DNA from: Chloroflexota bacterium
Lineage (GTDB): Bacteria; Chloroflexota; Anaerolineae; Anaerolineales; Anaerolineaceae
Assembly: GCA_021779955.1 (NCBI GenBank)
Contig: JAJXZS010000033.1
Coordinates: 1-64,000 of the forward strand
Length of the DNA: 64,000 nt
Direction of reading: 5' to 3'
In this document: one piece after another, positions 1-64,000 of the stretch
Layout of the letters: each line of letters begins with the position of its first letter
Numbering within the stretch: position 1 is the first letter of the stretch
The notes under the pieces: model-generated
The model's database searches: none
What the model saw: only the letters and a program-made list of their open reading frames with translations
Told to the model about the DNA's origin: nothing
Translations under genes and position numbers: made by a program

Positions 1-1
1 G

Positions 2-187
2 AACTGCCTGGATGACGCTTCTCGAAAGCAACTGGAGGGTCTACGTAAGATAACCAATCCTCTTTGCCTTAGAGAGCAGATCAATGATCGCGTCGATGAC
101 CTATCTTCATTGCCCACTCTCGGTAATTCCGAGGCGGTAAACGTATTTACGACTCTGATCAAGGAGGCGGACATTGCCCCACGGTAA
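2..187 (+). CDS. C-terminal fragment of an unidentified protein, cut by the window edge
   Basis: An open frame runs from the first bases to a TAA at 185-187 and encodes 61 residues; its start lies outside the window. The fragment is hydrophilic and contains a stretch reading LRKITNPLCLREQIND. That pattern recalls the C-terminal tails of some DDE-type transposases or integrases, but this is only an impression. The 796 bases that follow hold no convincing gene, which would fit a decayed mobile-element border. Function unknown. Confidence 0.45.
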   Translation, partial: NCLDDASRKQLEGLRKITNPLCLREQINDRVDDLSSLPTLGNSEAVNVFTTLIKEADIAPR

Positions 188-466
188 CATTTTCAATTGA
201 ACCAACGATCATCCTTCAGTAACATTATCATTTGACTTGACATGTAAGCGTATCAATATATCCCAATCGCCCGAAAATGAGCATTCGAGAATCTCTGGAC
301 GACTGAATTGCTGTTGTCTTGCAGGCTTTCGGTTGTGTTCCTGAACTCATCCGGAACAGGCTTTGCTGCCTGCACAAGATCGGAGCGTAGAGCAGAATCG
401 AATCAGCCCTCAGTCGGCTCTTCACTCATCCTCTGTAGAGAAACAAGGAGAAGGGCGCACAGGCGA

Positions 467-653
467 ATTGAATTGAAAATGTAAAACAATAAATCAATTC
501 AGCCGATTAACAATGAGGTGGCAAAGTATTGTCCAGGCAGACGCCAGGCTGGGTTTGGATGCACATGCAGGACGATGACTCGTTAAGTGTTTCCATGTTA
601 AGGTACATCACGGTTCACATTATAATAATAGCACGTGTGTTCTATTTTGTCAA
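467..653 (-). repeat. Dispersed regulated-promoter element, copy A
   Basis: This stretch shares two blocks with 46405-46581. The first is a 24-base identical block (467-490 here, 46416-46439 there). The second is a promoter block containing TAGAAC-N4-GTGCTA. Order and rough spacing (about 130 and 110 bases from predicted start to leader block) are conserved. Here the leader block is flanked by a 7-base inverted repeat GAATTGA/TCAATTC. No gene common to both copies is visible downstream. Confidence 0.6.
625..653 (-). promoter_or_regulatory. Minus-strand promoter with overlapping near-palindromic operator
   Basis: On the minus strand there is TTGACA (648-653), a 17-base spacer and TATTAT (625-630). 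A near-palindrome TAGAAC-ACAC-GTGCTA (629-644) lies between the boxes and overlaps the -10. The layout and half-sites resemble LexA-repressed promoters of Gram-positive type (GAAC-N4-GTTC), but assignment to LexA is inference. Predicted transcription runs left from about 618. Confidence 0.55.
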
Positions 654-983
654 CAGGTTTTGAAATCATTTAAGCTTAAAAATGATCGGGGGCCGACATA
701 AGTAATCTGAGCAGGACTCCGGATTCGGCATTACTCCAATTCTTATGCCGCGGTTTCCCGCTCGCACAAGACGATGCAGTTCATATCAGTGACACCCACG
801 AGCCGTTCCACCCCATTTGCCGGAAAGTCTGTACCCCCAGGCATCCGTCCAATCCTCCGGAGAGCACTTTACCCTCTACGCTTAAAAAGGGTTGAGGCGG
901 CTCTCGTGTGCTGCGTAACCTTTTCCCCCATCATGGGTTACTTGTATAGATGGAAGCTTCATCGAACCGGAGGAAGAACCCAC

Positions 984-1844
984 ATGAGTAAAGTGATGAT
1001 TGTTACAGACAGCACATCAAATATTCCACTGCCGCTTTTGAATGGCAACCCGGTAAAGACACTGCCGTTGCAGGTGATCTGGGGTTCCAAGACGTATCAT
1101 GACGGTGTGGATATGACACCTGCCGAGTTCTATAGGCATTTACCCAAAGATCCGATTCACCCCAGCACATCCCAGGTCACTCCTGAAGAATTCAGAGCGA
1201 CCTATTCGCAATTGATTGAAGAAGGCTACGACGTTTTGAGCATCCACATTTCGGGCAAGCTCTCGGGCACCCTGGATTCTGCATACCAGGCCCGCAAAAC
1301 CATGCCAGGTGCTCAAATCGTCATCGTCGATTCGCTGAGCACCAGCATGGCTCTTGGCTTTCAGGTGATGGCAGCTGCCCGCATGGCTGAGACAGGCGCC
1401 ACCCTTGAAGAATGCCGTGTCGTCGCAGAGAAAGGCCGCAACCATACCGGGGTGTTCTTCACCGTCAGCACTCTCGAGTACCTGCGCCGCGGCGGACGCA
1501 TCGGAAGCGCATCTGCTTTCCTCGGCAATGTCCTCGATCTGAAGCCCGTACTCGAAGTTAGGAACGGGCTTGTCGAACCGGTCGAACGAGTGCGCACTCT
1601 CAACAAAGCCATCGATCGCATCATCGATCTGGTCGAACAACGGGTCGATCAGAGCACGGGGCCAATTCGTCTTGCAGCCATCCAGGCAGCCGCGCCCGAA
1701 GAAGGTCAGGCTCTCCTAGACAAAGCCCTCAAGCGTTTCTCGTCCCAACTCGTCACGGACGCCGTCGTTGCCGAAGTCAGCCCGGTCCTTGGCACCCACA
1801 CCGGCCCCGGCGCCCTCGGATTGGCGTACATGGTGGGAATGTAA
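984..1844 (+). CDS. DegV family fatty-acid-binding protein
   Basis: This 286-residue protein matches the DegV family, cytosolic proteins that bind a fatty acid and in Firmicutes present it to fatty acid kinase FakA. Family signatures are the N-terminal TDSTSNIP, the segment TSQVTPEEF, and ISGKLSGTLDSAYQA around the ligand pocket. The length is normal for the family. The ATG at 984 was chosen because GGAGGAAG lies just upstream and the protein then begins with the conserved MSKVMIVTDST. An in-frame upstream ATG at 774 has no ribosome binding site. No fakA homologue is present in the window. Confidence 0.9.
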   Translation: MSKVMIVTDSTSNIPLPLLNGNPVKTLPLQVIWGSKTYHDGVDMTPAEFYRHLPKDPIHPSTSQVTPEEFRATYSQLIEEGYDVLSIHISGKLSGTLDSAYQARKTMPGAQIVIVDSLSTSMALGFQVMAAARMAETGATLEECRVVAEKGRNHTGVFFTVSTLEYLRRGGRIGSASAFLGNVLDLKPVLEVRNGLVEPVERVRTLNKAIDRIIDLVEQRVDQSTGPIRLAAIQAAAPEEGQALLDKALKRFSSQLVTDAVVAEVSPVLGTHTGPGALGLAYMVGM

Positions 1845-1989
1845 CTCCCAAGAACGAAGCACACAACTCAGAAGCTTCCCGATTTTCGTGCCTGCGAGGA
1901 AATATGCTTCTTGGGTGCAGCCTGACAGCAGATTTTTCAATTTCAACAATCACGGGATCGCTGATCCATTGTTTGGGTTGGAATGGAGC

Positions 1990-2045
1990 AAGAACCGAGA
2001 TCTGAGAACCGTGATCCGAGAACCGCGATTCGTGAACCGCTTTCT
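1990..2045. repeat. Degenerate 14-base tandem repeat, four units
   Basis: Four consecutive 14-base units start at 1990, 2004, 2018 and 2032. They share the core GAACCG followed by a GATC/GATT-like half. The units differ at two to five positions, so the array is diverged. It lies between genes and no function is evident. Confidence 0.65.
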
Positions 2046-2117
2046 AAATTTCTAAGATCATGATCCGATATTTGAGAATCGTTCGAGCAGGATTGTAGAG
2101 CAAGGCGATAGAATTAG

Positions 2118-2155
2118 ATCCCCGATTTCTTTGTGAAAATCGGGGATTGCTCTTT
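2118..2155 (+). terminator. Rho-independent terminator candidate
   Basis: A perfect 11-bp stem (ATCCCCGATTT, 2118-2128, with its complement at 2137-2147) and an 8-base loop are followed by TGCTCTTT. It lies 270 bases after degV and 119 bases before the DUF1015 gene, so it could end the degV transcript or insulate the next one. Confidence 0.5.
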
Positions 2156-2273
2156 AACCCCTACAGTACTCGGGTCTCAGCTCACGACTCAAGTTATTGA
2201 ATCAGACTCTACTCTCCTCCGCCCTGTCTCTGGTAAAATCAACTTCGGACAAATATACACTTCAGGAGATGCA

Positions 2274-3605
2274 ATGAGAAACATTTCATCTGTTGGTATT
2301 CAGATTCCGGATATTTATCTCCCCGATTCAAACGTCGATCTCAATAAATGGGCAGTCATCGCCTGTGATCAGTTCACCTCGCAGCCCGAATATTGGCAAA
2401 AGGTCGCAGAGCACGTCGGTGATGCCCCATCGACTTACCACATGGTCCTGCCTGAGGTTTATCTCGGCACCCCAGAGGAATCCAGCAGAATCCACTCCAC
2501 CCAGCAGAAGATGCGCGAATACCTCAGGAGCGGCATCCTTAACAAGCGCGAGGGTTTCATTTATGTCGAACGCGGTGTCGACGGCAAAAAACGCCGCGGA
2601 TTGATGCTCGCGCTTGACCTCGAGCAGTACGATTTCAACAAGGGTTCCCAATCGCTCATCCGAGCCACCGAAGGCACCATCCTCGACCGCTTACCCCCAC
2701 GCATCAAAATTCGCGAAGGCGCCAGCCTCGAGCTTCCGCATATCCTTGTGCTTGTCGATGACCCTGAAGATACGCTCCTCTGCCCCCTTGAGGATCACAA
2801 GCTTTCGATGGAACCCGCTTACGATTTCGACCTGATGCTCGGCAGCGGGCATCTGAACGGATGGCATGTGGATGATCCGGGTCTCGAACAAGGCGTAATC
2901 TCGGCTCTCGAAGAACTTGCCATACCCGCCAACTTCCGCCGCAAATACGACATCACAAGCGAAAAGGCGGTTCTCCTCTTCGCCGTTGGAGATGGCAATC
3001 ACTCTCTCGCCACGGCGAAATCGATCTGGGAAAAGCTAAAACCCAACGTCGGCATGGACCATCCCGCCCGCTACGCCCTCGTTGAAATCGAAAATGTGCA
3101 CGACCATGGCCTCGAATTCGAGCCCATCCACCGCGTGCTCTTTGGCGTCAAACGTGATCCCATCGAGGGACTCCGCGAATTCTATCCCAACTGTATCGCG
3201 ATCTCTCCCGCCAAAAATCAGGAAGAGATGATCGCCCAGATCAACGCTCCCAAAGAGCACGATCACCGCTTCGGCTTCGTTACCCCAAGGGGATTCTCCG
3301 TTGTAACCATCAGCCACCCGCGCACCAACCTTTCGGTCGGATCGCTGCAGGCTTTCCTTGACCCGTGGGTGAAAGCAGGAAATGCCGGGCAAATCGACTA
3401 CGTCCACGGCGATGACATCGTTTGTGAATTAGGTTCGAAACCCGGCAATATGGGCTTCTACCTGCCTGCAATGCCCAAAAACGAGCTCTTCAAAACAGTC
3501 ATCCTCGATGGCGCTCTTCCCCGCAAGACCTTCTCCATGGGTGAAGCCCATGAAAAACGCTTTTACATGGAATGCCGCAAGATTACGCCTGAAGGAGCAG
3601 AATGA
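2274..3605 (+). CDS. DUF1015 family protein
   Basis: The 443-residue product matches the DUF1015 family, cytosolic proteins of about 410-440 residues whose biochemical role is mostly unassigned. The key signature is GDGNHSLATAK near residue 242, the family's DGxH motif. Members often carry DGHHRYETA at this place, so the N in DGNH marks a subfamily. The N-terminal GIQIPDIYLP and WAVIACDQFTSQPEYW segments are also typical. The ATG at 2274 follows AGGAG at the right spacing; an in-frame start at 2133 lies inside the preceding terminator and was rejected. The next gene overlaps the stop by four bases, so the two are translationally coupled. Confidence 0.85.
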   Translation: MRNISSVGIQIPDIYLPDSNVDLNKWAVIACDQFTSQPEYWQKVAEHVGDAPSTYHMVLPEVYLGTPEESSRIHSTQQKMREYLRSGILNKREGFIYVERGVDGKKRRGLMLALDLEQYDFNKGSQSLIRATEGTILDRLPPRIKIREGASLELPHILVLVDDPEDTLLCPLEDHKLSMEPAYDFDLMLGSGHLNGWHVDDPGLEQGVISALEELAIPANFRRKYDITSEKAVLLFAVGDGNHSLATAKSIWEKLKPNVGMDHPARYALVEIENVHDHGLEFEPIHRVLFGVKRDPIEGLREFYPNCIAISPAKNQEEMIAQINAPKEHDHRFGFVTPRGFSVVTISHPRTNLSVGSLQAFLDPWVKAGNAGQIDYVHGDDIVCELGSKPGNMGFYLPAMPKNELFKTVILDGALPRKTFSMGEAHEKRFYMECRKITPEGAE

Positions 3606-3943
3606 CCGACATCCCCTTTCCCCTATTTCCTCACAAGCTAGAGCCGGGTAACATCGAGTTTGCCAACCTTCGTGCAGAACTCTATCCCGATTGCCGAAAG
3701 GTGCGTGTCTTGGTGCAAACAGCGGGTGAAGGCCACCGTCCCAGCCTCGATTTCACCATTCTTGATGCCGCCGGTCATGAGATCTCACGCTCCGTGATCG
3801 TCGAGAATTACGATCAGAAGACCGAGTTCACCATGCACCTAGCCCGGCCTGACTTTGAGCAGCCGATGAAGCTCAAGTGCAGGGCATACTTCGAGAATAG
3901 CGAGTTTTCGGCAGAGAAAACAGTTCAAATTACAGCAATATAA
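3602..3943 (+). CDS. Hypothetical protein, translationally coupled to the DUF1015 gene
   Basis: A 113-residue soluble protein with no recognised motif. Its predicted texture (repeated short beta-like stretches such as LDFTILDAAGHEI and KLKCRAYFENSEFSAEKTVQI) suggests a small beta-sandwich. Its ATG overlaps the stop of the DUF1015 gene (ATGA), which argues for co-translation and possibly a complex. A terminator follows directly, so the two genes form one unit. Function unknown. Confidence 0.75.
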   Translation: MTDIPFPLFPHKLEPGNIEFANLRAELYPDCRKVRVLVQTAGEGHRPSLDFTILDAAGHEISRSVIVENYDQKTEFTMHLARPDFEQPMKLKCRAYFENSEFSAEKTVQITAI

Positions 3944-3965
3944 GTTGTATTTCAATTCTGTAAAG

Positions 3966-4000
3966 AACCCGCCAAGTCAAAACAAACCTGGCGGGTTTTG
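3966..4000 (+). terminator. Rho-independent terminator after the DUF1015 operon
   Basis: A 9-bp stem AACCCGCCA/TGGCGGGTT (3966-3974 and 3989-3997) is followed by a short T run. It lies 23 bases after the stop codon of the 113-residue gene. Confidence 0.8.
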
Positions 4001-4025
4001 AATTCGAATTGTTGCGGGGTACAAT
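3998..4025 (+). promoter_or_regulatory. Promoter of the lipoprotein genes
   Basis: TTGAAT (3998-4003), a 16-base spacer and TACAAT (4020-4025) lie 70 bases before the beta-propeller lipoprotein gene and directly after the preceding terminator. Confidence 0.5.
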
Positions 4026-4094
4026 AATTGCAACGTGATTCAAGATATGACTTAAGATAATCATCTTACCCACCTTGCTCAGCGGAGCCGGTCA

Positions 4095-5894
4095 ATGACT
4101 GCGAGCGTCGCGCACAGAAGTCCAATACGCCCGATTATTCTCGGCATGATCTCGATCATGAGCCTGGCGTTCGTCTCCGCCTGTAACCTGAGCAAGATGC
4201 TGACCACATCCACCCAGAACCCCACGCTCTCCCCCACACTCGGCACTCAAGACCTCACCACCCAAACGACTGATGCGAAACCTGCTGCTTTACAGCAGCA
4301 ATCCAACTCGTTCACGCCGCAACCGACGTCCCAGGCACCCACCCCGGCTTCGGATAGGATCATCCTTTCTTTGGCTCAGGCAGGCCGCGAACATCTCTAC
4401 GTCTATCACCCCATGCTCCAGCCGCTCGTTCAATTGACGACGGGCGACTGCGATGACCGCGATCCAGCTGTGAGTCCTGATGGAAAAAAGATCGCCTTCA
4501 CATCCAACCGCAATGGATCCTGGGATCTCTACGTGCTCGACCTGACCAACCAACAGGTCACCCAATTGACCGATACCCCTGATTTCGACGGCTCGCCAAG
4601 CTGGTCGCCCGATGGTCAATGGATCGCATACGAAACATACGACGGTTCTTTTTTTGATATCATCGTCATGCCGGCAAACGACACTTCCATCCCCTCCATC
4701 CAATTGACGGAGGATTCGGGCAACAATTTCGCACCTGCCTGGTCACCGGCTGGGCGCGAAGTGGCATTTGTAACCGACAGGGAGGGCAGCGATCAGATTT
4801 GGATTGCAGACCTCGATAAAGTGGATGAGCGTTACAAGAAGATCACCGGTTCAGTCGATGCGAGCTATACTTCGCCCGCGTGGTCTCCAAATGGGGCGAT
4901 GCTTGCATGGACAAAGACCATCGAAAGCGTTTCGACAGTCGAAACTTCCGAAGAGGTCGATGGCGTTCGAGTGACCCGCTCGCTTGGGCAAGGTTCAGAG
5001 CCCGTATGGTCACCGGATGGATCGGCTTTGTTGGTGCAGATCGGTCAACCTAACGCAACCTATCTTGCAGGCTACACTGCAGCAGATTTCTTGCTGCTAT
5101 TCCCCGCGCATCTCCTCCCCTCATCCATCCATGGTGCTGACTGGCGTCCGGTCGATATTGCTGCGCTGGACCAGAATATCGCCTCTGCGCAAGACTCCGG
5201 TACAGATGCAGGCCTCCTTTGGGATCCGGTCATTACCGGGCCAGTGGGCATGAACAATCGCAAAAGCCTGGTGCAGATCCCTGGTGTAAGCGCTGCTTAT
5301 CCCTACCTTCAGGATGGCATCGACGAGTCATTCAATGCGCTGCGTGCCGCTGCAGGCCGAGAACTCGGCTGGGATTTCCTTTCCCGCCTCGATGACGCCG
5401 TACTGCCGATTTCAGCCCCCCCTCAACCGGGCCTTTCAGAGAATTGGCTCTATACCGGCCGCGCGATTAACGTTGACTCCACCCCGCTCGATGCTGGTTG
5501 GATATCGGTCACCCGGGAAGACTTCGAAGGCAGAGTCTACTGGCGTGTTTGGGTGCGCTGCTTGAACCAGGATGGTTCGTGCGGCGAACCACAGCATCTG
5601 CCTTCCTGGAATTTCTCCGCCCGCTACGATGGAGATGACCAGGCTTATGAAGACGGTGGAAGAATCGGCGAAATTCCCTCGGGCTACTGGGTCAATTTGA
5701 CCGATTTGGCTCTCACTTATGGCTGGGAACGTTCAGCGTCACTCACGAACTGGCGCGCCTACTTTCAGGCGACGCTCTTCAACCAGTTTGTCCTTCGCCA
5801 GGGGATCAGTTGGGGCGATGCCATGCTCGAATTGTATCCCGCTGAAGTGCTGCAGGGAGCAGATGGATCGATACCTCTGCCGATAAAACAATGA
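4095..5894 (+). CDS. Lipoprotein with TolB-like beta-propeller
   Basis: The 599-residue protein has an N-terminal signal with a lipobox ending in VSAC (Cys around residue 30), then a Thr/Pro/Gln-rich linker of about 80 residues. Next come several PD40/TolB-like propeller repeats, recognisable by the repeated cores VSPDGKKIAFTSNRNG, WSPDGQWIAYET and WSPAGREVAFVTDREG. The C-terminal 200 residues have no recognised domain. It is predicted to be anchored outside the membrane and to bind partners rather than catalyse. GGAG lies 8 bases before the ATG. Its stop overlaps the start of the M23 peptidase gene, so the two are coupled. Confidence 0.85.
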   Translation: MTASVAHRSPIRPIILGMISIMSLAFVSACNLSKMLTTSTQNPTLSPTLGTQDLTTQTTDAKPAALQQQSNSFTPQPTSQAPTPASDRIILSLAQAGREHLYVYHPMLQPLVQLTTGDCDDRDPAVSPDGKKIAFTSNRNGSWDLYVLDLTNQQVTQLTDTPDFDGSPSWSPDGQWIAYETYDGSFFDIIVMPANDTSIPSIQLTEDSGNNFAPAWSPAGREVAFVTDREGSDQIWIADLDKVDERYKKITGSVDASYTSPAWSPNGAMLAWTKTIESVSTVETSEEVDGVRVTRSLGQGSEPVWSPDGSALLVQIGQPNATYLAGYTAADFLLLFPAHLLPSSIHGADWRPVDIAALDQNIASAQDSGTDAGLLWDPVITGPVGMNNRKSLVQIPGVSAAYPYLQDGIDESFNALRAAAGRELGWDFLSRLDDAVLPISAPPQPGLSENWLYTGRAINVDSTPLDAGWISVTREDFEGRVYWRVWVRCLNQDGSCGEPQHLPSWNFSARYDGDDQAYEDGGRIGEIPSGYWVNLTDLALTYGWERSASLTNWRAYFQATLFNQFVLRQGISWGDAMLELYPAEVLQGADGSIPLPIKQ

Positions 5895-7048
5895 GAACGA
5901 AATCCGGCATCACAGATATCGCTCAGAAAAGGCACCCGCTGAAAGCGTGCGTGATGCTCCTTGGTATTGCGCTGATGCTGATAATGAGCGGCTGTGCCGA
6001 AAAAGCCGTTGCGGCAAGCCAAAAAACGCCGACCGTGGAGATCACTGTTCCCACGAGCACCTCCCATCTGCCAGATCAGACTGCGACTACACCTGAAGCG
6101 TTTCCAACGTCCACGCCTCTGCAAAGTGTCATGGCAACTCCCGTTCCTCTTGTGCAACTCACCTTCGAATCCACTCCGACAGAACCTGGCTCTCTATGGC
6201 GCCCGCCCCTGTACAAAGTGCCCCTAGCCCTCAACCCTAATGATCATTTCTACTTCATAAGTCCCCTGCCCTCAAACTATGAGGACTGGCCGGTTGCCGA
6301 TTATCGCTACGGCTATATTCTGCCTGACACTACCACTTTACACACAGGTACAGATATCAAAGCGCCGCTCCATACCCCCATCCTGGCCGCTGCAGACGGC
6401 AAAGTTGTCTTCGCAGGCTACGGCTTGCTTACAGGTGCAGGTAATAAAGAGGATCCTTACGGCATCGCAGTGGTCATTCGTCACAACCTGAGCTTCCAGA
6501 ATCGCACCATTCTGACGGTTTACGCCCACATGGAGAAGACGACGGTTCAGCAGGGTGATTGGGTTAAGTCCGGTGAGCAGATCGGCTCCGTTGGTCTCAC
6601 AGGCGCAACCACCGGTCCGCACCTGCACATCGAAATCCGCCTGGAAGACGGCGAGAATGACAATGAATACGAAACGCAAAATCCCGAGCTGTGGATCGTC
6701 CCACCCGTGGGTTATGGCGTGCTTGCCGGAAGGTTCATGACCACCGGCGGAGAATTGCAGGGGCAGAAGCAGGTTTGGGTCAAGTCAATCGACACAGGCC
6801 AGATATGGACGATGGTTACCTATTCCATTCGCATGACCCGGGTGGATCCATATTACAAGGAAAACTTCTTGCTCAACAATCTACCCGCCGGCAAGTATGA
6901 GATCAGCACCTACTATTTTGGACTCCAGGCTCAAATCGTCGAAATCCACCCCGGCGCGGTCACATTCTTTGAATTCACAGGCAGAAACAAGTACAGGGTG
7001 GGCGACCCCGCGCCCCTATCGACTGACGAATTCTTAACCGATTTCTAA
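5891..7048 (+). CDS. M23 family (LytM-type) peptidase lipoprotein
   Basis: The 385-residue protein has a lipoprotein signal (lipobox IMSGC), a Ser/Thr/Pro linker and an M23 metallopeptidase domain at about residues 150-255. The zinc-binding residues are visible as HTGTD and as GPHLHIE near residue 240. A family-typical YAHM lies between them. M23 enzymes cut peptidoglycan cross-links or act as regulators. The roughly 110 C-terminal residues form an extra beta-rich region. The gene starts within the last codons of the propeller lipoprotein (ATGA overlap), suggesting joint action at the cell surface. Confidence 0.88.
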   Translation: MRTKSGITDIAQKRHPLKACVMLLGIALMLIMSGCAEKAVAASQKTPTVEITVPTSTSHLPDQTATTPEAFPTSTPLQSVMATPVPLVQLTFESTPTEPGSLWRPPLYKVPLALNPNDHFYFISPLPSNYEDWPVADYRYGYILPDTTTLHTGTDIKAPLHTPILAAADGKVVFAGYGLLTGAGNKEDPYGIAVVIRHNLSFQNRTILTVYAHMEKTTVQQGDWVKSGEQIGSVGLTGATTGPHLHIEIRLEDGENDNEYETQNPELWIVPPVGYGVLAGRFMTTGGELQGQKQVWVKSIDTGQIWTMVTYSIRMTRVDPYYKENFLLNNLPAGKYEISTYYFGLQAQIVEIHPGAVTFFEFTGRNKYRVGDPAPLSTDEFLTDF

Positions 7049-7155
7049 CAGCCAACTTAGCCCGGATTAATGTTTTATCAAAAAAGCCTTGACAATCATG
7101 CCAAGGCGTTTGACAATAGCTCTGTCAATCAATGAACCAAAAAAGGGAGTACATC

Positions 7156-7863
7156 ATGTTTTCTACGAAATTAAGAGCTGGCCTCTTTATGATGCTTGCA
7201 TTCGCGCTGGCATTAGCCGGTTGCGCCAAGCCGACTGAAGATCCGGCGGTGCGAATCACCCAAATAGCGGCAACTGTGCAATATCAACTTACCCAAAGTG
7301 CGCTTTTAACCCCCTCGCCAACTGCCACCTACACTCCGACCGCCACGGCAACACCCCAGCCGCCTACACCCACACTGAATGTAACGGTGACACCACCCAC
7401 TTTGACGGCAACCCGCCCGGTGAGCAACTCCGGCGATAATGCCACATACGTCGCGGATGTAACCATCCCGGATGGAACGGTAATGACGGCAGGCACCAAG
7501 TTCACCAAAACCTGGACGGTAAAAAACAGCGGCACCACTACTTGGACCAAGGAATACCAACTGATCTACCTTGACGGTATCATGGGAACAAACAACCTCC
7601 AGGCCGTGAAGCTCACCCAGGATGTTGCTCCAGGCGCTACGATCGACATCAGCGTCGACTTTACCGCGCCACAAACCAACGGTCCTTACGTCAGTTATTG
7701 GAAAATGTACAACGCAGCAGGATATGTGTTTGGTGACGCGCTGAATCTGCAGTTCTCTGTTGGGTCTGCTACTTCAACCTCAGCTCCGCAGGCAAGCGCG
7801 ACCGAAACGGCAACCTTCACTTCTACACCTGGCACGACCACCACACCCGGAACCACACCGTAG
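7156..7863 (+). CDS. Lipoprotein with NBR1-like Ig domain
   Basis: A 235-residue lipoprotein (lipobox ALAGC) with a Thr/Pro-rich linker to about residue 90. A domain of about 100 residues follows that resembles the NBR1-type four-tryptophan Ig-like fold. It is marked by FTKTWTVKNSGTTTWTKEY, the segment VAPGATIDISVDFTAP and GPYVSYWKMYN. A Ser/Thr tail ends the protein. Such domains are common in secreted proteins of Anaerolineae and are thought to bind partners. The ATG at 7156 follows GGGAG; an ATG at 7132 lacks a site. QueG starts 7 bases after the stop, so co-transcription is likely although the functions seem unrelated. Confidence 0.8.
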   Translation: MFSTKLRAGLFMMLAFALALAGCAKPTEDPAVRITQIAATVQYQLTQSALLTPSPTATYTPTATATPQPPTPTLNVTVTPPTLTATRPVSNSGDNATYVADVTIPDGTVMTAGTKFTKTWTVKNSGTTTWTKEYQLIYLDGIMGTNNLQAVKLTQDVAPGATIDISVDFTAPQTNGPYVSYWKMYNAAGYVFGDALNLQFSVGSATSTSAPQASATETATFTSTPGTTTTPGTTP

Positions 7864-7870
7864 ATCATCC

Positions 7871-8920
7871 ATGATCGAAAATGCAAGTCCCGCCGTTTTG
7901 ACGCAGCAAATCGAAGCCGAGGCATTCCGCCTTGGCTTTTGCTTATTTGGGGTCACCCATGCAGCAGCGCCTGAGAATTATCCAACCTATGAGCAATGGC
8001 TGGCACAGGGTCTGAATGCGGGGATGAGCTACATGGCCTCGACTTACCATCGTAATGCTCGCCGCAATCCGAGCTTGCTACTGCCGGGAGTCAAATCGAT
8101 CCTCGTTTTGGGCTGGCCATACGAACTGACTCTGCAGGCTTCAGCCAAACCGCGTGGATGGATCGCAGGATATGGGGCAGAAGCAGACTATCACCATCGA
8201 TTGCTGCAGCCGATGCAAGACCTTGTCGACTTCATCGAGCGCCACACAGGAATAGCCGTAGAGAGCAGATGTTACACTGACAGCGCGCCGATCCTCGAAC
8301 GTGAATTGGGCAGGCGAGCCGGTTTGGGATGGATTGCCAGGAATTCATGCCTGATCTCACCCAAAGCGGGCTCCAACTTCCTATTGACCGAGATCTTCCT
8401 GGACTTCGAGTTACCGCCTTCGCATCCGTTCGCCGGCGATCGCTGCGGCACCTGTCACCGCTGCATCGACGCCTGCCCCACCCATTGCATCCGAAATGAC
8501 CGTACCATTGATGCCGGAAAGTGTATTGCGTATTTGACAATCGAAAACAAGGATGGGATGCCCCCCGAGTTGAGAAACCCTGTTGGCGAGTGGCTATTTG
8601 GCTGCGACATCTGCCAGACAGTCTGCCCCTGGAACTCGCGCCAGGCAAGGCTGAAGCATGGTCCTCAACCCGGCGCGTATCTTGGCATGGAAGAAATGGC
8701 GAACGATCTGATGCTTACGAACGCAGAGTTCAAGGCAAAATGGGCCGGCTCTCCCATCCTTCGCGCCAAGAGAACCGGATATTTGCGCAACCTGGTCACA
8801 GTGATTGGCAATGCAAAAGATGAAAAGTCCATTTCTGCCCTCAAGGTCCTTTTGAACTGCGAACCAGATGCAAGTCTGCACGAACTCATTCAATGGGCAC
8901 TGGCAATGATCACCGCTTGA
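7871..8920 (+). CDS. queG: Epoxyqueuosine reductase
   Basis: This 349-residue enzyme reduces epoxyqueuosine to queuosine in tRNA, the last step of queuosine synthesis, using cobalamin and two [4Fe-4S] clusters. The ferredoxin-like motifs CGTCHRCIDACP and CDICQTVCPWN supply the cluster cysteines. The N-terminal region with YHRNARRNPSLLLPG and the GWIARNSCLISP segment are family signatures. The ATG at 7871 was chosen over an in-frame upstream start that lies inside the previous gene. A C-terminal HEAT-like stretch is present. The window also encodes QueA, which makes its substrate, about 22 kb away. Confidence 0.95.
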   Translation: MIENASPAVLTQQIEAEAFRLGFCLFGVTHAAAPENYPTYEQWLAQGLNAGMSYMASTYHRNARRNPSLLLPGVKSILVLGWPYELTLQASAKPRGWIAGYGAEADYHHRLLQPMQDLVDFIERHTGIAVESRCYTDSAPILERELGRRAGLGWIARNSCLISPKAGSNFLLTEIFLDFELPPSHPFAGDRCGTCHRCIDACPTHCIRNDRTIDAGKCIAYLTIENKDGMPPELRNPVGEWLFGCDICQTVCPWNSRQARLKHGPQPGAYLGMEEMANDLMLTNAEFKAKWAGSPILRAKRTGYLRNLVTVIGNAKDEKSISALKVLLNCEPDASLHELIQWALAMITA

Positions 8921-8950
8921 CCGGAGTTGAAAACAGCGCCTGCAGCGAGA

Positions 8951-8976
8951 AAAAAGCTGCCTTTCGGCAGCTTTTT
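8951..8976. terminator. Bidirectional terminator between queG and the LysM gene
   Basis: A perfect 11-bp stem AAAAAGCTGCC/GGCAGCTTTTT with loop TTTC. The A and T runs make it effective on both strands, as expected between two convergent genes. Confidence 0.9.
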
Positions 8977-8992
8977 GCATTTACAACAACAT

Positions 8993-9718
8993 TTACGGGG
9001 TGGGAGTCGCTGTAGGCGGCTTGGTGACAACCGGGTATGCCAGGGTACTGGTCGGTGCCAGGGTACGAGTCGGGGTCACCAGGTTGACCTGCACTTTGAG
9101 ACTATCACCAATACTGATGTTGTCGCTGGTGAGGGCATTAAGGGTTTTGATCGATTGGACGGTCGAATTGAACTTGGCAGCGATGCTGGCCAGCGTATCG
9201 TTGGGTTGAACGGTATACGTGATTTCAGTACCGCGCGGTAGATCGCTCGGGACCTGGGTCGGTGTGGGCAGCTTGGAGCCTGGCGCTGGAATGATAATTT
9301 GTTGACCGGCGCTGATCGGGCACGAATTGCTTGGGAAGTTGTTGATGGCGAGCAGCACCAGCAAATCAACATTGAAAGCCTGGGCAATGCCCCAACAAGT
9401 TTCACCTTCCTGAACCTCGTAAAGCATTGGGCCCGAGGCAGTTGGAGAAGCTGCTGGGGTGGGTGTCTCGGTTACAGTGGGGGTGATGCTTGGAGTGCTT
9501 GTTGGCTGCGTTGCTGTTGGTGTAAATGTTACTGTCGCCGTTGGCACCTTAGTGGCAAAAATCCCTGCAAATGGATTGCCGCCAGATGTTACAGAGAGAA
9601 TAATGATTACTCCTACGATCACCAAGACGGCCGCAATGGCGATCAGAAAGTAGGGCATCATTTTCTGCCTTTTTTGAAATTTATCGATCACACTTTGTGG
9701 GGTATTTTTTCCACTCAT
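8993..9718 (-). CDS. Membrane-anchored protein with two LysM domains
   Basis: The 241-residue protein has a short cytoplasmic N-terminus, one transmembrane helix (about residues 22-45), a Thr/Pro-rich linker, and two LysM domains at about residues 98-145 and 160-210. These are marked by YEVQEGETCWGIAQAFNV and YTVQPNDTLASIAAKFN. It ends in a second Thr/Pro tail. LysM domains bind GlcNAc in peptidoglycan. No catalytic domain is present, so it is probably a wall-binding or scaffold protein. The hexamer TAGGAT lies six bases before the ATG, and the AGGA within it could also act as a ribosome binding site. Confidence 0.85.
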   Translation of the reverse strand: MSGKNTPQSVIDKFQKRQKMMPYFLIAIAAVLVIVGVIIILSVTSGGNPFAGIFATKVPTATVTFTPTATQPTSTPSITPTVTETPTPAASPTASGPMLYEVQEGETCWGIAQAFNVDLLVLLAINNFPSNSCPISAGQQIIIPAPGSKLPTPTQVPSDLPRGTEITYTVQPNDTLASIAAKFNSTVQSIKTLNALTSDNISIGDSLKVQVNLVTPTRTLAPTSTLAYPVVTKPPTATPTP

Positions 9719-9900
9719 AGTTATATCCTATTCGATTGACTTTGATGATAATTCACAAGCTCACCAAGGAATTTCGCAATTCTAACTGGGTTTAACAATT
9801 CTGTCGAGAATGACCAACAAAAGGATTTAAAAAACATGATACCACATTTCTTAAGGGATTTTTGCTAGCGCATTCGCGGCAGGTATGAAAACACGCTCAT

Positions 9901-9908
9901 GTTATAAT
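9901..9908 (+). promoter_or_regulatory. Extended -10 promoter of the partner-switching operon
   Basis: TATAAT (9903-9908) is preceded by TGT, giving an extended -10 element, about 50 bases before the STAS gene. No clear -35 is seen, which is acceptable for extended -10 promoters. Confidence 0.5.
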
Positions 9909-9958
9909 TAAATCTCGAATCATCCATGTGTACGAATTTGTCAATGGAGGAAAATCTG

Positions 9959-10294
9959 ATGGAGATCCATAATGTGGAATACAAGCATTGCGATCTGATC
10001 GAGGTGAGCGGCCGAATCGATAGCTCCACTGCGCCTGAACTTGCCGAAGCGATCAAGAAGATCATGGATGCGGGTCGGTTTAAGATTGTCATCGATATGA
10101 GCAAACTGGAGTTCATCTCGAGCGCTGGGCTGCGAGTGTTAATCGCCACTCAGAAAAATTGCCGGAGATACAACCGTGGCGAGCTTGTCTTTGCCGGGAT
10201 CTCCAAATACATCATGGATGTATTCGAACTTGCGGGTTTCACGCCATTATTCAAGTTTTTTGATGATGTTGTTGCAGCAGTAGGGTATTTCTAA
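9959..10294 (+). CDS. STAS domain anti-anti-sigma factor
   Basis: A 111-residue single STAS domain protein of the SpoIIAA/RsbV type. Such proteins release a target from an anti-sigma kinase when unphosphorylated. The phosphorylatable serine lies in EFISSAGLRVL near residue 57, and the N-terminal SGRIDSSTAPEL is typical. The ATG at 9959 is preceded by GGAGG at 8 bases; two earlier in-frame ATGs are less well placed. It is the first gene of an operon with an RsbW-like kinase and a PP2C phosphatase, which are its expected partners. Confidence 0.9.
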   Translation: MEIHNVEYKHCDLIEVSGRIDSSTAPELAEAIKKIMDAGRFKIVIDMSKLEFISSAGLRVLIATQKNCRRYNRGELVFAGISKYIMDVFELAGFTPLFKFFDDVVAAVGYF

Positions 10295-10297
10295 AAA

Positions 10298-10714
10298 TTG
10301 GACGACATGCCAACTATCATCTTCCCGGGTTATTATAGCAGCCTGGAAAAAATCGCAGATTTCGTCAAAAAAGAAGCACAGGAATCTGGTTTAAGCAGGG
10401 CACAGATATTTGCGGTTGAAAATGCTGTCGACGAAGCATGCTCGAATATTATCGAGCATGCTTATGGCGGTGAAGGCATCGGAGATATTCACTGCACTGC
10501 CATTTGGGATCAAAAGGAATTTACGATCATTCTGGAAGATCACGGACGATCATTCGATCCTGAAAAAGTACCCGATCCAGACCTAAAGGCTCCATTGAGA
10601 GACCGTAAGCCACACGGCCTGGGGTATTACATGATGCGTCAATGGATGGATGAGGTCAAATTCGACTTTCATGACAACAGGAACCGGTTGACGCTTGTGA
10701 AATTCAAGGGATAA
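10298..10714 (+). CDS. RsbW/SpoIIAB-like anti-sigma factor serine kinase
   Basis: A 138-residue HATPase_c_2 protein. The family binds a sigma factor or other target and phosphorylates the cognate STAS protein. The N box is visible as AVDEACSNIIEHAY, the G1 box as DHGRSFDPE and the G2 region as GLGYYMMRQWMDEV. The start is uncertain: a TTG at 10298, three bases after the STAS stop, or an ATG at 10307; neither has a strong ribosome binding site. It sits between the STAS gene and the phosphatase gene. No sigma factor gene is adjacent, so the final target is unknown. Confidence 0.9.
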   Translation: MDDMPTIIFPGYYSSLEKIADFVKKEAQESGLSRAQIFAVENAVDEACSNIIEHAYGGEGIGDIHCTAIWDQKEFTIILEDHGRSFDPEKVPDPDLKAPLRDRKPHGLGYYMMRQWMDEVKFDFHDNRNRLTLVKFKG

Positions 10715-10722
10715 GGTTCTGA

Positions 10723-13700
10723 ATGGGAGTTGGACATTCGGAAAAATCCATTGATTGGCACAACTTACTCAATCTTAGCGAAGAACTGCTTGCTCAACCA
10801 GATGCAGAGTCCATCGCAGAAGAGTTTTCCAGGCGCGTCAGCAGCACCCTGAGCTGTTCGGCCGATGTCTACCTGGCGGAACCTTCATATCCATTACCCG
10901 ATGATCAAGAACTGAAAACAATCCCGACCTTTCCTGCGCCACAAGCAGTCATCAATGCGCTTATGCAAAGGAAAGAGGTGTCTTCGAAATCCACAGTCTC
11001 TGGTGAATCACAAATTAAATCACAGGGGTACGAACTGGCTATTCCTTGTATCCTCCAGGGTGTCACACTGGCGGTTCTCCACGTAACGCGTGAAAGCGAG
11101 TTTTCATCTGAAGAGACCAGCGTACTCCATCCCATGGCCTCCCAAGCAGCGATGGCGCTGCAGGTAAACCGGCAGGTGACTCTGAAAAATTGGCGCTTTG
11201 ACCAGATCTCGCTCGTCCGGTCGGTGAGCTCTCAAATCGCAAATATCACCGACCTGGACGATCTTTGCAGGCGAGTGACCACCCTGATCCAATGCTCGTT
11301 CAACTTCTATTTCGTATCCATTTTTACGCTAGATCCGGGTTCAGACAGGCTGATCTTCAGGGCATCTGCGAAAGAGTGCAGCTACGACGTCTTCCCCAAT
11401 TCATTTGCAGTAGGCCTGGACGAAGGCATCATTGGACATGTAGCCGCCACCGGCGAAGAACATATCACCCGTGACGTTTCGCAGGATCCATTCTTCCGCT
11501 GTATTGATGGATTACCCGACACCAAGTCTGAAGCTGTGATTCCCCTGATGGTAGAGAACAGGGTTTTGGGGGTACTTGATCTTCAGAGCGACAAGTACTT
11601 TCGTTTTCACGACAACGATATGCTCGTTCTGCGCTCGCTCGCCGATAGTATCGCCCTGGCAGTCGAGAGCACCCGCTTGTTCAACAGCCTCGAAAGGCAC
11701 GCGGAACAGCTTTCGGCAGTGCTCGAGATCAACTATGCCCTCTCTTCGATCCTGGACCTGGACGAATTGCTCCAACAGGTGGTGATACTGCTTCAGAAGC
11801 GCTTTGGCTACCCATTCATTCACATCTTCACCGTCCATCCTGGGCGGAGAAAAATCATCTACCAGGCGGGGACAGCTAGGCAATCATCTTCATTGAAAAA
11901 ACGATCATACGCCTTCGATTTGGATTCCAAGAAGGGTATGATTCCATACGTGGCACGGTCGGGTAAATCCTTGCTGGCAAATGACGTGAGCAAGGAGCCG
12001 CTCTACCAGCCGTCCAAGATGCCCCCGCACAACACCCAATCCGAATTGGACATCCCTCTCAACTTTGGCAACGATATCCTTGGGGTCCTGGATATCCAAT
12101 CTGACAACCTCAACGCTTTCGACCAGAGAGATGTCGACCTTTTTGAAGGGTTTGCCTCTGGGATTGCGCTGGCAATGCGCAACGCAAGTCTCTTTCGCAC
12201 AGAACAATGGCGGCGCAGAGTGGCAGATAGTTTCCAGGACATCGCCAGCCTGCTTTCGACCAACCTCGAGTTGAGCAAGCTGCTCGATACGATATTGACC
12301 GAGCTGGAGAAGAATCTCCCATGTGATGCATCGGCCATCTGGCTGCGGGATGAGCGCGAGGACATCGATTCTGAGCAAAGGCCGCTGACGCTTGCAGCAG
12401 TGCATGGAACGAACCGGCAAAAAATCACAGAAACACGTGAAGAGTCTATGGCTGTCCGCGATTGGCTCGATCGAGCTCTCGACTCGAGCGGGCCCATCAT
12501 CCGCAGTCCCAAAGATCCATACGGTCCGCTGGGAGCGGCCTGCGGTTACAGGCAGAATTACTCATCCATAGCTGCGCCGCTCAAAGCTGGAGATAGAATT
12601 TTGGGCTTGCTCACATTAGCTCATCACAATGAAGGCCGGTATGGATCTGAGACGATGGCGATCACTTCGACCTTTGCAAGCTACGCTGCGGTCGCCATTC
12701 AGAACACGAAAATCATCGCCTCAGCCCAGGAGGATGCATGGTCGTCGACTGTGCTGCTTCAGGTAGCCGAAGCGACCCAGGCGATCGATGATAAGGAAGA
12801 ACTCCTCGCAACGATGACCCGCCTGACGCCTCTGCTGATCGGGATCAACCAGTGTGCATTCTTCTTGCGCGATGAAGAAACCGAAAGCTACGTGATCAAG
12901 TCCTGGTACGGATTTCACCCTGCGGAAGGTGAAACTCACTTCAAGGAAGAAGATGCGGTTGCATTTCTGCGGCTGGGTGCGACACAAAACCCAATCTTTA
13001 TCCAGGATGCCAGGAGCGAGCTAGGGCTTTCAACCCTGGAGACCTCGATCGACCATGGCACTATCGTCCTCCTTCCGCTGGTTGCACACGGCGAGCTGCA
13101 GGGTGCATTTCTGGTGACACATTTGAGTTCGAGCGAGTTGGGCATCGATAATCCATTCAATGATCAGACGCTGGCGATCATTCAAGGCATTGCTCAACAA
13201 ACTTCCGTTGCCCTGGAAAATATCAACCTTCTCGAGAAGCGACAGGAAGAAGCCTACATCACAGCGGTGCTGCTGCAAGTCGCTCAGGCTGTGGTCAGTC
13301 AAAACGAACTGGAAGATATTTTGGACACCATCGTCCACCTGGTGCCAATCCTGGTCGGGGTGGATACCTGCGCCTTCTACATGCTGGACAAGGCCGCGCA
13401 ACGGTATCATCCGACTAAGGTTGTGTCCAATACACATGCCCTGGAAAATGCCATCATGGCGCGGGATTTTAGCGCGGGCGAATTCACCCTGATCGATTCG
13501 ATCGTCAATACAGATTCGCCGGTCGCCTGCGCACTTGACGACCCCGAATTGCCATTCGAGGAATGGCCCAAGATTGCGGGTTGCAGCACCCTGGAAGAAC
13601 TGGATGTGACCAGGCCAAGTGGTCAAAATCACTGGATTCTTGGTTTTCCCCTTTCGATCAAAGGCGAGATCTACGGCTTTATGATCTCGCGTGAAGTGGA

Positions 13701-14544
13701 TGTTCCAAGGGAATTTCAATCCAAACGCGTCGAACTGCTCAACGGAGTAGCCCAGCAGGTAGCGCTGGCCATCCAGAACGACCGGTTCAAAAAGGAAATG
13801 GTCGATCGCGAAAGGATCGATCGTGAAATCCAACTGGCAAGGCAGATCCAGGAGACTTTCCTGCCCACCGTAGTTCCCCAGCCCAAAGGCTGGGATGTCG
13901 CCGTCAGGTGGCGGACCGCGCAGGAAGTAGGCGGCGATTTCTATGATATCTTCCTGACCCGAAACAGGAATCTGGGCTTGTCGATCGCAGATGTTGCCGA
14001 TAAAGGCATGCCTGCAGCCCTCTACATGACCGTAACCCGCACGCTCATCCGTTCAACCTCGCAGGCGATAAGATCACCCGCGAAGGTACTTGAACGGGTG
14101 AATGAATTGCTCTTCATGGATTCGCAGAACGGAATGTTCGTTACTGCAATCTTTGCCATCCTGGACCCTGAAAAGGGCGTCCTAAAATATGCAAATGCCG
14201 GGCATAACCTGCCATTGTTGCTGCGTGCTCATACAAAAGAGATTGAGGTGCTGCCAAAGGGGGGAATCGCTCTCGGCGTGATAGAAAACGCAATCTATGA
14301 GGAACATGAAATACGACTTGATGCAGGCGACAGCCTGCTGCTCTATACAGACGGGGTGACCGAGGCTTTTTCATCCTCTGGAGAGTTGTTCTCAACAACA
14401 CGGTTGAGGTCTGCGATGCTATCCATGGCCGGGCAGACAGCCAACAAAATGCTCGACCAGATCGATCGATCGATCGACGAATTCAGGAAAGGCAGCCTGC
14501 CATCAGATGATTTAACGATGGTTGCGCTGCGCCACAAAAAATGA
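10723..14544 (+). CDS. Six-GAF SpoIIE-type PP2C protein phosphatase
   Basis: A very large (1273-residue) soluble sensor phosphatase. About six consecutive GAF-type domains occupy residues 20-1030, with recurring starts such as DLDDLCRRVTTLIQ, DLDELLQQVVILLQ, ELSKLLDTILTELE, KEELLATMTRLTPL and ELEDILDTIVHLVP. A PP2C/SpoIIE domain follows at about 1045-1270 and keeps its metal-binding residues (GGDFYDIF, ADVADKGMPAAL, LLYTDGVTEA, DDLTMVAL), so it should be active. By family analogy it dephosphorylates the STAS protein encoded two genes upstream. The GAF array probably senses small molecules or redox state; ligands cannot be read from the sequence. A terminator overlaps the stop. Confidence 0.92.
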   Translation: MGVGHSEKSIDWHNLLNLSEELLAQPDAESIAEEFSRRVSSTLSCSADVYLAEPSYPLPDDQELKTIPTFPAPQAVINALMQRKEVSSKSTVSGESQIKSQGYELAIPCILQGVTLAVLHVTRESEFSSEETSVLHPMASQAAMALQVNRQVTLKNWRFDQISLVRSVSSQIANITDLDDLCRRVTTLIQCSFNFYFVSIFTLDPGSDRLIFRASAKECSYDVFPNSFAVGLDEGIIGHVAATGEEHITRDVSQDPFFRCIDGLPDTKSEAVIPLMVENRVLGVLDLQSDKYFRFHDNDMLVLRSLADSIALAVESTRLFNSLERHAEQLSAVLEINYALSSILDLDELLQQVVILLQKRFGYPFIHIFTVHPGRRKIIYQAGTARQSSSLKKRSYAFDLDSKKGMIPYVARSGKSLLANDVSKEPLYQPSKMPPHNTQSELDIPLNFGNDILGVLDIQSDNLNAFDQRDVDLFEGFASGIALAMRNASLFRTEQWRRRVADSFQDIASLLSTNLELSKLLDTILTELEKNLPCDASAIWLRDEREDIDSEQRPLTLAAVHGTNRQKITETREESMAVRDWLDRALDSSGPIIRSPKDPYGPLGAACGYRQNYSSIAAPLKAGDRILGLLTLAHHNEGRYGSETMAITSTFASYAAVAIQNTKIIASAQEDAWSSTVLLQVAEATQAIDDKEELLATMTRLTPLLIGINQCAFFLRDEETESYVIKSWYGFHPAEGETHFKEEDAVAFLRLGATQNPIFIQDARSELGLSTLETSIDHGTIVLLPLVAHGELQGAFLVTHLSSSELGIDNPFNDQTLAIIQGIAQQTSVALENINLLEKRQEEAYITAVLLQVAQAVVSQNELEDILDTIVHLVPILVGVDTCAFYMLDKAAQRYHPTKVVSNTHALENAIMARDFSAGEFTLIDSIVNTDSPVACALDDPELPFEEWPKIAGCSTLEELDVTRPSGQNHWILGFPLSIKGEIYGFMISREVDVPREFQSKRVELLNGVAQQVALAIQNDRFKKEMVDRERIDREIQLARQIQETFLPTVVPQPKGWDVAVRWRTAQEVGGDFYDIFLTRNRNLGLSIADVADKGMPAALYMTVTRTLIRSTSQAIRSPAKVLERVNELLFMDSQNGMFVTAIFAILDPEKGVLKYANAGHNLPLLLRAHTKEIEVLPKGGIALGVIENAIYEEHEIRLDAGDSLLLYTDGVTEAFSSSGELFSTTRLRSAMLSMAGQTANKMLDQIDRSIDEFRKGSLPSDDLTMVALRHKK

Positions 14545-14571
14545 ACGATCCCCACTTGGGGATCGTTATTT
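14537..14571. terminator. Bidirectional terminator
   Basis: A 10-bp stem AACGATCCCC/GGGGATCGTT (14544-14553 and 14558-14567) with loop ACTT. It has a T-rich run on the plus side and a longer T run after the stem on the minus strand. It serves the phosphatase gene and the convergent FtsB-like gene, and overlaps both gene ends. Confidence 0.85.
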
Positions 14572-14961
14572 GTTGAGGATCAGTGCCATCCAGATATCCC
14601 AATTGCTGACGGGTTGCGGCGTGGGTGTAGGTTCGAAGACCGGCGCCGGGGTCGAGCCGGGTGGCGCAACCGGGATGATGACGTTATCCCCTGGGCGTGA
14701 CATGTGCCCCTCTTCGTAAGCCCACTGCTCCACAGCCGAAACAGACGTCGAATAGTACATTTGGGTTTCCAGATTATTCAAAGTTGACTGAAGAACGGCA
14801 ACTTGCGTTGCAGAGTGACCTCGCTGCTCGCTCAAGCGGTTCAACTCGTTCAGCCGGCTGTTGAGATCCATCACCAGGAAGAAGAGTACCACGCCGATGC
14901 CGACCAATAAGATCTTTCGGTAATCGAACTTTCTTGGGGCGCGGTGCGGTTGATCTTCCAT
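14566..14961 (-). CDS. FtsB/DivIC-like septum formation initiator family protein
   Basis: A 131-residue bitopic protein: basic N-terminus, one transmembrane helix (about 18-35), and a coiled coil (about 36-72, with SRLNELNRLSEQRG). A conserved-looking region with AVEQWAYEEGHMSRPGD follows, like the post-coil segment of FtsB/DivIC, then a Pro/Thr tail. Such proteins link the division complex. The gene is not in a division cluster here. A full promoter (TTGTCT, 17 bases, TAAGAT) places the predicted transcript start at the A of the ATG, so the mRNA would be leaderless. Confidence 0.75.
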   Translation of the reverse strand: MEDQPHRAPRKFDYRKILLVGIGVVLFFLVMDLNSRLNELNRLSEQRGHSATQVAVLQSTLNNLETQMYYSTSVSAVEQWAYEEGHMSRPGDNVIIPVAPPGSTPAPVFEPTPTPQPVSNWDIWMALILNK

Positions 14962-14967
14962 AAAACT

Positions 14968-14996
14968 ATCTTACACCCAATAGAATTTGCAGACAA
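14968..14996 (-). promoter_or_regulatory. Promoter of the FtsB-like gene, predicted leaderless
   Basis: On the minus strand, TTGTCT (14991-14996), a 17-base spacer and TAAGAT (14968-14973) are followed by AGTTTT and then the ATG. There is no room for a ribosome binding site. Confidence 0.6.
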
Positions 14997-15002
14997 GCAA
15001 GA

Positions 15003-15029
15003 GAAATAAAATCCCCGTAGTACGGGGAT
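15003..15029 (-). terminator. Terminator of tRNA-Leu
   Basis: On the minus strand the hairpin ATCCCCG/CGGGGAT with loop TACTA (15011-15029) is followed by TTTTATTT. It begins five bases after the tRNA 3' end. Confidence 0.85.
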
Positions 15030-15033
15030 CCAG

Positions 15034-15117
15034 TGCCGAAGGAGGGATTTGAACCCTCATGGAAGTACATCCACTACGCCCTGAACGTAGCGCGTCTGCC
15101 AATTCCGCCACTTCGGC
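15034..15117 (-). tRNA. tRNA-Leu (anticodon CAG)
   Basis: Class II tRNA with a 7-bp acceptor stem GCCGAAG/CTTCGGC. The anticodon arm is CTACG-TTCAGGG-CGTAG, giving anticodon CAG. It has a long variable arm and a T arm with GGTTCAAATCC. CCA is not encoded. It has its own promoter and terminator. Confidence 0.95.
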
Positions 15118-15128
15118 TGCAAGTTCCA

Positions 15129-15156
15129 ATTCTATCAGAATTCATTAGATTGTCAA
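15129..15156 (-). promoter_or_regulatory. Promoter of tRNA-Leu
   Basis: On the minus strand, TTGACA (15151-15156), a 16-base spacer and TAGAAT (15129-15134) end 11 bases before the tRNA 5' end. Confidence 0.7.
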
Positions 15157-15222
15157 TCTTTGACCGTTAAATCGTATTTGATACTGGTCATGCAGCTGAC
15201 CTCATATTCAGATCTTTACGTT

Positions 15223-15251
15223 TTGTCAAATTGCGTTTCCTATGCCATAAT
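15223..15251 (+). promoter_or_regulatory. Promoter upstream of the histidine kinase-like gene
   Basis: TTGTCA (15223-15228), a 17-base spacer ending in TGC, and CATAAT (15246-15251). The leader to the ATG at 15410 would be about 150 bases long, and no clear structure was seen in it. Confidence 0.5.
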
Positions 15252-15409
15252 CATTTTTATAGTCGATCAAAGCTCCGCTTCGAATGGTGTAGAACTTGCA
15301 TCGTAGAGGTAGCCTGGTTCGACTTCATGGGTGGTCTATGCATCGACCGCAACACTGATTGATCCCGAAAAATCATCGAAAACCTTCGAGCAGGCACAAA
15401 GAGCAAACT

Positions 15410-16282
15410 ATGATCTCTCCCAAACTCAACTCAAACGAACAACGCAGCATCAGCGAGCTGAATCATCTCGAAGCAGAATTACGCACGACCCTCGAGCAAA
15501 ATGCCAGGCTGCAAAACGCTCTGGCTGACGCCAATATGCGTATTCTGGCGATGCAAAACATGCAGCAACCTTCGGCCGGGATCACCGGCGCGGAAGTCTA
15601 CCGGACCTTGATCAGCGAGCTGGATCAACCGTTGACCACAATCAACGGTTTCTGCGATATTTTGCTTCTCGAATCGGTTGGGATTCTTGGGTCACTTCAG
15701 CGCAAGTTCATCGAGCGGATCCAGCATTCGGCTCAAAGTATGCATATCATGATTAACGACCTCTCGCGCTATGCTGGTCGCGAGATCTCGCATGGACAGG
15801 TCTCTTCAGATTTGATCAACCTTACAGATGTCATCAATTCCACGCTTAATACCCTTTCAGGTTCGTTTCTTGAAAAACAGATCACTCTTGCCTTCGATAT
15901 GGATGATACAATCCCTTCGTTCGTGGCTGACCGGCAGGATATCGAACAAGTCATTCAACTCATCCTCCTCAATGCTGCAAAAGCGGCTCCCGAAGAAGGC
16001 TTCGTGCAGTTGACAGTAAAATCGGACCTCGATATCCGGAACAAATCGATCAGCATGAACGTCTTTAATAGCGGAACCGGGATCAAGGAAATCGATATCA
16101 CGCGTATTTTCTCGACGATGGTTCCTGATACTGAAAACCATGTCAATGGCCTGGGAATCAGCCAAAAGGAATTCAGTATTTTGAAGATGCTCGTCGAGGA
16201 ATTGGATAGTTCGCTCAACGTGATCTCAGATCCGAACGAAGGAACATCTTTTATCCTCAAAATACCACTGCGACAGGCTTAG
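15410..16282 (+). CDS. Degenerate histidine kinase-like protein (no phospho-acceptor histidine)
   Basis: The 290-residue soluble protein has an N-terminal coiled coil (about 12-50), a HisKA-like dimerisation region and an HATPase-like domain. In the H box the usual SHELRTPLT aligns with ISELDQPLT, so the phospho-accepting His is Ser. The N box is kept (LILLNAAKAA), but the G1 box DxGxGI reads NSGTGI, losing the ATP-contacting Asp; a GLGIS G2 box remains. It is therefore likely a pseudokinase or a binding protein. No response regulator is adjacent. The ATG at 15410 is preferred; an in-frame TTG at 15359 is possible. Neither has a strong ribosome binding site. Confidence 0.8.
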   Translation: MISPKLNSNEQRSISELNHLEAELRTTLEQNARLQNALADANMRILAMQNMQQPSAGITGAEVYRTLISELDQPLTTINGFCDILLLESVGILGSLQRKFIERIQHSAQSMHIMINDLSRYAGREISHGQVSSDLINLTDVINSTLNTLSGSFLEKQITLAFDMDDTIPSFVADRQDIEQVIQLILLNAAKAAPEEGFVQLTVKSDLDIRNKSISMNVFNSGTGIKEIDITRIFSTMVPDTENHVNGLGISQKEFSILKMLVEELDSSLNVISDPNEGTSFILKIPLRQA

Positions 16283-16313
16283 TCGTAAGCAGCGCTGAAA
16301 GTGAAGTGAAAAC

Positions 16314-17357
16314 ATGCGGAAAATCGTCATCTTCTCGTTCGTTTTATTATTGGTACTTACTGGATGTAACCTTCCATTGAGCATCTTCTCGGCAAATCAG
16401 ACCCCGTTACCGATTTCAGACCTGTCGAATTCAGAAACTTCGAATGGAGCTCCCACTCCGACGCCGTTTCAACCCCTGGCGCCAACACCCGGAGCTGGCG
16501 AAGACTCGCTAATCAATATCCCACCCACCAGCCCCACAGACATTGGACCTACTCCATTCGCCGGGGCAGACCTCGGTTTCGAGCTTTCCAAGAGCATGAT
16601 CACCATTTTGCTCCTTGGATCAGATCAGCGCGCAGATGCCAGTTACCGCACCGACGTGATCATGCTGCTCGCGGTAGACCCCGACAAAGGAACTGTGACG
16701 CTCACATCGTTCCCGCGCGACCTGTACGTGTCGATTCCTGGAATCGGAATGGAGAGGATAAACACGTCCCAGGAATTTGGCGGCTTCGCTCTGACTCAGG
16801 CGACCTTCCAGTATAATTTTGGCTTCACTCCAGATTATTACATTTTGACCAACTTCTCGGGTTTCGCTGCAATTGTGGATACCCTGGGGGGTATCGATGT
16901 GAATGCAGCCTATACACTTACCGATATCTGCAGCCTTCCGCAAGCAGTCGACAAAATGTGCACTATTAATGCCGGCATGAATCATATGGATGGCGCGACT
17001 GCCTTGTGGTATTCACGTGCGCGCAAATCGACCAGCGACTTCGATCGCACGCGTCGCGCTCAAGAAGTCATTACAGCCATCTTCCAAAAATCGATAAGCC
17101 TTAACGCACTCAACCGGGCACCTGAGCTTTACCAATTATTCAAAAGCTCGGTCGAGACCGATGTACCGCTATCTACAATCGTGAGCTTGATGCCTCTCGC
17201 CGGAAAAGTCGCATCCGACACTTCGATCGTAAAGCGTTATGCCATTGGCGCCAATGATGTCACCAGCTATATCGTACCCGCGAACAACGCGCAGGTGCTG
17301 CTGCCCAATTATGACGCGGTAATGGCAATCATACGCAAAGCTTTCGGCGGCAATTGA
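16314..17357 (+). CDS. LytR-CpsA-Psr (LCP) family lipoprotein
   Basis: The 347-residue protein has an N-terminal signal with lipobox VLTGC, a Pro/Thr linker to about residue 85, and an LCP domain. LCP enzymes transfer undecaprenyl-linked glycopolymers to peptidoglycan outside the membrane. Signatures are ILLLGSDQRADASYRTDV, TSFPRDLYVSIPG, TLGGIDVN and the arginine-rich WYSRARKSTSDFDRTRRAQE, which holds the pyrophosphate-binding arginines. The lipoprotein anchor is unusual because most LCP proteins are anchored by a transmembrane helix. It starts 31 bases after the kinase-like gene and may share its transcript. Confidence 0.9.
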   Translation: MRKIVIFSFVLLLVLTGCNLPLSIFSANQTPLPISDLSNSETSNGAPTPTPFQPLAPTPGAGEDSLINIPPTSPTDIGPTPFAGADLGFELSKSMITILLLGSDQRADASYRTDVIMLLAVDPDKGTVTLTSFPRDLYVSIPGIGMERINTSQEFGGFALTQATFQYNFGFTPDYYILTNFSGFAAIVDTLGGIDVNAAYTLTDICSLPQAVDKMCTINAGMNHMDGATALWYSRARKSTSDFDRTRRAQEVITAIFQKSISLNALNRAPELYQLFKSSVETDVPLSTIVSLMPLAGKVASDTSIVKRYAIGANDVTSYIVPANNAQVLLPNYDAVMAIIRKAFGGN

Positions 17358-17382
17358 CATTCGATTTGAAAAGCTGTACACT
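17354..17382 (+). promoter_or_regulatory. Promoter of the recombinase-like gene
   Basis: TTGACA (17354-17359) overlaps the stop codon of the LCP gene. A 17-base spacer leads to TACACT (17377-17382). The ATG follows 50 bases later. Confidence 0.65.
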
Positions 17383-17425
17383 GTCCTGTAGTTAGACTAT
17401 ACGAAAGACAATCTATTTACAGGAC
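17383..17425. promoter_or_regulatory. Inverted repeat between promoter and start codon
   Basis: Perfect 8-bp arms GTCCTGTA (17383-17390) and TACAGGAC (17418-17425) are separated by 27 bases. The left arm starts directly after the -10 box and the right arm ends six bases before the ATG. It could be an operator or an mRNA hairpin masking the start region. Confidence 0.5.
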
Positions 17426-17431
17426 AATAGG

Positions 17432-18334
17432 ATGAGCGAATCTCCCGAAATTCATATTGCGAGCACCACCCCTTTGCAGCCCGCCATTAAATCCTGGGAA
17501 GTGTTCCTTGCCGATCAGGGTAGATCTCCGTATACGATCAAAGCCTTCCTGGGAGACATGAGCCTGTTTGCAGGATTCTTCTCTCCTGAAATCGGTGTGG
17601 GGGCAATCACCACTCAAGAAATCAACCGCTTCCTCAACTGGCTGCAAAAAGAACGCAATATCCCGTGCAGTCCAAAGAGCCTTGCCCGGAGAATCACCTC
17701 GATCAAGGCGTTTTTCCGCTGGCTTGCGCAAAGCGGCCGCATCCCCGCCGATCCTGCCGAAAAGGTCGTCCAGCAATCGGTGATCAGTCCGCTTCCCGAG
17801 GTGCTCACAGATAAGGAACGCGACAAGCTCATTCAGGCTGCGCTTCTGAAACGCAATGGCCAAAAACCCGATGCTCGCCCTTACACTCTCTTGATGCTGC
17901 TCCTTACGACAGGGATAAAAAAGGGTGAATGCCTGGCGCTCAACCTCAACCACATCGACCTTGAGAATCCTTCCGGTAAAGTGTTGTTTATCCGCTACGC
18001 CAACAGCGGCAACCGCTATAAGGAACGCAAGATCGAACTCAGTGACGATTGGGTCGATGCTTACCAGGAATACTTGCAGCAATACAAACCTGCCGACCAG
18101 GTTTTCCCCTGGTCTCCACGCAGGCTGGAGTATTTGCTTGAGGATCTCGGCAAGGAATCAGGATTGATCAAGCATCTCTCATTCGATATGTGCCGCTGGA
18201 CCTGTGTGCTGAACGATTGGAAATCAGGTGAAGATCGAGAAAAGATTCGTCAAAAGCTGGGGATTTCCAAAATCCAATGGCGTGAGGTTGGATTGAAGCT
18301 CAGGCAATTGGCGGGTGAAGTACCTGTAAAGTGA
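17432..18334 (+). CDS. Tyrosine recombinase-like protein lacking the catalytic residues
   Basis: The 300-residue protein has the layout of XerC/D-type recombinases: an N-terminal SAM-like core-binding domain (about 15-110, with GRSPYTIKAFLGDM and ITSIKAFFRWLAQSGRI) and a C-terminal catalytic-fold domain. The catalytic set is largely missing. The first Arg (TGLRISE) aligns with TGIKKGE, so it is Lys. The HxxR box aligns with DMCR, so His is Asp. The GH box is GI, and no tyrosine occurs in the last 80 residues. It may bind DNA without cutting it. The reading frame is intact and has its own promoter, so it is not a plain pseudogene. Confidence 0.8.
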   Translation: MSESPEIHIASTTPLQPAIKSWEVFLADQGRSPYTIKAFLGDMSLFAGFFSPEIGVGAITTQEINRFLNWLQKERNIPCSPKSLARRITSIKAFFRWLAQSGRIPADPAEKVVQQSVISPLPEVLTDKERDKLIQAALLKRNGQKPDARPYTLLMLLLTTGIKKGECLALNLNHIDLENPSGKVLFIRYANSGNRYKERKIELSDDWVDAYQEYLQQYKPADQVFPWSPRRLEYLLEDLGKESGLIKHLSFDMCRWTCVLNDWKSGEDREKIRQKLGISKIQWREVGLKLRQLAGEVPVK

Positions 18335-18352
18335 ATTAATTTTGACGCCAAG

Positions 18353-18389
18353 AATAACCGGCCTGGACTTCAGCCGGTTATTTATTTTT
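18353..18389. terminator. Bidirectional terminator
   Basis: A 10-bp stem AATAACCGGC/GCCGGTTATT (18353-18362 and 18373-18382) followed by TATTTTT. It lies between the convergent recombinase-like gene and tilS and overlaps the tilS stop. Confidence 0.85.
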
Positions 18390-19799
18390 CTGGGTTAATT
18401 CCATTCTCAGCACTCTACGTGTTTCCTGCGTGACCTTGCAGAACTCTGCCGGCCGGTAGCCTGGCACCCAGACGATTTTGCTCTGGCTGCGGACAAGCGG
18501 CCAGGCATCTCTTGCACGCGTTGGAAGATGTTCATTCGTAAAGAAATCTCCAATTTTGATCGATTTGCCATGCATGCCGAATGGCATAAACACGTCCCCC
18601 GGAGCGCGTGTTGCCAATTGGAGGGGCTGCACCACCTTATCTTCATCCAACAGACATACCCATGGATCGGGAGTGGCTGTATCGTACCGAGAAGATTCAA
18701 GCCGCTGTAGCGTTAGCTTCCATCCACCCTGCAATTCGCGGCTTCCAGGAGCCAGATCTCCCATATCAGCGGTAATCACTTGCGGCCAGAGATCGAAAAG
18801 CGGTCCGACTCTGGCGGTAACCAATACGCTTCGGCCGTCATATTTGAGAACCTCGATCTCGTCCGTTGCCTGGCAAGTCTTGTTGAAATCAGGATGCAGC
18901 ATGTACTGTGCCGCCCTTTCGACTTCAGCAAAGGATACGTCGCGAAGCGTAGACTTCAACTTAAAAATGATTTTCCTGACGAGTCTGCGTAAAAACCACA
19001 AGGCCTTATCTTGAAATTCAGTGGTATCGACCAGCATCCAACCATCGCCACTACGCAATTGAATTTGCCCCACCAATACGTCGACTTCAGCATCGAGTTG
19101 CGAGTCCTCTTCTGCCAGGATTGATGCAGTCTGCCAGAGATGACGTTTGAATTCAGCATTATAGGTCTCGAGCTGAGGGATCAGCTCGCTGCGAATTCGA
19201 TTTCGGAAGTATGCGGGATCGGCATTGGTGACATCTTCGAGAGGAGTCAGGTGATGAAATTGGCAGTATTCCTTGATTTCTGATCGCCAAACCGCGAGGA
19301 GAGGACGAATAAGCGGAATCGCAGACTCGCCGAGAGGGTCCCTGGCTCGATATCGCATGCCGGCGAGGCCGCTGCTTCCTGCACCGCGTAATAGATGCAT
19401 CAATACCGTCTCCACCTGGTCGTCAGCATGATGGGCTACGGCTACGGCATCGGCGCGATAGGCTCTTGCCATCTCGAACAGGAAGCGATAGCGCAAGATC
19501 CGCGCCGCCTCCTCAATTGAGAGCTTGCGTTCCGAGGCGAATTCCCGTACTTTTCCTACTTCCTGCACGAATGCTACTTCCCAATCCTCAGCGATCGCTC
19601 TGCATCGGGCGGCATCTTCAGCCGACTCAGACCGCAAATTGTGATCGAAATGCGCCGCAATGACCTCGACGGGCTGGCTCTTGAGCAAGTGCAGCAGGCA
19701 AAGGCTGTCCGCTCCACCCGAGAAACCGATGAGAACGCGCTGCCCGGGATCGACGCGGCATCGATCAAACAAAAATTCAGAAATCTGGGGCTCAAGCAT
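18378..19799 (-). CDS. tilS: tRNA(Ile)-lysidine synthetase
   Basis: The 473-residue enzyme attaches lysine to C34 of tRNA-Ile(CAU), using ATP, so that the tRNA reads AUA. The N-terminal PP-loop motif SGGADS lies in VLIGFSGGADSLCLLHLL. The AHFDHNLRSESAEDA, HHADDQVET and FRNRIRSELIP segments are typical of the N-terminal domain, and the C-terminal substrate-binding domain is present. TATAAT lies exactly six bases before the ATG with TGC in front (extended -10). The predicted transcript therefore starts at the start codon and is leaderless. Confidence 0.95.
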   Translation of the reverse strand: MLEPQISEFLFDRCRVDPGQRVLIGFSGGADSLCLLHLLKSQPVEVIAAHFDHNLRSESAEDAARCRAIAEDWEVAFVQEVGKVREFASERKLSIEEAARILRYRFLFEMARAYRADAVAVAHHADDQVETVLMHLLRGAGSSGLAGMRYRARDPLGESAIPLIRPLLAVWRSEIKEYCQFHHLTPLEDVTNADPAYFRNRIRSELIPQLETYNAEFKRHLWQTASILAEEDSQLDAEVDVLVGQIQLRSGDGWMLVDTTEFQDKALWFLRRLVRKIIFKLKSTLRDVSFAEVERAAQYMLHPDFNKTCQATDEIEVLKYDGRSVLVTARVGPLFDLWPQVITADMGDLAPGSRELQGGWKLTLQRLESSRYDTATPDPWVCLLDEDKVVQPLQLATRAPGDVFMPFGMHGKSIKIGDFFTNEHLPTRARDAWPLVRSQSKIVWVPGYRPAEFCKVTQETRRVLRMELTQKNK

Positions 19800-19805
19800 G
19801 TGTGA

Positions 19806-19811
19806 ATTATA
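19806..19811 (-). promoter_or_regulatory. Extended -10 of tilS, predicted leaderless
   Basis: On the minus strand TGC-TATAAT-TCACAC-ATG places the expected +1 at the A of the start codon. No good -35 and no ribosome binding site are present. Confidence 0.55.
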
Positions 19812-19831
19812 GCATCCGGAAGTATGTTTGC

Positions 19832-19860
19832 TTGTCTGTACACTTTATTTATGCTAGACT
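19832..19860 (+). promoter_or_regulatory. Promoter of the receiver/TadZ-like gene
   Basis: TTGTCT (19832-19837), a 17-base spacer ending in TGC, and TAGACT (19855-19860). It is divergent from the tilS promoter. Confidence 0.55.
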
Positions 19861-19877
19861 GGTAAAAACCTGAGAAC

Positions 19878-21041
19878 ATGGGGTGGACTATGCCAGATAA
19901 GATTCTGATCGTAGACGACGATCTGGAAACACTACGTCTCGTCGGGTTAATGCTACAACGGCAGGGCTATGACATCGTTGTTGCCAACAGCGGAAAGCAG
20001 GCCCTCGAATTTGCCAGGAATGAAAGCCCCGATCTGATCGTCCTCGACATCATGATGCCGGGGATGGACGGATTCCAGGTAAGCACCTTGCTGCGCAGCG
20101 ATCCTGCGCTCACCGGAATCCCGATTCTGATGTTCACTGCAAAGAGCCAGGTCGACGACAAGGTTGCAGGCTACGATGCCGGCGCTGATGATTATCTGAC
20201 CAAGCCGGTACATCCGGCTGAACTGGTTGCACACATCAAGGCTCTTTTGACTCGCAACCGCAATCGCCCGGCCCCTCTGCCTGTAGTCCAGCGCGGCTAT
20301 TCGGTAGGTATCATTGGAGCCAAGGGGGGTCTGGGTATTTCGACGCTTACCCTGAACCTGGCAGCCAGTTATGCGCAAAAGAACAAATCGGAAGTGATCG
20401 CCGCCGAAATCCGGGCAGGCCAGGGTACCTGGGGACTGGAACTTGGCTTCGCACCTTCGAATGCAATTGAAACACTCCTGCGCATGAACCCGTCAGATAT
20501 CACTCCTGCAGAAGTGGAAAAGCATCTGGTGGGAACCGCTTTCGGCGTGCGGCTGTTGTTAGCAAGCCAGAATTCCCTGGGTTTGGATTTCGCCGGGTTT
20601 ACCGAAAAGATTATTGCCTTGATCAATTGCGTGACCCTTTTGAGCCCGATGAGCTTCATCGATCTCGGCACACCTTTCCTTCCACGATATGAGAAGATCT
20701 GCAGTGTTTGCAGCGAACTCATCGTCGTCACCGATGCTATTCCTGCCACGGTAAACCGGACGAGGGTTTTGCTCGCCGAGTTGCGTTCAATGAGTTCGGC
20801 ATCGGGCAAGATGATCAATATCGTTCTGATCAACCGTGCCCGCAACGATATGCAATTGAACTCTATCCAGGTTTCGGATCTCTTGAACGGTGAAGCCATC
20901 AGCATGATGATTCCCCCCGTTCCTGAACAAACTTTCCAGTCTATACAAAAACAGGCGCCCCTGGTCAAAGTTCATGCTGACGGCCTGGCTGCCCAGCAAA
21001 TTATCCAACTTGCGGATGTGATCAAGGCTCACGCCACATAA
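19878..21041 (+). CDS. Receiver domain fused to a TadZ/CpaE-like ParA-family ATPase
   Basis: In this 387-residue protein, residues 5-125 form a CheY-like receiver with the acidic pocket (ILIVDDD), the phospho-acceptor Asp (VLDIMMPGMDG) and the conserved Lys (YLTKPVHPAE). Residues 140-385 resemble MinD/ParA ATPases, but the deviant Walker A KGGxGK[ST] reads KGGLGIST, with the nucleotide-contacting Lys replaced by Ile. TadZ/CpaE proteins, which place pilus machinery at the pole, share this domain order and often an atypical ATPase site. No tad pilus gene is nearby. Start codon 19878 or 19890; the latter follows GGGGTGG, but very closely. Confidence 0.82.
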   Translation: MGWTMPDKILIVDDDLETLRLVGLMLQRQGYDIVVANSGKQALEFARNESPDLIVLDIMMPGMDGFQVSTLLRSDPALTGIPILMFTAKSQVDDKVAGYDAGADDYLTKPVHPAELVAHIKALLTRNRNRPAPLPVVQRGYSVGIIGAKGGLGISTLTLNLAASYAQKNKSEVIAAEIRAGQGTWGLELGFAPSNAIETLLRMNPSDITPAEVEKHLVGTAFGVRLLLASQNSLGLDFAGFTEKIIALINCVTLLSPMSFIDLGTPFLPRYEKICSVCSELIVVTDAIPATVNRTRVLLAELRSMSSASGKMINIVLINRARNDMQLNSIQVSDLLNGEAISMMIPPVPEQTFQSIQKQAPLVKVHADGLAAQQIIQLADVIKAHAT

Positions 21042-21116
21042 GCGGAATTGATCTGCCGGTTTGACCTTTAGTCAGCAGTGGCTTTGTCACTATAGATGTG
21101 TTTGAGTTTGAGAGAG

Positions 21117-22859
21117 TTATAACGACCTGGATCCCCGCCGGCCGAATTGCCTTTCCAGCAGGTCAACGGATAGGTGGATCATCGTCGGACGGCCATGCGG
21201 GCAGGTTCGCGGAGAAGTGCAGTTCTCCAGGTCGTGAAGAAGCGCTTTTTGCTCTTCAACACTGAGAGTCTGTCCACCCTTGACGGCCATACGTTTGCAG
21301 ACCCTGGCGATGATTTTCTCTTCCAATTTGTTCTTGAGTGGAGTCTCATCCTCTTCGAAGTCTTCAACCACCGAGCGGACGATATCTGCGGGATCGCCGC
21401 GGTCGAACAATGCCGGGATGGAGCTCAGTCGAAAAGTGTTTGCGCCAAATTCTGTCAGGTCGATCCCATACTCGTTCAATGCATGCAAACTGGTTTCCAG
21501 CAGTCGGGCGGCATCCGGGGTAAGCGTAACCATCACCGGCTGAAGCAATTGCTGAGTGGCGATCTTTCCTCTCTCTGAGGTCAATCGTTCGAAGAGCACC
21601 CGCTCATGGGCCGCGTGCTGATCGATGAGGTACAGTCCGTCCGGTCCTTCTGCCACTATGTAAGTTGCACCAATCTGACCCACCAGCCGCAGCAAGGGGA
21701 TTTCGCCGCCCAGGCGCTGGGCGGCCGCGCTCTCAGCTGCCCGCCCATCTTCATCGAGAACAGCATCGGAAATTGACGTATCGAAAAGCAATCCATCGGA
21801 GCGTGTTGGCACTCCTGCATCCTGAAACGGAAGCGCAGTCTTCCAGATCGTGGGTGAAAACTGCGGAACCGGGGAAAAAGCGAGTAGTGCCCGACGAATT
21901 GCCCGCTGCATCCTGGTAAAGACCTGGTCCGGCTCGCGGAAGCGCACTTCTGCCTTGGCTGGGTGAACGTTGACATCCACTTCCTCGGCAGGTAGCTGGA
22001 TGAATATCGCAGCGGTAGGGTACCGACCGACCATCAAGTAAGTCTGGTAAGCCTTGAGCAAGGCCGTCGTGAGGGCGATATCCTGCACCCAGCGACCATT
22101 GACAAAGAATGTGATCTCGCGCCGGTTGGACCGGGTCAGGCTGATCGGGCTGATGAATCCCTTGATTTCAGTCTGGCTCTCGATAAAGTCCACCTCGAGA
22201 AGCTGCCTGGCAAAATCGACACCGTAGATTTGGGCTGCAACCTCGCGCTGGTTGCCCGAGCCCATGGTCAAGAATTCTTCGGATCCTTCCATAATCAGGC
22301 GAAAACTTATCGAAGGATACGCCAGGGCGTAGCGTGTAACGAACGCGGTGATCTGCTGCCTTTCGGTGAGATCTTTCTTGAGGAATTTCAATCTCGCAGG
22401 GGTATTAAAAAACAGATCTTCGACCTGGATCGCCGTTCCTGCAGGTATGCCCACATGCTCTTCGACCAGGGTCTTGCCGCCGTCCACGCGGATGCGTGAA
22501 CCGATCTCGAGTTCTCTTGAACGCGATGAAACAGTCATGTGCGAAACGGAGCCGATCGAAGCGAGGGCTTCTCCACGAAAGCCAAGCGTGCGAATGTGGA
22601 AGAGGTCTTCAGCCGATCTCAGTTTACTCGTGGCGTGCCTGGCGACGGCTAGCGCCAGGTCTTCGGGTTGGATGCCGCTGCCATCATCAGCGACTTCGAT
22701 CATACGCCGGCCCGCTCCATCGACTCGAATGGCGATGCGTGTTGCACCGGCATCGATTGCGTTTTCGACAAGCTCTTTCACCACAGAAGCCGGGCGTTCC
22801 ACGACCTCGCCTGCCGCGATCTGAGATGCGACTTCATCGGCCAACAGTTTGATTTTCAC
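21117..22859 (-). CDS. mutL: DNA mismatch repair protein MutL
   Basis: The 580-residue protein has an N-terminal GHKL ATPase (KELVENAIDAGATRI, DDGSGI, TLGFRGEALASIG) and a C-terminal dimerisation domain. The latter keeps the endonuclease motif DQHAAHERVLFE and the companion motifs CKRMAVKGG and CPHGRPT. It should therefore be a nicking-type MutL, as in bacteria without MutH. The start is a GTG at 22859. TATAAT lies seven bases before it, and no ribosome binding site fits in between, so the message is predicted leaderless. No mutS is present in the window. Confidence 0.96.
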   Translation of the reverse strand: MKIKLLADEVASQIAAGEVVERPASVVKELVENAIDAGATRIAIRVDGAGRRMIEVADDGSGIQPEDLALAVARHATSKLRSAEDLFHIRTLGFRGEALASIGSVSHMTVSSRSRELEIGSRIRVDGGKTLVEEHVGIPAGTAIQVEDLFFNTPARLKFLKKDLTERQQITAFVTRYALAYPSISFRLIMEGSEEFLTMGSGNQREVAAQIYGVDFARQLLEVDFIESQTEIKGFISPISLTRSNRREITFFVNGRWVQDIALTTALLKAYQTYLMVGRYPTAAIFIQLPAEEVDVNVHPAKAEVRFREPDQVFTRMQRAIRRALLAFSPVPQFSPTIWKTALPFQDAGVPTRSDGLLFDTSISDAVLDEDGRAAESAAAQRLGGEIPLLRLVGQIGATYIVAEGPDGLYLIDQHAAHERVLFERLTSERGKIATQQLLQPVMVTLTPDAARLLETSLHALNEYGIDLTEFGANTFRLSSIPALFDRGDPADIVRSVVEDFEEDETPLKNKLEEKIIARVCKRMAVKGGQTLSVEEQKALLHDLENCTSPRTCPHGRPTMIHLSVDLLERQFGRRGSRSL

Positions 22860-22866
22860 GGGCTTA

Positions 22867-22872
22867 ATTATA
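22867..22872 (-). promoter_or_regulatory. -10 box of mutL, predicted leaderless
   Basis: On the minus strand TATAAT-TAAGCCC-GTG. The expected transcript start falls within one base of the start codon. A clear -35 is lacking. Confidence 0.5.
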
Positions 22873-22924
22873 GCTTATTCAAGTTTTTCAGCTTTCAGGG
22901 GGCGTTCAGGCAAATGAATCAGGG

Positions 22925-22930
22925 TATACT
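22925..22930 (+). promoter_or_regulatory. -10 box of the HAD phosphatase gene, predicted leaderless
   Basis: TATACT-TCAGCC-ATG on the plus strand. The spacing equals that seen at tilS and udk. There is no ribosome binding site and the -35 is weak. Confidence 0.45.
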
Positions 22931-22936
22931 TCAGCC

Positions 22937-23590
22937 ATGCCGTTCGAAGCCATGCTTTTCGATCTTGATGACACACTGTACCCCCCCACCTCAGGGGTTT
23001 GGGAGGCCATTGGTGTTCGGATTGACCGCTATATCTACGAAAAAGTTCACATTCCAAGTGACGAAGTTGTAGCCTTGCGCAAAGAACTATTCCACAAGTA
23101 TGGAACGACCATGCGCGGGCTGGTCCAGCTTTACGGTGTCGATGCAGAAGATTATCTCGAGTACGTCCATGATATCGATCTGAACCGGTATCTTCAGCCC
23201 AATGAAGCGTTACGCAATACGCTCATGGGCTATTCTCAGAGAAAAATCGTCTTCACCAATGCCAGCCTGAAACACGCGACGCGGGTCGTTGCGCGGCTTG
23301 GGCTTGAAGGAGTATTCGACAGGATCGTGGATATTCAATCCATCGTCCCTTACTGCAAGCCTCAAAAGGCTGCTTTTCAGAAAGCGTTCGAAGTCGCGCA
23401 AATTCGTGTTCCTGAAGAGTGTGTGATGCTTGACGATTCGCTGTTGAACTTGAAAACTGCGCAGGAATTGGGGATGTTCGCAATTCAAGTGGGTTCTGAG
23501 GATCGGGTTGCTGGCGCCGATGCAGCGGTGATGACGTTGATCGATCTGCCGAGCGTGATCCCGCTAAACGGAGCCAGGGGGAGGACATAG
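22937..23590 (+). CDS. HAD-superfamily phosphatase, pyrimidine 5'-nucleotidase type
   Basis: A 217-residue HAD hydrolase. Motif I with the nucleophile is LFDLDDTLYPP, motif II is IVFTNAS, the motif III lysine lies in YCKPQKAAFQ, and motif IV is VMLDDSLLNL. The DLDDTLY form and the helical cap with the repeated tyrosine-rich region match pyrimidine 5'-nucleotidases (SDT1/PHM8-like), which dephosphorylate UMP or CMP. The substrate is inferred from family resemblance only. The next gene begins two bases after the stop. Confidence 0.85.
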   Translation: MPFEAMLFDLDDTLYPPTSGVWEAIGVRIDRYIYEKVHIPSDEVVALRKELFHKYGTTMRGLVQLYGVDAEDYLEYVHDIDLNRYLQPNEALRNTLMGYSQRKIVFTNASLKHATRVVARLGLEGVFDRIVDIQSIVPYCKPQKAAFQKAFEVAQIRVPEECVMLDDSLLNLKTAQELGMFAIQVGSEDRVAGADAAVMTLIDLPSVIPLNGARGRT

Positions 23591-23592
23591 CC

Positions 23593-23844
23593 ATGCACCT
23601 TTCAAGCGCAGCCTGGGTCATCCTGATCATCTTTGTGGTGTTTATTATTGCCTTGAATTTGAATCTCATCTTCGCCTTCCGAAAGAAGCATCAAGATGGA
23701 GATTGGGTCGACAAGATCCGGAAAGCCAATCAATCCGCTGCCAATCCCTGGAAAGAGGAAGACGAAAACTACGAAAAATTGTCCAATAAAGTAAAAGAAA
23801 TCAAATCCTCCAATCCCCCAACAGATCAAAAGACATCTGAATAA
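23593..23844 (+). CDS. Small single-pass membrane protein
   Basis: An 83-residue protein with one N-terminal transmembrane helix (about residues 8-28) and a highly charged cytoplasmic tail (KKHQDGDWVDKIRKANQ, then a Lys/Glu-rich helix). No family is recognised. It directly follows the HAD gene (two-base gap), so the two are probably co-transcribed. The composition looks like a real protein. Confidence 0.65.
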   Translation: MHLSSAAWVILIIFVVFIIALNLNLIFAFRKKHQDGDWVDKIRKANQSAANPWKEEDENYEKLSNKVKEIKSSNPPTDQKTSE

Positions 23845-23917
23845 GCTCATCTGGCTTTAACCCACACATGGTATCTTTGGTTGTTTGTGAATCGCTGAGT
23901 TCGCAGGAGAATTGAAT

Positions 23918-25156
23918 ATGAAGAATGCCGGTCGGAATGTTTTATTGGTTTTCATCGGCCTGTTGTTACTTGCCGGATCGTTTTCAGGCGGTGTGCTGGT
24001 AGGGTGGCTCATCCCAAGCCGTACGGCAACTGAGATTCCCACGCTTTCGACCACTCAGACCCCCACCCAAACCGCTACCTCTTCGAGCCAAACCTCACTG
24101 GATGCGCTTTTTGCGCCTTTCTGGCAGAGCTGGGACATCGTGCATCAGCAGTATATCGACAAGCCTGTAGACGATACCACATTGATGCAGGGAGCCATTC
24201 GGGGCATGATCGATTCGCTGGGCGATGCCCATTCCGGATACATGACACCCCAGGAATACGAACAGGCCAATGCTCCGCTGACCGGATCTTATGAAGGCAT
24301 CGGCGCTTATGTCGATACCAGCGGTAAAGTGCTTACCATCGTCAGCCCAATGCCCGGATCTCCTGCCGAAAAAGCGGGTCTGAAAGCTGGCGATCAAATC
24401 ATCGCGATCGATGGAAAATCGGTGGAAGGCGTCGATCCCAGCCTGGTACTTCGCGACGTGCTGGGTCCTGCGAATACGGACGTAACTTTGACCATCCACC
24501 GGCCCGATCCTGATACCACCATGGACGTCACCCTCACCCGGCAAAAGATCACGCTTCCATCCATCGAGAGCAAGATGCTTGACAACGGCATCGCTTATGT
24601 GGCGCTCCACACCTTCGGCGAAACCACCGACGCAGATTTGAAGACCGCCCTCAACGATCTGCTTGCTCAAAACCCCAAGGGGTTGATTCTCGACCTGCGT
24701 GATAATGGCGGCGGATACCTGAATACTGCCATCGAAGTGGTTTCTGAATTTATCGATAGTGGTGTGGTCATGTACGAAGATCAAGGTAATGGGCAACGAC
24801 AAACCTATACGGCAATCGCCGGCGGCGTGGCCCCCAAGATTCCTCTTGTCGTCCTGGTGAACGGCGGAACAGCGTCAGCATCGGAGATCACAGCTGGAGC
24901 CATCCAGGATTATGGCCGTGGCAAGCTTGTGGGTACCACGACTTATGGTAAAGGATCCGTTCAGAACTGGATCGCTCTGGATAACAATCAAGGAGCCGTC
25001 AGGATCACGATTGCACGCTGGCTGACTCCAAAGGAGCGTCAGATCAACGGAGTCGGGCTCACGCCGGATTACGTTGTGGAACGAACGGATGCCGATATCC
25101 AGGCTGGAAAAGACCCACAGCTTGACAAAGCGATCGAACTTCTTCTCAATCCGTAA
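23918..25156 (+). CDS. S41 family C-terminal processing peptidase
   Basis: The 412-residue protein has a signal anchor (about 8-30), a Thr/Ser/Pro linker and a short N-terminal helical domain. A PDZ domain follows at about 125-205 (GIGAYVDTSGKVLTIVSPMPG, AGLKAGDQIIAIDG), then the S41 catalytic domain. The nucleophilic Ser lies in GGTASASE and the general-base Lys in TYGKGSVQ. Such proteases trim or degrade envelope proteins. The ATG at 23918 follows AGGAGA at seven bases. It may share a transcript with the HAD and 83-residue genes. Confidence 0.93.
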   Translation: MKNAGRNVLLVFIGLLLLAGSFSGGVLVGWLIPSRTATEIPTLSTTQTPTQTATSSSQTSLDALFAPFWQSWDIVHQQYIDKPVDDTTLMQGAIRGMIDSLGDAHSGYMTPQEYEQANAPLTGSYEGIGAYVDTSGKVLTIVSPMPGSPAEKAGLKAGDQIIAIDGKSVEGVDPSLVLRDVLGPANTDVTLTIHRPDPDTTMDVTLTRQKITLPSIESKMLDNGIAYVALHTFGETTDADLKTALNDLLAQNPKGLILDLRDNGGGYLNTAIEVVSEFIDSGVVMYEDQGNGQRQTYTAIAGGVAPKIPLVVLVNGGTASASEITAGAIQDYGRGKLVGTTTYGKGSVQNWIALDNNQGAVRITIARWLTPKERQINGVGLTPDYVVERTDADIQAGKDPQLDKAIELLLNP

Positions 25157-25214
25157 AACGTGATATTATAAAGGGCGATTGTCTGGTACTGTTGTTTAGT
25201 GGTAAGATTTTTGT

Positions 25215-25243
25215 TTGACATAATAAAACGCAGAGGTTATAAT
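25215..25243 (+). promoter_or_regulatory. Consensus promoter of the S1-domain gene
   Basis: TTGACA (25215-25220), a 17-base spacer and TATAAT (25238-25243): a perfect consensus with perfect spacing. It is the strongest housekeeping-type promoter in the window and predicts high expression. Confidence 0.85.
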
Positions 25244-25281
25244 CTACCTTCGCTGATATTTGAACCTGGGAGAGGCCCGTT

Positions 25282-26136
25282 ATGGAAGATAGCGTTGTGG
25301 CGGATACAAACCGCACAATCGAAGTAAAGCAAAAACAGCAATTCAAGGGTACGGTTACACTCATCCGGCTGGCAGGAGCTGTAGTAGATATTGGACTGGG
25401 CAAGCCCGCAGTCCTGCATATCTCCCAGATCGTGGCGCCGGATAACCAACCTTTCAAACGGGTCGAAGACGTCCTGAAAGTCGGTCAAGAAATTGACGTG
25501 TGGGTCAAGAAGATCGCTCGCAAAGACGATGAAGAACGTATCGAATTGACCATGATCAAACCACTCGATCTCGAGTGGCGTGAAATCAAAGAAGGCATGA
25601 CAGTCAAAGGCACAGTTGTCCGCCTTGAGAAGTTTGGCGCATTTGTCGAGATTGGCGCTGAGCGGCCCGGCCTTGTTCACATCAGCGAAATGGCGCACGG
25701 CTACGTAAAACAGCCAGGTGATGTGGTGAAGGAAGGCGACGAGATCGAAGCGAAGGTGATTGAAGTCAATCGCCGCAAGAAGCAGATCAAGTTGAGCATG
25801 AAAGCGCTTCAACCCGAACCTGAAGAGGTTGTCATCGAAAAGCCCGTTCGCCCTGCATTCAGGCCCGCAAGTTCTGAAACAGGTCCAAAACGCGACAAGA
25901 AACCTGCTCGCAAGCCACGCCGCCGCACAGATGAAGACAACAGCGGTCTGATCGAATCGATCAACGAGCCGGCGACAGAAGCCGAGCCAACTTACATGGA
26001 ACTTGCACTGCGGTCCGCAATGGAAAAGGCCAAGGATCGCAAGAAGCAACAGGAAGAGAAGAAAGCCAAGAAGGTTTCGAAGGAACAGGAAGACATTCTC
26101 TCCCGCACCCTCGAAAACAAAGTCCAAACAAAGTAG
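25282..26136 (+). CDS. S1 RNA-binding domain protein (two S1 domains)
   Basis: A 284-residue cytosolic protein with two S1 domains at about residues 18-92 and 104-172 (FKGTVTLIRLAGAVVDIG..VLHISQI and VKGTVVRLEKFGAFVEIG..LVHISEM). A long, highly charged tail rich in Lys, Arg and Glu follows and is probably disordered. Related proteins are short relatives of ribosomal protein S1 and may aid translation initiation or RNA turnover. It is preceded by a perfect promoter and followed by a terminator, so it is a single-gene unit. A good ribosome binding site (GGGAGAGG) precedes the ATG. Confidence 0.88.
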   Translation: MEDSVVADTNRTIEVKQKQQFKGTVTLIRLAGAVVDIGLGKPAVLHISQIVAPDNQPFKRVEDVLKVGQEIDVWVKKIARKDDEERIELTMIKPLDLEWREIKEGMTVKGTVVRLEKFGAFVEIGAERPGLVHISEMAHGYVKQPGDVVKEGDEIEAKVIEVNRRKKQIKLSMKALQPEPEEVVIEKPVRPAFRPASSETGPKRDKKPARKPRRRTDEDNSGLIESINEPATEAEPTYMELALRSAMEKAKDRKKQQEEKKAKKVSKEQEDILSRTLENKVQTK

Positions 26137-26143
26137 ACTCCTG

Positions 26144-26173
26144 AAACCATCCTCTTACCAGGATGGTTTTTCT
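26144..26173 (+). terminator. Rho-independent terminator of the S1-domain gene
   Basis: A 10-bp stem AAACCATCCT/AGGATGGTTT (26144-26153 and 26160-26169) followed by TTTCTTTG. It starts seven bases after the stop codon. Confidence 0.9.
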
Positions 26174-26264
26174 TTGTGGGCGATTCTCTTTTGTGGTAAA
26201 CTTTTTTATAAGATGAGTTGAACCGGGAAGGTGATCATTGAACCACCTGATTGATTGAATATTT

Positions 26265-26307
26265 GTGAGGAGGCGCCGAGTTTGCGGCCCTCCTCACTTC
26301 TTTATTG
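26265..26307 (+). promoter_or_regulatory. Terminator-like hairpin in the pyrG leader (attenuator candidate)
   Basis: Arms GTGAGGAGG (26265-26273) and CCTCCTCAC (26289-26297) extend further inward with a one-base bulge (GCCG/CGGC) and are followed by TTCTTTATT. The hairpin lies downstream of a possible -10 (TATAAG near 26210) and ends 36 bases before pyrG. A separate terminator already ends the upstream gene, so this one is well placed for attenuation of pyrG. Confidence 0.55.
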
Positions 26308-26333
26308 GAATTGGCTAATTGGAGGATGAAAGC

Positions 26334-27977
26334 ATGGCGACGAAATATATCTTTTTCACGGGCGGGGTAGTCAGTTCTGTTGGCAAAGGCGTAACGGCAG
26401 CTGCCTTCGGCAAGGTCCTCAAAGAACGCGGCTTCAGAGTTGCTGTCCAGAAGCTGGACCCGTATATCAACGTGGATCCAGGAACCATGAGCCCATACCA
26501 ACATGGCGAAGTCTATGTGCTGGATGATGGGGCCGAAACCGATCTCGACCTGGGGCACTACGAACGTTTCATCGATATTCGCCTGAATCGCGTATGCAAC
26601 GTCACCACCGGGCAGGTATATGCCGAGGTGATCGGTAAGGAGCGCAGGGGAGACTTCCTGGGCGGAACGATCCAGGTCATCCCGCACATCACAAACGAGA
26701 TCAAACGCCGCATTTCGCTCGTAGCGAAAACAACAGGAGCTGAAATCGTCCTGGTCGAAGTTGGCGGCACTGTCGGTGACATTGAAAGCCTGCCCTTCCT
26801 CGAATCGTTACGCCAGTTGAGGTCAGACCTGGGCAGGGATAACACAGCCTACGTCCACGTCACCTGGCTGCCTTATATCGGCGCTACCGAAGAGCTGAAA
26901 ACCAAGCCCACTCAGCATTCCGTTCATGAACTGCGCTCGATCGGCATTTCACCGGATATGATCGTCGCCCGCAGCGATACCCCCGTTGAAGAAGATCTGA
27001 CCGATAAGATTGCCCTTTTCTGCGATGTGGAAAAGAGAGCTGTGATACCCATGGTGACCACTCCTGTGCTTGCGGAAGTGCCGCTGATGCTCGAAGAAAC
27101 CCACGCAGGAGAATATCTGCTCGAACGTCTGCACCTCGAATCGCGGAAACAGCCTGACTGGTCAGCATGGAAACGCATGGTCGAAGAAACCAGGAAGGAT
27201 AAACCTGAGGTAACCATCGCGCTTGTCGGCAAATATGTCGAGCTGCATGACGCTTACATGAGCGTCCGCGAAGCCTTAAAACATGCTTCCTTGGCCCTTG
27301 GAGTTTCACTGCACATGAATTGGATCCTATCCACGGATCTTGAAAAAGGGAAATGCATGGATTTGCTCGAAGAAGCTGATGGTGTGGTCATTCCAGGAGG
27401 TTTTGGCAGCCGGGGAATTGAAGGCAAGATCAATGCTGCCCATTATGCCCGTACAAACCGCGTACCTTACCTGGGGTTGTGCCTTGGCATGCAGCTGATG
27501 GTCGTCGAATTCGGCCGCGAAATCCTGGGCACGGATAAGGTTAACTCGACTGAATTCGACCAGACCACTCCCAACCCCGTGATCGCTCTGATGCCCGAAC
27601 AGGAAGGTGTGATCGACATGGGTGGCACGATGCGTCTCGGCCTCTACCCCTGTGTGCTGCAACCAGGCACGATTGCCGCCAATGCCTACAAGACAGACGA
27701 AGTTCAGGAGCGCCACCGTCACCGCTTTGAATTCAACAACCACTACAGGCAAGTTTATGCCGAGCATGGAATGATCTTTTCCGGCCAGTCGCCTGATGGC
27801 AGGTTGGTGGAAATTGCTGAATTGAAGGATCACCCCTTCATGCTTGGCACTCAATTTCATCCCGAGTTCCTCTCCCGCCCCAACCGCCCGCACCCGCTCT
27901 TTGTGGCCTTTGTTCGTGCAGCGTGTGAAAAGGCCGGTATTCCCTTCCAGGATCCACCGTTCGATTTTGATGAATAG
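26334..27977 (+). CDS. pyrG: CTP synthase
   Basis: This 547-residue enzyme aminates UTP to CTP with glutamine and ATP. The N-terminal synthetase domain begins with KYIFFTGGVVSSVGKGVTAA. The C-terminal class I glutamine amidotransferase has its nucleophile in GLCLGMQ and the His/Glu pair in QFHPEF. The length is standard. The ATG at 26334 follows GGAGG at eight bases; an in-frame TTG at 26319 precedes that site and is unlikely. The leader hairpin suggests attenuation. Enolase follows 87 bases downstream, a gene order seen in many bacteria. Confidence 0.98.
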   Translation: MATKYIFFTGGVVSSVGKGVTAAAFGKVLKERGFRVAVQKLDPYINVDPGTMSPYQHGEVYVLDDGAETDLDLGHYERFIDIRLNRVCNVTTGQVYAEVIGKERRGDFLGGTIQVIPHITNEIKRRISLVAKTTGAEIVLVEVGGTVGDIESLPFLESLRQLRSDLGRDNTAYVHVTWLPYIGATEELKTKPTQHSVHELRSIGISPDMIVARSDTPVEEDLTDKIALFCDVEKRAVIPMVTTPVLAEVPLMLEETHAGEYLLERLHLESRKQPDWSAWKRMVEETRKDKPEVTIALVGKYVELHDAYMSVREALKHASLALGVSLHMNWILSTDLEKGKCMDLLEEADGVVIPGGFGSRGIEGKINAAHYARTNRVPYLGLCLGMQLMVVEFGREILGTDKVNSTEFDQTTPNPVIALMPEQEGVIDMGGTMRLGLYPCVLQPGTIAANAYKTDEVQERHRHRFEFNNHYRQVYAEHGMIFSGQSPDGRLVEIAELKDHPFMLGTQFHPEFLSRPNRPHPLFVAFVRAACEKAGIPFQDPPFDFDE

Positions 27978-28043
27978 CAGGGAAGCGGTAATCGGTTATA
28001 CTATGACTGACTTTGCAGATAAAGCGGATAACCGCTATTTTGA

Positions 28044-29360
<1,317 letters not shown>

Positions 29361-29378
29361 TCACCCGTTTACATCAAG

Positions 29379-29404
29379 ACGGCGGAATTTCTCCGCCGTT
29401 TTTG
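29379..29404 (+). terminator. Rho-independent terminator of eno
   Basis: Stem ACGGCGGA/TCCGCCGT (29379-29386 and 29392-29399) followed by TTTT, 18 bases after the stop. Confidence 0.9.
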
Positions 29405-29481
29405 ATTTAATTCACAATCCTGCATTCCCACAAAAATGGATTCACTGGGTATAATTCGCTTAAGCTCTCAGGAGGAGAACC

Positions 29482-30243
29482 ATGACTGTCTACCACCACT
29501 TTGCACAGGTGTACGCCCGCGGTTATTACCCAGAGTTTTCACAGGCCCTTGCCGGGCTTCTCCCGGGTATCTTCGAGCAATACGAAATTCCAAGAACCGG
29601 AAATTTGCTCGATCTGGCTTGCGGCGAAGGCAGCTTTGCCCTTGAAATGGCCAAAATGGGTTGGAGTGTTGCAGGGATCGATCAATCTGAAGAGATGCTC
29701 CGGCTGGCACGGCACCGCGCAACGACTGCTGGCCTGGAAATAGAATTTAAGCAGCAGGATATGCGCAGCTTCGAGACGGATCGCCAATACGACCTGATCA
29801 CCTGTTGGTTTGATAGCCTCAATTACCTGCTCAGAATCGAAGATGTGCAGTCAGCTTTCGAAAGGGCATACAAAGCCCTCAAACCAGGCGGATGGTTCAT
29901 CTTCGACATGAACACCATCTACGGTCTGGCCATTGAATGGCAAAAACAGAAATGCTATGTGCAGCAGGAAACTGAAGACCTGCTTGAGTTGCACCAAACC
30001 TCTTATGACTTCGAGAAACGCATGGCCACCATGCGAATAACCTGGTTCATACGAAATGATGAAATCTGGCAAAAATACGAGGAAATCCATTTCGAAAGGG
30101 CGTATTCTGTGGAGAAAATCAAGAATGCCCTCACGACAACGGGGTTTTCATTTGAAAGCGTCTATGGAAGCCTGAGAAACCTGACTCCGGTCAAGCAGGA
30201 TTCCAGTCGAGTGTGGATTTTCGCCCAAAAGAAATCTCAATAA
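29482..30243 (+). CDS. Class I SAM-dependent methyltransferase
   Basis: A 253-residue cytosolic protein. Motif I of the Rossmann-type SAM pocket is LLDLACGEGSFALEMA near residue 38, the acidic end of strand 2 is VAGIDQSEEML, and motif III is LKPGGWFIFDMNT. The length and pattern fit Methyltransf_11/25-like enzymes whose substrate cannot be read from sequence. A near-perfect ribosome binding site (AGGAGGAGAACC) precedes the ATG. It stands alone, convergent to the udg operon. Confidence 0.85.
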   Translation: MTVYHHFAQVYARGYYPEFSQALAGLLPGIFEQYEIPRTGNLLDLACGEGSFALEMAKMGWSVAGIDQSEEMLRLARHRATTAGLEIEFKQQDMRSFETDRQYDLITCWFDSLNYLLRIEDVQSAFERAYKALKPGGWFIFDMNTIYGLAIEWQKQKCYVQQETEDLLELHQTSYDFEKRMATMRITWFIRNDEIWQKYEEIHFERAYSVEKIKNALTTTGFSFESVYGSLRNLTPVKQDSSRVWIFAQKKSQ

Positions 30244-30246
30244 GCT

Positions 30247-30951
30247 TCAACCCATTTGCTTGAGGGCCAACTCCCAAATTCGATCGAACATCTCTGTCGT
30301 AAGCCTTCCCGTCTGCGTGTTCTGCCGGCTGGGATGATACGATGCGATTACCCAGGGTGTTGAAATATCCCCGGGAATCAGCACGCCGTGCCCAAACTGG
30401 GGCAGCTTAACGCCAGATCGGCTTTTTACGAGATGACGCAGTGCTTCATCATATGCCATCTTGCCCAGGCAGACGATGCCCTGCGGTTTGATCGCCTCAA
30501 ATTCTTCGATCAGGTAGGGTCGGCAGTTGGCGATTTCGGTTGGAGTGGGTTTATTGTCAGGTGGAGCACAGCGGCAAAGCGCCCCAATGTAGAGATCCTT
30601 TAGCTGGAGTCCATCATCGCGGGATATGGCTACCGGCTGGTTGGCAAACCCAACCCGATGCAAAGCTCGAAAAAGGAAATTGCCGGAATCATCTCCCGTG
30701 AACATACGGCCGGTTCGATTTCCGCCATGGGCGCCGGGTGCCAGTCCAATAATCATCACCCGCGCATGAACGTCGCCAAATCCCGGAACCGGTTTGCCCC
30801 AATAGACCTGGTCACGGAAAGCCCTGCGTTTCACCCTGGCCACTTCTTCACGCCAGGCTACTAAACGTGGGCAGCGCCGGCATGAGGTGACCCGCCCGTT
30901 GAGTTCGACAAATTGCTCTTCGAGTGAACCGGCAGTTGAATTCGCGGTCAT
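30247..30951 (-). CDS. Family 4/5 uracil-DNA glycosylase (type 5, UdgB-like)
   Basis: The 234-residue enzyme removes uracil (and in type 5 some deaminated purines) from DNA. Motif A reads GLAPGAHGGNRTGR, lacking the catalytic acidic residue of type 4 enzymes, which fits type 5. The closing motif is HPSRQNT. Four cysteines (CRRCP near the N-terminus, then RCAPP and ANCRPY) should ligate a [4Fe-4S] cluster. Its start overlaps the queA stop by four bases, making it the last gene of a ruvB-queA-udg operon. Confidence 0.88.
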   Translation of the reverse strand: MTANSTAGSLEEQFVELNGRVTSCRRCPRLVAWREEVARVKRRAFRDQVYWGKPVPGFGDVHARVMIIGLAPGAHGGNRTGRMFTGDDSGNFLFRALHRVGFANQPVAISRDDGLQLKDLYIGALCRCAPPDNKPTPTEIANCRPYLIEEFEAIKPQGIVCLGKMAYDEALRHLVKSRSGVKLPQFGHGVLIPGDISTPWVIASYHPSRQNTQTGRLTTEMFDRIWELALKQMG

Positions 30952-31967
30952 AAGATCAGCATCGCGTCGCCAAACGAATAGAACCGGTACTCACGCCTGA
31001 CTGCTTCTTCATAAGCCCTAAGAATGAATTCTCTTCCGGCAAAGGCGCTGACCAGCATCAGAAGTGTCGATTTTGGCAGATGAAAATTGGTAATCATGGC
31101 ATCCACCAGTTGGAATCTGTATCCGGGCAGTATGAAGAGGCCGGTCGAACCCGAAATGGGGACTGCTGTTCCTGGTTTTCCTGCAGCCTGTCCGCTGGAC
31201 TCGAGTGTGCGAACCGAAGTAGTCCCTACTGCCACAACGCGCCTTCCTCTGGCGCGGGTTTCATTGATCAGATCCGCAGTCTCTTGAGTCAACTCGCACC
31301 ACTCGGTATGGATTCTATGCTCGAGAGGATTCGACTCAGTAACCGGCGCAAAGGTATCCAGTCCGACATGTAAAGTAACCTTCGCGAAGCGAATCCCGTA
31401 CTCTACGAGGGTGCTCATCAGTTCTGGGGTGAAGTGTAGCCCGGCAGTTGGCGCGGCGGCGCTGCCCGGCTGGTTGGCATAAACGGTCTGATAGCGTTCC
31501 GGGTCTGCCAGCCGGGTATGAATATAAGGTGGCAGAGGCATTTCGCCTACCGATGGCAGCATATTTTCGACGGGTTGAAGGAACCGTAGAATCCGCTGGC
31601 TGCCTTCCATATCGCCTGCGATTTCCACATCCGGGCCATTTTCGACCTTCAACCGGACGCCTGCATGCAAATGTTTGCCGCCAACCAGGGCTTCCCACTC
31701 ACCTGTCGCCAGCCTTTTGAGCAGCAATAATTCCACCTTGCCCCCGGTTTCTTTTCGAGCGAACAGTCGCGCAGGAATGACCCGAGTCTGGTTGATTACG
31801 AGTAAATCGCCAGGTGTCAGGAATTGCGCCAGGTTCTTGAATTTCGAATCGACGATCTCTTCTTTACCGCGGTTTAGCACCATCAAGCGGGAATTATGCC
31901 TTGGCTCGACAGGTGTCTGTGCAATCCGCTCGGGTGGCAGATGATAATCAAAATCGGATGTCTGCAT
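30948..31967 (-). CDS. queA: S-adenosylmethionine:tRNA ribosyltransferase-isomerase
   Basis: The 339-residue enzyme moves the ribosyl group of SAM to 7-aminomethyl-7-deazaguanine in tRNA, giving epoxyqueuosine. Signatures are the N-terminal FDYHLPPERIAQTP, the segment AAPTAGLHFTPELM and the C-terminal NFHLPKSTLLMLVSAFAGRE. The length is standard. It sits five bases after ruvB and overlaps the glycosylase gene. Pairing queA with ruvB is common in bacteria. Confidence 0.97.
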   Translation of the reverse strand: MQTSDFDYHLPPERIAQTPVEPRHNSRLMVLNRGKEEIVDSKFKNLAQFLTPGDLLVINQTRVIPARLFARKETGGKVELLLLKRLATGEWEALVGGKHLHAGVRLKVENGPDVEIAGDMEGSQRILRFLQPVENMLPSVGEMPLPPYIHTRLADPERYQTVYANQPGSAAAPTAGLHFTPELMSTLVEYGIRFAKVTLHVGLDTFAPVTESNPLEHRIHTEWCELTQETADLINETRARGRRVVAVGTTSVRTLESSGQAAGKPGTAVPISGSTGLFILPGYRFQLVDAMITNFHLPKSTLLMLVSAFAGREFILRAYEEAVRREYRFYSFGDAMLIL

Positions 31968-31972
31968 TGTGC

Positions 31973-33004
31973 TCAGAATAAGTTGGGTTGTTGTTTATCG
32001 TCACGGCTATACGCAAAACCAAGATGCTCATATCCCTGCGGGGTTACGACCCTGCCTTGAGGTGTACGATCGAGAAAGCCCAGCTGCAGCAGATAAGGTT
32101 CGACCACATCCATGATCGTTTCAGGTTCTTCGCTGATCGACGCCGCTATCGTCGCCAATCCTACCGGACCACCATTGAACTTCTCAATGATTGTGCTCAA
32201 CACTCGCCTGTCCACATCGTCGAGGCCTTTCGGATCAACAGCGAGCAGCTGCAGCGCTTCCATGGCATACACACGGGTGATCACCCCATCACCTTTGACC
32301 TGCGAATAGTCGCGCACGCGCCGCAGCAGGCGCAAGGCTACGCGTGGGGTTCCCCTGGCACGACATGCGATCTCATCGATGCCCGAATCCTCTGTAGGCA
32401 CATTTAGCAGCCTTGCCGCCCTACGCACGATCTCACGCATCGACTTGATGTCGTAATAATCCAGACGGTAAACCGCTCCAAAGCGAGCTCTCAAGGGTGA
32501 AGAAACCAAGGCCAGGCGAGTCGTCGCTCCGATCACAGTAAAATGGGGCAGCTTCAAACGGAGCGAGCGGGCTGCAGGTCCCTTCCCGATAACGATGTCT
32601 AGAGCAAAATCCTCCATCGCAGGATAAAGTACCTCTTCGATGGCTTTGCCAAGCCTGTGAATCTCATCGATAAATAGAATATCTCCGGCTCTCAAGTTTG
32701 TGAGAATCGCCGCCAGGTCACCGGTACGCTCGATCGCAGGTCCTGCAGTGATTTTGATGTTGACATTCATCTCGTTTGCCAGCACATGGGCAAGCGTCGT
32801 CTTGCCAAGCCCAGGCGGGCCGTAGAAAAGCACATGATCCAGCGGTTCACTGCGCCGCTTCGCAGCAGCAATCAGGATCTCCAGGTTCTGCTTGATCTGC
32901 TCCTGCCCAATGAGCGAATGCAAAGAAGTCGGACGCAGCGCCGTATCGACGTGATCGTCACCAGTAGGCACAGGATTTGTAACGCGGGTGGATTCTTCAA
33001 CCAT
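31973..33004 (-). CDS. ruvB: Holliday junction DNA helicase RuvB
   Basis: This 343-residue AAA+ motor drives branch migration with RuvA. Walker A is [11 protein letters not shown], Walker B is LFIDEIHRL, the sensor region includes GATTRL, and the C-terminal winged helix ends in [13 protein letters not shown]. No ruvA or ruvC is in the window. TATAAT lies seven bases before the ATG, leaving no space for a standard leader, so the message is predicted leaderless. It heads the ruvB-queA-udg operon. Confidence 0.97.
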
Positions 33005-33011
33005 AGGATTG

Positions 33012-33017
33012 ATTATA
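33012..33017 (-). promoter_or_regulatory. -10 box of ruvB, predicted leaderless
   Basis: On the minus strand TATAAT-CAATCCT-ATG. The expected +1 is one base before the start codon. Confidence 0.5.
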
Positions 33018-33067
33018 ACCTTAAGCCGATGTGATGGTGAACTATGGAGGAGACCGATAAATCCGCT

Positions 33068-33967
33068 TCAGGCACGAAAGCGCTCGTTCAATGCATCGGC
33101 AAGCAGGATAAAACTCATTGAGATAATCAAAACACAGAGCGCCGGAATGACGAGAAGCATGGGATTACTGGCGATGGTGTATCGGCCGGAGTAAAAAAGT
33201 CCACCCCAGCTGACCACTGTGAATTCCCCGCCACCCGTAGCGCTGGTCAGTCCAACCCCAATATATCCAAGCAATGCTTCGAGCAGAATGACTGCAGGAA
33301 TATTATTGATTATCCAGACCAGAACCAGATGAGAGATGTTGGGCAAGATGTGTCTGAAAATAGACCGCCAGGGTGTCGCCCCAAGGCTGACTGCAGCCTC
33401 AATGAACAACATGGATTTCACCTGCAGCACTCCCATGCGAACCAGGCGGGCAAGGCTCACCCAGGCGATGGCGATAAAACAAATGACCAGAGTAAGTAAA
33501 CCGTGAGCCCAGGTTGGGGTGAAAGCTGCTCTGAAAATCAGAATTAGTGCAACCACCACCATGATACCGGGCAGCGATTGAATCGTTTCAGTAATGGCCA
33601 TGAAAATTCGATCCACCCAACCGCCGAAATATCCTGAAACCAGGCCAACGATCGTACCCAACAGCGCAGCCAGCGGCACGGCGAGCATGATCAGCAGGAA
33701 TGAAGTGCGAGCGCCGTAGATAAGCCGGCTTAGAATATCACGACCATAAATGTCAGTACCAAGAATATACTCGCTTGATCCATGGATCACAGTGCTTTGA
33801 ACCCAGACTGGCGGCAAATCTGTATGCTTCATGTCGAATTGATATGGATCATGGGGCGAAATCCAGGGAGCAGTTAACGCGACAGCAGCAAACATAATCA
33901 TCACCGCAAAGCTCAGCCAGACCGTCTTGCGTCCCATACCTTTGGACAATGAAATTTGCCGCTTCAT
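33068..33967 (-). CDS. ABC transporter permease, DppC/OppC type
   Basis: A 299-residue membrane protein with about six transmembrane helices. The N-terminal TAPWISPHDPYQFD and the cytoplasmic EAA-like loop (EAAVSLGATPWRSIFRHILPN) are typical of the C-type permease of peptide/nickel importers. Its start overlaps the stop of the B-type permease gene. No ATPase or solute-binding protein gene adjoins it, so it must work with subunits encoded elsewhere. The substrate (peptide, metal chelate or sugar) cannot be told. Confidence 0.92.
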   Translation of the reverse strand: MKRQISLSKGMGRKTVWLSFAVMIMFAAVALTAPWISPHDPYQFDMKHTDLPPVWVQSTVIHGSSEYILGTDIYGRDILSRLIYGARTSFLLIMLAVPLAALLGTIVGLVSGYFGGWVDRIFMAITETIQSLPGIMVVVALILIFRAAFTPTWAHGLLTLVICFIAIAWVSLARLVRMGVLQVKSMLFIEAAVSLGATPWRSIFRHILPNISHLVLVWIINNIPAVILLEALLGYIGVGLTSATGGGEFTVVSWGGLFYSGRYTIASNPMLLVIPALCVLIISMSFILLADALNERFRA

Positions 33968-34992
33968 GGCGCTTCTCCCTGGCTTACCGCGCGAACGCGC
34001 GGATCAAGGGATTCGCAAATGACCTGGTTGACAACGTTGATGGACACCATGCCGACGGCATATACAAGGGTCAAACCCAGAATCATCGGGTAATCCAAAT
34101 TCAGCACTGCCTGCCAATACTCTCGTCCCATGCCTGGAAAGGAATACAGGCCTTCAACGACGAACAAGCCAACAAAAATCTCCATCAAGATCGGCCCAAA
34201 GTAGGTGATGATCGGTACAAGGGCGTTACGCAGAATATGATCCAGGGTAATGCGCTGCTTTGTCAGCCCCTTACTTCGAGCAGTGCGGATATAGTCCTCT
34301 TTGATAACGTTCAACATGGAAGTCCGCACCACTCTCGCCAGGCCAGCCATGGGCACGAGCGCCAGGACAAAAGCCGGAACGAGCCAATGGCTCGGATCAT
34401 CCCAATTGGGCAGAACCGGAATCCAGTGCAGCCATGATGCCAGGATAATGATCGCCAGCAGTCCCAGAACGAAATTCGGTATCGAAATCAGGAGAGCCAG
34501 AAACACGGATATTGCATGGGCAACCCTGGAACTCGATCGAAGGGCGCTGACAATTCCAATAGGCAATCCCAATCCGATGACGATCAGTACAGCAAAAAAG
34601 ACCAACCGGATCGAATAACCAAAAAGGCTTTGCCAGAAAGTCTCCCCGATTGGAGCTCCAAACACAATATCCTGGACAGTCCGTCCATGCTGTTGGATTG
34701 ATGGTCCAAGATTGCCGCAGATTGCGCCGCAGATCAGATTTCCCTGATTGTCGAAATCGGCAATGAGATAGCGAGTGAACTGCCTCCAGAGAGGCAAATC
34801 AAGACCAAAACGCGCATTGAGCAACCTCTGAACCGTTGCGTCGATATCGCGGTTCTGTTGCGCGCGCGGATTGGTTGAATAATTCGCCCATGGGCTGCCC
34901 GGTATGGCATGAACCAGTAAAAACATGATCAGGATAGCTCCAACCACGATCATGCTTCCCCATAGAACTTTCTTACCCAGGAATTGGAACAT
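33964..34992 (-). CDS. ABC transporter permease, DppB/OppB type
   Basis: A 342-residue membrane protein. The N-terminal helix followed by HAIPGSPWANY matches the PGDP region of B-type permeases, and the EAA-like loop is TARSKGLTKQRITLDHILRNALVPI. A periplasm-side insert of about 90 residues holds two cysteines (LICGAICGN), which is unusual. A GG-rich site (AGGTCAGGTA) precedes the ATG. It is paired with the C-type permease downstream. Confidence 0.92.
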   Translation of the reverse strand: MFQFLGKKVLWGSMIVVGAILIMFLLVHAIPGSPWANYSTNPRAQQNRDIDATVQRLLNARFGLDLPLWRQFTRYLIADFDNQGNLICGAICGNLGPSIQQHGRTVQDIVFGAPIGETFWQSLFGYSIRLVFFAVLIVIGLGLPIGIVSALRSSSRVAHAISVFLALLISIPNFVLGLLAIIILASWLHWIPVLPNWDDPSHWLVPAFVLALVPMAGLARVVRTSMLNVIKEDYIRTARSKGLTKQRITLDHILRNALVPIITYFGPILMEIFVGLFVVEGLYSFPGMGREYWQAVLNLDYPMILGLTLVYAVGMVSINVVNQVICESLDPRVRAVSQGEAP

Positions 34993-35174
34993 TACCTGAC
35001 CTGTTCTTGACCCAAGAAATGTGTAGCCAACAGAAGATTCCGGTTAAGTATCCACCCAAATGGCAAATTAGTCGAATTCACTTCGATTTGAAATCCGCCC
35101 TTCCCGATTTCTGAAATTTTTAAGCACTCTAATAGCATTAAAGGCTATAATGAAGAAAATTTCATGGAGCAATT

Positions 35175-35801
35175 ATGCAAAACGTGCATATTTCATCTCA
35201 CCCATTGATCGCGCATAAATTGAGCAAATTGCGCGATGCCAACACTGAGCCGAAGAAATTTCGCGAGCTTGTGCGCGAAATCTCTGCATTGATGGCGTAT
35301 GAAGTAACAGCCGATCTTCTTACAGAGACTGTGGAGGTACAAACTCCACTGCAGAAGACCTCAGGCTTGATCTTAAAAGAAAAGATCGGTCTCGTTCCCA
35401 TCCTGCGGGCCGGCCTTGGCATGGTGGAAGGCTTTTGGGAATTGGTGCCAAGTGCAGAAGTCTGGCACATCGGCCTCTATCGTGACGAGAATACGCTTAA
35501 ACCTGTGGAATACTACAATAAGCTGCCGACTGAACCGACCGTCTCGGTCTGCCTGATCCTTGATCCGATGCTTGCGACTGGCGGTTCGGCGACAGCAACG
35601 GTAGACGTCTTGAAGCGTTGGGGGGTCAAGAAAATCAAATTCGTGGGTTTGATCGGCGCGCCAGAAGGCATTGCGCAGATGAGCAGATTTCACCCTGAGG
35701 TCCCGATTCATCTTGCTGCCATCGATGAGCGCCTGAACGAAAGAGGATATATCCTGCCTGGTCTCGGTGATGCCGGCGACAGGCAATTCGGTACGGCTTG
35801 A
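35175..35801 (+). CDS. upp: Uracil phosphoribosyltransferase
   Basis: The 208-residue enzyme joins uracil and PRPP to give UMP in pyrimidine salvage. The PRPP-binding motif is [11 protein letters not shown], the uracil-binding end is [18 protein letters not shown], and the middle carries [17 protein letters not shown] precedes the ATG, and a TATAAT (35146-35151) lies 23 bases before it. It is a single gene. Together with udk and pyrG in this window it covers uracil and uridine salvage up to CTP. Confidence 0.97.
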
Positions 35802-35901
35802 TTCAATGCTTTCCTGGCAATGATTGGCAAAGGACCTTTTAGGTGTATTTTTAATTCTAGAAGGTTCTTTTGCAAATTCGATTGATCCCTGGAGGTAAAG
35901 A

Positions 35902-36699
35902 ATGAAACATGCTTTTTTTCATAATGTGACAATCATGACCGGTGCGAGTTCGGGGATTGGAAGAGAATTGGCGATCCAACTTTCAAGGCAACATGCTTTT
36001 TTGTCGCTTGTCGCGAGGAGGGAAGCCCAATTAAACGAAGTCGCTGAGGAGTGTGAACGTGCAGGTGGTGAATGCCTTGTCATCCCGCTAGACATTACTT
36101 CCCAGGACAATTGCCAGGAAATTATCTCTCGAACCGTCAGACGTTTTGGAAAAATCGATACCTTGATCAACAATGCCGGCATTAGTATGCATTCCAAGGT
36201 TGAAGATGTTCAAAACCTGGAGATCTATAGATCGATCATGCAAGTGAATTTTTTCGGGGGCTTGTGGTGTACATACTTTTCCCTGCCATACTTGAAAGAA
36301 ACACAGGGTCGGATCGTGGCGATTTCGAGTTATGCGGGATTGTTCCCATCACCTTTTGCGAGCGGATATAGTGCAAGCAAACATGCCATGGTGGGGTTCC
36401 TGAATTCATTGAGGGTCGAATTGGATGGAACCGGCGTTAGCGTGACAATTGTCCACCCCGGGTGGGTAAAAAGTGGGATCAGCAGCCGGTCGTTCGATGC
36501 TCGTGGAAATTCTCTCAATCACACTCTCGATCATGAAAAAAATGCCATGTCGCTCGATGAGTGCGCCGCTCGCATCATCGACGCTGCAGAGAAACGAAAG
36601 CGCCAGGAAGTCTTCGGTTCCATTGGGAAGTTGGGATTATGGCTAAGGACCCTTGCACCCAAGTTGGTCGACGAGGAAAGCATGCGAGAATTGAAGTGA
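35902..36699 (+). CDS. Short-chain dehydrogenase/reductase
   Basis: A 265-residue SDR. The cofactor motif is TGASSGIGREL, the structural NNAG is present as NNAGIS, and the catalytic set is Ser in AISSYAG with YSASK. The basic residues after strand 2 (VARREAQ) suggest NADP(H). The C-terminal extension of about 30 residues is typical of membrane-near SDRs such as DltE/YqjQ-like enzymes. The substrate is unknown. GGAGG precedes the ATG. Confidence 0.88.
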   Translation: MKHAFFHNVTIMTGASSGIGRELAIQLSRQHAFLSLVARREAQLNEVAEECERAGGECLVIPLDITSQDNCQEIISRTVRRFGKIDTLINNAGISMHSKVEDVQNLEIYRSIMQVNFFGGLWCTYFSLPYLKETQGRIVAISSYAGLFPSPFASGYSASKHAMVGFLNSLRVELDGTGVSVTIVHPGWVKSGISSRSFDARGNSLNHTLDHEKNAMSLDECAARIIDAAEKRKRQEVFGSIGKLGLWLRTLAPKLVDEESMRELK

Positions 36700-36708
36700 T
36701 ACTCAAGC

Positions 36709-36750
36709 ATCCAAAAGGCAAACCCCTTGGTCTGCCTTTTGGATAAAATT
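36709..36750. terminator. Hairpin terminator between the SDR gene and tpiA
   Basis: A 12-bp stem ATCCAAAAGGCA/TGCCTTTTGGAT (36709-36720 and 36733-36744) between two convergent genes. The T-rich content lies within the stem, so termination efficiency is uncertain. Confidence 0.65.
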
Positions 36751-36753
36751 GAA

Positions 36754-37509
36754 TTATCGAGCGGCTGATTCGACAATCGTGATGAAATCCGGCTTGAGGC
36801 TGGCCCCGCCGACGAGTGCGCCATCAATGTCCGACTGACCGAAGAATTCGGAAGCATTCGCTCCAGTGACCGATCCTCCGTAGAGGATGCGGATATTCTG
36901 GGCAATAGCGGAGCCGAAGAGTTGAGCCAGGGCGGGACGGATATATTCCTTGTGGACCATGTTCGCACCTTCGCCCGTCGCAGCCTTGCCTGTGCCGATG
37001 GCCCAAACTGGCTCGTAGGCGACAACGATTTGAGACGCAGCAGCACTCTCGATCTCTTTGAATCCCTGGAGAACCTGGCGAACGACCACCTGCTGTGTCT
37101 CGCCTGCCTCGTATTGAGTTAACGTCTCACCGATGCAGACGATGGGTGTCAATCCGACTGCCAGGGCAGCCTTGAGCTTCTTGTTGACCGTCTCGTCGGT
37201 CTCGCCAAAGTAAGTGCGCCGTTCGGAATGACCCAAAATGACGTAATTGCAGAATTCGCGCACCATGGCTGGAGCGATTTCTCCGGTAAACGCACCGGAG
37301 CCTTCCCAGTGCATATTCTGGGCACCCAGGCCGATTCCGGTATCTTTGAGTTGGGCGGAAAGCAGCATCAGAGACGTGAAAGGAGGGCATAAGACCCTTT
37401 CGACGCTGGTAAATTGCTGCAATCCAGACAGGAGCTCCTGAACAAGCACACTAGCCTGGTCCACGGTCTTATTCATCTTCCAGTTACCGGCAACAAATGG
37501 GCGACGCAT
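36754..37509 (-). CDS. tpiA: Triosephosphate isomerase
   Basis: The 251-residue TIM barrel interconverts glyceraldehyde 3-phosphate and dihydroxyacetone phosphate. The catalytic Lys lies in NWKMNKT, the His in LGHSERR, the Glu in AYEPVWAIGTGKAAT (also loop 6), and the phosphate-binding end is YGGSV. GAGGTG precedes the ATG. It is a single gene with no other glycolytic gene next to it. Confidence 0.98.
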   Translation of the reverse strand: MRRPFVAGNWKMNKTVDQASVLVQELLSGLQQFTSVERVLCPPFTSLMLLSAQLKDTGIGLGAQNMHWEGSGAFTGEIAPAMVREFCNYVILGHSERRTYFGETDETVNKKLKAALAVGLTPIVCIGETLTQYEAGETQQVVVRQVLQGFKEIESAAASQIVVAYEPVWAIGTGKAATGEGANMVHKEYIRPALAQLFGSAIAQNIRILYGGSVTGANASEFFGQSDIDGALVGGASLKPDFITIVESAAR

Positions 37510-37596
37510 GAATTCACCTCTTCTGAGATTTAGGGTAAATGATTTCTTTTCCAGCTTGTGAAACCTGAATTATTATAGCTGGTTTTCATGAACAGG

Positions 37597-37623
37597 CAAA
37601 AAAAACCGCTCGATTGAGCGGTT
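37597..37623 (-). terminator. Rho-independent terminator of the GT2 gene
   Basis: On the minus strand the stem AACCGCTC/GAGCGGTT (37604-37623) is followed by a run of T (37597-37605). It overlaps the stop codon. Confidence 0.9.
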
Positions 37624-39166
37624 AGATATATCTCGTTGTAGCCACCGAGGTCTGAGGTTCGTTGGCGGCCTCGGCTTGAGATTCCGGCTCGGGGAGATGC
37701 GCTTTTTCATAAGTGCGTCGAAAAAATCGCAGCATGCTCGACCCCGCAATCATGAAATAAGCAAATGTTGGAACCAGTTGCCAGTATGGGAAGCTGTAGT
37801 TGCGAGCGATGTACAGGTAAAGCGTCGAAAAAAGCATATACGCCCCCATCAGCATTTCGGCAGCTGCAACCGGTGAGATCGATACGGCGTAATGATTGTT
37901 CGACAAGTGAACCTTGCTGCTCGAAAGATTGAACTTGGGCGTGCGCTCGAATGTGCCGCTCTTCTTGGAGAATCCACCGATGATCCCAATCGTGCAGTTG
38001 AGCGAAATACCGATACCCAAGAGCATCAAGCCGGGGAGGAGTAAAACGCGTTTGAAGAGAGAGGGATTGAACTCGGACTTAGCGATCGTGTAAAGGAATA
38101 CCGGACCCCAAGACCCGATCAGAGTATAGCCGAACAGATACATGAAGTGCGGCGCATAGAGGTTGATCGGGAAGGTAAGCAGCATGGTGAGAAAGGTCAC
38201 AGGATAAGGTAGGAAGAGCATGTTCAAGTGCATGAATGCCATAATCTTCTGACCCGCGTTCAACCGGGATGTCAACACCTTTCCCAGAAGCTTTTTGGAT
38301 ACCTGGAAATTGCCTTTTACCCAGCGGACCTGCTGCTTCTTCAGTGCATCGATCTGGGCTGGAACTTCTGCTCTGACGACCACTTCAGGAAGGTAGACAT
38401 ATTTCCAACCCGCCATCTGCGCTCGAAAACTGAGATCGAGATCTTCAGTGAGGGTATCCGATTGCCAACCGCCTACTGATTCGATCGCGGCTATACGCCA
38501 GACGCCTGCCGTGCCATTGAATGACATGAGAAGGTTCGCTCCGGCGCGAGCGGTCTGTTCGACCACGAAATGGGCATCCAGTGCCATTGCAGCCAACCGT
38601 GTGATCACGTTATAGTGATTATTGACATGCCCCCAGCGAGTTTGAACGAATCCGATCTTGGGGTTCTGGAACCATGGGATCGTTTTCTTTAGCCAATCGG
38701 GCCTGGGTAGGAAATCAGCATCGAAAACTGCTACAAAATCGCCTGTAGCGAGTTTCAACGCCTGCTCCATGGCGCCGGCTTTGAATCCGCTCCGGTCTTC
38801 GCGATGCAGCAGGTGAATATTGATTCCACGGCGTTGAAATCTTGAGATCAATTCTGCAAGCAACGCAGTGGTTGTGTCGGTTGAATCGTCCAAAACCTGA
38901 ATTTGTAACTTGTCAGATGGGTAGTCCAGGCGAACAATTGCCTTGATAAGCCTTTCGACCATGTACTGTTCATTGAATACCGGCAATTGAATGGTCACTT
39001 TAGGCCATTCCTGCTTCATCTCAGGTGTATGCTGACTCCAAATTCTCTTTCGGTGTACCAGGTATAGAATACCCAGTGTCAGACTATTCATACTGAACAA
39101 GAACAAAATAAAAAGACAAATGGCGTAAACAAACTTTAAAATCAACAGCAAAATTGGTGATATCAT
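37622..39166 (-). CDS. Processive family 2 glycosyltransferase (cellulose synthase-like)
   Basis: A 514-residue membrane enzyme with an N-terminal transmembrane helix (about 5-35), a cytosolic GT2 domain (about 55-290) and four or more C-terminal helices (about 310-480). The catalytic features are the acidic pair in LDDSTDTT, DADFLPRPDW, TEDLDLSFR and the processivity motif QQVRW. It resembles the CslA-like or BcsA-like group that makes polysaccharides or glycolipids, but no PilZ domain or partner gene is seen. The C-terminus is polar. The product is unknown. Confidence 0.88.
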   Translation of the reverse strand: MISPILLLILKFVYAICLFILFLFSMNSLTLGILYLVHRKRIWSQHTPEMKQEWPKVTIQLPVFNEQYMVERLIKAIVRLDYPSDKLQIQVLDDSTDTTTALLAELISRFQRRGINIHLLHREDRSGFKAGAMEQALKLATGDFVAVFDADFLPRPDWLKKTIPWFQNPKIGFVQTRWGHVNNHYNVITRLAAMALDAHFVVEQTARAGANLLMSFNGTAGVWRIAAIESVGGWQSDTLTEDLDLSFRAQMAGWKYVYLPEVVVRAEVPAQIDALKKQQVRWVKGNFQVSKKLLGKVLTSRLNAGQKIMAFMHLNMLFLPYPVTFLTMLLTFPINLYAPHFMYLFGYTLIGSWGPVFLYTIAKSEFNPSLFKRVLLLPGLMLLGIGISLNCTIGIIGGFSKKSGTFERTPKFNLSSSKVHLSNNHYAVSISPVAAAEMLMGAYMLFSTLYLYIARNYSFPYWQLVPTFAYFMIAGSSMLRFFRRTYEKAHLPEPESQAEAANEPQTSVATTRYI

Positions 39167-39380
39167 TTTTCTTTCTCGTTTTTCAAAGTGTAGTTCTCCT
39201 CTTCTCCTTTTCGGTTATACTCCCCATGTATAAGAAGATGATTAATTAACCTAAAATAATCTCCTTAAAATTTATGAGCATTACTTTACGAAAATGATAT
39301 TGCTCTTTCTATTGGTAGCTGCAAATTAGATTTCGGTAAAAATGATGCGATACAATGTAGGTTGAAAGGGAAACCTTCTG

Positions 39381-40661
39381 ATGCCTGAGGAAAACAAAGT
39401 AACTCAATTCGATGATTTTATCAAGCGCTTTCCGCCGGATGTCCAGGAAACGATCCGTATTGTGTGGAATTCACTTGGGGCAAATGAACAAACCAGCTTC
39501 CTATCGTTGATCTCGACCTTTCCGAATAATCCGAAGCTGATCAAAACATTGATCAAGCTATCCACAGTGCAATTTCGCCAGGCATTTGGCAGCAAGCACT
39601 CAGTTGCCATCATTGGTCCAGCCAATGTAGGCAAATCGACCCTTTACAACCAGATGGTACATAATAAAAACGATCTTGCAGCAGTAGGCCCCTTACCTGG
39701 AACTACACGGACAAACCAGCCGGCCGATGCCGGCCTCTTCACCGTGATCGACACACCAGGAGCAGACGCCGTAGGCACAATAGGCGAACACGAACACGAA
39801 CTGGCTCTTTACGCTGCCCAACGGTCGGACTTCATCGTGCTTGTGTTCGACGCCATCCAGGGAATCAAGCGCAGCGAAAAGGAATTATTCGAAGAGCTAA
39901 CCGCGCTCAAAAAGCCATACATCGTGCTCCTGAACAAGGTCGATCTCGTCAGTCCGAAGTTCGTCGACAGCATCGTTGCCAAAGCAGCGGAAAATCTCTC
40001 TCTTTCATCCGAACAAGTTATTCCAATCGTCGCGAAGGACGGTAAAAACCTATCCCGCATCCTGCTGGCAATTGTGGCAGCCGAACCTGAAATGGCGGCA
40101 GCTTTAGGCCAGGCGCTGCCTGAATACCGCTATCAACTTGCCTGGAAGTCCATCGCCGGCGCTGCGTCGATCTCAGCCGCGATTGCACTGGCACCGTTGC
40201 CCGTGATCGATTTTATCCCTCTCGTGGTGATCCAATCGGTGATGGTCGTCGGTATAGCCAGGGTTTACAACATCGCAACCACTCCGCGAGTCGCCACTGA
40301 ACTGGTGACTACATTTGGCCTTGGCATGCTCGCTCGCACTCTCTTCCGTGAATTGAGCCGTCTTGGTGGCATTCCAGGGTGGATCCTCGGCGCAGCGATT
40401 GCAGCCTCCACAACGATGGTGATGGGATATGCAGCCATTCTGTGGTTTGAAAAGGGGCAAAGGCTGTCGCCAGATGCGATCAAGCGTTTGACACAAGAAT
40501 TCACAAAGTACATGCTTGACGTTCTCAAAAGCTTCGGCAAACATAAACCAAGCAAAGATGAACTTTACGCGCGCATCACCAATTCGCTCGAAGAATTCAA
40601 TCTGGGTCAAAGCCGCTCGAATATGGACGCCAAGGCTGCCGATGTCGCCGATCTGGATTGA
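39381..40661 (+). CDS. Era-like GTPase with C-terminal DUF697 membrane domain
   Basis: A 426-residue protein with a helical N-terminus (about 70 residues) and a TRAFAC-class GTPase domain at about 70-240 (G1 GPANVGKSTL, G3 DTPG, G4 NKVD). A hydrophobic DUF697-type domain with at least two transmembrane stretches follows (about 250-360, including ALAPLPVIDFIPLVVIQ), then a charged tail. The proline-rich hydrophobic motif is typical of DUF697. The role is not established for this family; a membrane-linked GTPase switch is inferred. It precedes rnpB on the same strand, which has its own promoter. Confidence 0.85.
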   Translation: MPEENKVTQFDDFIKRFPPDVQETIRIVWNSLGANEQTSFLSLISTFPNNPKLIKTLIKLSTVQFRQAFGSKHSVAIIGPANVGKSTLYNQMVHNKNDLAAVGPLPGTTRTNQPADAGLFTVIDTPGADAVGTIGEHEHELALYAAQRSDFIVLVFDAIQGIKRSEKELFEELTALKKPYIVLLNKVDLVSPKFVDSIVAKAAENLSLSSEQVIPIVAKDGKNLSRILLAIVAAEPEMAAALGQALPEYRYQLAWKSIAGAASISAAIALAPLPVIDFIPLVVIQSVMVVGIARVYNIATTPRVATELVTTFGLGMLARTLFRELSRLGGIPGWILGAAIAASTTMVMGYAAILWFEKGQRLSPDAIKRLTQEFTKYMLDVLKSFGKHKPSKDELYARITNSLEEFNLGQSRSNMDAKAADVADLD

Positions 40662-40841
40662 GGTCGTGCTGCAATCCGCCGTTCGCAGCCGCTAGAGCTG
40701 CTCGACCAGCTCTTCGATTGTTCAGTCAATTCGCGGGTCACGCTCAACGAATTCCGTCGTTTGAACTGCCATAAATCAACGAAATCTCAAAATTGAAGAC
40801 GATATTGTTCATCTATTGAGCGTGAATTGATCTTCCTTCGA

Positions 40842-40870
40842 TTGACGTCCGCAGGGGTTACGGTTATGAT
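40842..40870 (+). promoter_or_regulatory. Promoter of RNase P RNA
   Basis: TTGACG (40842-40847), a 17-base spacer and TATGAT (40865-40870), ending six bases before the predicted 5' end of rnpB. Confidence 0.75.
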
Positions 40871-40876
40871 GGGACT

Positions 40877-41282
40877 GTCAGGCTGGTCGGAAGGTCGCGG
40901 AGCGCTCTGCGCTTCGAGGAAAGTCCGCACTCCACAGGGCACGGTGCCGGATAACGTCCGGGGCGGGGACTTCATATGAAGGAACCTGCGGGATCGGGCC
41001 ACAGAAATATACCGCTCGCAAGAGTAAGGGTGAAATGGCGGTGTAAGAGACCACCGGCGCACGTAGCAATACGGCGGCCAGGTAACCCCCACCGGGAGCA
41101 AGGCCAAGCAGAGACGATGTCTGCGTTCGCGCAGCGGGAAGCTGCCCGCTTTCTTATCAGTCCCGGGTAGGCTGCATGAGCTGGATGGCAACATCCAGCC
41201 AAGAGAGATGACCTCCCTTTCGAGAGCCGTGCGTAAGCATACCCTCTCGATCGACAGAATGCGGCTTATAGGCCGGCCTGAC
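40877..41282 (+). ncRNA. rnpB: RNase P RNA, bacterial type A
   Basis: The roughly 406-base RNA is the catalytic subunit of RNase P, which trims tRNA 5' ends. The conserved core is clear: GAGGAAAGTCCGCACTCC near the 5' end, AGGGTGAAA in the middle, and ACAGAATGCGGCTTATA near the 3' end. The terminal helix P1 is formed by GTCAGGC (40877-) and GCCTGAC (-41282). The upstream promoter fits the 5' end. Boundaries are exact to a few bases. moxR starts 52 bases downstream. Confidence 0.96.
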
Positions 41283-41333
41283 ACTCGCTCGTCTTCCACA
41301 TTCAACATCATCATATCGAACCTGGAGTGACCC

Positions 41334-42269
41334 ATGATAGATTCCGCAGCCGACCGTTTGATCGAAAACGTCCAAAAAGTTTTCATTGGCAAACGCGAAG
41401 TGATCGAATTGCTGCTCACTTGCATCTTATGTGAAGGACACGTCCTGCTCGATGATGTTCCAGGAACGGGCAAGACCACCCTTGCCAGGGCCCTTGCAGC
41501 ATCGCTCGGCTGCAGTTTTCGGCGCATTCAATTCACTCCAGACTTGCTGCCCTCAGATGTGACAGGCTTGAACTGGTTCAACCAGAAAAAGCAGGAATTC
41601 GAGTTCAGGCAAGGACCCATCTTCTCGCAGATCTTGCTTGCAGATGAGATCAACCGTGCCACCCCCCGAACGCAATCTGCGCTGCTTGAAGCCATGCAAG
41701 AGCGACAGGCCACGATCGATGGTGTATCCCACATTCTCGCCAGACCATTCATGGTGCTCGCCACCCAAAATCCAGTGGAATTGGAAGGCACATTCCCCCT
41801 GCCCGAAGCCCAGATCGACCGCTTTCTGATGCGTATCTCCGTGGGCTACCCGGATATGCAAATGGAAGGGGATATGCTCGAGCGCTTCCGCAAATCCAAC
41901 CCGCTTGATAGCATGGATACGGTACTCACAGCGGATGAGATCCTTGCAATGCAAGAGGAACGTAAGGATATTAAGGTCGAAAGCACTATTCGCGACTATA
42001 TGGTGCGGATTTCAGATGCCACCCGGCAGAACAAGGAAATTCAGCTGGGGGCAAGCCCCAGGGCAACCCTGGCGCTGTATCAAACCAGCCAGGCCTGGGC
42101 TGCCATTCACAAGCGCGATTATGTCCTCCCCGATGACGTAAAACACATGGCGCCGCATGTCTTCAACCATCGCCTGATCATCGCGCCGCAGGCTCAATTG
42201 CGCGGGCGAACGTCACAAGAACTCATTCGGGATATCGTGTCGTCGGTGCCGGTACCGGTGGAGAATTGA
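41334..42269 (+). CDS. MoxR family AAA+ ATPase
   Basis: A 311-residue AAA+ ATPase of the MoxR type, chaperone-like proteins that mature or control partner complexes. Walker A is VPGTGKTTLA, Walker B is LLADEINRA, and the family segment PRTQSALLEAMQE and sensor region ATQNPVELEGTFPLPEAQ are present. GGAG precedes the ATG. The following DUF58 and DUF4129-like genes form the usual MoxR operon, each overlapping its neighbour. Confidence 0.95.
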   Translation: MIDSAADRLIENVQKVFIGKREVIELLLTCILCEGHVLLDDVPGTGKTTLARALAASLGCSFRRIQFTPDLLPSDVTGLNWFNQKKQEFEFRQGPIFSQILLADEINRATPRTQSALLEAMQERQATIDGVSHILARPFMVLATQNPVELEGTFPLPEAQIDRFLMRISVGYPDMQMEGDMLERFRKSNPLDSMDTVLTADEILAMQEERKDIKVESTIRDYMVRISDATRQNKEIQLGASPRATLALYQTSQAWAAIHKRDYVLPDDVKHMAPHVFNHRLIIAPQAQLRGRTSQELIRDIVSSVPVPVEN

Positions 42270-43474
42270 TCCCTTTCAAGAGTTGGCTCCCGCTTTTGAT
42301 CCTGATTCTGGTCATGGGCATCCTGCTTCGAATGCCCTGGCTGGTAGTGTTTTCGTTTTCAGTCCTGATCCTGTTTACGATCGCCCAATACTGGAACAGA
42401 CACGCCCTTGACAATGTATCCTACGAGCGTTACTTTCGGTACACGCGGGGTTTTACGGGCGAACCGCTCGAATTCTCACTATCAGTGGAAAACAAGAAAT
42501 GGTTGCCCATCAACTGGCTGAAAACCGAGGACCGTTGGCCTTATGCCGTCGGACCCAAGGATAAGAAGGAGCTTGTCTCAACTCACCTGCCCGCAGCGGG
42601 TAATCTCGTCAATCTGTATAGCTTACGCTGGAGACAGAAGACCCGGCGCCAATTCCCCATGGTCTTCCAAAAACGCGGCATGTATGAGTTGGGACCGCTA
42701 ACGATGGAATCGGGCGACCCGTTTGGCTTGTTCCGAACCACTCGTGAAGAAGAACGAAGCCAGTACATCACCGTCTTTCCAGAGCTCATCCCGCTCGATT
42801 TCATGGCAGCAACCACTGAAGATCCTTTTGGAGAGCGAAAAGCCATCCGACGAGTATTTGAAGATCCCATCCAGCCCATGGGAGTACGCGAATACATGCC
42901 CGAGGATGAATTCAGGCGAATTCACTGGCCGGCTACCGCAAAGACGGGCGAACTTCAGGTTAAGGTGCTGCCTCCCATTTCCTCCAAAGTGCTGATGGTT
43001 TGTATGAACGCCTCAACCACTTCACAGCCCTGGTTGGGAACGCTTCCGAATACCTTCGAACAGCTCATCAAGATAACGGCCAGCATCGCATACCAGGGCG
43101 TGGAAAACGGCTACCAGGTGGGTCTGATTTCGAATGGCAGCGTAGCCCATTCGGATCATCCCTTTCGTTTGCTGCCTGGGCGCACGCCTCAACACCTGGC
43201 TTCGCTGCTCGGAACACTGGCTGCTTCCACCGATTATGTTACTGCGCCTTTCGAGCTCTATCTGATGCAGTCGATGGGCAAAATCCCGATTGGCTCGGCT
43301 CTTATTATCATCTCCGCCTGTACTACAGAATCCATGATCGATTCGATCGTGCGTTTGCGCAAATACCGGCCGCACATTACCCTGGTGGCTCTCGATGAGA
43401 CTGCACCGGTCGAAATCCCCGGCGTAAAACTCGTCCATCTTCCCTTTTCGGAACCAGCCAATGAACGCGGTTGA
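42266..43474 (+). CDS. DUF58 domain protein
   Basis: A 402-residue protein with two N-terminal transmembrane helices (about 8-45) and a DUF58 domain holding the signature REYMPEDEFRRIHWPATAKTGEL (about 212-235), followed by a von Willebrand A-like fold. It starts with TTG overlapping the moxR stop (TTGA) behind GGTGGAG, so it is translationally coupled. DUF58 proteins are the standard partners of MoxR ATPases; their molecular function is unknown. Confidence 0.9.
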   Translation: MIPFKSWLPLLILILVMGILLRMPWLVVFSFSVLILFTIAQYWNRHALDNVSYERYFRYTRGFTGEPLEFSLSVENKKWLPINWLKTEDRWPYAVGPKDKKELVSTHLPAAGNLVNLYSLRWRQKTRRQFPMVFQKRGMYELGPLTMESGDPFGLFRTTREEERSQYITVFPELIPLDFMAATTEDPFGERKAIRRVFEDPIQPMGVREYMPEDEFRRIHWPATAKTGELQVKVLPPISSKVLMVCMNASTTSQPWLGTLPNTFEQLIKITASIAYQGVENGYQVGLISNGSVAHSDHPFRLLPGRTPQHLASLLGTLAASTDYVTAPFELYLMQSMGKIPIGSALIIISACTTESMIDSIVRLRKYRPHITLVALDETAPVEIPGVKLVHLPFSEPANERG

Positions 43475-44915
43475 CTCTGTAGCGAAACGCAATCCTTTCC
43501 TGCTTGGTCTGTGGGCAGAGACCTCCAGTCTGACGCTGCTCGTTAGCGAGTGGATCTGGATTGCAGCCATCTATACAGTGCTTTTTGGATTGAAGCAAGA
43601 AGTCATGCCGGTGTTTGTATCGCTTGCCATCCCCGGATTTTTAGGATATGCGCTCTCGAAGGTTTTGCATCACAGCATGGCATCGAAGCTCTGGCTGCGC
43701 ATTATCCTGGCTGCCTGGGTACTGGCTGCGCTGGCAGGCTGGCTGTGGGGTTTTGTGTTCCTGCAAAATCAGCTCAACCTGGCAAGTCTTAGCGGCGGAG
43801 GATTCCAGGCGTTGCTCAGCTCATCTGAAACTCAGAGCTTGCTGCTGCAAATCATCCTGTTCCTGTTGATGGTCCGGAGAAGCCTTACTCTGCCAACCAA
43901 ACCTATCGGGAGCTGGCAGGTCGTGCGCAGTTCGCAGGTTGGCCTTCTCATGTTCCTGATCTTTGGGCTGACAACAACCTGGGATCACTTTGCAGCAAAC
44001 CTGCTGCCCTTTGCCCTCTATCTCTTCTCCATCCTCATCGCGCTGACTTCGGTGCGGCTTGCCGAGCTAAGTTTCGATTACGGAGGCAGGGCGCCTGCAT
44101 TTTCACGATGGTGGTTTCTTTCGATACTGGTACTTGCATTGGTTATTGTCTGCATCGGCAGTCTTTCGGGGTGGCTGTTGGGTATGACGTTCGCCGATCA
44201 GGCCGGGACGATCCTCTACTTCATGTATTACGGCGCCATAGTCATTCTGCTGATTGTCCTGTCACCCATACTGATCCTACTGCTTGCCGTGATGCCTTTC
44301 CTCAACGAGCTGATTTCACGTTTGGTGAATAACAATCTTGGTCAACAACAAGCTGAATTCATCATGTCCGTTCTTCAGCCCAAGACTGTAAGCGGAAAGA
44401 GCGTGTTCAAGGTCATGGACAGCGGCCTGACGATCATCATCGCAGTCAGCGTGGTCATTGTCATCCTTGCCATCATCTTCGGGGTTCGTCTGCGCCGCAT
44501 GCGCGGTAGAAGCGGCGCTGAAGAGGAGCTCGAGGACCTGGCAGCAGTCCAGAAGATGCTTCAGAACAGCCAGAAAAAGAAATCGATCTTCGAGTCGGCT
44601 GTTAACCAGGCGAAACGTTGGCTGGCATCGGCCCGTATCCGCAGAATCTACGCTCTTCTGATGAAGAGCTGCGCCAATCTGAACACTCCCCGCCCGCCGT
44701 CTTTCACGCCGCTCGAGTTTCAGCCCCAATTGGATGCGCTATTCCCCGAATTGTGTGCCGAGACCGCATTGCTGACGAACACTTACCTGAAGGTCAGATA
44801 TGGCGAATATCCCGAGCTTCTAGACGAGATGCAGACCGTGCACGATGCCTGGGAGCGCGTGAAAGCCAACGCCGACGCAGAAATCAGGTTGCGCAAGAAG
44901 AGAATGAATGCCTGA
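43461..44915 (+). CDS. Multi-pass membrane protein with C-terminal DUF4129-like domain
   Basis: A 484-residue protein with about seven to nine transmembrane helices to about residue 350, then a cytosolic part whose end (SFTPLEFQPQLDALFPEL..ALLTNTYLKVRYGE) resembles DUF4129. In many MoxR operons the DUF4129 domain is fused to a transglutaminase (TgpA). No transglutaminase Cys-His-Asp region is seen here. The gene overlaps the DUF58 gene by 14 bases, so the three genes form one operon. Confidence 0.75.
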   Translation: MNAVDSVAKRNPFLLGLWAETSSLTLLVSEWIWIAAIYTVLFGLKQEVMPVFVSLAIPGFLGYALSKVLHHSMASKLWLRIILAAWVLAALAGWLWGFVFLQNQLNLASLSGGGFQALLSSSETQSLLLQIILFLLMVRRSLTLPTKPIGSWQVVRSSQVGLLMFLIFGLTTTWDHFAANLLPFALYLFSILIALTSVRLAELSFDYGGRAPAFSRWWFLSILVLALVIVCIGSLSGWLLGMTFADQAGTILYFMYYGAIVILLIVLSPILILLLAVMPFLNELISRLVNNNLGQQQAEFIMSVLQPKTVSGKSVFKVMDSGLTIIIAVSVVIVILAIIFGVRLRRMRGRSGAEEELEDLAAVQKMLQNSQKKKSIFESAVNQAKRWLASARIRRIYALLMKSCANLNTPRPPSFTPLEFQPQLDALFPELCAETALLTNTYLKVRYGEYPELLDEMQTVHDAWERVKANADAEIRLRKKRMNA

Positions 44916-44966
44916 ATCAGCCGGAACGTTCCCGGAAGAGAATTGACGCAAAACTCTTGGGGAGAC

Positions 44967-45521
44967 TTACAGCCCGAACAACTTGAGGATCGTGACACTG
45001 CCGAGCGAAAAGAAGAGCATCTTGCCGATCTTCCCCAGCCAGCAAAAGAGCAAAAAACGCCAGATGGGCATTCGCAGTGCACCTGCCACCATACCGCCAA
45101 TGTCGAATATCGGATTTGGGATGAGAGCCAGCAAAAAAATGGTGAGGCTCCCATATTTTTTTATCCACACCGTCAGACGATCATACCATTTGCGGTTTTC
45201 GATGATTGCCTGACCGCTGAAGCCCGCCATGTATCCTGTCAGCTCACCCAACGCCGCGCCTGAGCCGGCAGCCAGAGCCACCCACCAGGGGTTGAAAATG
45301 GCTGCCATTGCCGATGTGAAGAGCACTCCCGGCACCGGCAGGATGAGCGTGGCATTCGAGAGCATCGAGATCAAGAAGATGCCCGGATATCCAAATACAC
45401 CCAAATGGCTAACTTTATCGCGGTTGAGGAACAGAAGTGCCGTGATACCAAAGACAGCAATGAGCGCCAAAACGCGAATAGTGTTCAGCAATTTTGGGTT
45501 CATCCGCTTTGGTTTTTGCAT
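44967..45521 (-). CDS. VTT/DedA-like membrane protein
   Basis: A 184-residue protein with about five hydrophobic segments, matching the VTT (SNARE-associated, DedA/YqaA-like) family. The recognisable parts are PGIFLISMLSNATLILPVPG, a glycine-rich re-entrant region AAGSGAALGELTGYMAGFSG, and the loop RYG-like KKYGSLTIFLLALIPNP. DedA-type proteins are flippases for undecaprenyl phosphate or phospholipids. The gene follows udk by three bases on the minus strand. Confidence 0.85.
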   Translation of the reverse strand: MQKPKRMNPKLLNTIRVLALIAVFGITALLFLNRDKVSHLGVFGYPGIFLISMLSNATLILPVPGVLFTSAMAAIFNPWWVALAAGSGAALGELTGYMAGFSGQAIIENRKWYDRLTVWIKKYGSLTIFLLALIPNPIFDIGGMVAGALRMPIWRFLLFCWLGKIGKMLFFSLGSVTILKLFGL

Positions 45522-45524
45522 CGA

Positions 45525-46166
45525 TCAGTCTTTGTGGTCTTCTTTTAGCAACGCTTCGATTCTCGCGATCACCATATCCATGGCCACTTCGTTCAGACCG
45601 CCTTCAGGAATGATGACATCCGCATAACGCTTCGAAGGTTCGACGAATTCCAAATGCATGGGTCTGACTGTGGACAGGTACTGGTTGATCACAGTCTCGG
45701 TGGTCCTGGCGCGTTCGGTGATGTCGCGCTGCAGCCGGCGAATGAATCGTATGTCCGGGTCGGTGTCCACGTAGATCTTCACGTCGAACATCTGACGCAG
45801 GACAGGATCGGCAAAGATCAAAATGCCTTCGACGATGATCACACGCTGGGGATTCACGTGGGTGGTCCTGTCAGTGCGGTGGTGGGTTGTGAAATCGTAC
45901 ACTGGCATGTCCACGCCCTGCCAGTTCTTTAGCATCTGAATATGCTTTGCCATCAGGTCAGATTCGAGTGAATCAGGATGGTCGAAATTGACCTGCATCC
46001 GCTGGTTCTTCGGCAGGTCGACGAGATCGCGATAGTAGGCATCATGGGGCAGGTACGCGATCCGATGGCGTCCGACGCGATCAAGCACAATATTGGCAAC
46101 CGTTGTTTTGCCGGAGCCAGAACCTCCAGCGATTCCAATTACGAGAGGGGTTTTCTTTGCGGGCAT
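45525..46166 (-). CDS. udk: Uridine kinase
   Basis: The 213-residue enzyme phosphorylates uridine and cytidine in pyrimidine salvage. Walker A is GGSGSGKTT. The substrate region HDAYYRDL and FDHPDSLES, the lid with RRLQRDITERARTTE, and YADVIIPEGG near the end are typical. TATAAT lies exactly six bases before the ATG, so the predicted transcript starts at the A of the start codon. No ribosome binding site fits. It is co-transcribed with the VTT gene. Confidence 0.96.
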   Translation of the reverse strand: MPAKKTPLVIGIAGGSGSGKTTVANIVLDRVGRHRIAYLPHDAYYRDLVDLPKNQRMQVNFDHPDSLESDLMAKHIQMLKNWQGVDMPVYDFTTHHRTDRTTHVNPQRVIIVEGILIFADPVLRQMFDVKIYVDTDPDIRFIRRLQRDITERARTTETVINQYLSTVRPMHLEFVEPSKRYADVIIPEGGLNEVAMDMVIARIEALLKEDHKD

Positions 46167-46172
46167 GATTTG

Positions 46173-46178
46173 ATTATA
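46173..46178 (-). promoter_or_regulatory. -10 box of udk, predicted leaderless
   Basis: On the minus strand TATAAT-CAAATC-ATG. The -35 region is weak. Confidence 0.5.
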
Positions 46179-46404
46179 CTTTACACGCGTATGAATTGCC
46201 GTCTTTTCTGAACCACAAATCGACTCTGGCGCGCAACCGCACCTCCGCGCAGCAATTCTCTACTTATTCAAGGATAACCTGGAAAGCGAACGAACGCTCA
46301 ACAGCCAGATATCCCTTGCCAGATGCCAGATTTTGCGAGAGCAAATGAACTCAAACATCAAGAACGCATGCAGAATCATTAGGTTGGCAATGCTCTCGCC
46401 TGCC

Positions 46405-46581
46405 GGAATTGTTTTATTGAATTGAAAATGTAAAACAATTCCCAGAGGCTGCAATCGCATCTGCTCAGAGGGGGGCCACAGCCATCAGCGAATGCGAAAG
46501 CAAACACGGACGAATTTTTCGGTTATTAAAGTGCTGAACATAATCAGAACATTATTATAGCACTTATGTTCTATTTGTTAA
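46405..46581 (-). repeat. Dispersed regulated-promoter element, copy B
   Basis: Second copy of the element at 467-653, sharing a 24-base identical block (46416-46439) and the promoter/operator block. Here the leader block sits in a perfect hairpin: arms GGAATTGTTTTA (46405-46416) and TAAAACAATTCC (46431-46442) around a 14-base loop. On the minus strand the hairpin would lie about 105 bases into the transcript. Confidence 0.6.
46554..46581 (-). promoter_or_regulatory. Minus-strand promoter with overlapping near-palindromic operator
   Basis: On the minus strand there is TTAACA (46576-46581), a 16-base spacer and TATAAT (46554-46559). The site TAGAAC-ATAA-GTGCTA (46558-46573) overlaps the -10 by two bases, exactly as in copy A. 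The arms are identical to copy A while the four central bases differ. Confidence 0.6.
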
Positions 46582-46645
46582 GCGATTTGAGATTTTTTAG
46601 GTGAATACCGGAAATTTTAAGGTTGAAAAACAAAAAAGGTGAATA

Positions 46646-46676
46646 CGCAGGGGCGCAGCGGCGCTGCGCCCCTGCG
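46646..46676. repeat. GC-rich perfect palindrome (REP-like)
   Basis: 15-bp arms with a one-base centre; the arm beginning at 46647 reads GCAGGGGCGCAGCG. It lies in an AT-rich intergenic stretch 61 bases from tRNA-Thr. Similar GGGGCGC...GCGCCCC palindromes are, from memory, dispersed repeats in several Chloroflexota genomes. No T run follows, so it is not a standard terminator. Confidence 0.6.
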
Positions 46677-46737
46677 AGTGTGTTATCTTCTTTCTCCCAA
46701 ATCAGGATTATCTATTTTGCCCCGCTTAAACACTATG

Positions 46738-46810
46738 AGCCACCGAAGGGAGTCGAACCCTTGACCCGTCGCTTACGAAGCGACTGCTCTACCAACTGAG
46801 CTACGGTGGC
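46738..46810 (-). tRNA. tRNA-Thr (anticodon CGT)
   Basis: The acceptor stem is GCCACCG/CGGTGGC and the D arm carries GCTCAGTTGGTAGAGC. The anticodon arm GTCGC-TTCGTAA-GCGAC gives anticodon CGT, and the T arm has GGGTTCGACTCCC. CCA is not encoded. Confidence 0.96.
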
Positions 46811-46888
46811 GTCTTTATCAAGTTGCACTATAATCAAATGTGCACAGGAATTATATCAGCACCCTTTCGAAATAGGCAAGGAATCTCA

Positions 46889-48133
46889 ATGAATATCGCC
46901 ATGCTCAGTTACCATACCTGCCCGCTTGCCACCCTTGGAGGCAAGGATACCGGCGGTATGAACGTTTACGTGGCTGAGCTTACCCGCCATCTAGGTCCGC
47001 TGGGCATTCATGTGGATGTCTTCACACGCTCGCAAGACGATCACGTGCCACATGTGGTGCACTGCCTGGGTTACGGCAACCGGGTGGTGCATATTCCGGC
47101 GGGGCCCGAAGTACCCCTGCCCAAGCCCGAATTGCCCGTCTACATCCCAAAATTCGTCGAGGGGATCGAACGTTTCGCTTCCGAGAAAGGCATCCGGTAC
47201 GACCTGGTGCATTCACATTACTGGATGAGCGGCATTGCCGCCGAGAGCCTGAAGAAAGATTGGAACGCGCCTGTGCTTCAGATGTTCCACACCCTGGGAA
47301 AAATGAAGAACCGCATCGCCCAATCCCCTGAAGAGATCGAGGGCGATTACAGGATCCAGGGCGAGCTGAAGGTGATGGGTATGGCAGACAGGATCATCGC
47401 TGCCACGCAGGCGGAGGAATCTCAACTGGAATTTCTCTACGGCATCCGGTCGGACAAGATCACGGTTATCCCGCCGGGCGTCAACACCACCCGCTTCTAC
47501 CCGATCCCCGAGGATGAGGCAGCCGAAGCGATCCGCGTGCCCGGCAGTGGCAAGCTGATGCTTTTTGTGGGCAGAATCGAAGCCCTGAAGGGCATCGACA
47601 TTCTGCTGCGCGCCCTGGCGCTGATGAAGCAGCGGGGAATTTTTGTGGACCACCCCCACCGCCTGGTTATCATCGGCGGCGACCCCGATGACAAGACTCT
47701 TTCCGAGACTGCTGAAATGGCGCGCATCAAAGCGCTGAGCAAGGAACTGGGCATCGGAGACCTGGTCATTTTCCTGGGCAAACGCGACCAGGAGACATTG
47801 CCTTACTATTACTCCGCAGCAGAAGTGCTGATCATGCCTTCGCATTATGAATCCTTTGGCATGGTCGCGCTCGAAGCCATGGCGTGCGGAACGCCTGTTG
47901 TGGCTTCGCAAATTGGCGGGTTGGCCTTCCTGGTGCAAGATGGAGTGACAGGATACGTTGTGCCTGACGGCGAGCCTGAGCTTTTGAGCCAGAAGCTGAC
48001 CCAATTGATCCTCGATCCGAAACTTCTGGCCAGGTTGGGCAAGCAGGCGGCCGAATACGCCCAGGGTTACCGCTGGGAGGCTATCACCGACCAGATCGTG
48101 GACGTGTACAATCAACTGCGGAAACAGGCATGA
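46889..48133 (+). CDS. GT4 family glycosyltransferase (MshA/sucrose-phosphate synthase-like)
   Basis: A 414-residue retaining glycosyltransferase with the GT-B fold. The N-terminal glycine-rich motif is GGKDTGGMNVYVAELTRHLG, typical of the MshA and sucrose-phosphate synthase group. The C-terminal nucleotide-sugar site carries FVGRIEALKGIDILLRAL and the acidic motif PSHYESFGMVALEAMACGTPV. The acceptor is uncertain. AAGGA precedes the ATG at 46889; an in-frame upstream start at 46823 lies in the promoter region. A TATAAT at 46829-46834 may be its -10. Confidence 0.88.
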   Translation: MNIAMLSYHTCPLATLGGKDTGGMNVYVAELTRHLGPLGIHVDVFTRSQDDHVPHVVHCLGYGNRVVHIPAGPEVPLPKPELPVYIPKFVEGIERFASEKGIRYDLVHSHYWMSGIAAESLKKDWNAPVLQMFHTLGKMKNRIAQSPEEIEGDYRIQGELKVMGMADRIIAATQAEESQLEFLYGIRSDKITVIPPGVNTTRFYPIPEDEAAEAIRVPGSGKLMLFVGRIEALKGIDILLRALALMKQRGIFVDHPHRLVIIGGDPDDKTLSETAEMARIKALSKELGIGDLVIFLGKRDQETLPYYYSAAEVLIMPSHYESFGMVALEAMACGTPVVASQIGGLAFLVQDGVTGYVVPDGEPELLSQKLTQLILDPKLLARLGKQAAEYAQGYRWEAITDQIVDVYNQLRKQA

Positions 48134-48154
48134 TTCCGGCAGACTGTCAGAATC

Positions 48155-49345
48155 TTATCCCGGCGGATCTTTTTTCTTGACCGAATCACCCCTCTGAATT
48201 GCATCCCGGCCGTAGCGTTCTCGCAGCTTATCCAGCGCATTGAGCAAGCGCCGCTCTTTATCGTTCGGGGTATCCCAGAGGCCCATCTGGCGGCTGCTTT
48301 CTTTGAATTTGGACGTACCCACCCCAAGCAGGCGTACCTGCCTGTCGTTTTCCCACAGGCTCATCATCAATTCATTGGCAAGCGTGTAAATCACGTTGTC
48401 CTGGTTGGTGGGCGGGTCGATGCTCACCTGGCGGGTATGCGTCGAAAAATCAGACCAGCGCAGCTTGATGCGCACCACTCCCGCAAGCGTATTGCTTTTC
48501 CTCAGACGGTAACCCACCTGAGCGGAAAGCTGGCGCAAAGTCTGGCGAAGGGTTTCGAGATCGCCTGTATCCTTGTCAAAGGTGACCTCCTGGCTGATCG
48601 ACTTTACTTCATACTCAACGACGATGGGACTATTATCGATTCCACGGGCACCCAACACGAGTTCAGACCCGTGCTTGCCAAACCGCTGGAGCATAAACTC
48701 TTCAGAGCAAGCAGCCAATTGACCCAGAGTTAGAATGCCAAGATTCTTCAGCGCTTCCTCTGTCTTCGGCCCAACGCCCCACATGGCCCGTGTGGGCAGA
48801 GGCGACAGAAACTCTGCCTCCTTCCCGGGAGGAACGACTAGAATTGCGCGAGGATAGGTGTCGCTTTTGCTGCGCGCCTTGCCCGTATCTGTAGCTATCT
48901 TGGCAACCAGCTTGTTCGTGGCGACTCCAAGCGAGCATGGCAACTTTGTTTCGGCGGCAACTTTGGCCTGAATTTCCCTGGCCAGTGTTTCTCCGCTCTG
49001 AGGTAAATCGGTGACGTCAAGAAATGCTTCGTCGATCGAGACCTGCTCCATTAGCGGCGTGTAGCGCCTGAGAATGCCCATCACCAGATCGGATTTTTCG
49101 CCGTAGCGCCCGTGCCTGCCTGAGACCAAGATCAGCTCCGGGCAGAGGCGCAGCGCCTGCGCTGTTGGCATGGCCGAATGGACGCCCTTCCGCCTGGCCG
49201 GATACGAGCAGGAAGCAATCACTCCCCGCTGCCCCGCCCTGCCGCCGACCGCGAAAGCTTTACCCGTCAATTCGGGATGATCAAGCTCTTCCACCGCACA
49301 GAAGAAAGCATCCAAATCAAGGTGAATGATTTTACGAACGGCCAT
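48155..49345 (-). CDS. dinB: DNA polymerase IV (Y-family)
   Basis: A 396-residue translesion polymerase. Catalytic residues lie in IIHLDLDAFFCAVE and in VSIDEAFLDVT. The thumb helix-hairpin-helix (TRAMWGVGPKTEEALKNLGI) and the little-finger domain are complete. The C-terminus has a basic end rather than an obvious beta-clamp motif. GGAGG precedes the ATG. No SOS-like site was seen next to it. It is convergent with the GT4 gene. Confidence 0.95.
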   Translation of the reverse strand: MAVRKIIHLDLDAFFCAVEELDHPELTGKAFAVGGRAGQRGVIASCSYPARRKGVHSAMPTAQALRLCPELILVSGRHGRYGEKSDLVMGILRRYTPLMEQVSIDEAFLDVTDLPQSGETLAREIQAKVAAETKLPCSLGVATNKLVAKIATDTGKARSKSDTYPRAILVVPPGKEAEFLSPLPTRAMWGVGPKTEEALKNLGILTLGQLAACSEEFMLQRFGKHGSELVLGARGIDNSPIVVEYEVKSISQEVTFDKDTGDLETLRQTLRQLSAQVGYRLRKSNTLAGVVRIKLRWSDFSTHTRQVSIDPPTNQDNVIYTLANELMMSLWENDRQVRLLGVGTSKFKESSRQMGLWDTPNDKERRLLNALDKLRERYGRDAIQRGDSVKKKDPPG

Positions 49346-49385
49346 GAGATCCCTCCATCACAGTTTACCCACTCCATACGAAAGT

Positions 49386-50399
49386 TCAAGACCCCGGGGG
49401 CGGCTCGAGCAGCAATTTTTCTTCGTAGATGCGCCGGATGGTCTCTTCAACAGACGGCCGGACAAGTTCGAAATCGATAACCTCATATTTTTCCTGCAGT
49501 TTACGCAGCGCCTCAGCGCCTGAAAGGCTGTGGTGGTCGTATGCGTAGACCGCCTGAATGCCGTCCGAGCTTACCAGGCGGAGGCCATCAAAAGCAATCA
49601 ATTGTGGAGAGTTCACAAGAGTCAGGCGAATGAGATGCTCACCCTCGAAGCGCTCCACCAGTGTTTGCAGCAATCCATCATAAAGAATCCGGCCGTGATC
49701 GAGGATGATGACGCGCTTGCACAAGCGCTCGATGTCCGAAAGATCGTGTGTGGTGAGGATGATAGTGGTTTCGCGCTCACGGTTGATATGCTGGACGAAG
49801 CGCCGGATGCGCTCCTTTGCCACGACATCCAGCCCGATGGTCGGCTCATCCAGGAACAGCAGCTTTGGATCATGCAGCAATGCCGCGCAGAGTTCTGCCC
49901 GCATGCGCTGACCCAGAGAAAGCGAGCGCACCGGAGAGCCTAAAAACTCATCGAGCTGCAAGAGCGCGCGGTACTCCGCCAGATTGGACTTAAAACGCTG
50001 CGCTGGAATTTTGTAGAGCGATTGCAGCAATTCGAGCGAATCGATCACGGGAAGGTCCCACCACAAAGACGAGCGCTGGCCAAAAACTGCGCCAATGCGA
50101 GCGACATATTGAGTACGTTGTTTCCACGGGATCATACCGTCGACGAGCACCTCACCGGCCGAAGGCACGAGCAGCCCGGTAAGCATCTTGATCGTAGTCG
50201 ATTTGCCAGCACCGTTCGGCCCCAGGTAGCCGACAAACTCGCCCCTATCGAGACTGAAGGAGACATCCTCAACGGCTTTGATCTCGCGATATTTCGGGGC
50301 AACGAGCTGACGCAGCGTCCCAGCCAGGTCGCGCTTATGGTCTGCCTGCCTGAAGGTTTTGGTGAGATGCTTGACATCGATCATTTTGGGTATCATCAT
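49386..50399 (-). CDS. ABC-2 type exporter ATP-binding protein
   Basis: A 337-residue ATPase with Walker A GPNGAGKSTT, signature LSLGQRMRAEL, Walker B LLFLDEPTIGLD and switch His in TTHDLSD. The long N-terminus and C-terminal extension match the COG4586-type ATPase that works with COG3694/COG4587 permeases. Its start overlaps the upstream permease stop. The transported substrate is unknown; drug or lipid export is common for related systems. Confidence 0.93.
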   Translation of the reverse strand: MMIPKMIDVKHLTKTFRQADHKRDLAGTLRQLVAPKYREIKAVEDVSFSLDRGEFVGYLGPNGAGKSTTIKMLTGLLVPSAGEVLVDGMIPWKQRTQYVARIGAVFGQRSSLWWDLPVIDSLELLQSLYKIPAQRFKSNLAEYRALLQLDEFLGSPVRSLSLGQRMRAELCAALLHDPKLLFLDEPTIGLDVVAKERIRRFVQHINRERETTIILTTHDLSDIERLCKRVIILDHGRILYDGLLQTLVERFEGEHLIRLTLVNSPQLIAFDGLRLVSSDGIQAVYAYDHHSLSGAEALRKLQEKYEVIDFELVRPSVEETIRRIYEEKLLLEPPPGS

Positions 50400-51205
50400 G
50401 TTCCTGTCGATTGGTAATGCTTGAGTCCGAAGCGCCAGAATTGGAAGGCGAGAAAGAGCATCAACGCGGCAGCAAACGGAGCCGCGAAAGAGAAAATGGG
50501 CGGAAAATCGAGCAAACCCGGCTTATTCAGGAAATACAGCCCCGGAAGGTAGTTCAGGAAGACCAGGGGGATGACATAGGTAAAAAAGCCCTGGATCCAG
50601 CGCGGATAGATCGTGATCGGGTAAGACATCAACTCATTGCCGCCATAGGTGACGATATTGACCACTACAACCGGCTGCACCGTCCAAAAAATCAGCGTAC
50701 CGCCCACCACAAAGAGCGCGCCCATTCCCGCAACGATGCTGAGGAGTACTACGGGCAGATAAAGCACCTTTCCGAGCGTCCATTGGATGTGAGCCAGCCC
50801 CGCCCCAATGCCAAAAATGACACAGCCTTCCACAAAACGTCCAAGCCGGCGGACGAGAAAGCGCGAACCGAACACCTGGAGCGAGATGTTCACAGGGCGC
50901 AGCAGCATCTGATCGAATTTGCCCAGCCTGACAAATTGCGAGAATCCGTCAGGGTCGAAGCCGCTGAAGACGAGGTCCATCAAGCCGAAACCCATTTCAG
51001 CCAGCCCGGCAAGGAAAGCCAGGTCGCCCAACGTCCACCCGGCAACTGTGCCAAAACGCTCGAGGATGAGGGCCAGGGCCACGAAGTAGCTAAAGTTCAA
51101 GATGAAGGTGGAAACCACATCCATCAAGAAGGAGACGCGGTATTCCAGCTGCGAGCGAATCTGGATGCCAATGAGTTTGAAATACAAAATCACAGTTCTG
51201 CGCAT
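50396..51205 (-). CDS. ABC-2 type exporter permease (COG3694-like)
   Basis: A 269-residue membrane protein with about six helices. It contains FSGFDPDGFSQFVRLGKFDQMLLRPVN and the characteristic NELMSYPITIYPRWIQGFFTYVIP. The start at 51205 gives MRRTVILYFKL and lies one base after the upstream stop; a longer frame would run inside the upstream gene and was rejected. Middle gene of a three-gene exporter operon. Confidence 0.88.
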   Translation of the reverse strand: MRRTVILYFKLIGIQIRSQLEYRVSFLMDVVSTFILNFSYFVALALILERFGTVAGWTLGDLAFLAGLAEMGFGLMDLVFSGFDPDGFSQFVRLGKFDQMLLRPVNISLQVFGSRFLVRRLGRFVEGCVIFGIGAGLAHIQWTLGKVLYLPVVLLSIVAGMGALFVVGGTLIFWTVQPVVVVNIVTYGGNELMSYPITIYPRWIQGFFTYVIPLVFLNYLPGLYFLNKPGLLDFPPIFSFAAPFAAALMLFLAFQFWRFGLKHYQSTGT

Positions 51206-51206
51206 G

Positions 51207-51998
51207 TCAGCCGCCTTGAATAACGAGCTTCTTGATGCCGGCGGCCAGGACCACGCGGCAGACAACGTAAAGCAGTCCCAACCAAAGCACCTGGGCAAAG
51301 ATGGCTGAAAACAACTGAGATCCATTCAGAATGCCAAGGTAAATCTCGACCGGGCTATTCATCATCGAAGGGAAAGGTGTGAAATTTGCGAGGTGCGTGA
51401 ACCAATCTGGAAGCAGGCGCAGCGGCAGGATGAAGCCGCACATCAATTGTGACAGCGCGAACGCCATGCGGCCGACCCCTGTCGCATCGGGTGTCCAGAA
51501 GCTGGCAAGATTGACCAGAAATCGCCAGCAGAAGCTTATGCCCCACGCAAGGAGGAGGGAGAAACCGATCCAAACCCACTGCAGCAAGCTGGTTGGAAGA
51601 ACCACATCGAAGAAGAAGCTGAAGATTGCCATCAAGAGCACACCGCGGACAATCAGGTTGACGATCGACCGCCCAATATCGCGTCCCATCCAGGTGGTGA
51701 AGAGACTGGCAGGGCGGATCAAATCGGCTGCAACGTCGCCTGAATAGACAGAGCGCATCACATCAAAGTAACCAAAGATCGTCAGAAATGCAATGAGACC
51801 TTGCGAAACCGCCACGTACGAGACCGCAGTCCCGATGCTCATACCGTTCACGCTCGTCTGCCCCTGGTAAAGAGCCAGCATCACCGCTGCTCGCAGGAAT
51901 CCGAAAAACAGGTTCGTCAGCAGGCCCGCCAGGAGAGCTGTCCGGTAGGTTGCCTGCATGCGAAACGAATTCTTGACCAATTGCCAGATGTAGCGCAT
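51207..51998 (-). CDS. ABC-2 type exporter permease (COG4587-like)
   Basis: A 263-residue membrane protein with about six helices, containing DVMRSVYSGDVAADLIRPASL and PLRLLPDWFTHLANFTPFP, typical of this permease family. First gene of the operon, followed by the second permease and the ATPase. The pair of unlike permeases plus one ATPase forms a complete exporter. Confidence 0.88.
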   Translation of the reverse strand: MRYIWQLVKNSFRMQATYRTALLAGLLTNLFFGFLRAAVMLALYQGQTSVNGMSIGTAVSYVAVSQGLIAFLTIFGYFDVMRSVYSGDVAADLIRPASLFTTWMGRDIGRSIVNLIVRGVLLMAIFSFFFDVVLPTSLLQWVWIGFSLLLAWGISFCWRFLVNLASFWTPDATGVGRMAFALSQLMCGFILPLRLLPDWFTHLANFTPFPSMMNSPVEIYLGILNGSQLFSAIFAQVLWLGLLYVVCRVVLAAGIKKLVIQGG

Positions 51999-52063
51999 GG
52001 CTGGATCGTCCCCAGATAAATGGAAGGTCGAGAGGAAATAATTCTCTCCCGGCCGGCTGTGAA

Positions 52064-53119
52064 TTAGCGAGACATTTTCTGCTTCAAGTCTGAGATTGGA
52101 GCAATGGCGGTTGGATCGGTGTCGTAGGCGAGGGCAAGGTAGTAGGCTGCGTAATCACCAAACTGGACGGCACTCCACATTTGCGCAATTCGCGAATCAC
52201 CTGCTGCGCGGTAGAAATCGGTGCTGATGCCCTGCTGCATGAAGGACTGGCGCGTCAAATTGCTGCGAAGGGTATTGCGCGGGTGGTCTGATTCGGATTG
52301 CAGGAAGACCTTGAAGGCCATCTCGAGCACCTTCTCGGGATTGCACGAACCGGCCAGGGTGTTGTGGTCCGCTTCAGGCAGTGATTCGAAAGCTGCTTGA
52401 GCTTTTGCCAGTTCGTTAATCTGGGTTTTCCAGCGCCTGGCAGCCGGCGCCAGGTGCCCCGCTCCGAAGATGGTGACATCCCTGCCCACCATTTGACCGG
52501 CCATGCGTTTGGCCGGGTTCTGATGCACAGGCATGGATGCCGTCAGGAATTCTTTTTGCTCGCGCATCCCTCGTATGGCTTCGTTCACCTCTTCGCTTGG
52601 ATCGGACACCAGACCCAGGCGGACCATCAAGGCCAGCAAAAGGCCAAAGGAAAAGCCGACGGCTGCGCGAGGTTGACCTGCATGCTCGAATGTCCAGCAG
52701 GGAATGCCTGCTGCATCGGCTCTTTGCTTGAGCTCGCCTCCCGTCGCAATCGCCACAATCTGGCAATGATTCTGCAAAGCCGCTTCGAGCGCCGAAAGCG
52801 ATTCTTCAGTATTGCCTGAATGGGATGAGATGACCGCCAGGGTTTCGCGGCTGTTGGCATAGGCTGGAAGACCATAATCACGTTGGACGATCACCGGCAC
52901 AGGGGAACGGTCAGTGACAACGCCGGCGAGAAGGTCTCCGCCAATGGCCGACCCGCCCATCCCGGCGACAATCATCAGGTTTACCGGGCTCATTTGGGGC
53001 AGTGATTGGCTCAAGCCGAGATTCCAGGCAGTTTCGAGCTGTTCAGGCAAGCCGTCGATCTCAGCCAACATGTTCTCGGGGTCCATTTGCGTAAGGTCTT
53101 CCAGGTGATTCAGGTCCAT
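52064..53119 (-). CDS. Bifunctional phosphoglucose/phosphomannose isomerase
   Basis: A 351-residue SIS-domain enzyme that interconverts glucose 6-phosphate or mannose 6-phosphate with fructose 6-phosphate. The first SIS domain has AGMGGSAIGGDLL and the sugar-phosphate loop SSHSGNTEESL. A conserved His region lies in PEADHNTLAG. The length matches the bifunctional PGI/PMI family rather than classical PGI. The ATG at 53119 is preceded by GGAGGAG; upstream in-frame starts precede this site and were rejected. Confidence 0.92.
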   Translation of the reverse strand: MDLNHLEDLTQMDPENMLAEIDGLPEQLETAWNLGLSQSLPQMSPVNLMIVAGMGGSAIGGDLLAGVVTDRSPVPVIVQRDYGLPAYANSRETLAVISSHSGNTEESLSALEAALQNHCQIVAIATGGELKQRADAAGIPCWTFEHAGQPRAAVGFSFGLLLALMVRLGLVSDPSEEVNEAIRGMREQKEFLTASMPVHQNPAKRMAGQMVGRDVTIFGAGHLAPAARRWKTQINELAKAQAAFESLPEADHNTLAGSCNPEKVLEMAFKVFLQSESDHPRNTLRSNLTRQSFMQQGISTDFYRAAGDSRIAQMWSAVQFGDYAAYYLALAYDTDPTAIAPISDLKQKMSR

Positions 53120-53203
53120 GGTCTTCTCCTCCATGATTGCCAGCAATCAAGCCAGACGTATTCGAACGAAGTGATTTTACCCCAGATACCCCGTGGAAGG
53201 CAT

Positions 53204-53239
53204 AAAAAACCTGGCACGGATCGGATTTCCGGCCAGGTT
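53204..53239 (-). terminator. Terminator of the AI-2E/58-residue operon
   Basis: On the minus strand AACCTGGC/GCCAGGTT (53208-53239) is followed by TTTTTTATG. It starts 26 bases after the stop of the 58-residue gene. Confidence 0.85.
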
Positions 53240-53264
53240 GGGGTGTTAAATATTCGCAGGAGAC

Positions 53265-53441
53265 TTAGAGCTTCTTCACGAGATCGACAAATTCAGTCCA
53301 TTCCTCCTGGAAGAAGTGGACGGTGACGTTGTTCAATTCGAGATGGTAGGTTTTTTCGCCATCCGGTTCATCTGCAGTCCAAATTGCATAATTCTCGGTT
53401 TCAGCAATCGTTTCAGTTTTAGGTTCCTTCTGGTCGCTCAT
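53265..53441 (-). CDS. Small acidic protein of 58 residues
   Basis: A short frame beginning MSDQKEPKTETIAETENY and ending in a helix-like EEWTEFVDLVKKL. It is soluble and acidic, with no known motif. The evidence for a real gene is good: AGGAGATATAA precedes the ATG, the ATG abuts the stop of the AI-2E transporter gene (TAAATG), and a strong terminator follows. The central THLELNNVTVHFF-like strand pattern suggests a small alpha/beta fold. Function unknown. Confidence 0.75.
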   Translation of the reverse strand: MSDQKEPKTETIAETENYAIWTADEPDGEKTYHLELNNVTVHFFQEEWTEFVDLVKKL

Positions 53442-54725
53442 TTATATCTCCTTGTGAGTAGAATCGGCTTTTCGGGTTTTGCTGATGCTTTTCTTGATAC
53501 CATCATACAACGCTTTGAACCAGTTGAAAATCCGCTGTAAACCAGGTTTAGCGGCGAGCCAGATGTGCTTGACTTGTTCCTTGAAGGGTAACGGCTCGGG
53601 GTAAGTGCGCAGCCCTTCCCAGGGGTCCTGGTCGAGGAGTTTTCGATAAATGTAGTTGAAGATCAGGATGGCAGAGGCGAGCACCGGGGCTGCGAGCAGC
53701 ATGCCCACTACGCCAAAGAGGCTCGCTGCCACGAATACGGTCACCAGTACTGCGGCCGGATGCACTTTGAGCGCTTTAGACATCACCCTGGGGCTGATGA
53801 AGTTATCGATGATCACATCGGAGAGCAACGCAAGGCCCACCACAAGGACAGCAAACCAGAACGGTTTCAGTCCGAAGATGTTACCCGGTTGGAAGATCGA
53901 GACGAGGAAGTAAGTTATCCAGGCGATCAGTGGGCCAACATATGGCAGGAAGCGCGCCAAACCGGCAATGATTGCCAGACCGAAGAAGAAGCTCACCCCC
54001 AACGATCCCAGCAAGAGACTGTACCATGCAACTGCAATGATAATCACCACCACCTGGCCGCGCAGGAATGCATTCCAAATTCGAGAGAGCTGCGCCCACA
54101 TCATCTCAAGATCAGCCTGGTAGACCGGTACCTCAATGCGCAGTGGACTCGTGGCGCCGCCCTTAGTCTCGGCAGAAACGAAGTAGGAAATCAGGATGGT
54201 GAACACGAACCAGGTGATCACATTCGCAGCGCCAGTAGCAACACTAGCCACGATTTTCGTCGTCTCAGAGATTACCGGCTGGATCATACTCTGGAGATAC
54301 GCATAAAAGCTGGTCAGGTTCAGGGTTGGTAAATCGATTGAAAATGGCCCGATCAAGATCGGCTTGCTCACGAAATCGGAGACGATCTGCGGCAGGTTGG
54401 TCACGAGACTGCTGAGGAAGCCGGTGAGGTTGGTGATTTCGTTCACCATCGCGATGCCGCTCCAGGTGAGCAGCCCGATCAGACCGGCAACGAAAATGAG
54501 GTAGATCAGCGAGACGGCAATTTTCCAGGGTATGTGCAATTTCTCTGAGAGCAGCCTTGCCAGCGGATGGAACAAGTACGCGAGGAGGAAGGCGACAAGC
54601 ACCTGCCAGAGCAGGTGTTTGAACCTGACCAATAAAGCGATGACAATGACCACAACCCCGATCGCGACGATCGTCTTGGTTGTGTTATCCCACTTCGGTG
54701 ACTTCTGCTCTATCTCTTCCGGCAT
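53442..54725 (-). CDS. AI-2E family transporter
   Basis: A 427-residue membrane protein of the AI-2E/PerM (UPF0118) family with about eight hydrophobic segments. The long extracytoplasmic region and the conserved FFGLAIIAGLARFLPYVGPL and SPRVMSKALKVHPAAVLVTVF segments are typical. Family members export autoinducer-2 or exchange Na+ for H+; the substrate here is unknown. A good ribosome binding site (AAGGGAATC) precedes the ATG. Confidence 0.92.
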   Translation of the reverse strand: MPEEIEQKSPKWDNTTKTIVAIGVVVIVIALLVRFKHLLWQVLVAFLLAYLFHPLARLLSEKLHIPWKIAVSLIYLIFVAGLIGLLTWSGIAMVNEITNLTGFLSSLVTNLPQIVSDFVSKPILIGPFSIDLPTLNLTSFYAYLQSMIQPVISETTKIVASVATGAANVITWFVFTILISYFVSAETKGGATSPLRIEVPVYQADLEMMWAQLSRIWNAFLRGQVVVIIIAVAWYSLLLGSLGVSFFFGLAIIAGLARFLPYVGPLIAWITYFLVSIFQPGNIFGLKPFWFAVLVVGLALLSDVIIDNFISPRVMSKALKVHPAAVLVTVFVAASLFGVVGMLLAAPVLASAILIFNYIYRKLLDQDPWEGLRTYPEPLPFKEQVKHIWLAAKPGLQRIFNWFKALYDGIKKSISKTRKADSTHKEI

Positions 54726-54795
54726 GATTCCCTTTTACAAATAATAGTCCGATCAATCATAACCCCTATCAGCTCCAGGAAATTCTAAGAAGTTT

Positions 54796-55566
54796 CTAAG
54801 GGCAGACGCCCGGCTGGATGGCATTCAGAATTCCCGGCAGGAAGAGGCAATAGCTGTTCGTGATGTCGATGATGATCCATGGGATCACGCAAAAGATCAA
54901 AATCAGTAAGCCCACAATGAGCAAAATGCCGACCCACGCCCTTCTCTTCTTGGGCGCCTTGGGTTGGGCAGGTGCCTTTCCTACAAAGCTCTTCTCTGGA
55001 GGAAGCACGGGGGCAGGTTCCCTGGCGGCGGGAACCTCTTGAGCAGCCGGGGGTTCCTGGGCTTCCTCGGTGAACGGAGGGGTGACTGGCATCACCTTTG
55101 ACAGCTCAGGCTGCGGCGTTGAAGCAGCAGGCTGCTGAGGTTGCGAAACCGGCGGCTGTGACTCGATCCTTACGGGCGGGCGCTGGAAAAGAGACTCGGG
55201 CTGCGCAATTTCAGGTTGGTATCCCACTTTGCGGGGAACCACAGCCGTTGCGTCTGGATCGAACAGGATGGTCTGGTAGACCAGCGAGACACGCTCGCCA
55301 ATTGCAATTATATCGCCTGAACTCAGCCGGGTGAGGCTTTGGATGCGAACCCCGCGAACGACCGTACCGTTTGTCGATCCGAGATCTTCGATGGAATAGT
55401 CATCGCCGGTCAATACCAAACGGGCATGCCGCCTCGATACTTCCGGATCGGGAATTTCGATATCGGTGTTGGGATCTCTGCCGAGGAAAAGCTCCAGCTT
55501 GTCGAGGGAATATTCTTTTCCGATTTCAGGTCCGCTTTGAATGATAAGGCGATAGGTTGTCTCCAC
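54796..55566 (-). CDS. FHA domain protein with C-terminal transmembrane helix
   Basis: A 256-residue protein. The N-terminal FHA domain (about 5-95), a phosphothreonine-binding fold, keeps GRDPNTDIEIPDPEVSRRHA and DLGSTNGT. A Pro/Gln/Ala-rich linker of about 110 residues leads to one transmembrane helix near residue 215-235 and a short extracellular tail with two cysteines. The start is GTG behind GAGGAGG. It suggests a membrane-tethered reader of Ser/Thr kinase signalling, but no such kinase is in the window. Confidence 0.88.
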   Translation of the reverse strand: METTYRLIIQSGPEIGKEYSLDKLELFLGRDPNTDIEIPDPEVSRRHARLVLTGDDYSIEDLGSTNGTVVRGVRIQSLTRLSSGDIIAIGERVSLVYQTILFDPDATAVVPRKVGYQPEIAQPESLFQRPPVRIESQPPVSQPQQPAASTPQPELSKVMPVTPPFTEEAQEPPAAQEVPAAREPAPVLPPEKSFVGKAPAQPKAPKKRRAWVGILLIVGLLILIFCVIPWIIIDITNSYCLFLPGILNAIQPGVCP

Positions 55567-55723
55567 GTGCTCCTCCTCTTTATCCTACATTGCTGCGCCA
55601 TTCGACGTTTCAAAAGCGCCAGTCATTTGCCTGTGTAATATCTTTATTTTACACACACAAAGCTATTTTGAGCAATTGAAGTCAAACGAATGGAGAATGT
55701 TTCAGTTCGTGAGGAGGTGAGTT

Positions 55724-55901
55724 AAAAAAGTCCCCGCCATGCCGTGTGTTGCGTAGTTTTGAACCTGCTAAAGCAGGTAGGGTTCTGCCACAAAAGAATC
55801 GCCTTGGCCGAAGCCTATCGCGTATCTCGTGTGAGTTAAGGACCCATTTTGTGAGTGTTGGCTCAAAACCGGTGATGCAACATCACGCACATGGCCGGGT
55901 G
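55724..55901 (-). ncRNA. ssrS: 6S RNA candidate
   Basis: A roughly 178-base transcript on the minus strand with promoter and terminator. The two ends pair over most of their length to form a long interrupted rod (for example CCCGGCCATG near the 5' end with CATGGCGGGG at the 3' end, then TGTTGC with GCAACA and GGTTTTGA with TCAAAAC). The 3' half has a small hairpin ACCTGCTTTAGCAGGT running into GGTTCAA, as in the 3' side of the central bubble of E. coli 6S RNA. The ending CACGGCATGGCGGGGA also resembles its 3' end. 6S RNA binds sigma-70 polymerase. Identification is by eye. Confidence 0.65.
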
Positions 55902-55906
55902 ATTTT

Positions 55907-55935
55907 CTTATACCATGTTTTGGATAAAATGTGTA
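55907..55935 (-). promoter_or_regulatory. Promoter of the 6S RNA candidate
   Basis: On the minus strand TACACA (55930-55935), a 17-base spacer and TATAAG (55907-55912). The predicted start is at 55900-55901, and the RNA ends at a TTTTTT run (55724-55729). Confidence 0.55.
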
Positions 55936-56042
55936 GATAGATCTGAACGCGTCAAGGGCGCGCTGCGCGGCAAGTTCAGGTAAAATGGTGTCACCATGTT
56001 TTGATTTGAATTGCTTTGAGATCAAGTCGGCCGGAGTCAAAT

Positions 56043-56618
56043 TTGCGTCTTTTCATAGCCTTATCCCTCACACCCGAAGTGCACAGTGAACTCGACAAGT
56101 TCATCCGCACCCTGCAAAGCGCCACTGGAGATTCAGTCCGCTGGGTACCCGCTTCGAACATCCATCTTACACTCAAGTTCCTGGGCGAAACGGGTGAAGC
56201 ACAATTGAAAGCGTTGACATCAACGGTCGGGCAGGTCGCGGGCATGACCGCGCCGTTTGACTTTAGCATTCGAGGCACCGGCGTTTTCCCGGCATGGAAC
56301 CACCCGCGTGTCGCCTGGGTTGGGGTCGATGCTCCAGGCGAACTGACCGCGCTCCAAGCCGAGATTGATTCTGCCACGCGTGAGCTGGGATTTCCCTCTG
56401 AGGGCAGGCCATTCAGCCCGCATCTGACGCTTGGCAGGGTCAACGGATGGATGAGCCCAAATCAGCTCAAGGCAATGCATACTCACATGGATGAAGGCAA
56501 AGACAGGCTGTTCGGATCTGTGCACGCACGCCAGGTCGTCCTCTTCAAGTCCACTCTGAAACCGGGCGGCGCCGTCTATTCGCCTGCTGCTGTGCTTGAC
56601 TTCGCCGGCGAGCGCTGA
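56043..56618 (+). CDS. thpR: RNA 2',3'-cyclic phosphodiesterase (2'-5' RNA ligase family)
   Basis: A 191-residue 2H phosphoesterase. The two catalytic His-x-Thr motifs are NIHLTLKFLGE and SPHLTLGRV. The TTG at 56043 was chosen: GGAG lies six bases upstream and the protein then begins MRLFIALSL, the normal start of this family. A TTG further up (56016) precedes that site. The enzyme opens 2',3'-cyclic phosphate ends of RNA. rsfS follows 49 bases downstream on the same strand. Confidence 0.9.
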   Translation: MRLFIALSLTPEVHSELDKFIRTLQSATGDSVRWVPASNIHLTLKFLGETGEAQLKALTSTVGQVAGMTAPFDFSIRGTGVFPAWNHPRVAWVGVDAPGELTALQAEIDSATRELGFPSEGRPFSPHLTLGRVNGWMSPNQLKAMHTHMDEGKDRLFGSVHARQVVLFKSTLKPGGAVYSPAAVLDFAGER

Positions 56619-56667
56619 TAATGTGATAGAATCTTTGAAAAATTGTGTGAGGTGAGCTCTGGATACA

Positions 56668-57003
56668 TTGGAAATGGCGCATGCCGTGATCGACGTTTTG
56701 GAGGATAAGAAAGCAGAAAAACTCGTCCTTCTCGATATTCAAAACATAACATCATTTGCTGATTATTTCATCATTTGCAACGGAACGAGCGATCGCATGC
56801 TTCAAGCACTCGCCGACGGGATCCGCGAATTTGTCAAAAGTGAATACGGGATGATCGTCTCGATCGAGGGGGAAGCGAGAGATGGTTGGGTCGTAGTCGA
56901 CCTGGGAGATATCGTCATTCACCTTTTCTCGCCCGATCAACGGGACTATTACAAGCTGGAACAGCTCTGGGAACGCGGAAAACGCTTACTCAGCCTGCAA
57001 TAA
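56668..57003 (+). CDS. rsfS: Ribosomal silencing factor
   Basis: A 111-residue protein that binds ribosomal protein uL14 and blocks subunit joining when nutrients are scarce. Family signatures are VLLDIQNITSFADYFIICNGTSDR, IEGEARDGWVVVDLGDIVIHLF and YYKLEQLW. The start is probably TTG 56668 behind GAGGTGAG, or the ATG at 56674. In many bacteria rsfS lies next to nadD; that is not the case here. Confidence 0.93.
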   Translation: MEMAHAVIDVLEDKKAEKLVLLDIQNITSFADYFIICNGTSDRMLQALADGIREFVKSEYGMIVSIEGEARDGWVVVDLGDIVIHLFSPDQRDYYKLEQLWERGKRLLSLQ

Positions 57004-57011
57004 ACGACGCA

Positions 57012-57046
57012 AGGGCTGCCCAGTTTAGCAGGGCAGCCCTTTTTTA
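57012..57046. terminator. Bidirectional terminator between rsfS and the peroxiredoxin gene
   Basis: A 10-bp stem AGGGCTGCCC/GGGCAGCCCT (57012-57021 and 57031-57040) followed by TTTTTAT, between convergent genes. Confidence 0.9.
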
Positions 57047-57060
57047 TCTTAAGCAATTCC

Positions 57061-57516
57061 TCAAATCGCTGCGAGCACTTCAGCGCTGTGCTCGGCTGGT
57101 TTCACATTGGCGAATACCTTGCGAACCATTCCATCCGGCGAGATCAGGTATGTGGTCCGCGCCACACCCCAATACTCCCTCCCATATTGCTTCTTGAGCT
57201 TCCAAACATCATACGTCTCACAGACGGCATGATCTTCATCCGCCAGCAGCGTGAAGGGCAGGTGATATTTCTGCTTGAACTTCACATGCGAAGCCACAGA
57301 ATCGGGGCTCACGCCCAGGATCGTCACCCCTGCCTTCTCGTAGCTGCTGTAATCATCGCGAAAATTGCAGGCTTCGGTCGTGCAGCCCGGGGTGTCATCC
57401 TTTGGATAGAAATAAAGAATCACATTCTTGCCCTTATAATCGGATAGCTTGCGCGCCTTCCCGGTTTCATCGGATAAGGCAAAATCTGGCGCTTGAATAT
57501 TCTCTTTCAACGGCAT
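57061..57516 (-). CDS. bcp: Thiol peroxidase of the BCP/PrxQ family
   Basis: A 151-residue peroxiredoxin that reduces peroxides. The peroxidatic Cys lies in TPGCTTEACNFRD, with a second Cys five residues on, as in the PrxQ alpha-helix resolving type. The N-terminal APDFALSDETGK and YFYPKDDTPG are typical. GGAGG precedes the ATG. It lies 27 bases after the moeA fusion gene and may be the last gene of that transcript. Confidence 0.95.
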   Translation of the reverse strand: MPLKENIQAPDFALSDETGKARKLSDYKGKNVILYFYPKDDTPGCTTEACNFRDDYSSYEKAGVTILGVSPDSVASHVKFKQKYHLPFTLLADEDHAVCETYDVWKLKKQYGREYWGVARTTYLISPDGMVRKVFANVKPAEHSAEVLAAI

Positions 57517-57543
57517 AATAACCTCCTATACATCCAAACCATC

Positions 57544-59538
57544 TTAAGTAGATTCAGTCCATTCGATCTCGTTACCCATATTGCGGGTATCGTAGCCTGG
57601 CATTTTTGCGATCTCACTCTTGAATTTTGAGTCGCGCATCAATGTGAAGATCGGGTCGAGCAAGCCTGTCGCCATGTTCTGAACGGGAATCACCAACTGA
57701 TACCGCTCTGCAAAGAGCGGGATGAAATCAAGATCGAGCGCGCTTGCTGCAGCCTGCACCGCCAGCCCGCAATCTGCCCTGCCAGATTGGACGGCTGCGG
57801 CTACTCCCAGGTGGGTATATTCTTCACGCTCGTAACCTCTGATTCCCCGGGCAGTCTTTCCCAACCTGCGGATCGCATCGTCGAGCAGGACACGAGTGCC
57901 CGAACCTCTCTGCCTGTTGATGAAGCTCAGATCCTCGCGCCAGAGGTCAGCAATCCCTTTGATCTTGCTCGGATTGCCCCTGACAACCACCAAACCCTGC
58001 GTTCGGCCAACCCAATCGAATAAGCGGACAGGCGTCCCGTGCAGATACTTGCGAATATAGCTAAGGTTATATTCACCTGTTTCAGGGTCGAGCAGGTGCG
58101 AACCGGCAAAATGAGCCTCCCCGCGGGCTAGCGCAATCAGCCCGCCAAGGCTGCCAACATTTGAGGATACAAGCCTGCGCCGGTAAACCGAGAGGGCCTG
58201 CGCCAGTACATCCAGGGTCATATCGTGCGAGCCAATGGCAAAGATGGTCTGCTTGAGCTCGGATTCGGGCTTGTACAGGCGCACATCGACCGTCTCACCC
58301 GCCTCGAGACCCTGAATATGACGCGGAATGATCACAATTCCATCAGCTTTCGACAGGCTCGTCGTCACACCGGCACCCCTACTGAGCGGCGCCGCCAGGA
58401 GCTGGTGATTCACTTCACCGATGACAACTCGCAGATAATCGTCGTCACCTGCTGAGGAATTGACCTTGCGGGTCAGCCTGGCTTTCACCACCTGGGGTTG
58501 GGGCTCTCCCATACCCAGCCAGCGCCGGACAAGCGGTTCGATGAAAATCTCGCCTGTCAGCGCGGCGGAAACCGGATACCCGGGCACTCCAATCACCGGA
58601 ACCTCGAGCGTGGGAGCTGAGCCAATGCTTCGCGGCACAAAGCCGATGATCACAGGATGACCAGGACGCACGGCCACCCCATGCACATATACCCTGCCCA
58701 ACTTTTCGATGGCGCGAGCCGTGAAGTCTTCGCTGCCGGCGGACGAGCCCGCGTTGACCAGGACCAGGTCGCTTTGATCAACAGCTTCTTGAATGCAACG
58801 GCAAATGAGGTCGAAATCGTCCACCGTGACAGGATAGCGCACACCCTCTCCGCCCCACTCGTCCACTTGGGCAGCCAGGACCATTGAATTGAACTCGGTG
58901 ATTTCCCCGCGGCCTGCTTCGGCGCCAATCTCCACCAGCTCAGAACCCGTGGGCAGAATGGCGACTCGCGGCTTCTTGGCTACACGCAAATTGCTCAATC
59001 CGCCTGCAGCTGCCGCCCCAAGGTCCGCGGGGCGCAGCCGGGTGCCCGACGCCAGGATCAGCTGCGAGGTGACGATATCCTCGCCCACAGGACGGACATG
59101 ACTCCAGGGCGTAACACCTGCGCGAATACGGATCAGCGAAGCCAACCTGGCATCTTTTTCAGCGGCCAGAGTCTGCGGATCCTTCAGCGCTTCGACGTTC
59201 TCGATTGGGATCACCGCGTCCGCCCATACAGGCAGCGGATCGCCGGTATCCACGTATTGCATCTGACCAGGTTGGGTGAGAATCAAGGGGTTCGACGCCA
59301 TGGCGCCAAGAGTATCCGCGGCGCGAACGGCGAATCCGTCCATGGCTGAGGCATGATAATGGGGAGACGGCCTGACCGCAATGGCGGGCTCAACGAGGAT
59401 CCGCCCGGCCGCCTTTTGGTCGAGTGGAACCTCCTCCACCTCGAGAACTGACCAGAGGCCGCGTTTCTCAAGCTCTGTACGAAAGATCTTCCAGGCATCT
59501 TCGAGCGGAATATCCTGCAGATAGACCGAATCCGTCAT
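57544..59538 (-). CDS. MoeA fused to a C-terminal periplasmic-binding-protein-like domain
   Basis: The 664-residue cytosolic protein has residues 1-420 as a MoeA molybdotransferase (SAMDGFAVRAADT, TGSELVEIGAEAGRGEI, VNAGSSAGSEDFTARAIE, GVPGYPVSAALT), which inserts Mo or W into molybdopterin-AMP. Residues 430-650 form a PBP-like domain (SHDMTLDVLAQAL, LIALARGEAHFAGSHLLDPETGEYN, RQRGSGTRVLLDD) related to molybdate or tungstate binding proteins. The fusion suggests oxyanion binding coupled to insertion. It follows a stand-alone moeA by nine bases. Confidence 0.93.
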   Translation of the reverse strand: MTDSVYLQDIPLEDAWKIFRTELEKRGLWSVLEVEEVPLDQKAAGRILVEPAIAVRPSPHYHASAMDGFAVRAADTLGAMASNPLILTQPGQMQYVDTGDPLPVWADAVIPIENVEALKDPQTLAAEKDARLASLIRIRAGVTPWSHVRPVGEDIVTSQLILASGTRLRPADLGAAAAGGLSNLRVAKKPRVAILPTGSELVEIGAEAGRGEITEFNSMVLAAQVDEWGGEGVRYPVTVDDFDLICRCIQEAVDQSDLVLVNAGSSAGSEDFTARAIEKLGRVYVHGVAVRPGHPVIIGFVPRSIGSAPTLEVPVIGVPGYPVSAALTGEIFIEPLVRRWLGMGEPQPQVVKARLTRKVNSSAGDDDYLRVVIGEVNHQLLAAPLSRGAGVTTSLSKADGIVIIPRHIQGLEAGETVDVRLYKPESELKQTIFAIGSHDMTLDVLAQALSVYRRRLVSSNVGSLGGLIALARGEAHFAGSHLLDPETGEYNLSYIRKYLHGTPVRLFDWVGRTQGLVVVRGNPSKIKGIADLWREDLSFINRQRGSGTRVLLDDAIRRLGKTARGIRGYEREEYTHLGVAAAVQSGRADCGLAVQAAASALDLDFIPLFAERYQLVIPVQNMATGLLDPIFTLMRDSKFKSEIAKMPGYDTRNMGNEIEWTEST

Positions 59539-59547
59539 GGATCGTCC

Positions 59548-60783
59548 TTAGAAGAGGATCACTTCGACAGTCTCGCCTGCCGGAACACCCGTCTTTTCGG
59601 GCGGAATGTGAACCATACCGTCAGCCCTGACCAACGAAAAGATCAGGTTCGACTTATAGAAAATCGGGTCAGCCGTGCAGTGATTCTGGCGTCTGAATAT
59701 GCGAACAGGGAAGTACTCATCCCGGCCGGCTTGTGAAGGCAGATTGACAGTCAACCGGGCTTCGATCACCGGCTGGAAGCGATGATGAGCCAATCCCAGC
59801 ATGCGCTGGATCAAAGGTTTGACGATGAGATTTGCGATTACCAGGGCGCTCACGGGGTTTCCGGGGAGCCCGACGAGGGGTTTACCGTCACAAACGGCCA
59901 GGATGGTGGGCTTTCCCGGTTTGATATTGATCCCATGTACAAGCACGCCGGGTTTGCCCAACGAATCAAACACTTCGGCAGTCATGTCGCGCGTGCTCGC
60001 AGATGAGCCGGCGGTGACGATGACCACATCTGCGCTGCGGTAGGCCTTCTTAAGGGTAGCGTTGATCTTTTCTCTGTCGTCAGGCATGATCGGAAAGACC
60101 TGAGGCGAGCCGCCCGCTTCCGCTACCAGCGAAGCCAGCGAATCGGAATTGATATCCCTCACCTGGCCGATCATGGGCGCATTTTCGGGTGGAATCACCT
60201 CGTCACCGCTGGAAAGGATCGCCACCCTGGGCTTTTTGGCCACTTTTACGCTGGTGATTCCAAGCCCGAGCAGCCCGCCGATTTCAGCAGGGCGCATGGG
60301 GGTGCCGGCGGGAATGACCACATCGCCGGGTTTGACATCTTCGCCCTTGAGAACGATGTTCTCCCCCGCCGAGACCGGACGCAACACTTCGATGGATGTC
60401 CCATCCGTTTTTTGCGTCTGCTCCATCATGACGACGGCATCGGCTCCTTCCGGCAGCATGCCCCCGGTATGAATGAGAGCGGTTTGCTGCCCCTCGAGCT
60501 TGATCTGGGCTTCGGCGCCCATCGCCACTTCGCCCACGAGATCGAGGTAGACCGGCAACGCATCGGACGCCCCGTGCGTCGATGAAGCGATGACCGCATA
60601 ACCGTCCACTGTGCTGCGTGTAAAGGGGGGCAGACTCTCAGTGGATAGAATATCGCCGAAAGTGACCCGGTTCAACGCGGCCCGGCTCTCGATTTCTTCT
60701 TCAACAGGGTGGAGTTGTGAAAGGTTTTCCCAGAAGATCTTTTTTGCATCGGAGAGAGATTTGAGTTTCAAGTACTCAGGCAT
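59548..60783 (-). CDS. moeA: Molybdopterin molybdenumtransferase
   Basis: A 411-residue MoeA with the four usual domains. Signatures are STVDGYAVIASSTHG, SSGDEVIPPENAPMIGQVRD, VTAGSSASTRDMTAEVFD and GLPGNPVSALV. It catalyses metal insertion into molybdopterin. AAGGTG precedes the ATG. Having two moeA genes in tandem, one with a binding domain, suggests separate handling of Mo and W or of two cofactor forms. Confidence 0.95.
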   Translation of the reverse strand: MPEYLKLKSLSDAKKIFWENLSQLHPVEEEIESRAALNRVTFGDILSTESLPPFTRSTVDGYAVIASSTHGASDALPVYLDLVGEVAMGAEAQIKLEGQQTALIHTGGMLPEGADAVVMMEQTQKTDGTSIEVLRPVSAGENIVLKGEDVKPGDVVIPAGTPMRPAEIGGLLGLGITSVKVAKKPRVAILSSGDEVIPPENAPMIGQVRDINSDSLASLVAEAGGSPQVFPIMPDDREKINATLKKAYRSADVVIVTAGSSASTRDMTAEVFDSLGKPGVLVHGINIKPGKPTILAVCDGKPLVGLPGNPVSALVIANLIVKPLIQRMLGLAHHRFQPVIEARLTVNLPSQAGRDEYFPVRIFRRQNHCTADPIFYKSNLIFSLVRADGMVHIPPEKTGVPAGETVEVILF

Positions 60784-60787
60784 CTTT

Positions 60788-61708
60788 TCACCTTATCCAT
60801 AAAGTAATCGCAATCATGTAGGCTGTCAGGCCAAATGTCGCCGAGGCAGTCCAGACGAGTAAACGCCAGTTCGGCCTGGCTCCAGCGGCAATTTGGAGGA
60901 CCTGGAGGATTTGAAAAATGGCGATGGGCAGAGACAGAAGCTGGGGCCAAATGAGCGACCAGGGCAAACGAAATGCTGCAAACACTCCAATCATCAGATA
61001 GCCGGCTCCCAGAGAAATGTTGTGCACGTTCACACCGCGTTCCCAACCGATACGCACCAGCATCGTTTGGCGATTGCGCAAGCTGTCTTTGCCATATTCA
61101 CGTAAGCCGACCGTCAAACGCAACGCCAGGTACATCAGCGTCAACGGTAGGGTAAGCAGAACCAGGAGAATATGCAGATCCTTCAATTGCATTCCCAAGG
61201 CGATCGCCGGCGCTGCATTGGCCACCAAAAAGGCTTCGATGATGTCCCCATATCCTTTTTCGGAAAGCGAAAACGGAGGCGCAGCAGAGAAGAAGCTCAC
61301 CAGGAAGGCGGCTGCCAGAATCACGTAGACCGCCGGAGGCATGGCGCCCCTTTGGGCCAGGATCATAACGAGCAGCGCTCCGGCTGCCAGAATAACGATG
61401 GCAACGTAGAGCAGCATCGACCTGGGGAATTGTTCGATCGCCGATGGATAGGGGTCGTCAACCTTGACCGAGTTGGCAAGGCGGTTTTCCGGCGCGGCCG
61501 GATGGCGGTAATACGCTTCCAGGAAGGCTCTCATCTCAAGGAGGAAGATGATCAACACAAAACCCAGGCTGGCGTTCGTGGAATCGACCGGTGCGATGAG
61601 GTGGTGGGCGATTCCCAGGCCGAGCATATAAGTCAGCAGCGCAGCCAGGATGAGCAGCGGGCGAAAGATCGTGAAGAAAGCGGAAACGATCGAAGGGCGT
61701 TTTTCCAT
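60788..61708 (-). CDS. UbiA-like membrane protein with a degenerate active site
   Basis: The 306-residue protein has about eight or nine transmembrane helices in the UbiA prenyltransferase pattern. The first Asp-rich motif (NDxxD) that should follow helix 2 is absent; the region reads FLEAYYRHPAAPENRL. The second motif keeps an ExxxD form in LREYGKDSLRNRQTMLVRIG. Prenyl transfer is therefore doubtful. It lies between moeA (four-base gap) and the SDR gene (three-base gap), so it is part of the operon. A different polyprenyl or lipid role is possible. Confidence 0.6.
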   Translation of the reverse strand: MEKRPSIVSAFFTIFRPLLILAALLTYMLGLGIAHHLIAPVDSTNASLGFVLIIFLLEMRAFLEAYYRHPAAPENRLANSVKVDDPYPSAIEQFPRSMLLYVAIVILAAGALLVMILAQRGAMPPAVYVILAAAFLVSFFSAAPPFSLSEKGYGDIIEAFLVANAAPAIALGMQLKDLHILLVLLTLPLTLMYLALRLTVGLREYGKDSLRNRQTMLVRIGWERGVNVHNISLGAGYLMIGVFAAFRLPWSLIWPQLLSLPIAIFQILQVLQIAAGARPNWRLLVWTASATFGLTAYMIAITLWIR

Positions 61709-61711
61709 TCG

Positions 61712-62449
61712 TTACACCAGTTGTCTCCCTCCGTCCACGCTGACGATCTCGCCGGTGATGTAGGTGTTATCCAATAAAAAGCCGATCGTGTTTGTGACCG
61801 CCGAAGTATCTACGGGCCGTTGGATGGGGGTTTTGTGGATCAGGCGCTTCCAACCCTCCTCTGGCATATCCTCAGCGGCGAGCACCAGGCCAGGCGCCAC
61901 GGCATTCACCCGGATCTTCGGCGCAAGGCTCCTGGCGAGCAGCTGGGTCAGCGAATCGACGCCCGCTTTGGTGATTGAATACGCGCCGAATCCCGTCCAG
62001 GCACGCCGCGCGCCAACATCCGAAATGTTGATGATCACACTCCCTTCACCCATCCGTCCGGCAGCCGCCATCGAACACAGCCACACCGCGCGCAGATTGA
62101 TGTCGAAAAGGGCATCCCATTCCCTGACAGAAAGCTTGTCCAGCGATTTACGCTCCATTAGAGCTGCTGAATTGACGAGCACCTTGAGCGGGTACCCGGC
62201 AGCATCAATCTTTTTGAACATCTTATTGATGGCGGAAGGGTTTTTGAGATCGGCTTGCAGCAAGACCACAGGGATTCCCTGGGCTTCCAGCTCATTGGCA
62301 AGTTCGAGCGCTTCCTTCGCAGACCGGTTGTAGTGTAGACCGATGGCGTACCCTCGTTTTGCCAGTGCCAAAACGATCTCGCGGCCGAGCCGCTTTGCTC
62401 CGCCGGTTACCAGCGCTAAATCCTTTGAATTACCATTATTCTCAACCAT
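61712..62449 (-). CDS. SDR oxidoreductase with a pteridine reductase-like motif
   Basis: A 245-residue SDR with catalytic YSITK, the NSAALME structural motif and cofactor motif TGGAKRLG. The arginine in TGxxxRxG, with HYNRSAKEA after strand 2, is typical of pteridine reductases (PTR1/FolM) that reduce pterins with NADPH. A general FabG-like role is also possible. The neighbouring moeA genes make a pterin substrate attractive, but this is inference. It lies five bases after the proline dehydrogenase gene. Confidence 0.8.
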   Translation of the reverse strand: MVENNGNSKDLALVTGGAKRLGREIVLALAKRGYAIGLHYNRSAKEALELANELEAQGIPVVLLQADLKNPSAINKMFKKIDAAGYPLKVLVNSAALMERKSLDKLSVREWDALFDINLRAVWLCSMAAAGRMGEGSVIINISDVGARRAWTGFGAYSITKAGVDSLTQLLARSLAPKIRVNAVAPGLVLAAEDMPEEGWKRLIHKTPIQRPVDTSAVTNTIGFLLDNTYITGEIVSVDGGRQLV

Positions 62450-62454
62450 TGTGT

Positions 62455-63414
62455 TTACCGTTTGAAAATGCTTGATATAAAAAACCAGGCGTTTGCAGGC
62501 CTTTCAGCCAGGCGGCGCATGTAGTACGGCCACCATTGGGAACCAAAAGGCACATACACCCTGACGGGGTAACCCTCCTTGGCCAGAGATTGCTGCAAAT
62601 CCCTTCGGATGCCATAAAGCATTTGAAACTCGACTGCCTGGGCAGGAATCTGCATCAGGCGCATTAACTGAACCACAGCTTCGATGCGAGCCGGATCGTG
62701 CGTGGCAATTGCAGGGATGGGGGGGACGACACCGTCCTGGGTGGCTTCGGGATAACCTGCATCCCTGGCGATTTCAAGTAAATCACCGGCAAGGCGATCG
62801 TAATTTTCATCCACGTCTGCTTTCGCGGCAAAAGCGACCGTAGGCGGCTCGCTATATGCGCCTTTGCACAACCTCACCCGTGCATGCAGAAGCGCCAACC
62901 TTTGGATATCTTCTTCGCTTCGATAGAGATACGCCTGGATCACGATGCCTGTTTTATCGAAGCCGCTGCTCAGCGCCCACTCCAGCATCGAGAGGGTCTT
63001 TTCGGTCATCGAAGAATCTTCCATATCGATACGGACGAAAAGATTCAACTCTGCAGCCCTGGCAAGTATCTTCGAAAGGTTCTCCCTGCAGATTTCCACA
63101 TCCAGAGCAAGCCCGATCTGGCTGAGTTTGATGGACAGATTCGCCCTGAGTTGATTTTCTCGAATGCTTTCGAGACATTGAATCAGTTGCCCTGCTGCGG
63201 CCGCAGCATCTTCGGCATTTTGAGCGTTTTCACCCAGGAAATCGATCGAAGCCTGGATTCCTGCGGCATTCAACTGCCGGATCGCGCTGACAGCGTCGGA
63301 TACCGTTTCGCCCGCGATAAACCGCCGCGATGCCCGGCGGGCAAACCCAAGCTTCGAGATCAGGCGCTGCGCCCATTTGAGTTTGGAGAGAGCAATGAAT
63401 AATTTGCGTAACAT
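62455..63414 (-). CDS. Proline dehydrogenase
   Basis: A 319-residue FAD enzyme (monofunctional PutA type) that oxidises proline to pyrroline-5-carboxylate at the membrane. Barrel motifs include ASIDFLGENAQN, VRIDMEDSSM, IVIQAYLYRSEEDI, RLCKGAYSEPP and ATHDPARIEAVV. The C-terminal QMLYGIRRDLQQ and YVPFGSQWWPYYMRRLAERPANAWF are highly typical. A perfect ribosome binding site (AAAGGAGGGAT) precedes the ATG. It heads the minus-strand run to moeA. No P5C dehydrogenase gene is adjacent. Confidence 0.95.
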   Translation of the reverse strand: MLRKLFIALSKLKWAQRLISKLGFARRASRRFIAGETVSDAVSAIRQLNAAGIQASIDFLGENAQNAEDAAAAAGQLIQCLESIRENQLRANLSIKLSQIGLALDVEICRENLSKILARAAELNLFVRIDMEDSSMTEKTLSMLEWALSSGFDKTGIVIQAYLYRSEEDIQRLALLHARVRLCKGAYSEPPTVAFAAKADVDENYDRLAGDLLEIARDAGYPEATQDGVVPPIPAIATHDPARIEAVVQLMRLMQIPAQAVEFQMLYGIRRDLQQSLAKEGYPVRVYVPFGSQWWPYYMRRLAERPANAWFFISSIFKR

Positions 63415-63500
63415 ATCCCTCCTTTAGCCGAGAACAATAATATTCTAACATAAAGACTCCAATTCAATCTTATGGTCACGTCTTTGATGAGAACAATCGC

Positions 63501-63535
63501 AAAAAAAGACTGCCGGAGGGGCATTCCCGGCAGTC
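63501..63535 (-). terminator. Rho-independent terminator of the truncated gene
   Basis: On the minus strand GACTGCCGG/CCGGCAGTC (63508-63535) is followed by a T run (63501-63507), 20 bases after the stop codon. Confidence 0.9.
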
Positions 63536-63554
63536 GAATTCTTGAAGCGCAATC

Positions 63555-64000
63555 TCAAGGCTGAAGCTTGGCTGTTGGCGAAGGGGTCAGCGTTGGAGTT
63601 GGCGTTGCGCCGGTCTGCGCACCGCCCGCAGTTGTGGGAACCTGCCCTGTGATCGTAAAGTAGCCAGAAGCCTTCCAGGTTTGACCGACGAAGATCTGCA
63701 CTGTGTATTCGCCGGGGAGCCACTGATCCGCGGGAAGGGCACAATCCGTGTAGCCAAACCCTCCAGGCGCGTACGTCCATGCCTTGGTTTCGGCGCATTT
63801 GATCTCGTTTCCATATAACCAGACCGCAGACCATTGCACGCCAAGCGCCATCTTATCGTATGAGAAACCGCCGAAGAGATGCGTCACAGGCGGGTCGAAT
63901 GCGGTTTGGGCTTCGATTACCACTCCATCCTTTGTCTTCGTGGAAATCGAAATCTCGCTGAATACCGCGTTCGTATCCGGCCCGATCGGGGTCTGAATCG
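63555..64000 (-). CDS. C-terminal part of an extracellular beta-rich protein, cut by the window edge
   Basis: The frame stays open to the window end, giving 148 visible residues; the start lies beyond 64000. The visible part has two tryptophan-rich beta stretches (MALGVQWSAVWLYGNEI and LPGEYTVQIFVGQTWKASGYFTI) and two cysteines that could pair. It ends in a Thr/Pro/Gly-rich tail like those of other exported proteins in this window. Probably a surface protein of unknown function. Confidence 0.7.
   Translation of the reverse strand, partial: IQTPIGPDTNAVFSEISISTKTKDGVVIEAQTAFDPPVTHLFGGFSYDKMALGVQWSAVWLYGNEIKCAETKAWTYAPGGFGYTDCALPADQWLPGEYTVQIFVGQTWKASGYFTITGQVPTTAGGAQTGATPTPTLTPSPTAKLQP

Follow-up and report, generated by a model that had tools for sequence, protein, structure and literature searches.

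What does a protein with the fold of a tyrosine recombinase do when the residues that cut DNA are missing? The question is raised by an open reading frame in a 64,000-nucleotide stretch (hereafter the window) of contig JAJXZS010000033.1, assembly GCA_021779955.1, from a Chloroflexota bacterium of the family Anaerolineaceae. The initial annotation described the product as a catalytically empty recombinase with its own promoter, and proposed a retained non-cutting DNA-binding role, for example in chromosome organisation or as a repressor.

Recombinase fold and active site

The two-domain fold of tyrosine recombinases, a SAM-like core-binding domain followed by a recombinase domain, is present in the window protein (Table 1). 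Pfam detects both parts that had been recognised by eye, Phage_int_SAM_1 with an E value of 1.3e-10 and Phage_integrase with 1.8e-10, and the frame is full length, as had been stated. The active site R..K..H..R..H/W..Y is absent from the protein. In an alignment with intact Xer and integrase proteins of the same and related genomes, K163 stands at the position of Arg-I, D252 at His-II, I278 at His/Trp-III, and G287, just past the end of the Pfam Phage_integrase match, at the Tyr nucleophile. The initial annotation was right that the nucleophile and most of the Arg/His set are gone, but it left unmentioned that E166, the beta-hairpin Lys K197 and the Arg-II residue R255 are kept.

Table 1. Features of the recombinase-fold locus, in window coordinates
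Feature	Positions	Strand	Basis and remarks
LytR-CpsA-Psr (LCP) protein, syntenic upstream neighbour	16314..17357	+	Pfam; named loci
Sigma-70-like promoter TTGACA-17-TACACT	17354..17382	+	-35 overlaps stop codon of upstream LCP gene
Operator candidate WARNCTATRCGMAA	17393..17406	+	core CTATACGAA at 17397-17405; begins 14 nt past -10
Non-catalytic tyrosine-recombinase-fold CDS	17432..18334	+	300 aa, ATG start; ORF, Pfam, alignment, AF2 model
N-terminal SAM-like core-binding domain, residues 20-100	17489..17731	+	Pfam PF02899; AF2 helices
C-terminal recombinase 'catalytic' domain, residues 124-280	17801..18271	+	Pfam and alignment
TilS, syntenic convergent neighbour	18378..19799	-	Pfam; named loci

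Can the protein be classed with the known Xer recombinases? Its score of 94.8 bits against the TIGR02225 XerD model lies far under the cut-off of 329.6, a strict threshold that is reached in none of the 61 genomes compared and in four of 14 control genomes; against the XerC equivalog it scores 85.4 bits, with a cut-off of 335.15. The closest solved relative by sequence, archaeal XerA (PDB 5hxy), is found with an E value of 7.4e-11 from the single sequence and 5.6e-16 from a profile. The two-domain architecture is therefore shared with XerC, XerD, XerA and XerH, but the active site is absent, the XerD cut-off is missed, and a single half-site-like motif is found at the gene. The streptococcal XerD-like protein is a further conserved Xer homologue that is said to take no part in difSL recombination; it comes from a different phylum from the window family. 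As a separate observation, residues 8-197 of chain 14 in PDB entry 9i5v (401 aa, named RaiA) match the recombinase query, a similarity which suggests either that an Xer-like and a ribosome-hibernation protein are fused in this chain or that the chain is misnamed.

Structure prediction agrees with the domain assignment. The AF2 model (pLDDT 89.9, pTM 0.67, 57 alignment rows) has the Xer fold and matches XerA, lambda integrase, XerH and Cre in a structure search; in a second structural alignment DNA-bound XerH comes first (Z 19.6, rmsd 4.1 over 280 residues). Two phage repressors are matched as well: SroF (Z 14.4, rmsd 7.2, 252 aligned residues) and MrpR, or YopR (Z 12.5-13.3, rmsd ~18 over 248-249 residues).

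MrpR is described as the master repressor of the Bacillus subtilis prophage SPbeta, a protein that has lost its recombinase function, has kept three of seven catalytic residues and recognises a 15-bp element that is repeated at its targets (PMC10516654). Its domains are reported to be turned in the DNA-free crystal (PMC10516654), in keeping with the large rmsd. Both proteins have a tyrosine-recombinase fold without recombination, and three of the seven catalytic residues are retained in each. MrpR differs in that it is prophage-encoded, has kept Tyr and Lys, and acts at several targets. By contrast, the window family is chromosomal, is found widely within one phylum, has kept Arg-II but not the Tyr, and has one recognised site. 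The match found is one of structure: a profile search at E values up to 1 lists XerA, XerD and XerH, not MrpR. SroF of phage phi3T (PDB 9rd5, 9rgl) likewise has the same fold and is a repressor according to the entry title, but it is phage-encoded and, by the same title, associated with an antirepressor; no description under that name was found in the open-licence PMC literature searched. Because of these structural matches and the example of MrpR, the window protein may be of a kind already known as repressors, and the authors of the MrpR work have suggested that tyrosine recombinases recruited as transcription factors are probably more widespread than thought (PMC10516654).

Spread and age of the non-catalytic family

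Has catalysis been lost in this gene alone or in a whole family? A protein search of the window genome and 60 relatives gave a match in 60 of the 61 genomes, some of them fragments or ordinary Xer proteins. Genes above ~200 bits, 55 in number and from 55 of the 61 genomes, were extracted, and a profile, A1, was built from 51 rows. This profile matches 273 of the 298 class Anaerolineae genomes at E <= 1e-20, where 249 matches are strong; the other 24 are weak (7e-21 to 1.4e-30) and possibly just ordinary Xer proteins. Across a phylum-wide draw, 153 of 400 genomes are matched, a count that includes class members and a tail of weak matches. Forty wider loci, hand-picked from the listed matches and mostly strong ones, were fetched and aligned; two of them (L233 and L234) encode intact Xer proteins and were included as such.

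The resulting 150 distinct family sequences comprise 112 from the order, 17 from the rest of the class and 21 from other Chloroflexota classes. None has R..H..R..H/W, a pattern present in 19 of 20 other tyrosine recombinases of the same genomes that served as a control. Arg-I is kept in three of the 112 order members, and none of the 150 has His at either histidine position; in one member, from another class, His-II is replaced by Lys. A Tyr occurs in the stretch that surrounds the usual nucleophile position in two of the 112 order members, one of the 17 class members and 20 of the 21 sequences from other classes. In L212-L224 and L226-L231, all from other classes, the C-terminal Tyr lies ~3 residues past the usual position (KYRRLA or RYIKLA), mostly accompanied by LRD instead of LRH. 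A quick tree, midpoint-rooted and without bootstrap, separates 61 non-catalytic from 18 intact rows by a single branch (SH-aLRT 99); L054, which is partial, and L073 were omitted from its intact rows, yet are counted among the 20 control recombinases.

The gene is also under selection. All nine pairs compared show purifying selection, with dN of 0.019-0.123 and dS from 0.475 to saturation, and between the window and locus L115 the dN of 0.118 for this gene is below that of LCP (0.247) and of TilS (0.409). The neighbourhood is largely constant among the named Anaerolineales loci, the best 80 of 419: of the 73 with room, 59 have LCP no more than 2.5 kb upstream, and 62 have TilS, convergent, no more than 1.5 kb downstream. 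Bellilinea, a genus among these loci, belongs to the class Anaerolineae of the phylum Chloroflexota. Phage and plasmid collections yielded only matches below 60% identity (23-28% in the 16 matches listed). The setting is thus not that of prophage-encoded lysogeny control, with LCP and TilS on the flanks and no phage-record match of at least 60% identity, and the conserved neighbours together with the low identity of the phage and plasmid matches rule out a mobile element.

The wider gene order at window positions 10723-23590 reads GAF/SpoIIE-like phosphatase, histidine kinase, LCP, recombinase-fold gene, TilS, response regulator, MutL and hydrolase, where the kinase, LCP and TilS were named by Pfam and the others by eye. 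It is much alike in many Anaerolineaceae.

The initial annotation had argued for a retained non-cutting gene and had noted that intact orthologues in sister species would mark a recently dead copy. The orthologues collected bear out the former: the catalytic set is lost in every family member examined, with Arg-I surviving in the three order members mentioned, the sequences are under purifying selection, and the locus is mostly syntenic. On this comparative evidence the loss of catalysis is almost certainly an old, selected state, and the family is apparently an ancient Xer-type protein that has been vertically inherited.

A motif at the gene's own promoter and the intact Xer system

How is such a gene controlled? 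The claim that it has its own promoter gains nothing from a consensus scan, which by itself is uninformative (one found, 1.4 expected in shuffles), but it is supported by the recognition of a -35/-10 pair in 94 of 105 distinct motif-bearing upstream regions. The motif in question, CTA[TC][AG]CG[AC]A, was noticed between the promoter and the start codon when the upstream regions were read. It is asymmetric, and its information reaches WARNCTATRCGMAA, or ~14 bp; this motif, in the -10/transcription-start zone, is the new element of this analysis.

The motif lies at most 130 nt from the start in 43 of the 55 relatives, with a mean of 0.3 and a maximum of two of 55 in dinucleotide shuffles. Since the first count used the same 55 sequences that had served to define the pattern, a check outside that set carries weight: the motif is found in all 57 further named Anaerolineales loci. 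Altogether it is present in 80 of the 80 named loci (the best 80 of 419), 23 of which are the same sequences as among the 55. Elsewhere in the class it occurs in five of 17 loci. It is absent from 12 of the 55 relatives, from 12 of the 17 class-level loci and from all 21 non-catalytic loci of other classes. In 152 distinct upstream regions the motif is found forward in 105 and reverse in none. Where a promoter is recognised, it begins either 2 nt inside the -10, thus overlapping it (29 of 94 regions), or 7-18 nt past it (65 of 94); nine upstream regions carry two direct copies. Associations between the motif and residues of the protein reach p ~1e-6 (uncorrected) at the top and are inseparable from ancestry.

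Does the same motif mark other genes? The combined promoter and motif pattern occurs at 41 places in 40 of the 61 genomes; 40 of these 41 places lie upstream of this gene, and the reversed pattern gives seven. In the window's own genome the bare core is close to background (98 vs 82), and the search for a wider regulon found the 12-letter form at 30 places in six genomes vs 33 for the reversed control. Five of these 30 places are upstream of this gene, and 20 of the other 25 run into an open frame of 80 or more codons (in three cases just a short one). Because 40 of 41 promoter-linked sites are at the gene and the 12-letter form is not in excess, the motif is tied to one promoter and, where it accompanies a promoter, is nearly exclusive to this gene.

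One possible exception lies around position 1500 on the minus strand of L235 and L240, where GGCTATGCGAAA is found at the possible start codon ATGGCTATGCGAAA of similar reading frames. These are homologous places in two genomes of the same genus, TATAAT adjoins in L235 only, and the site is possibly a second target or a coding coincidence. Elsewhere, two contigs of one genome, G003 (L258 and L263), have the same sequence with GCCTATGCGAAAaattaataggc at the contig start, outside frames of at least 80 codons, in what looks like the end of a repeated or mobile element. In the window itself, the operator candidate is flanked, between promoter and start codon, by a perfect 9-bp inverted repeat, TGTCCTGTA/TACAGGACA, at positions 17382-17390 and 17418-17426. 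It was rejected as a conserved element because L002, the nearest relative, has no counterpart. A dif-type site built from the gene's own motif, sought as the exact inverted pair TTTCGYATA-N3..25-TATRCGAAA, is found in none of the 61 genomes, and at six places for the control.

If the window protein does not resolve chromosome dimers, which protein does? Loci of intact Xer-type recombinases were chosen from XerD-model matches in 20 genomes, and such a recombinase is encoded at all 20. At 14 of the 20 a dif-like 28-mer is present in the printed upstream stretch, in most cases ~30-50 nt before the start codon. In the window's own genome, where the recombinase lies on contig C38, the site reads GGTTTCGATAA-N6-TTATCATAAGC (L265, G000:C38:37557-37580). 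With one mismatch at most, the dif-like pattern occurs in 34 of the 61 genomes, at 60 places (eight sites on both strands) vs 18 for the control; dif of the proteobacterial type, with up to two mismatches, is no commoner than its reversed control. The recombinase and its 28-mer form a candidate single-Xer/dif module of Anaerolineae that is reminiscent of XerS/difSL and XerH/difH, systems for which the site is described as near the gene (PMC5357621).

The presence of this intact Xer with a dif-like site makes it unlikely that the window gene is the genome's own dimer resolvase, and dimer resolution is better assigned to the separate recombinase. Six arms were compared with the operator candidate, uncorrected for their number. 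It agrees with the E. coli XerC arm at eight of 10 bases (0.16% of random arms) and with the XerD arm at seven of 10 (1.0%), but with each arm of the own-genome dif-like site at five of 10, no better than chance (14-15%). This last result weakens a link between operator and dif, which is suggestive at best. The proposed role in chromosome organisation finds no support here: the only clear promoter-linked site is the gene's own, and an intact recombinase with a dif-like site is present.

A probable non-cutting DNA binder and its alternatives

A DNA-binding role for the window protein is very likely, and binding to the promoter motif likely; autorepression is proposed with moderate confidence. 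On balance, the best explanation would be a non-cutting, Xer-derived DNA binder that acts on a single recombinase-type half-site to repress its own promoter, in the manner of MrpR but encoded on the chromosome. The strand-cutting chemistry would have been lost and the two-domain clamp that grips DNA kept. A monomer, or side-by-side monomers where the motif is doubled, would clamp the single half-site WARNCTATRCGMAA, which overlaps the -10 or falls in the first ~20 transcribed bases, and so block RNA polymerase, allowing the protein to hold its own level steady. Because it is tied to one promoter, the motif can be read as an autoregulatory operator, and its geometry, a single oriented half-site, would fit the clamp of a tyrosine recombinase more readily than it would a dimeric helix-turn-helix protein. 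The earlier suggestion of a repressor has gained support from the conserved operator-like motif in the gene's own promoter.

For a regulator it is odd that the searches turned up no second clear target among promoters. The protein is presumed to have one or more additional DNA targets or partners, most likely a few degenerate half-sites at which the protein might act as a repressor or in an architectural role. The operator also looks younger than the loss of catalysis: since loci of other classes, and some within the class, lack the motif, autoregulation was probably added later to the role that the family had first.

Could something other than this protein read the motif? Another regulator or an RNA-level mechanism might do so, leaving the protein with an unrelated function, an alternative considered unlikely. 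In the 65 regions where the motif begins past the -10, it lies mostly in the transcribed leader, in some regions close to the likely ribosome-binding site, and its fixed orientation would suit an RNA element. In single-sequence folding its unpaired fraction is also slightly higher than when the flanks are shuffled (0.65 vs 0.59). However, the overlap with the -10 in 29 regions means that the whole motif cannot act in RNA, and a separate regulator that targets this gene in 40 genomes is less economical than the gene's own product. A second and rather improbable alternative makes the protein a permanently inactive partner or accessory subunit of Xer recombination, working with the intact Xer at the dif-like site. 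The coexistence of that recombinase and its upstream 28-mer in the same genomes, and the resemblance of the operator to the E. coli arms, speak for such a partnership; the chance-level agreement with the own-genome arms speaks against it, as does genome G036, where the search gave no good family match and yet the intact Xer gene has a dif-like site next to it.

The retained residues E166, K197 and R255 of the window protein, along with the Tyr near the usual place in nearly all other-class members, might instead point to a recombinase that is still active but has an unusual active site, in which, for instance, Lys replaces Arg-I and the Tyr comes in trans or from a shifted position. This is very unlikely, given that 110 of the 112 order members and 16 of the 17 class members have no Tyr in the stretch and that His is found at neither position in any of the 150, one member having Lys at His-II. 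The loss of catalytic residues would also be expected of a recent pseudogene or a dying mobile integrase, an idea that can be given almost no credence. Relatives above 200 bits in 55 of the 61 genomes, the low dN and the family-wide loss of the active site rule out recent decay, and the LCP and TilS neighbours in most loci and the distant phage and plasmid matches argue equally against a dying mobile integrase.

What would a self-repressing, non-cutting Xer protein mean for these bacteria? No paper on a non-catalytic Xer of Chloroflexota was found among the open-licence PMC papers listed in the searches. If the preferred explanation is true, the family would be a chromosomal, phylum-deep case of a recombinase turned regulator, with an operator ready for testing. 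It would also follow that in Chloroflexota the active site should be checked before matches to Phage_integrase and the XerC/D models are counted as mobility genes or dimer resolvases. More speculatively, and with low confidence, Chloroflexota may have converted one Xer, early in the phylum, into a permanent non-cutting genome binder that in Anaerolineae sets its own level through one Xer-type half-site and works together with the intact Xer, or in opposition to it, at dif or another part of the terminus. If such a pairing were true, chromosome segregation in these organisms would depend on a working and a non-working Xer together.
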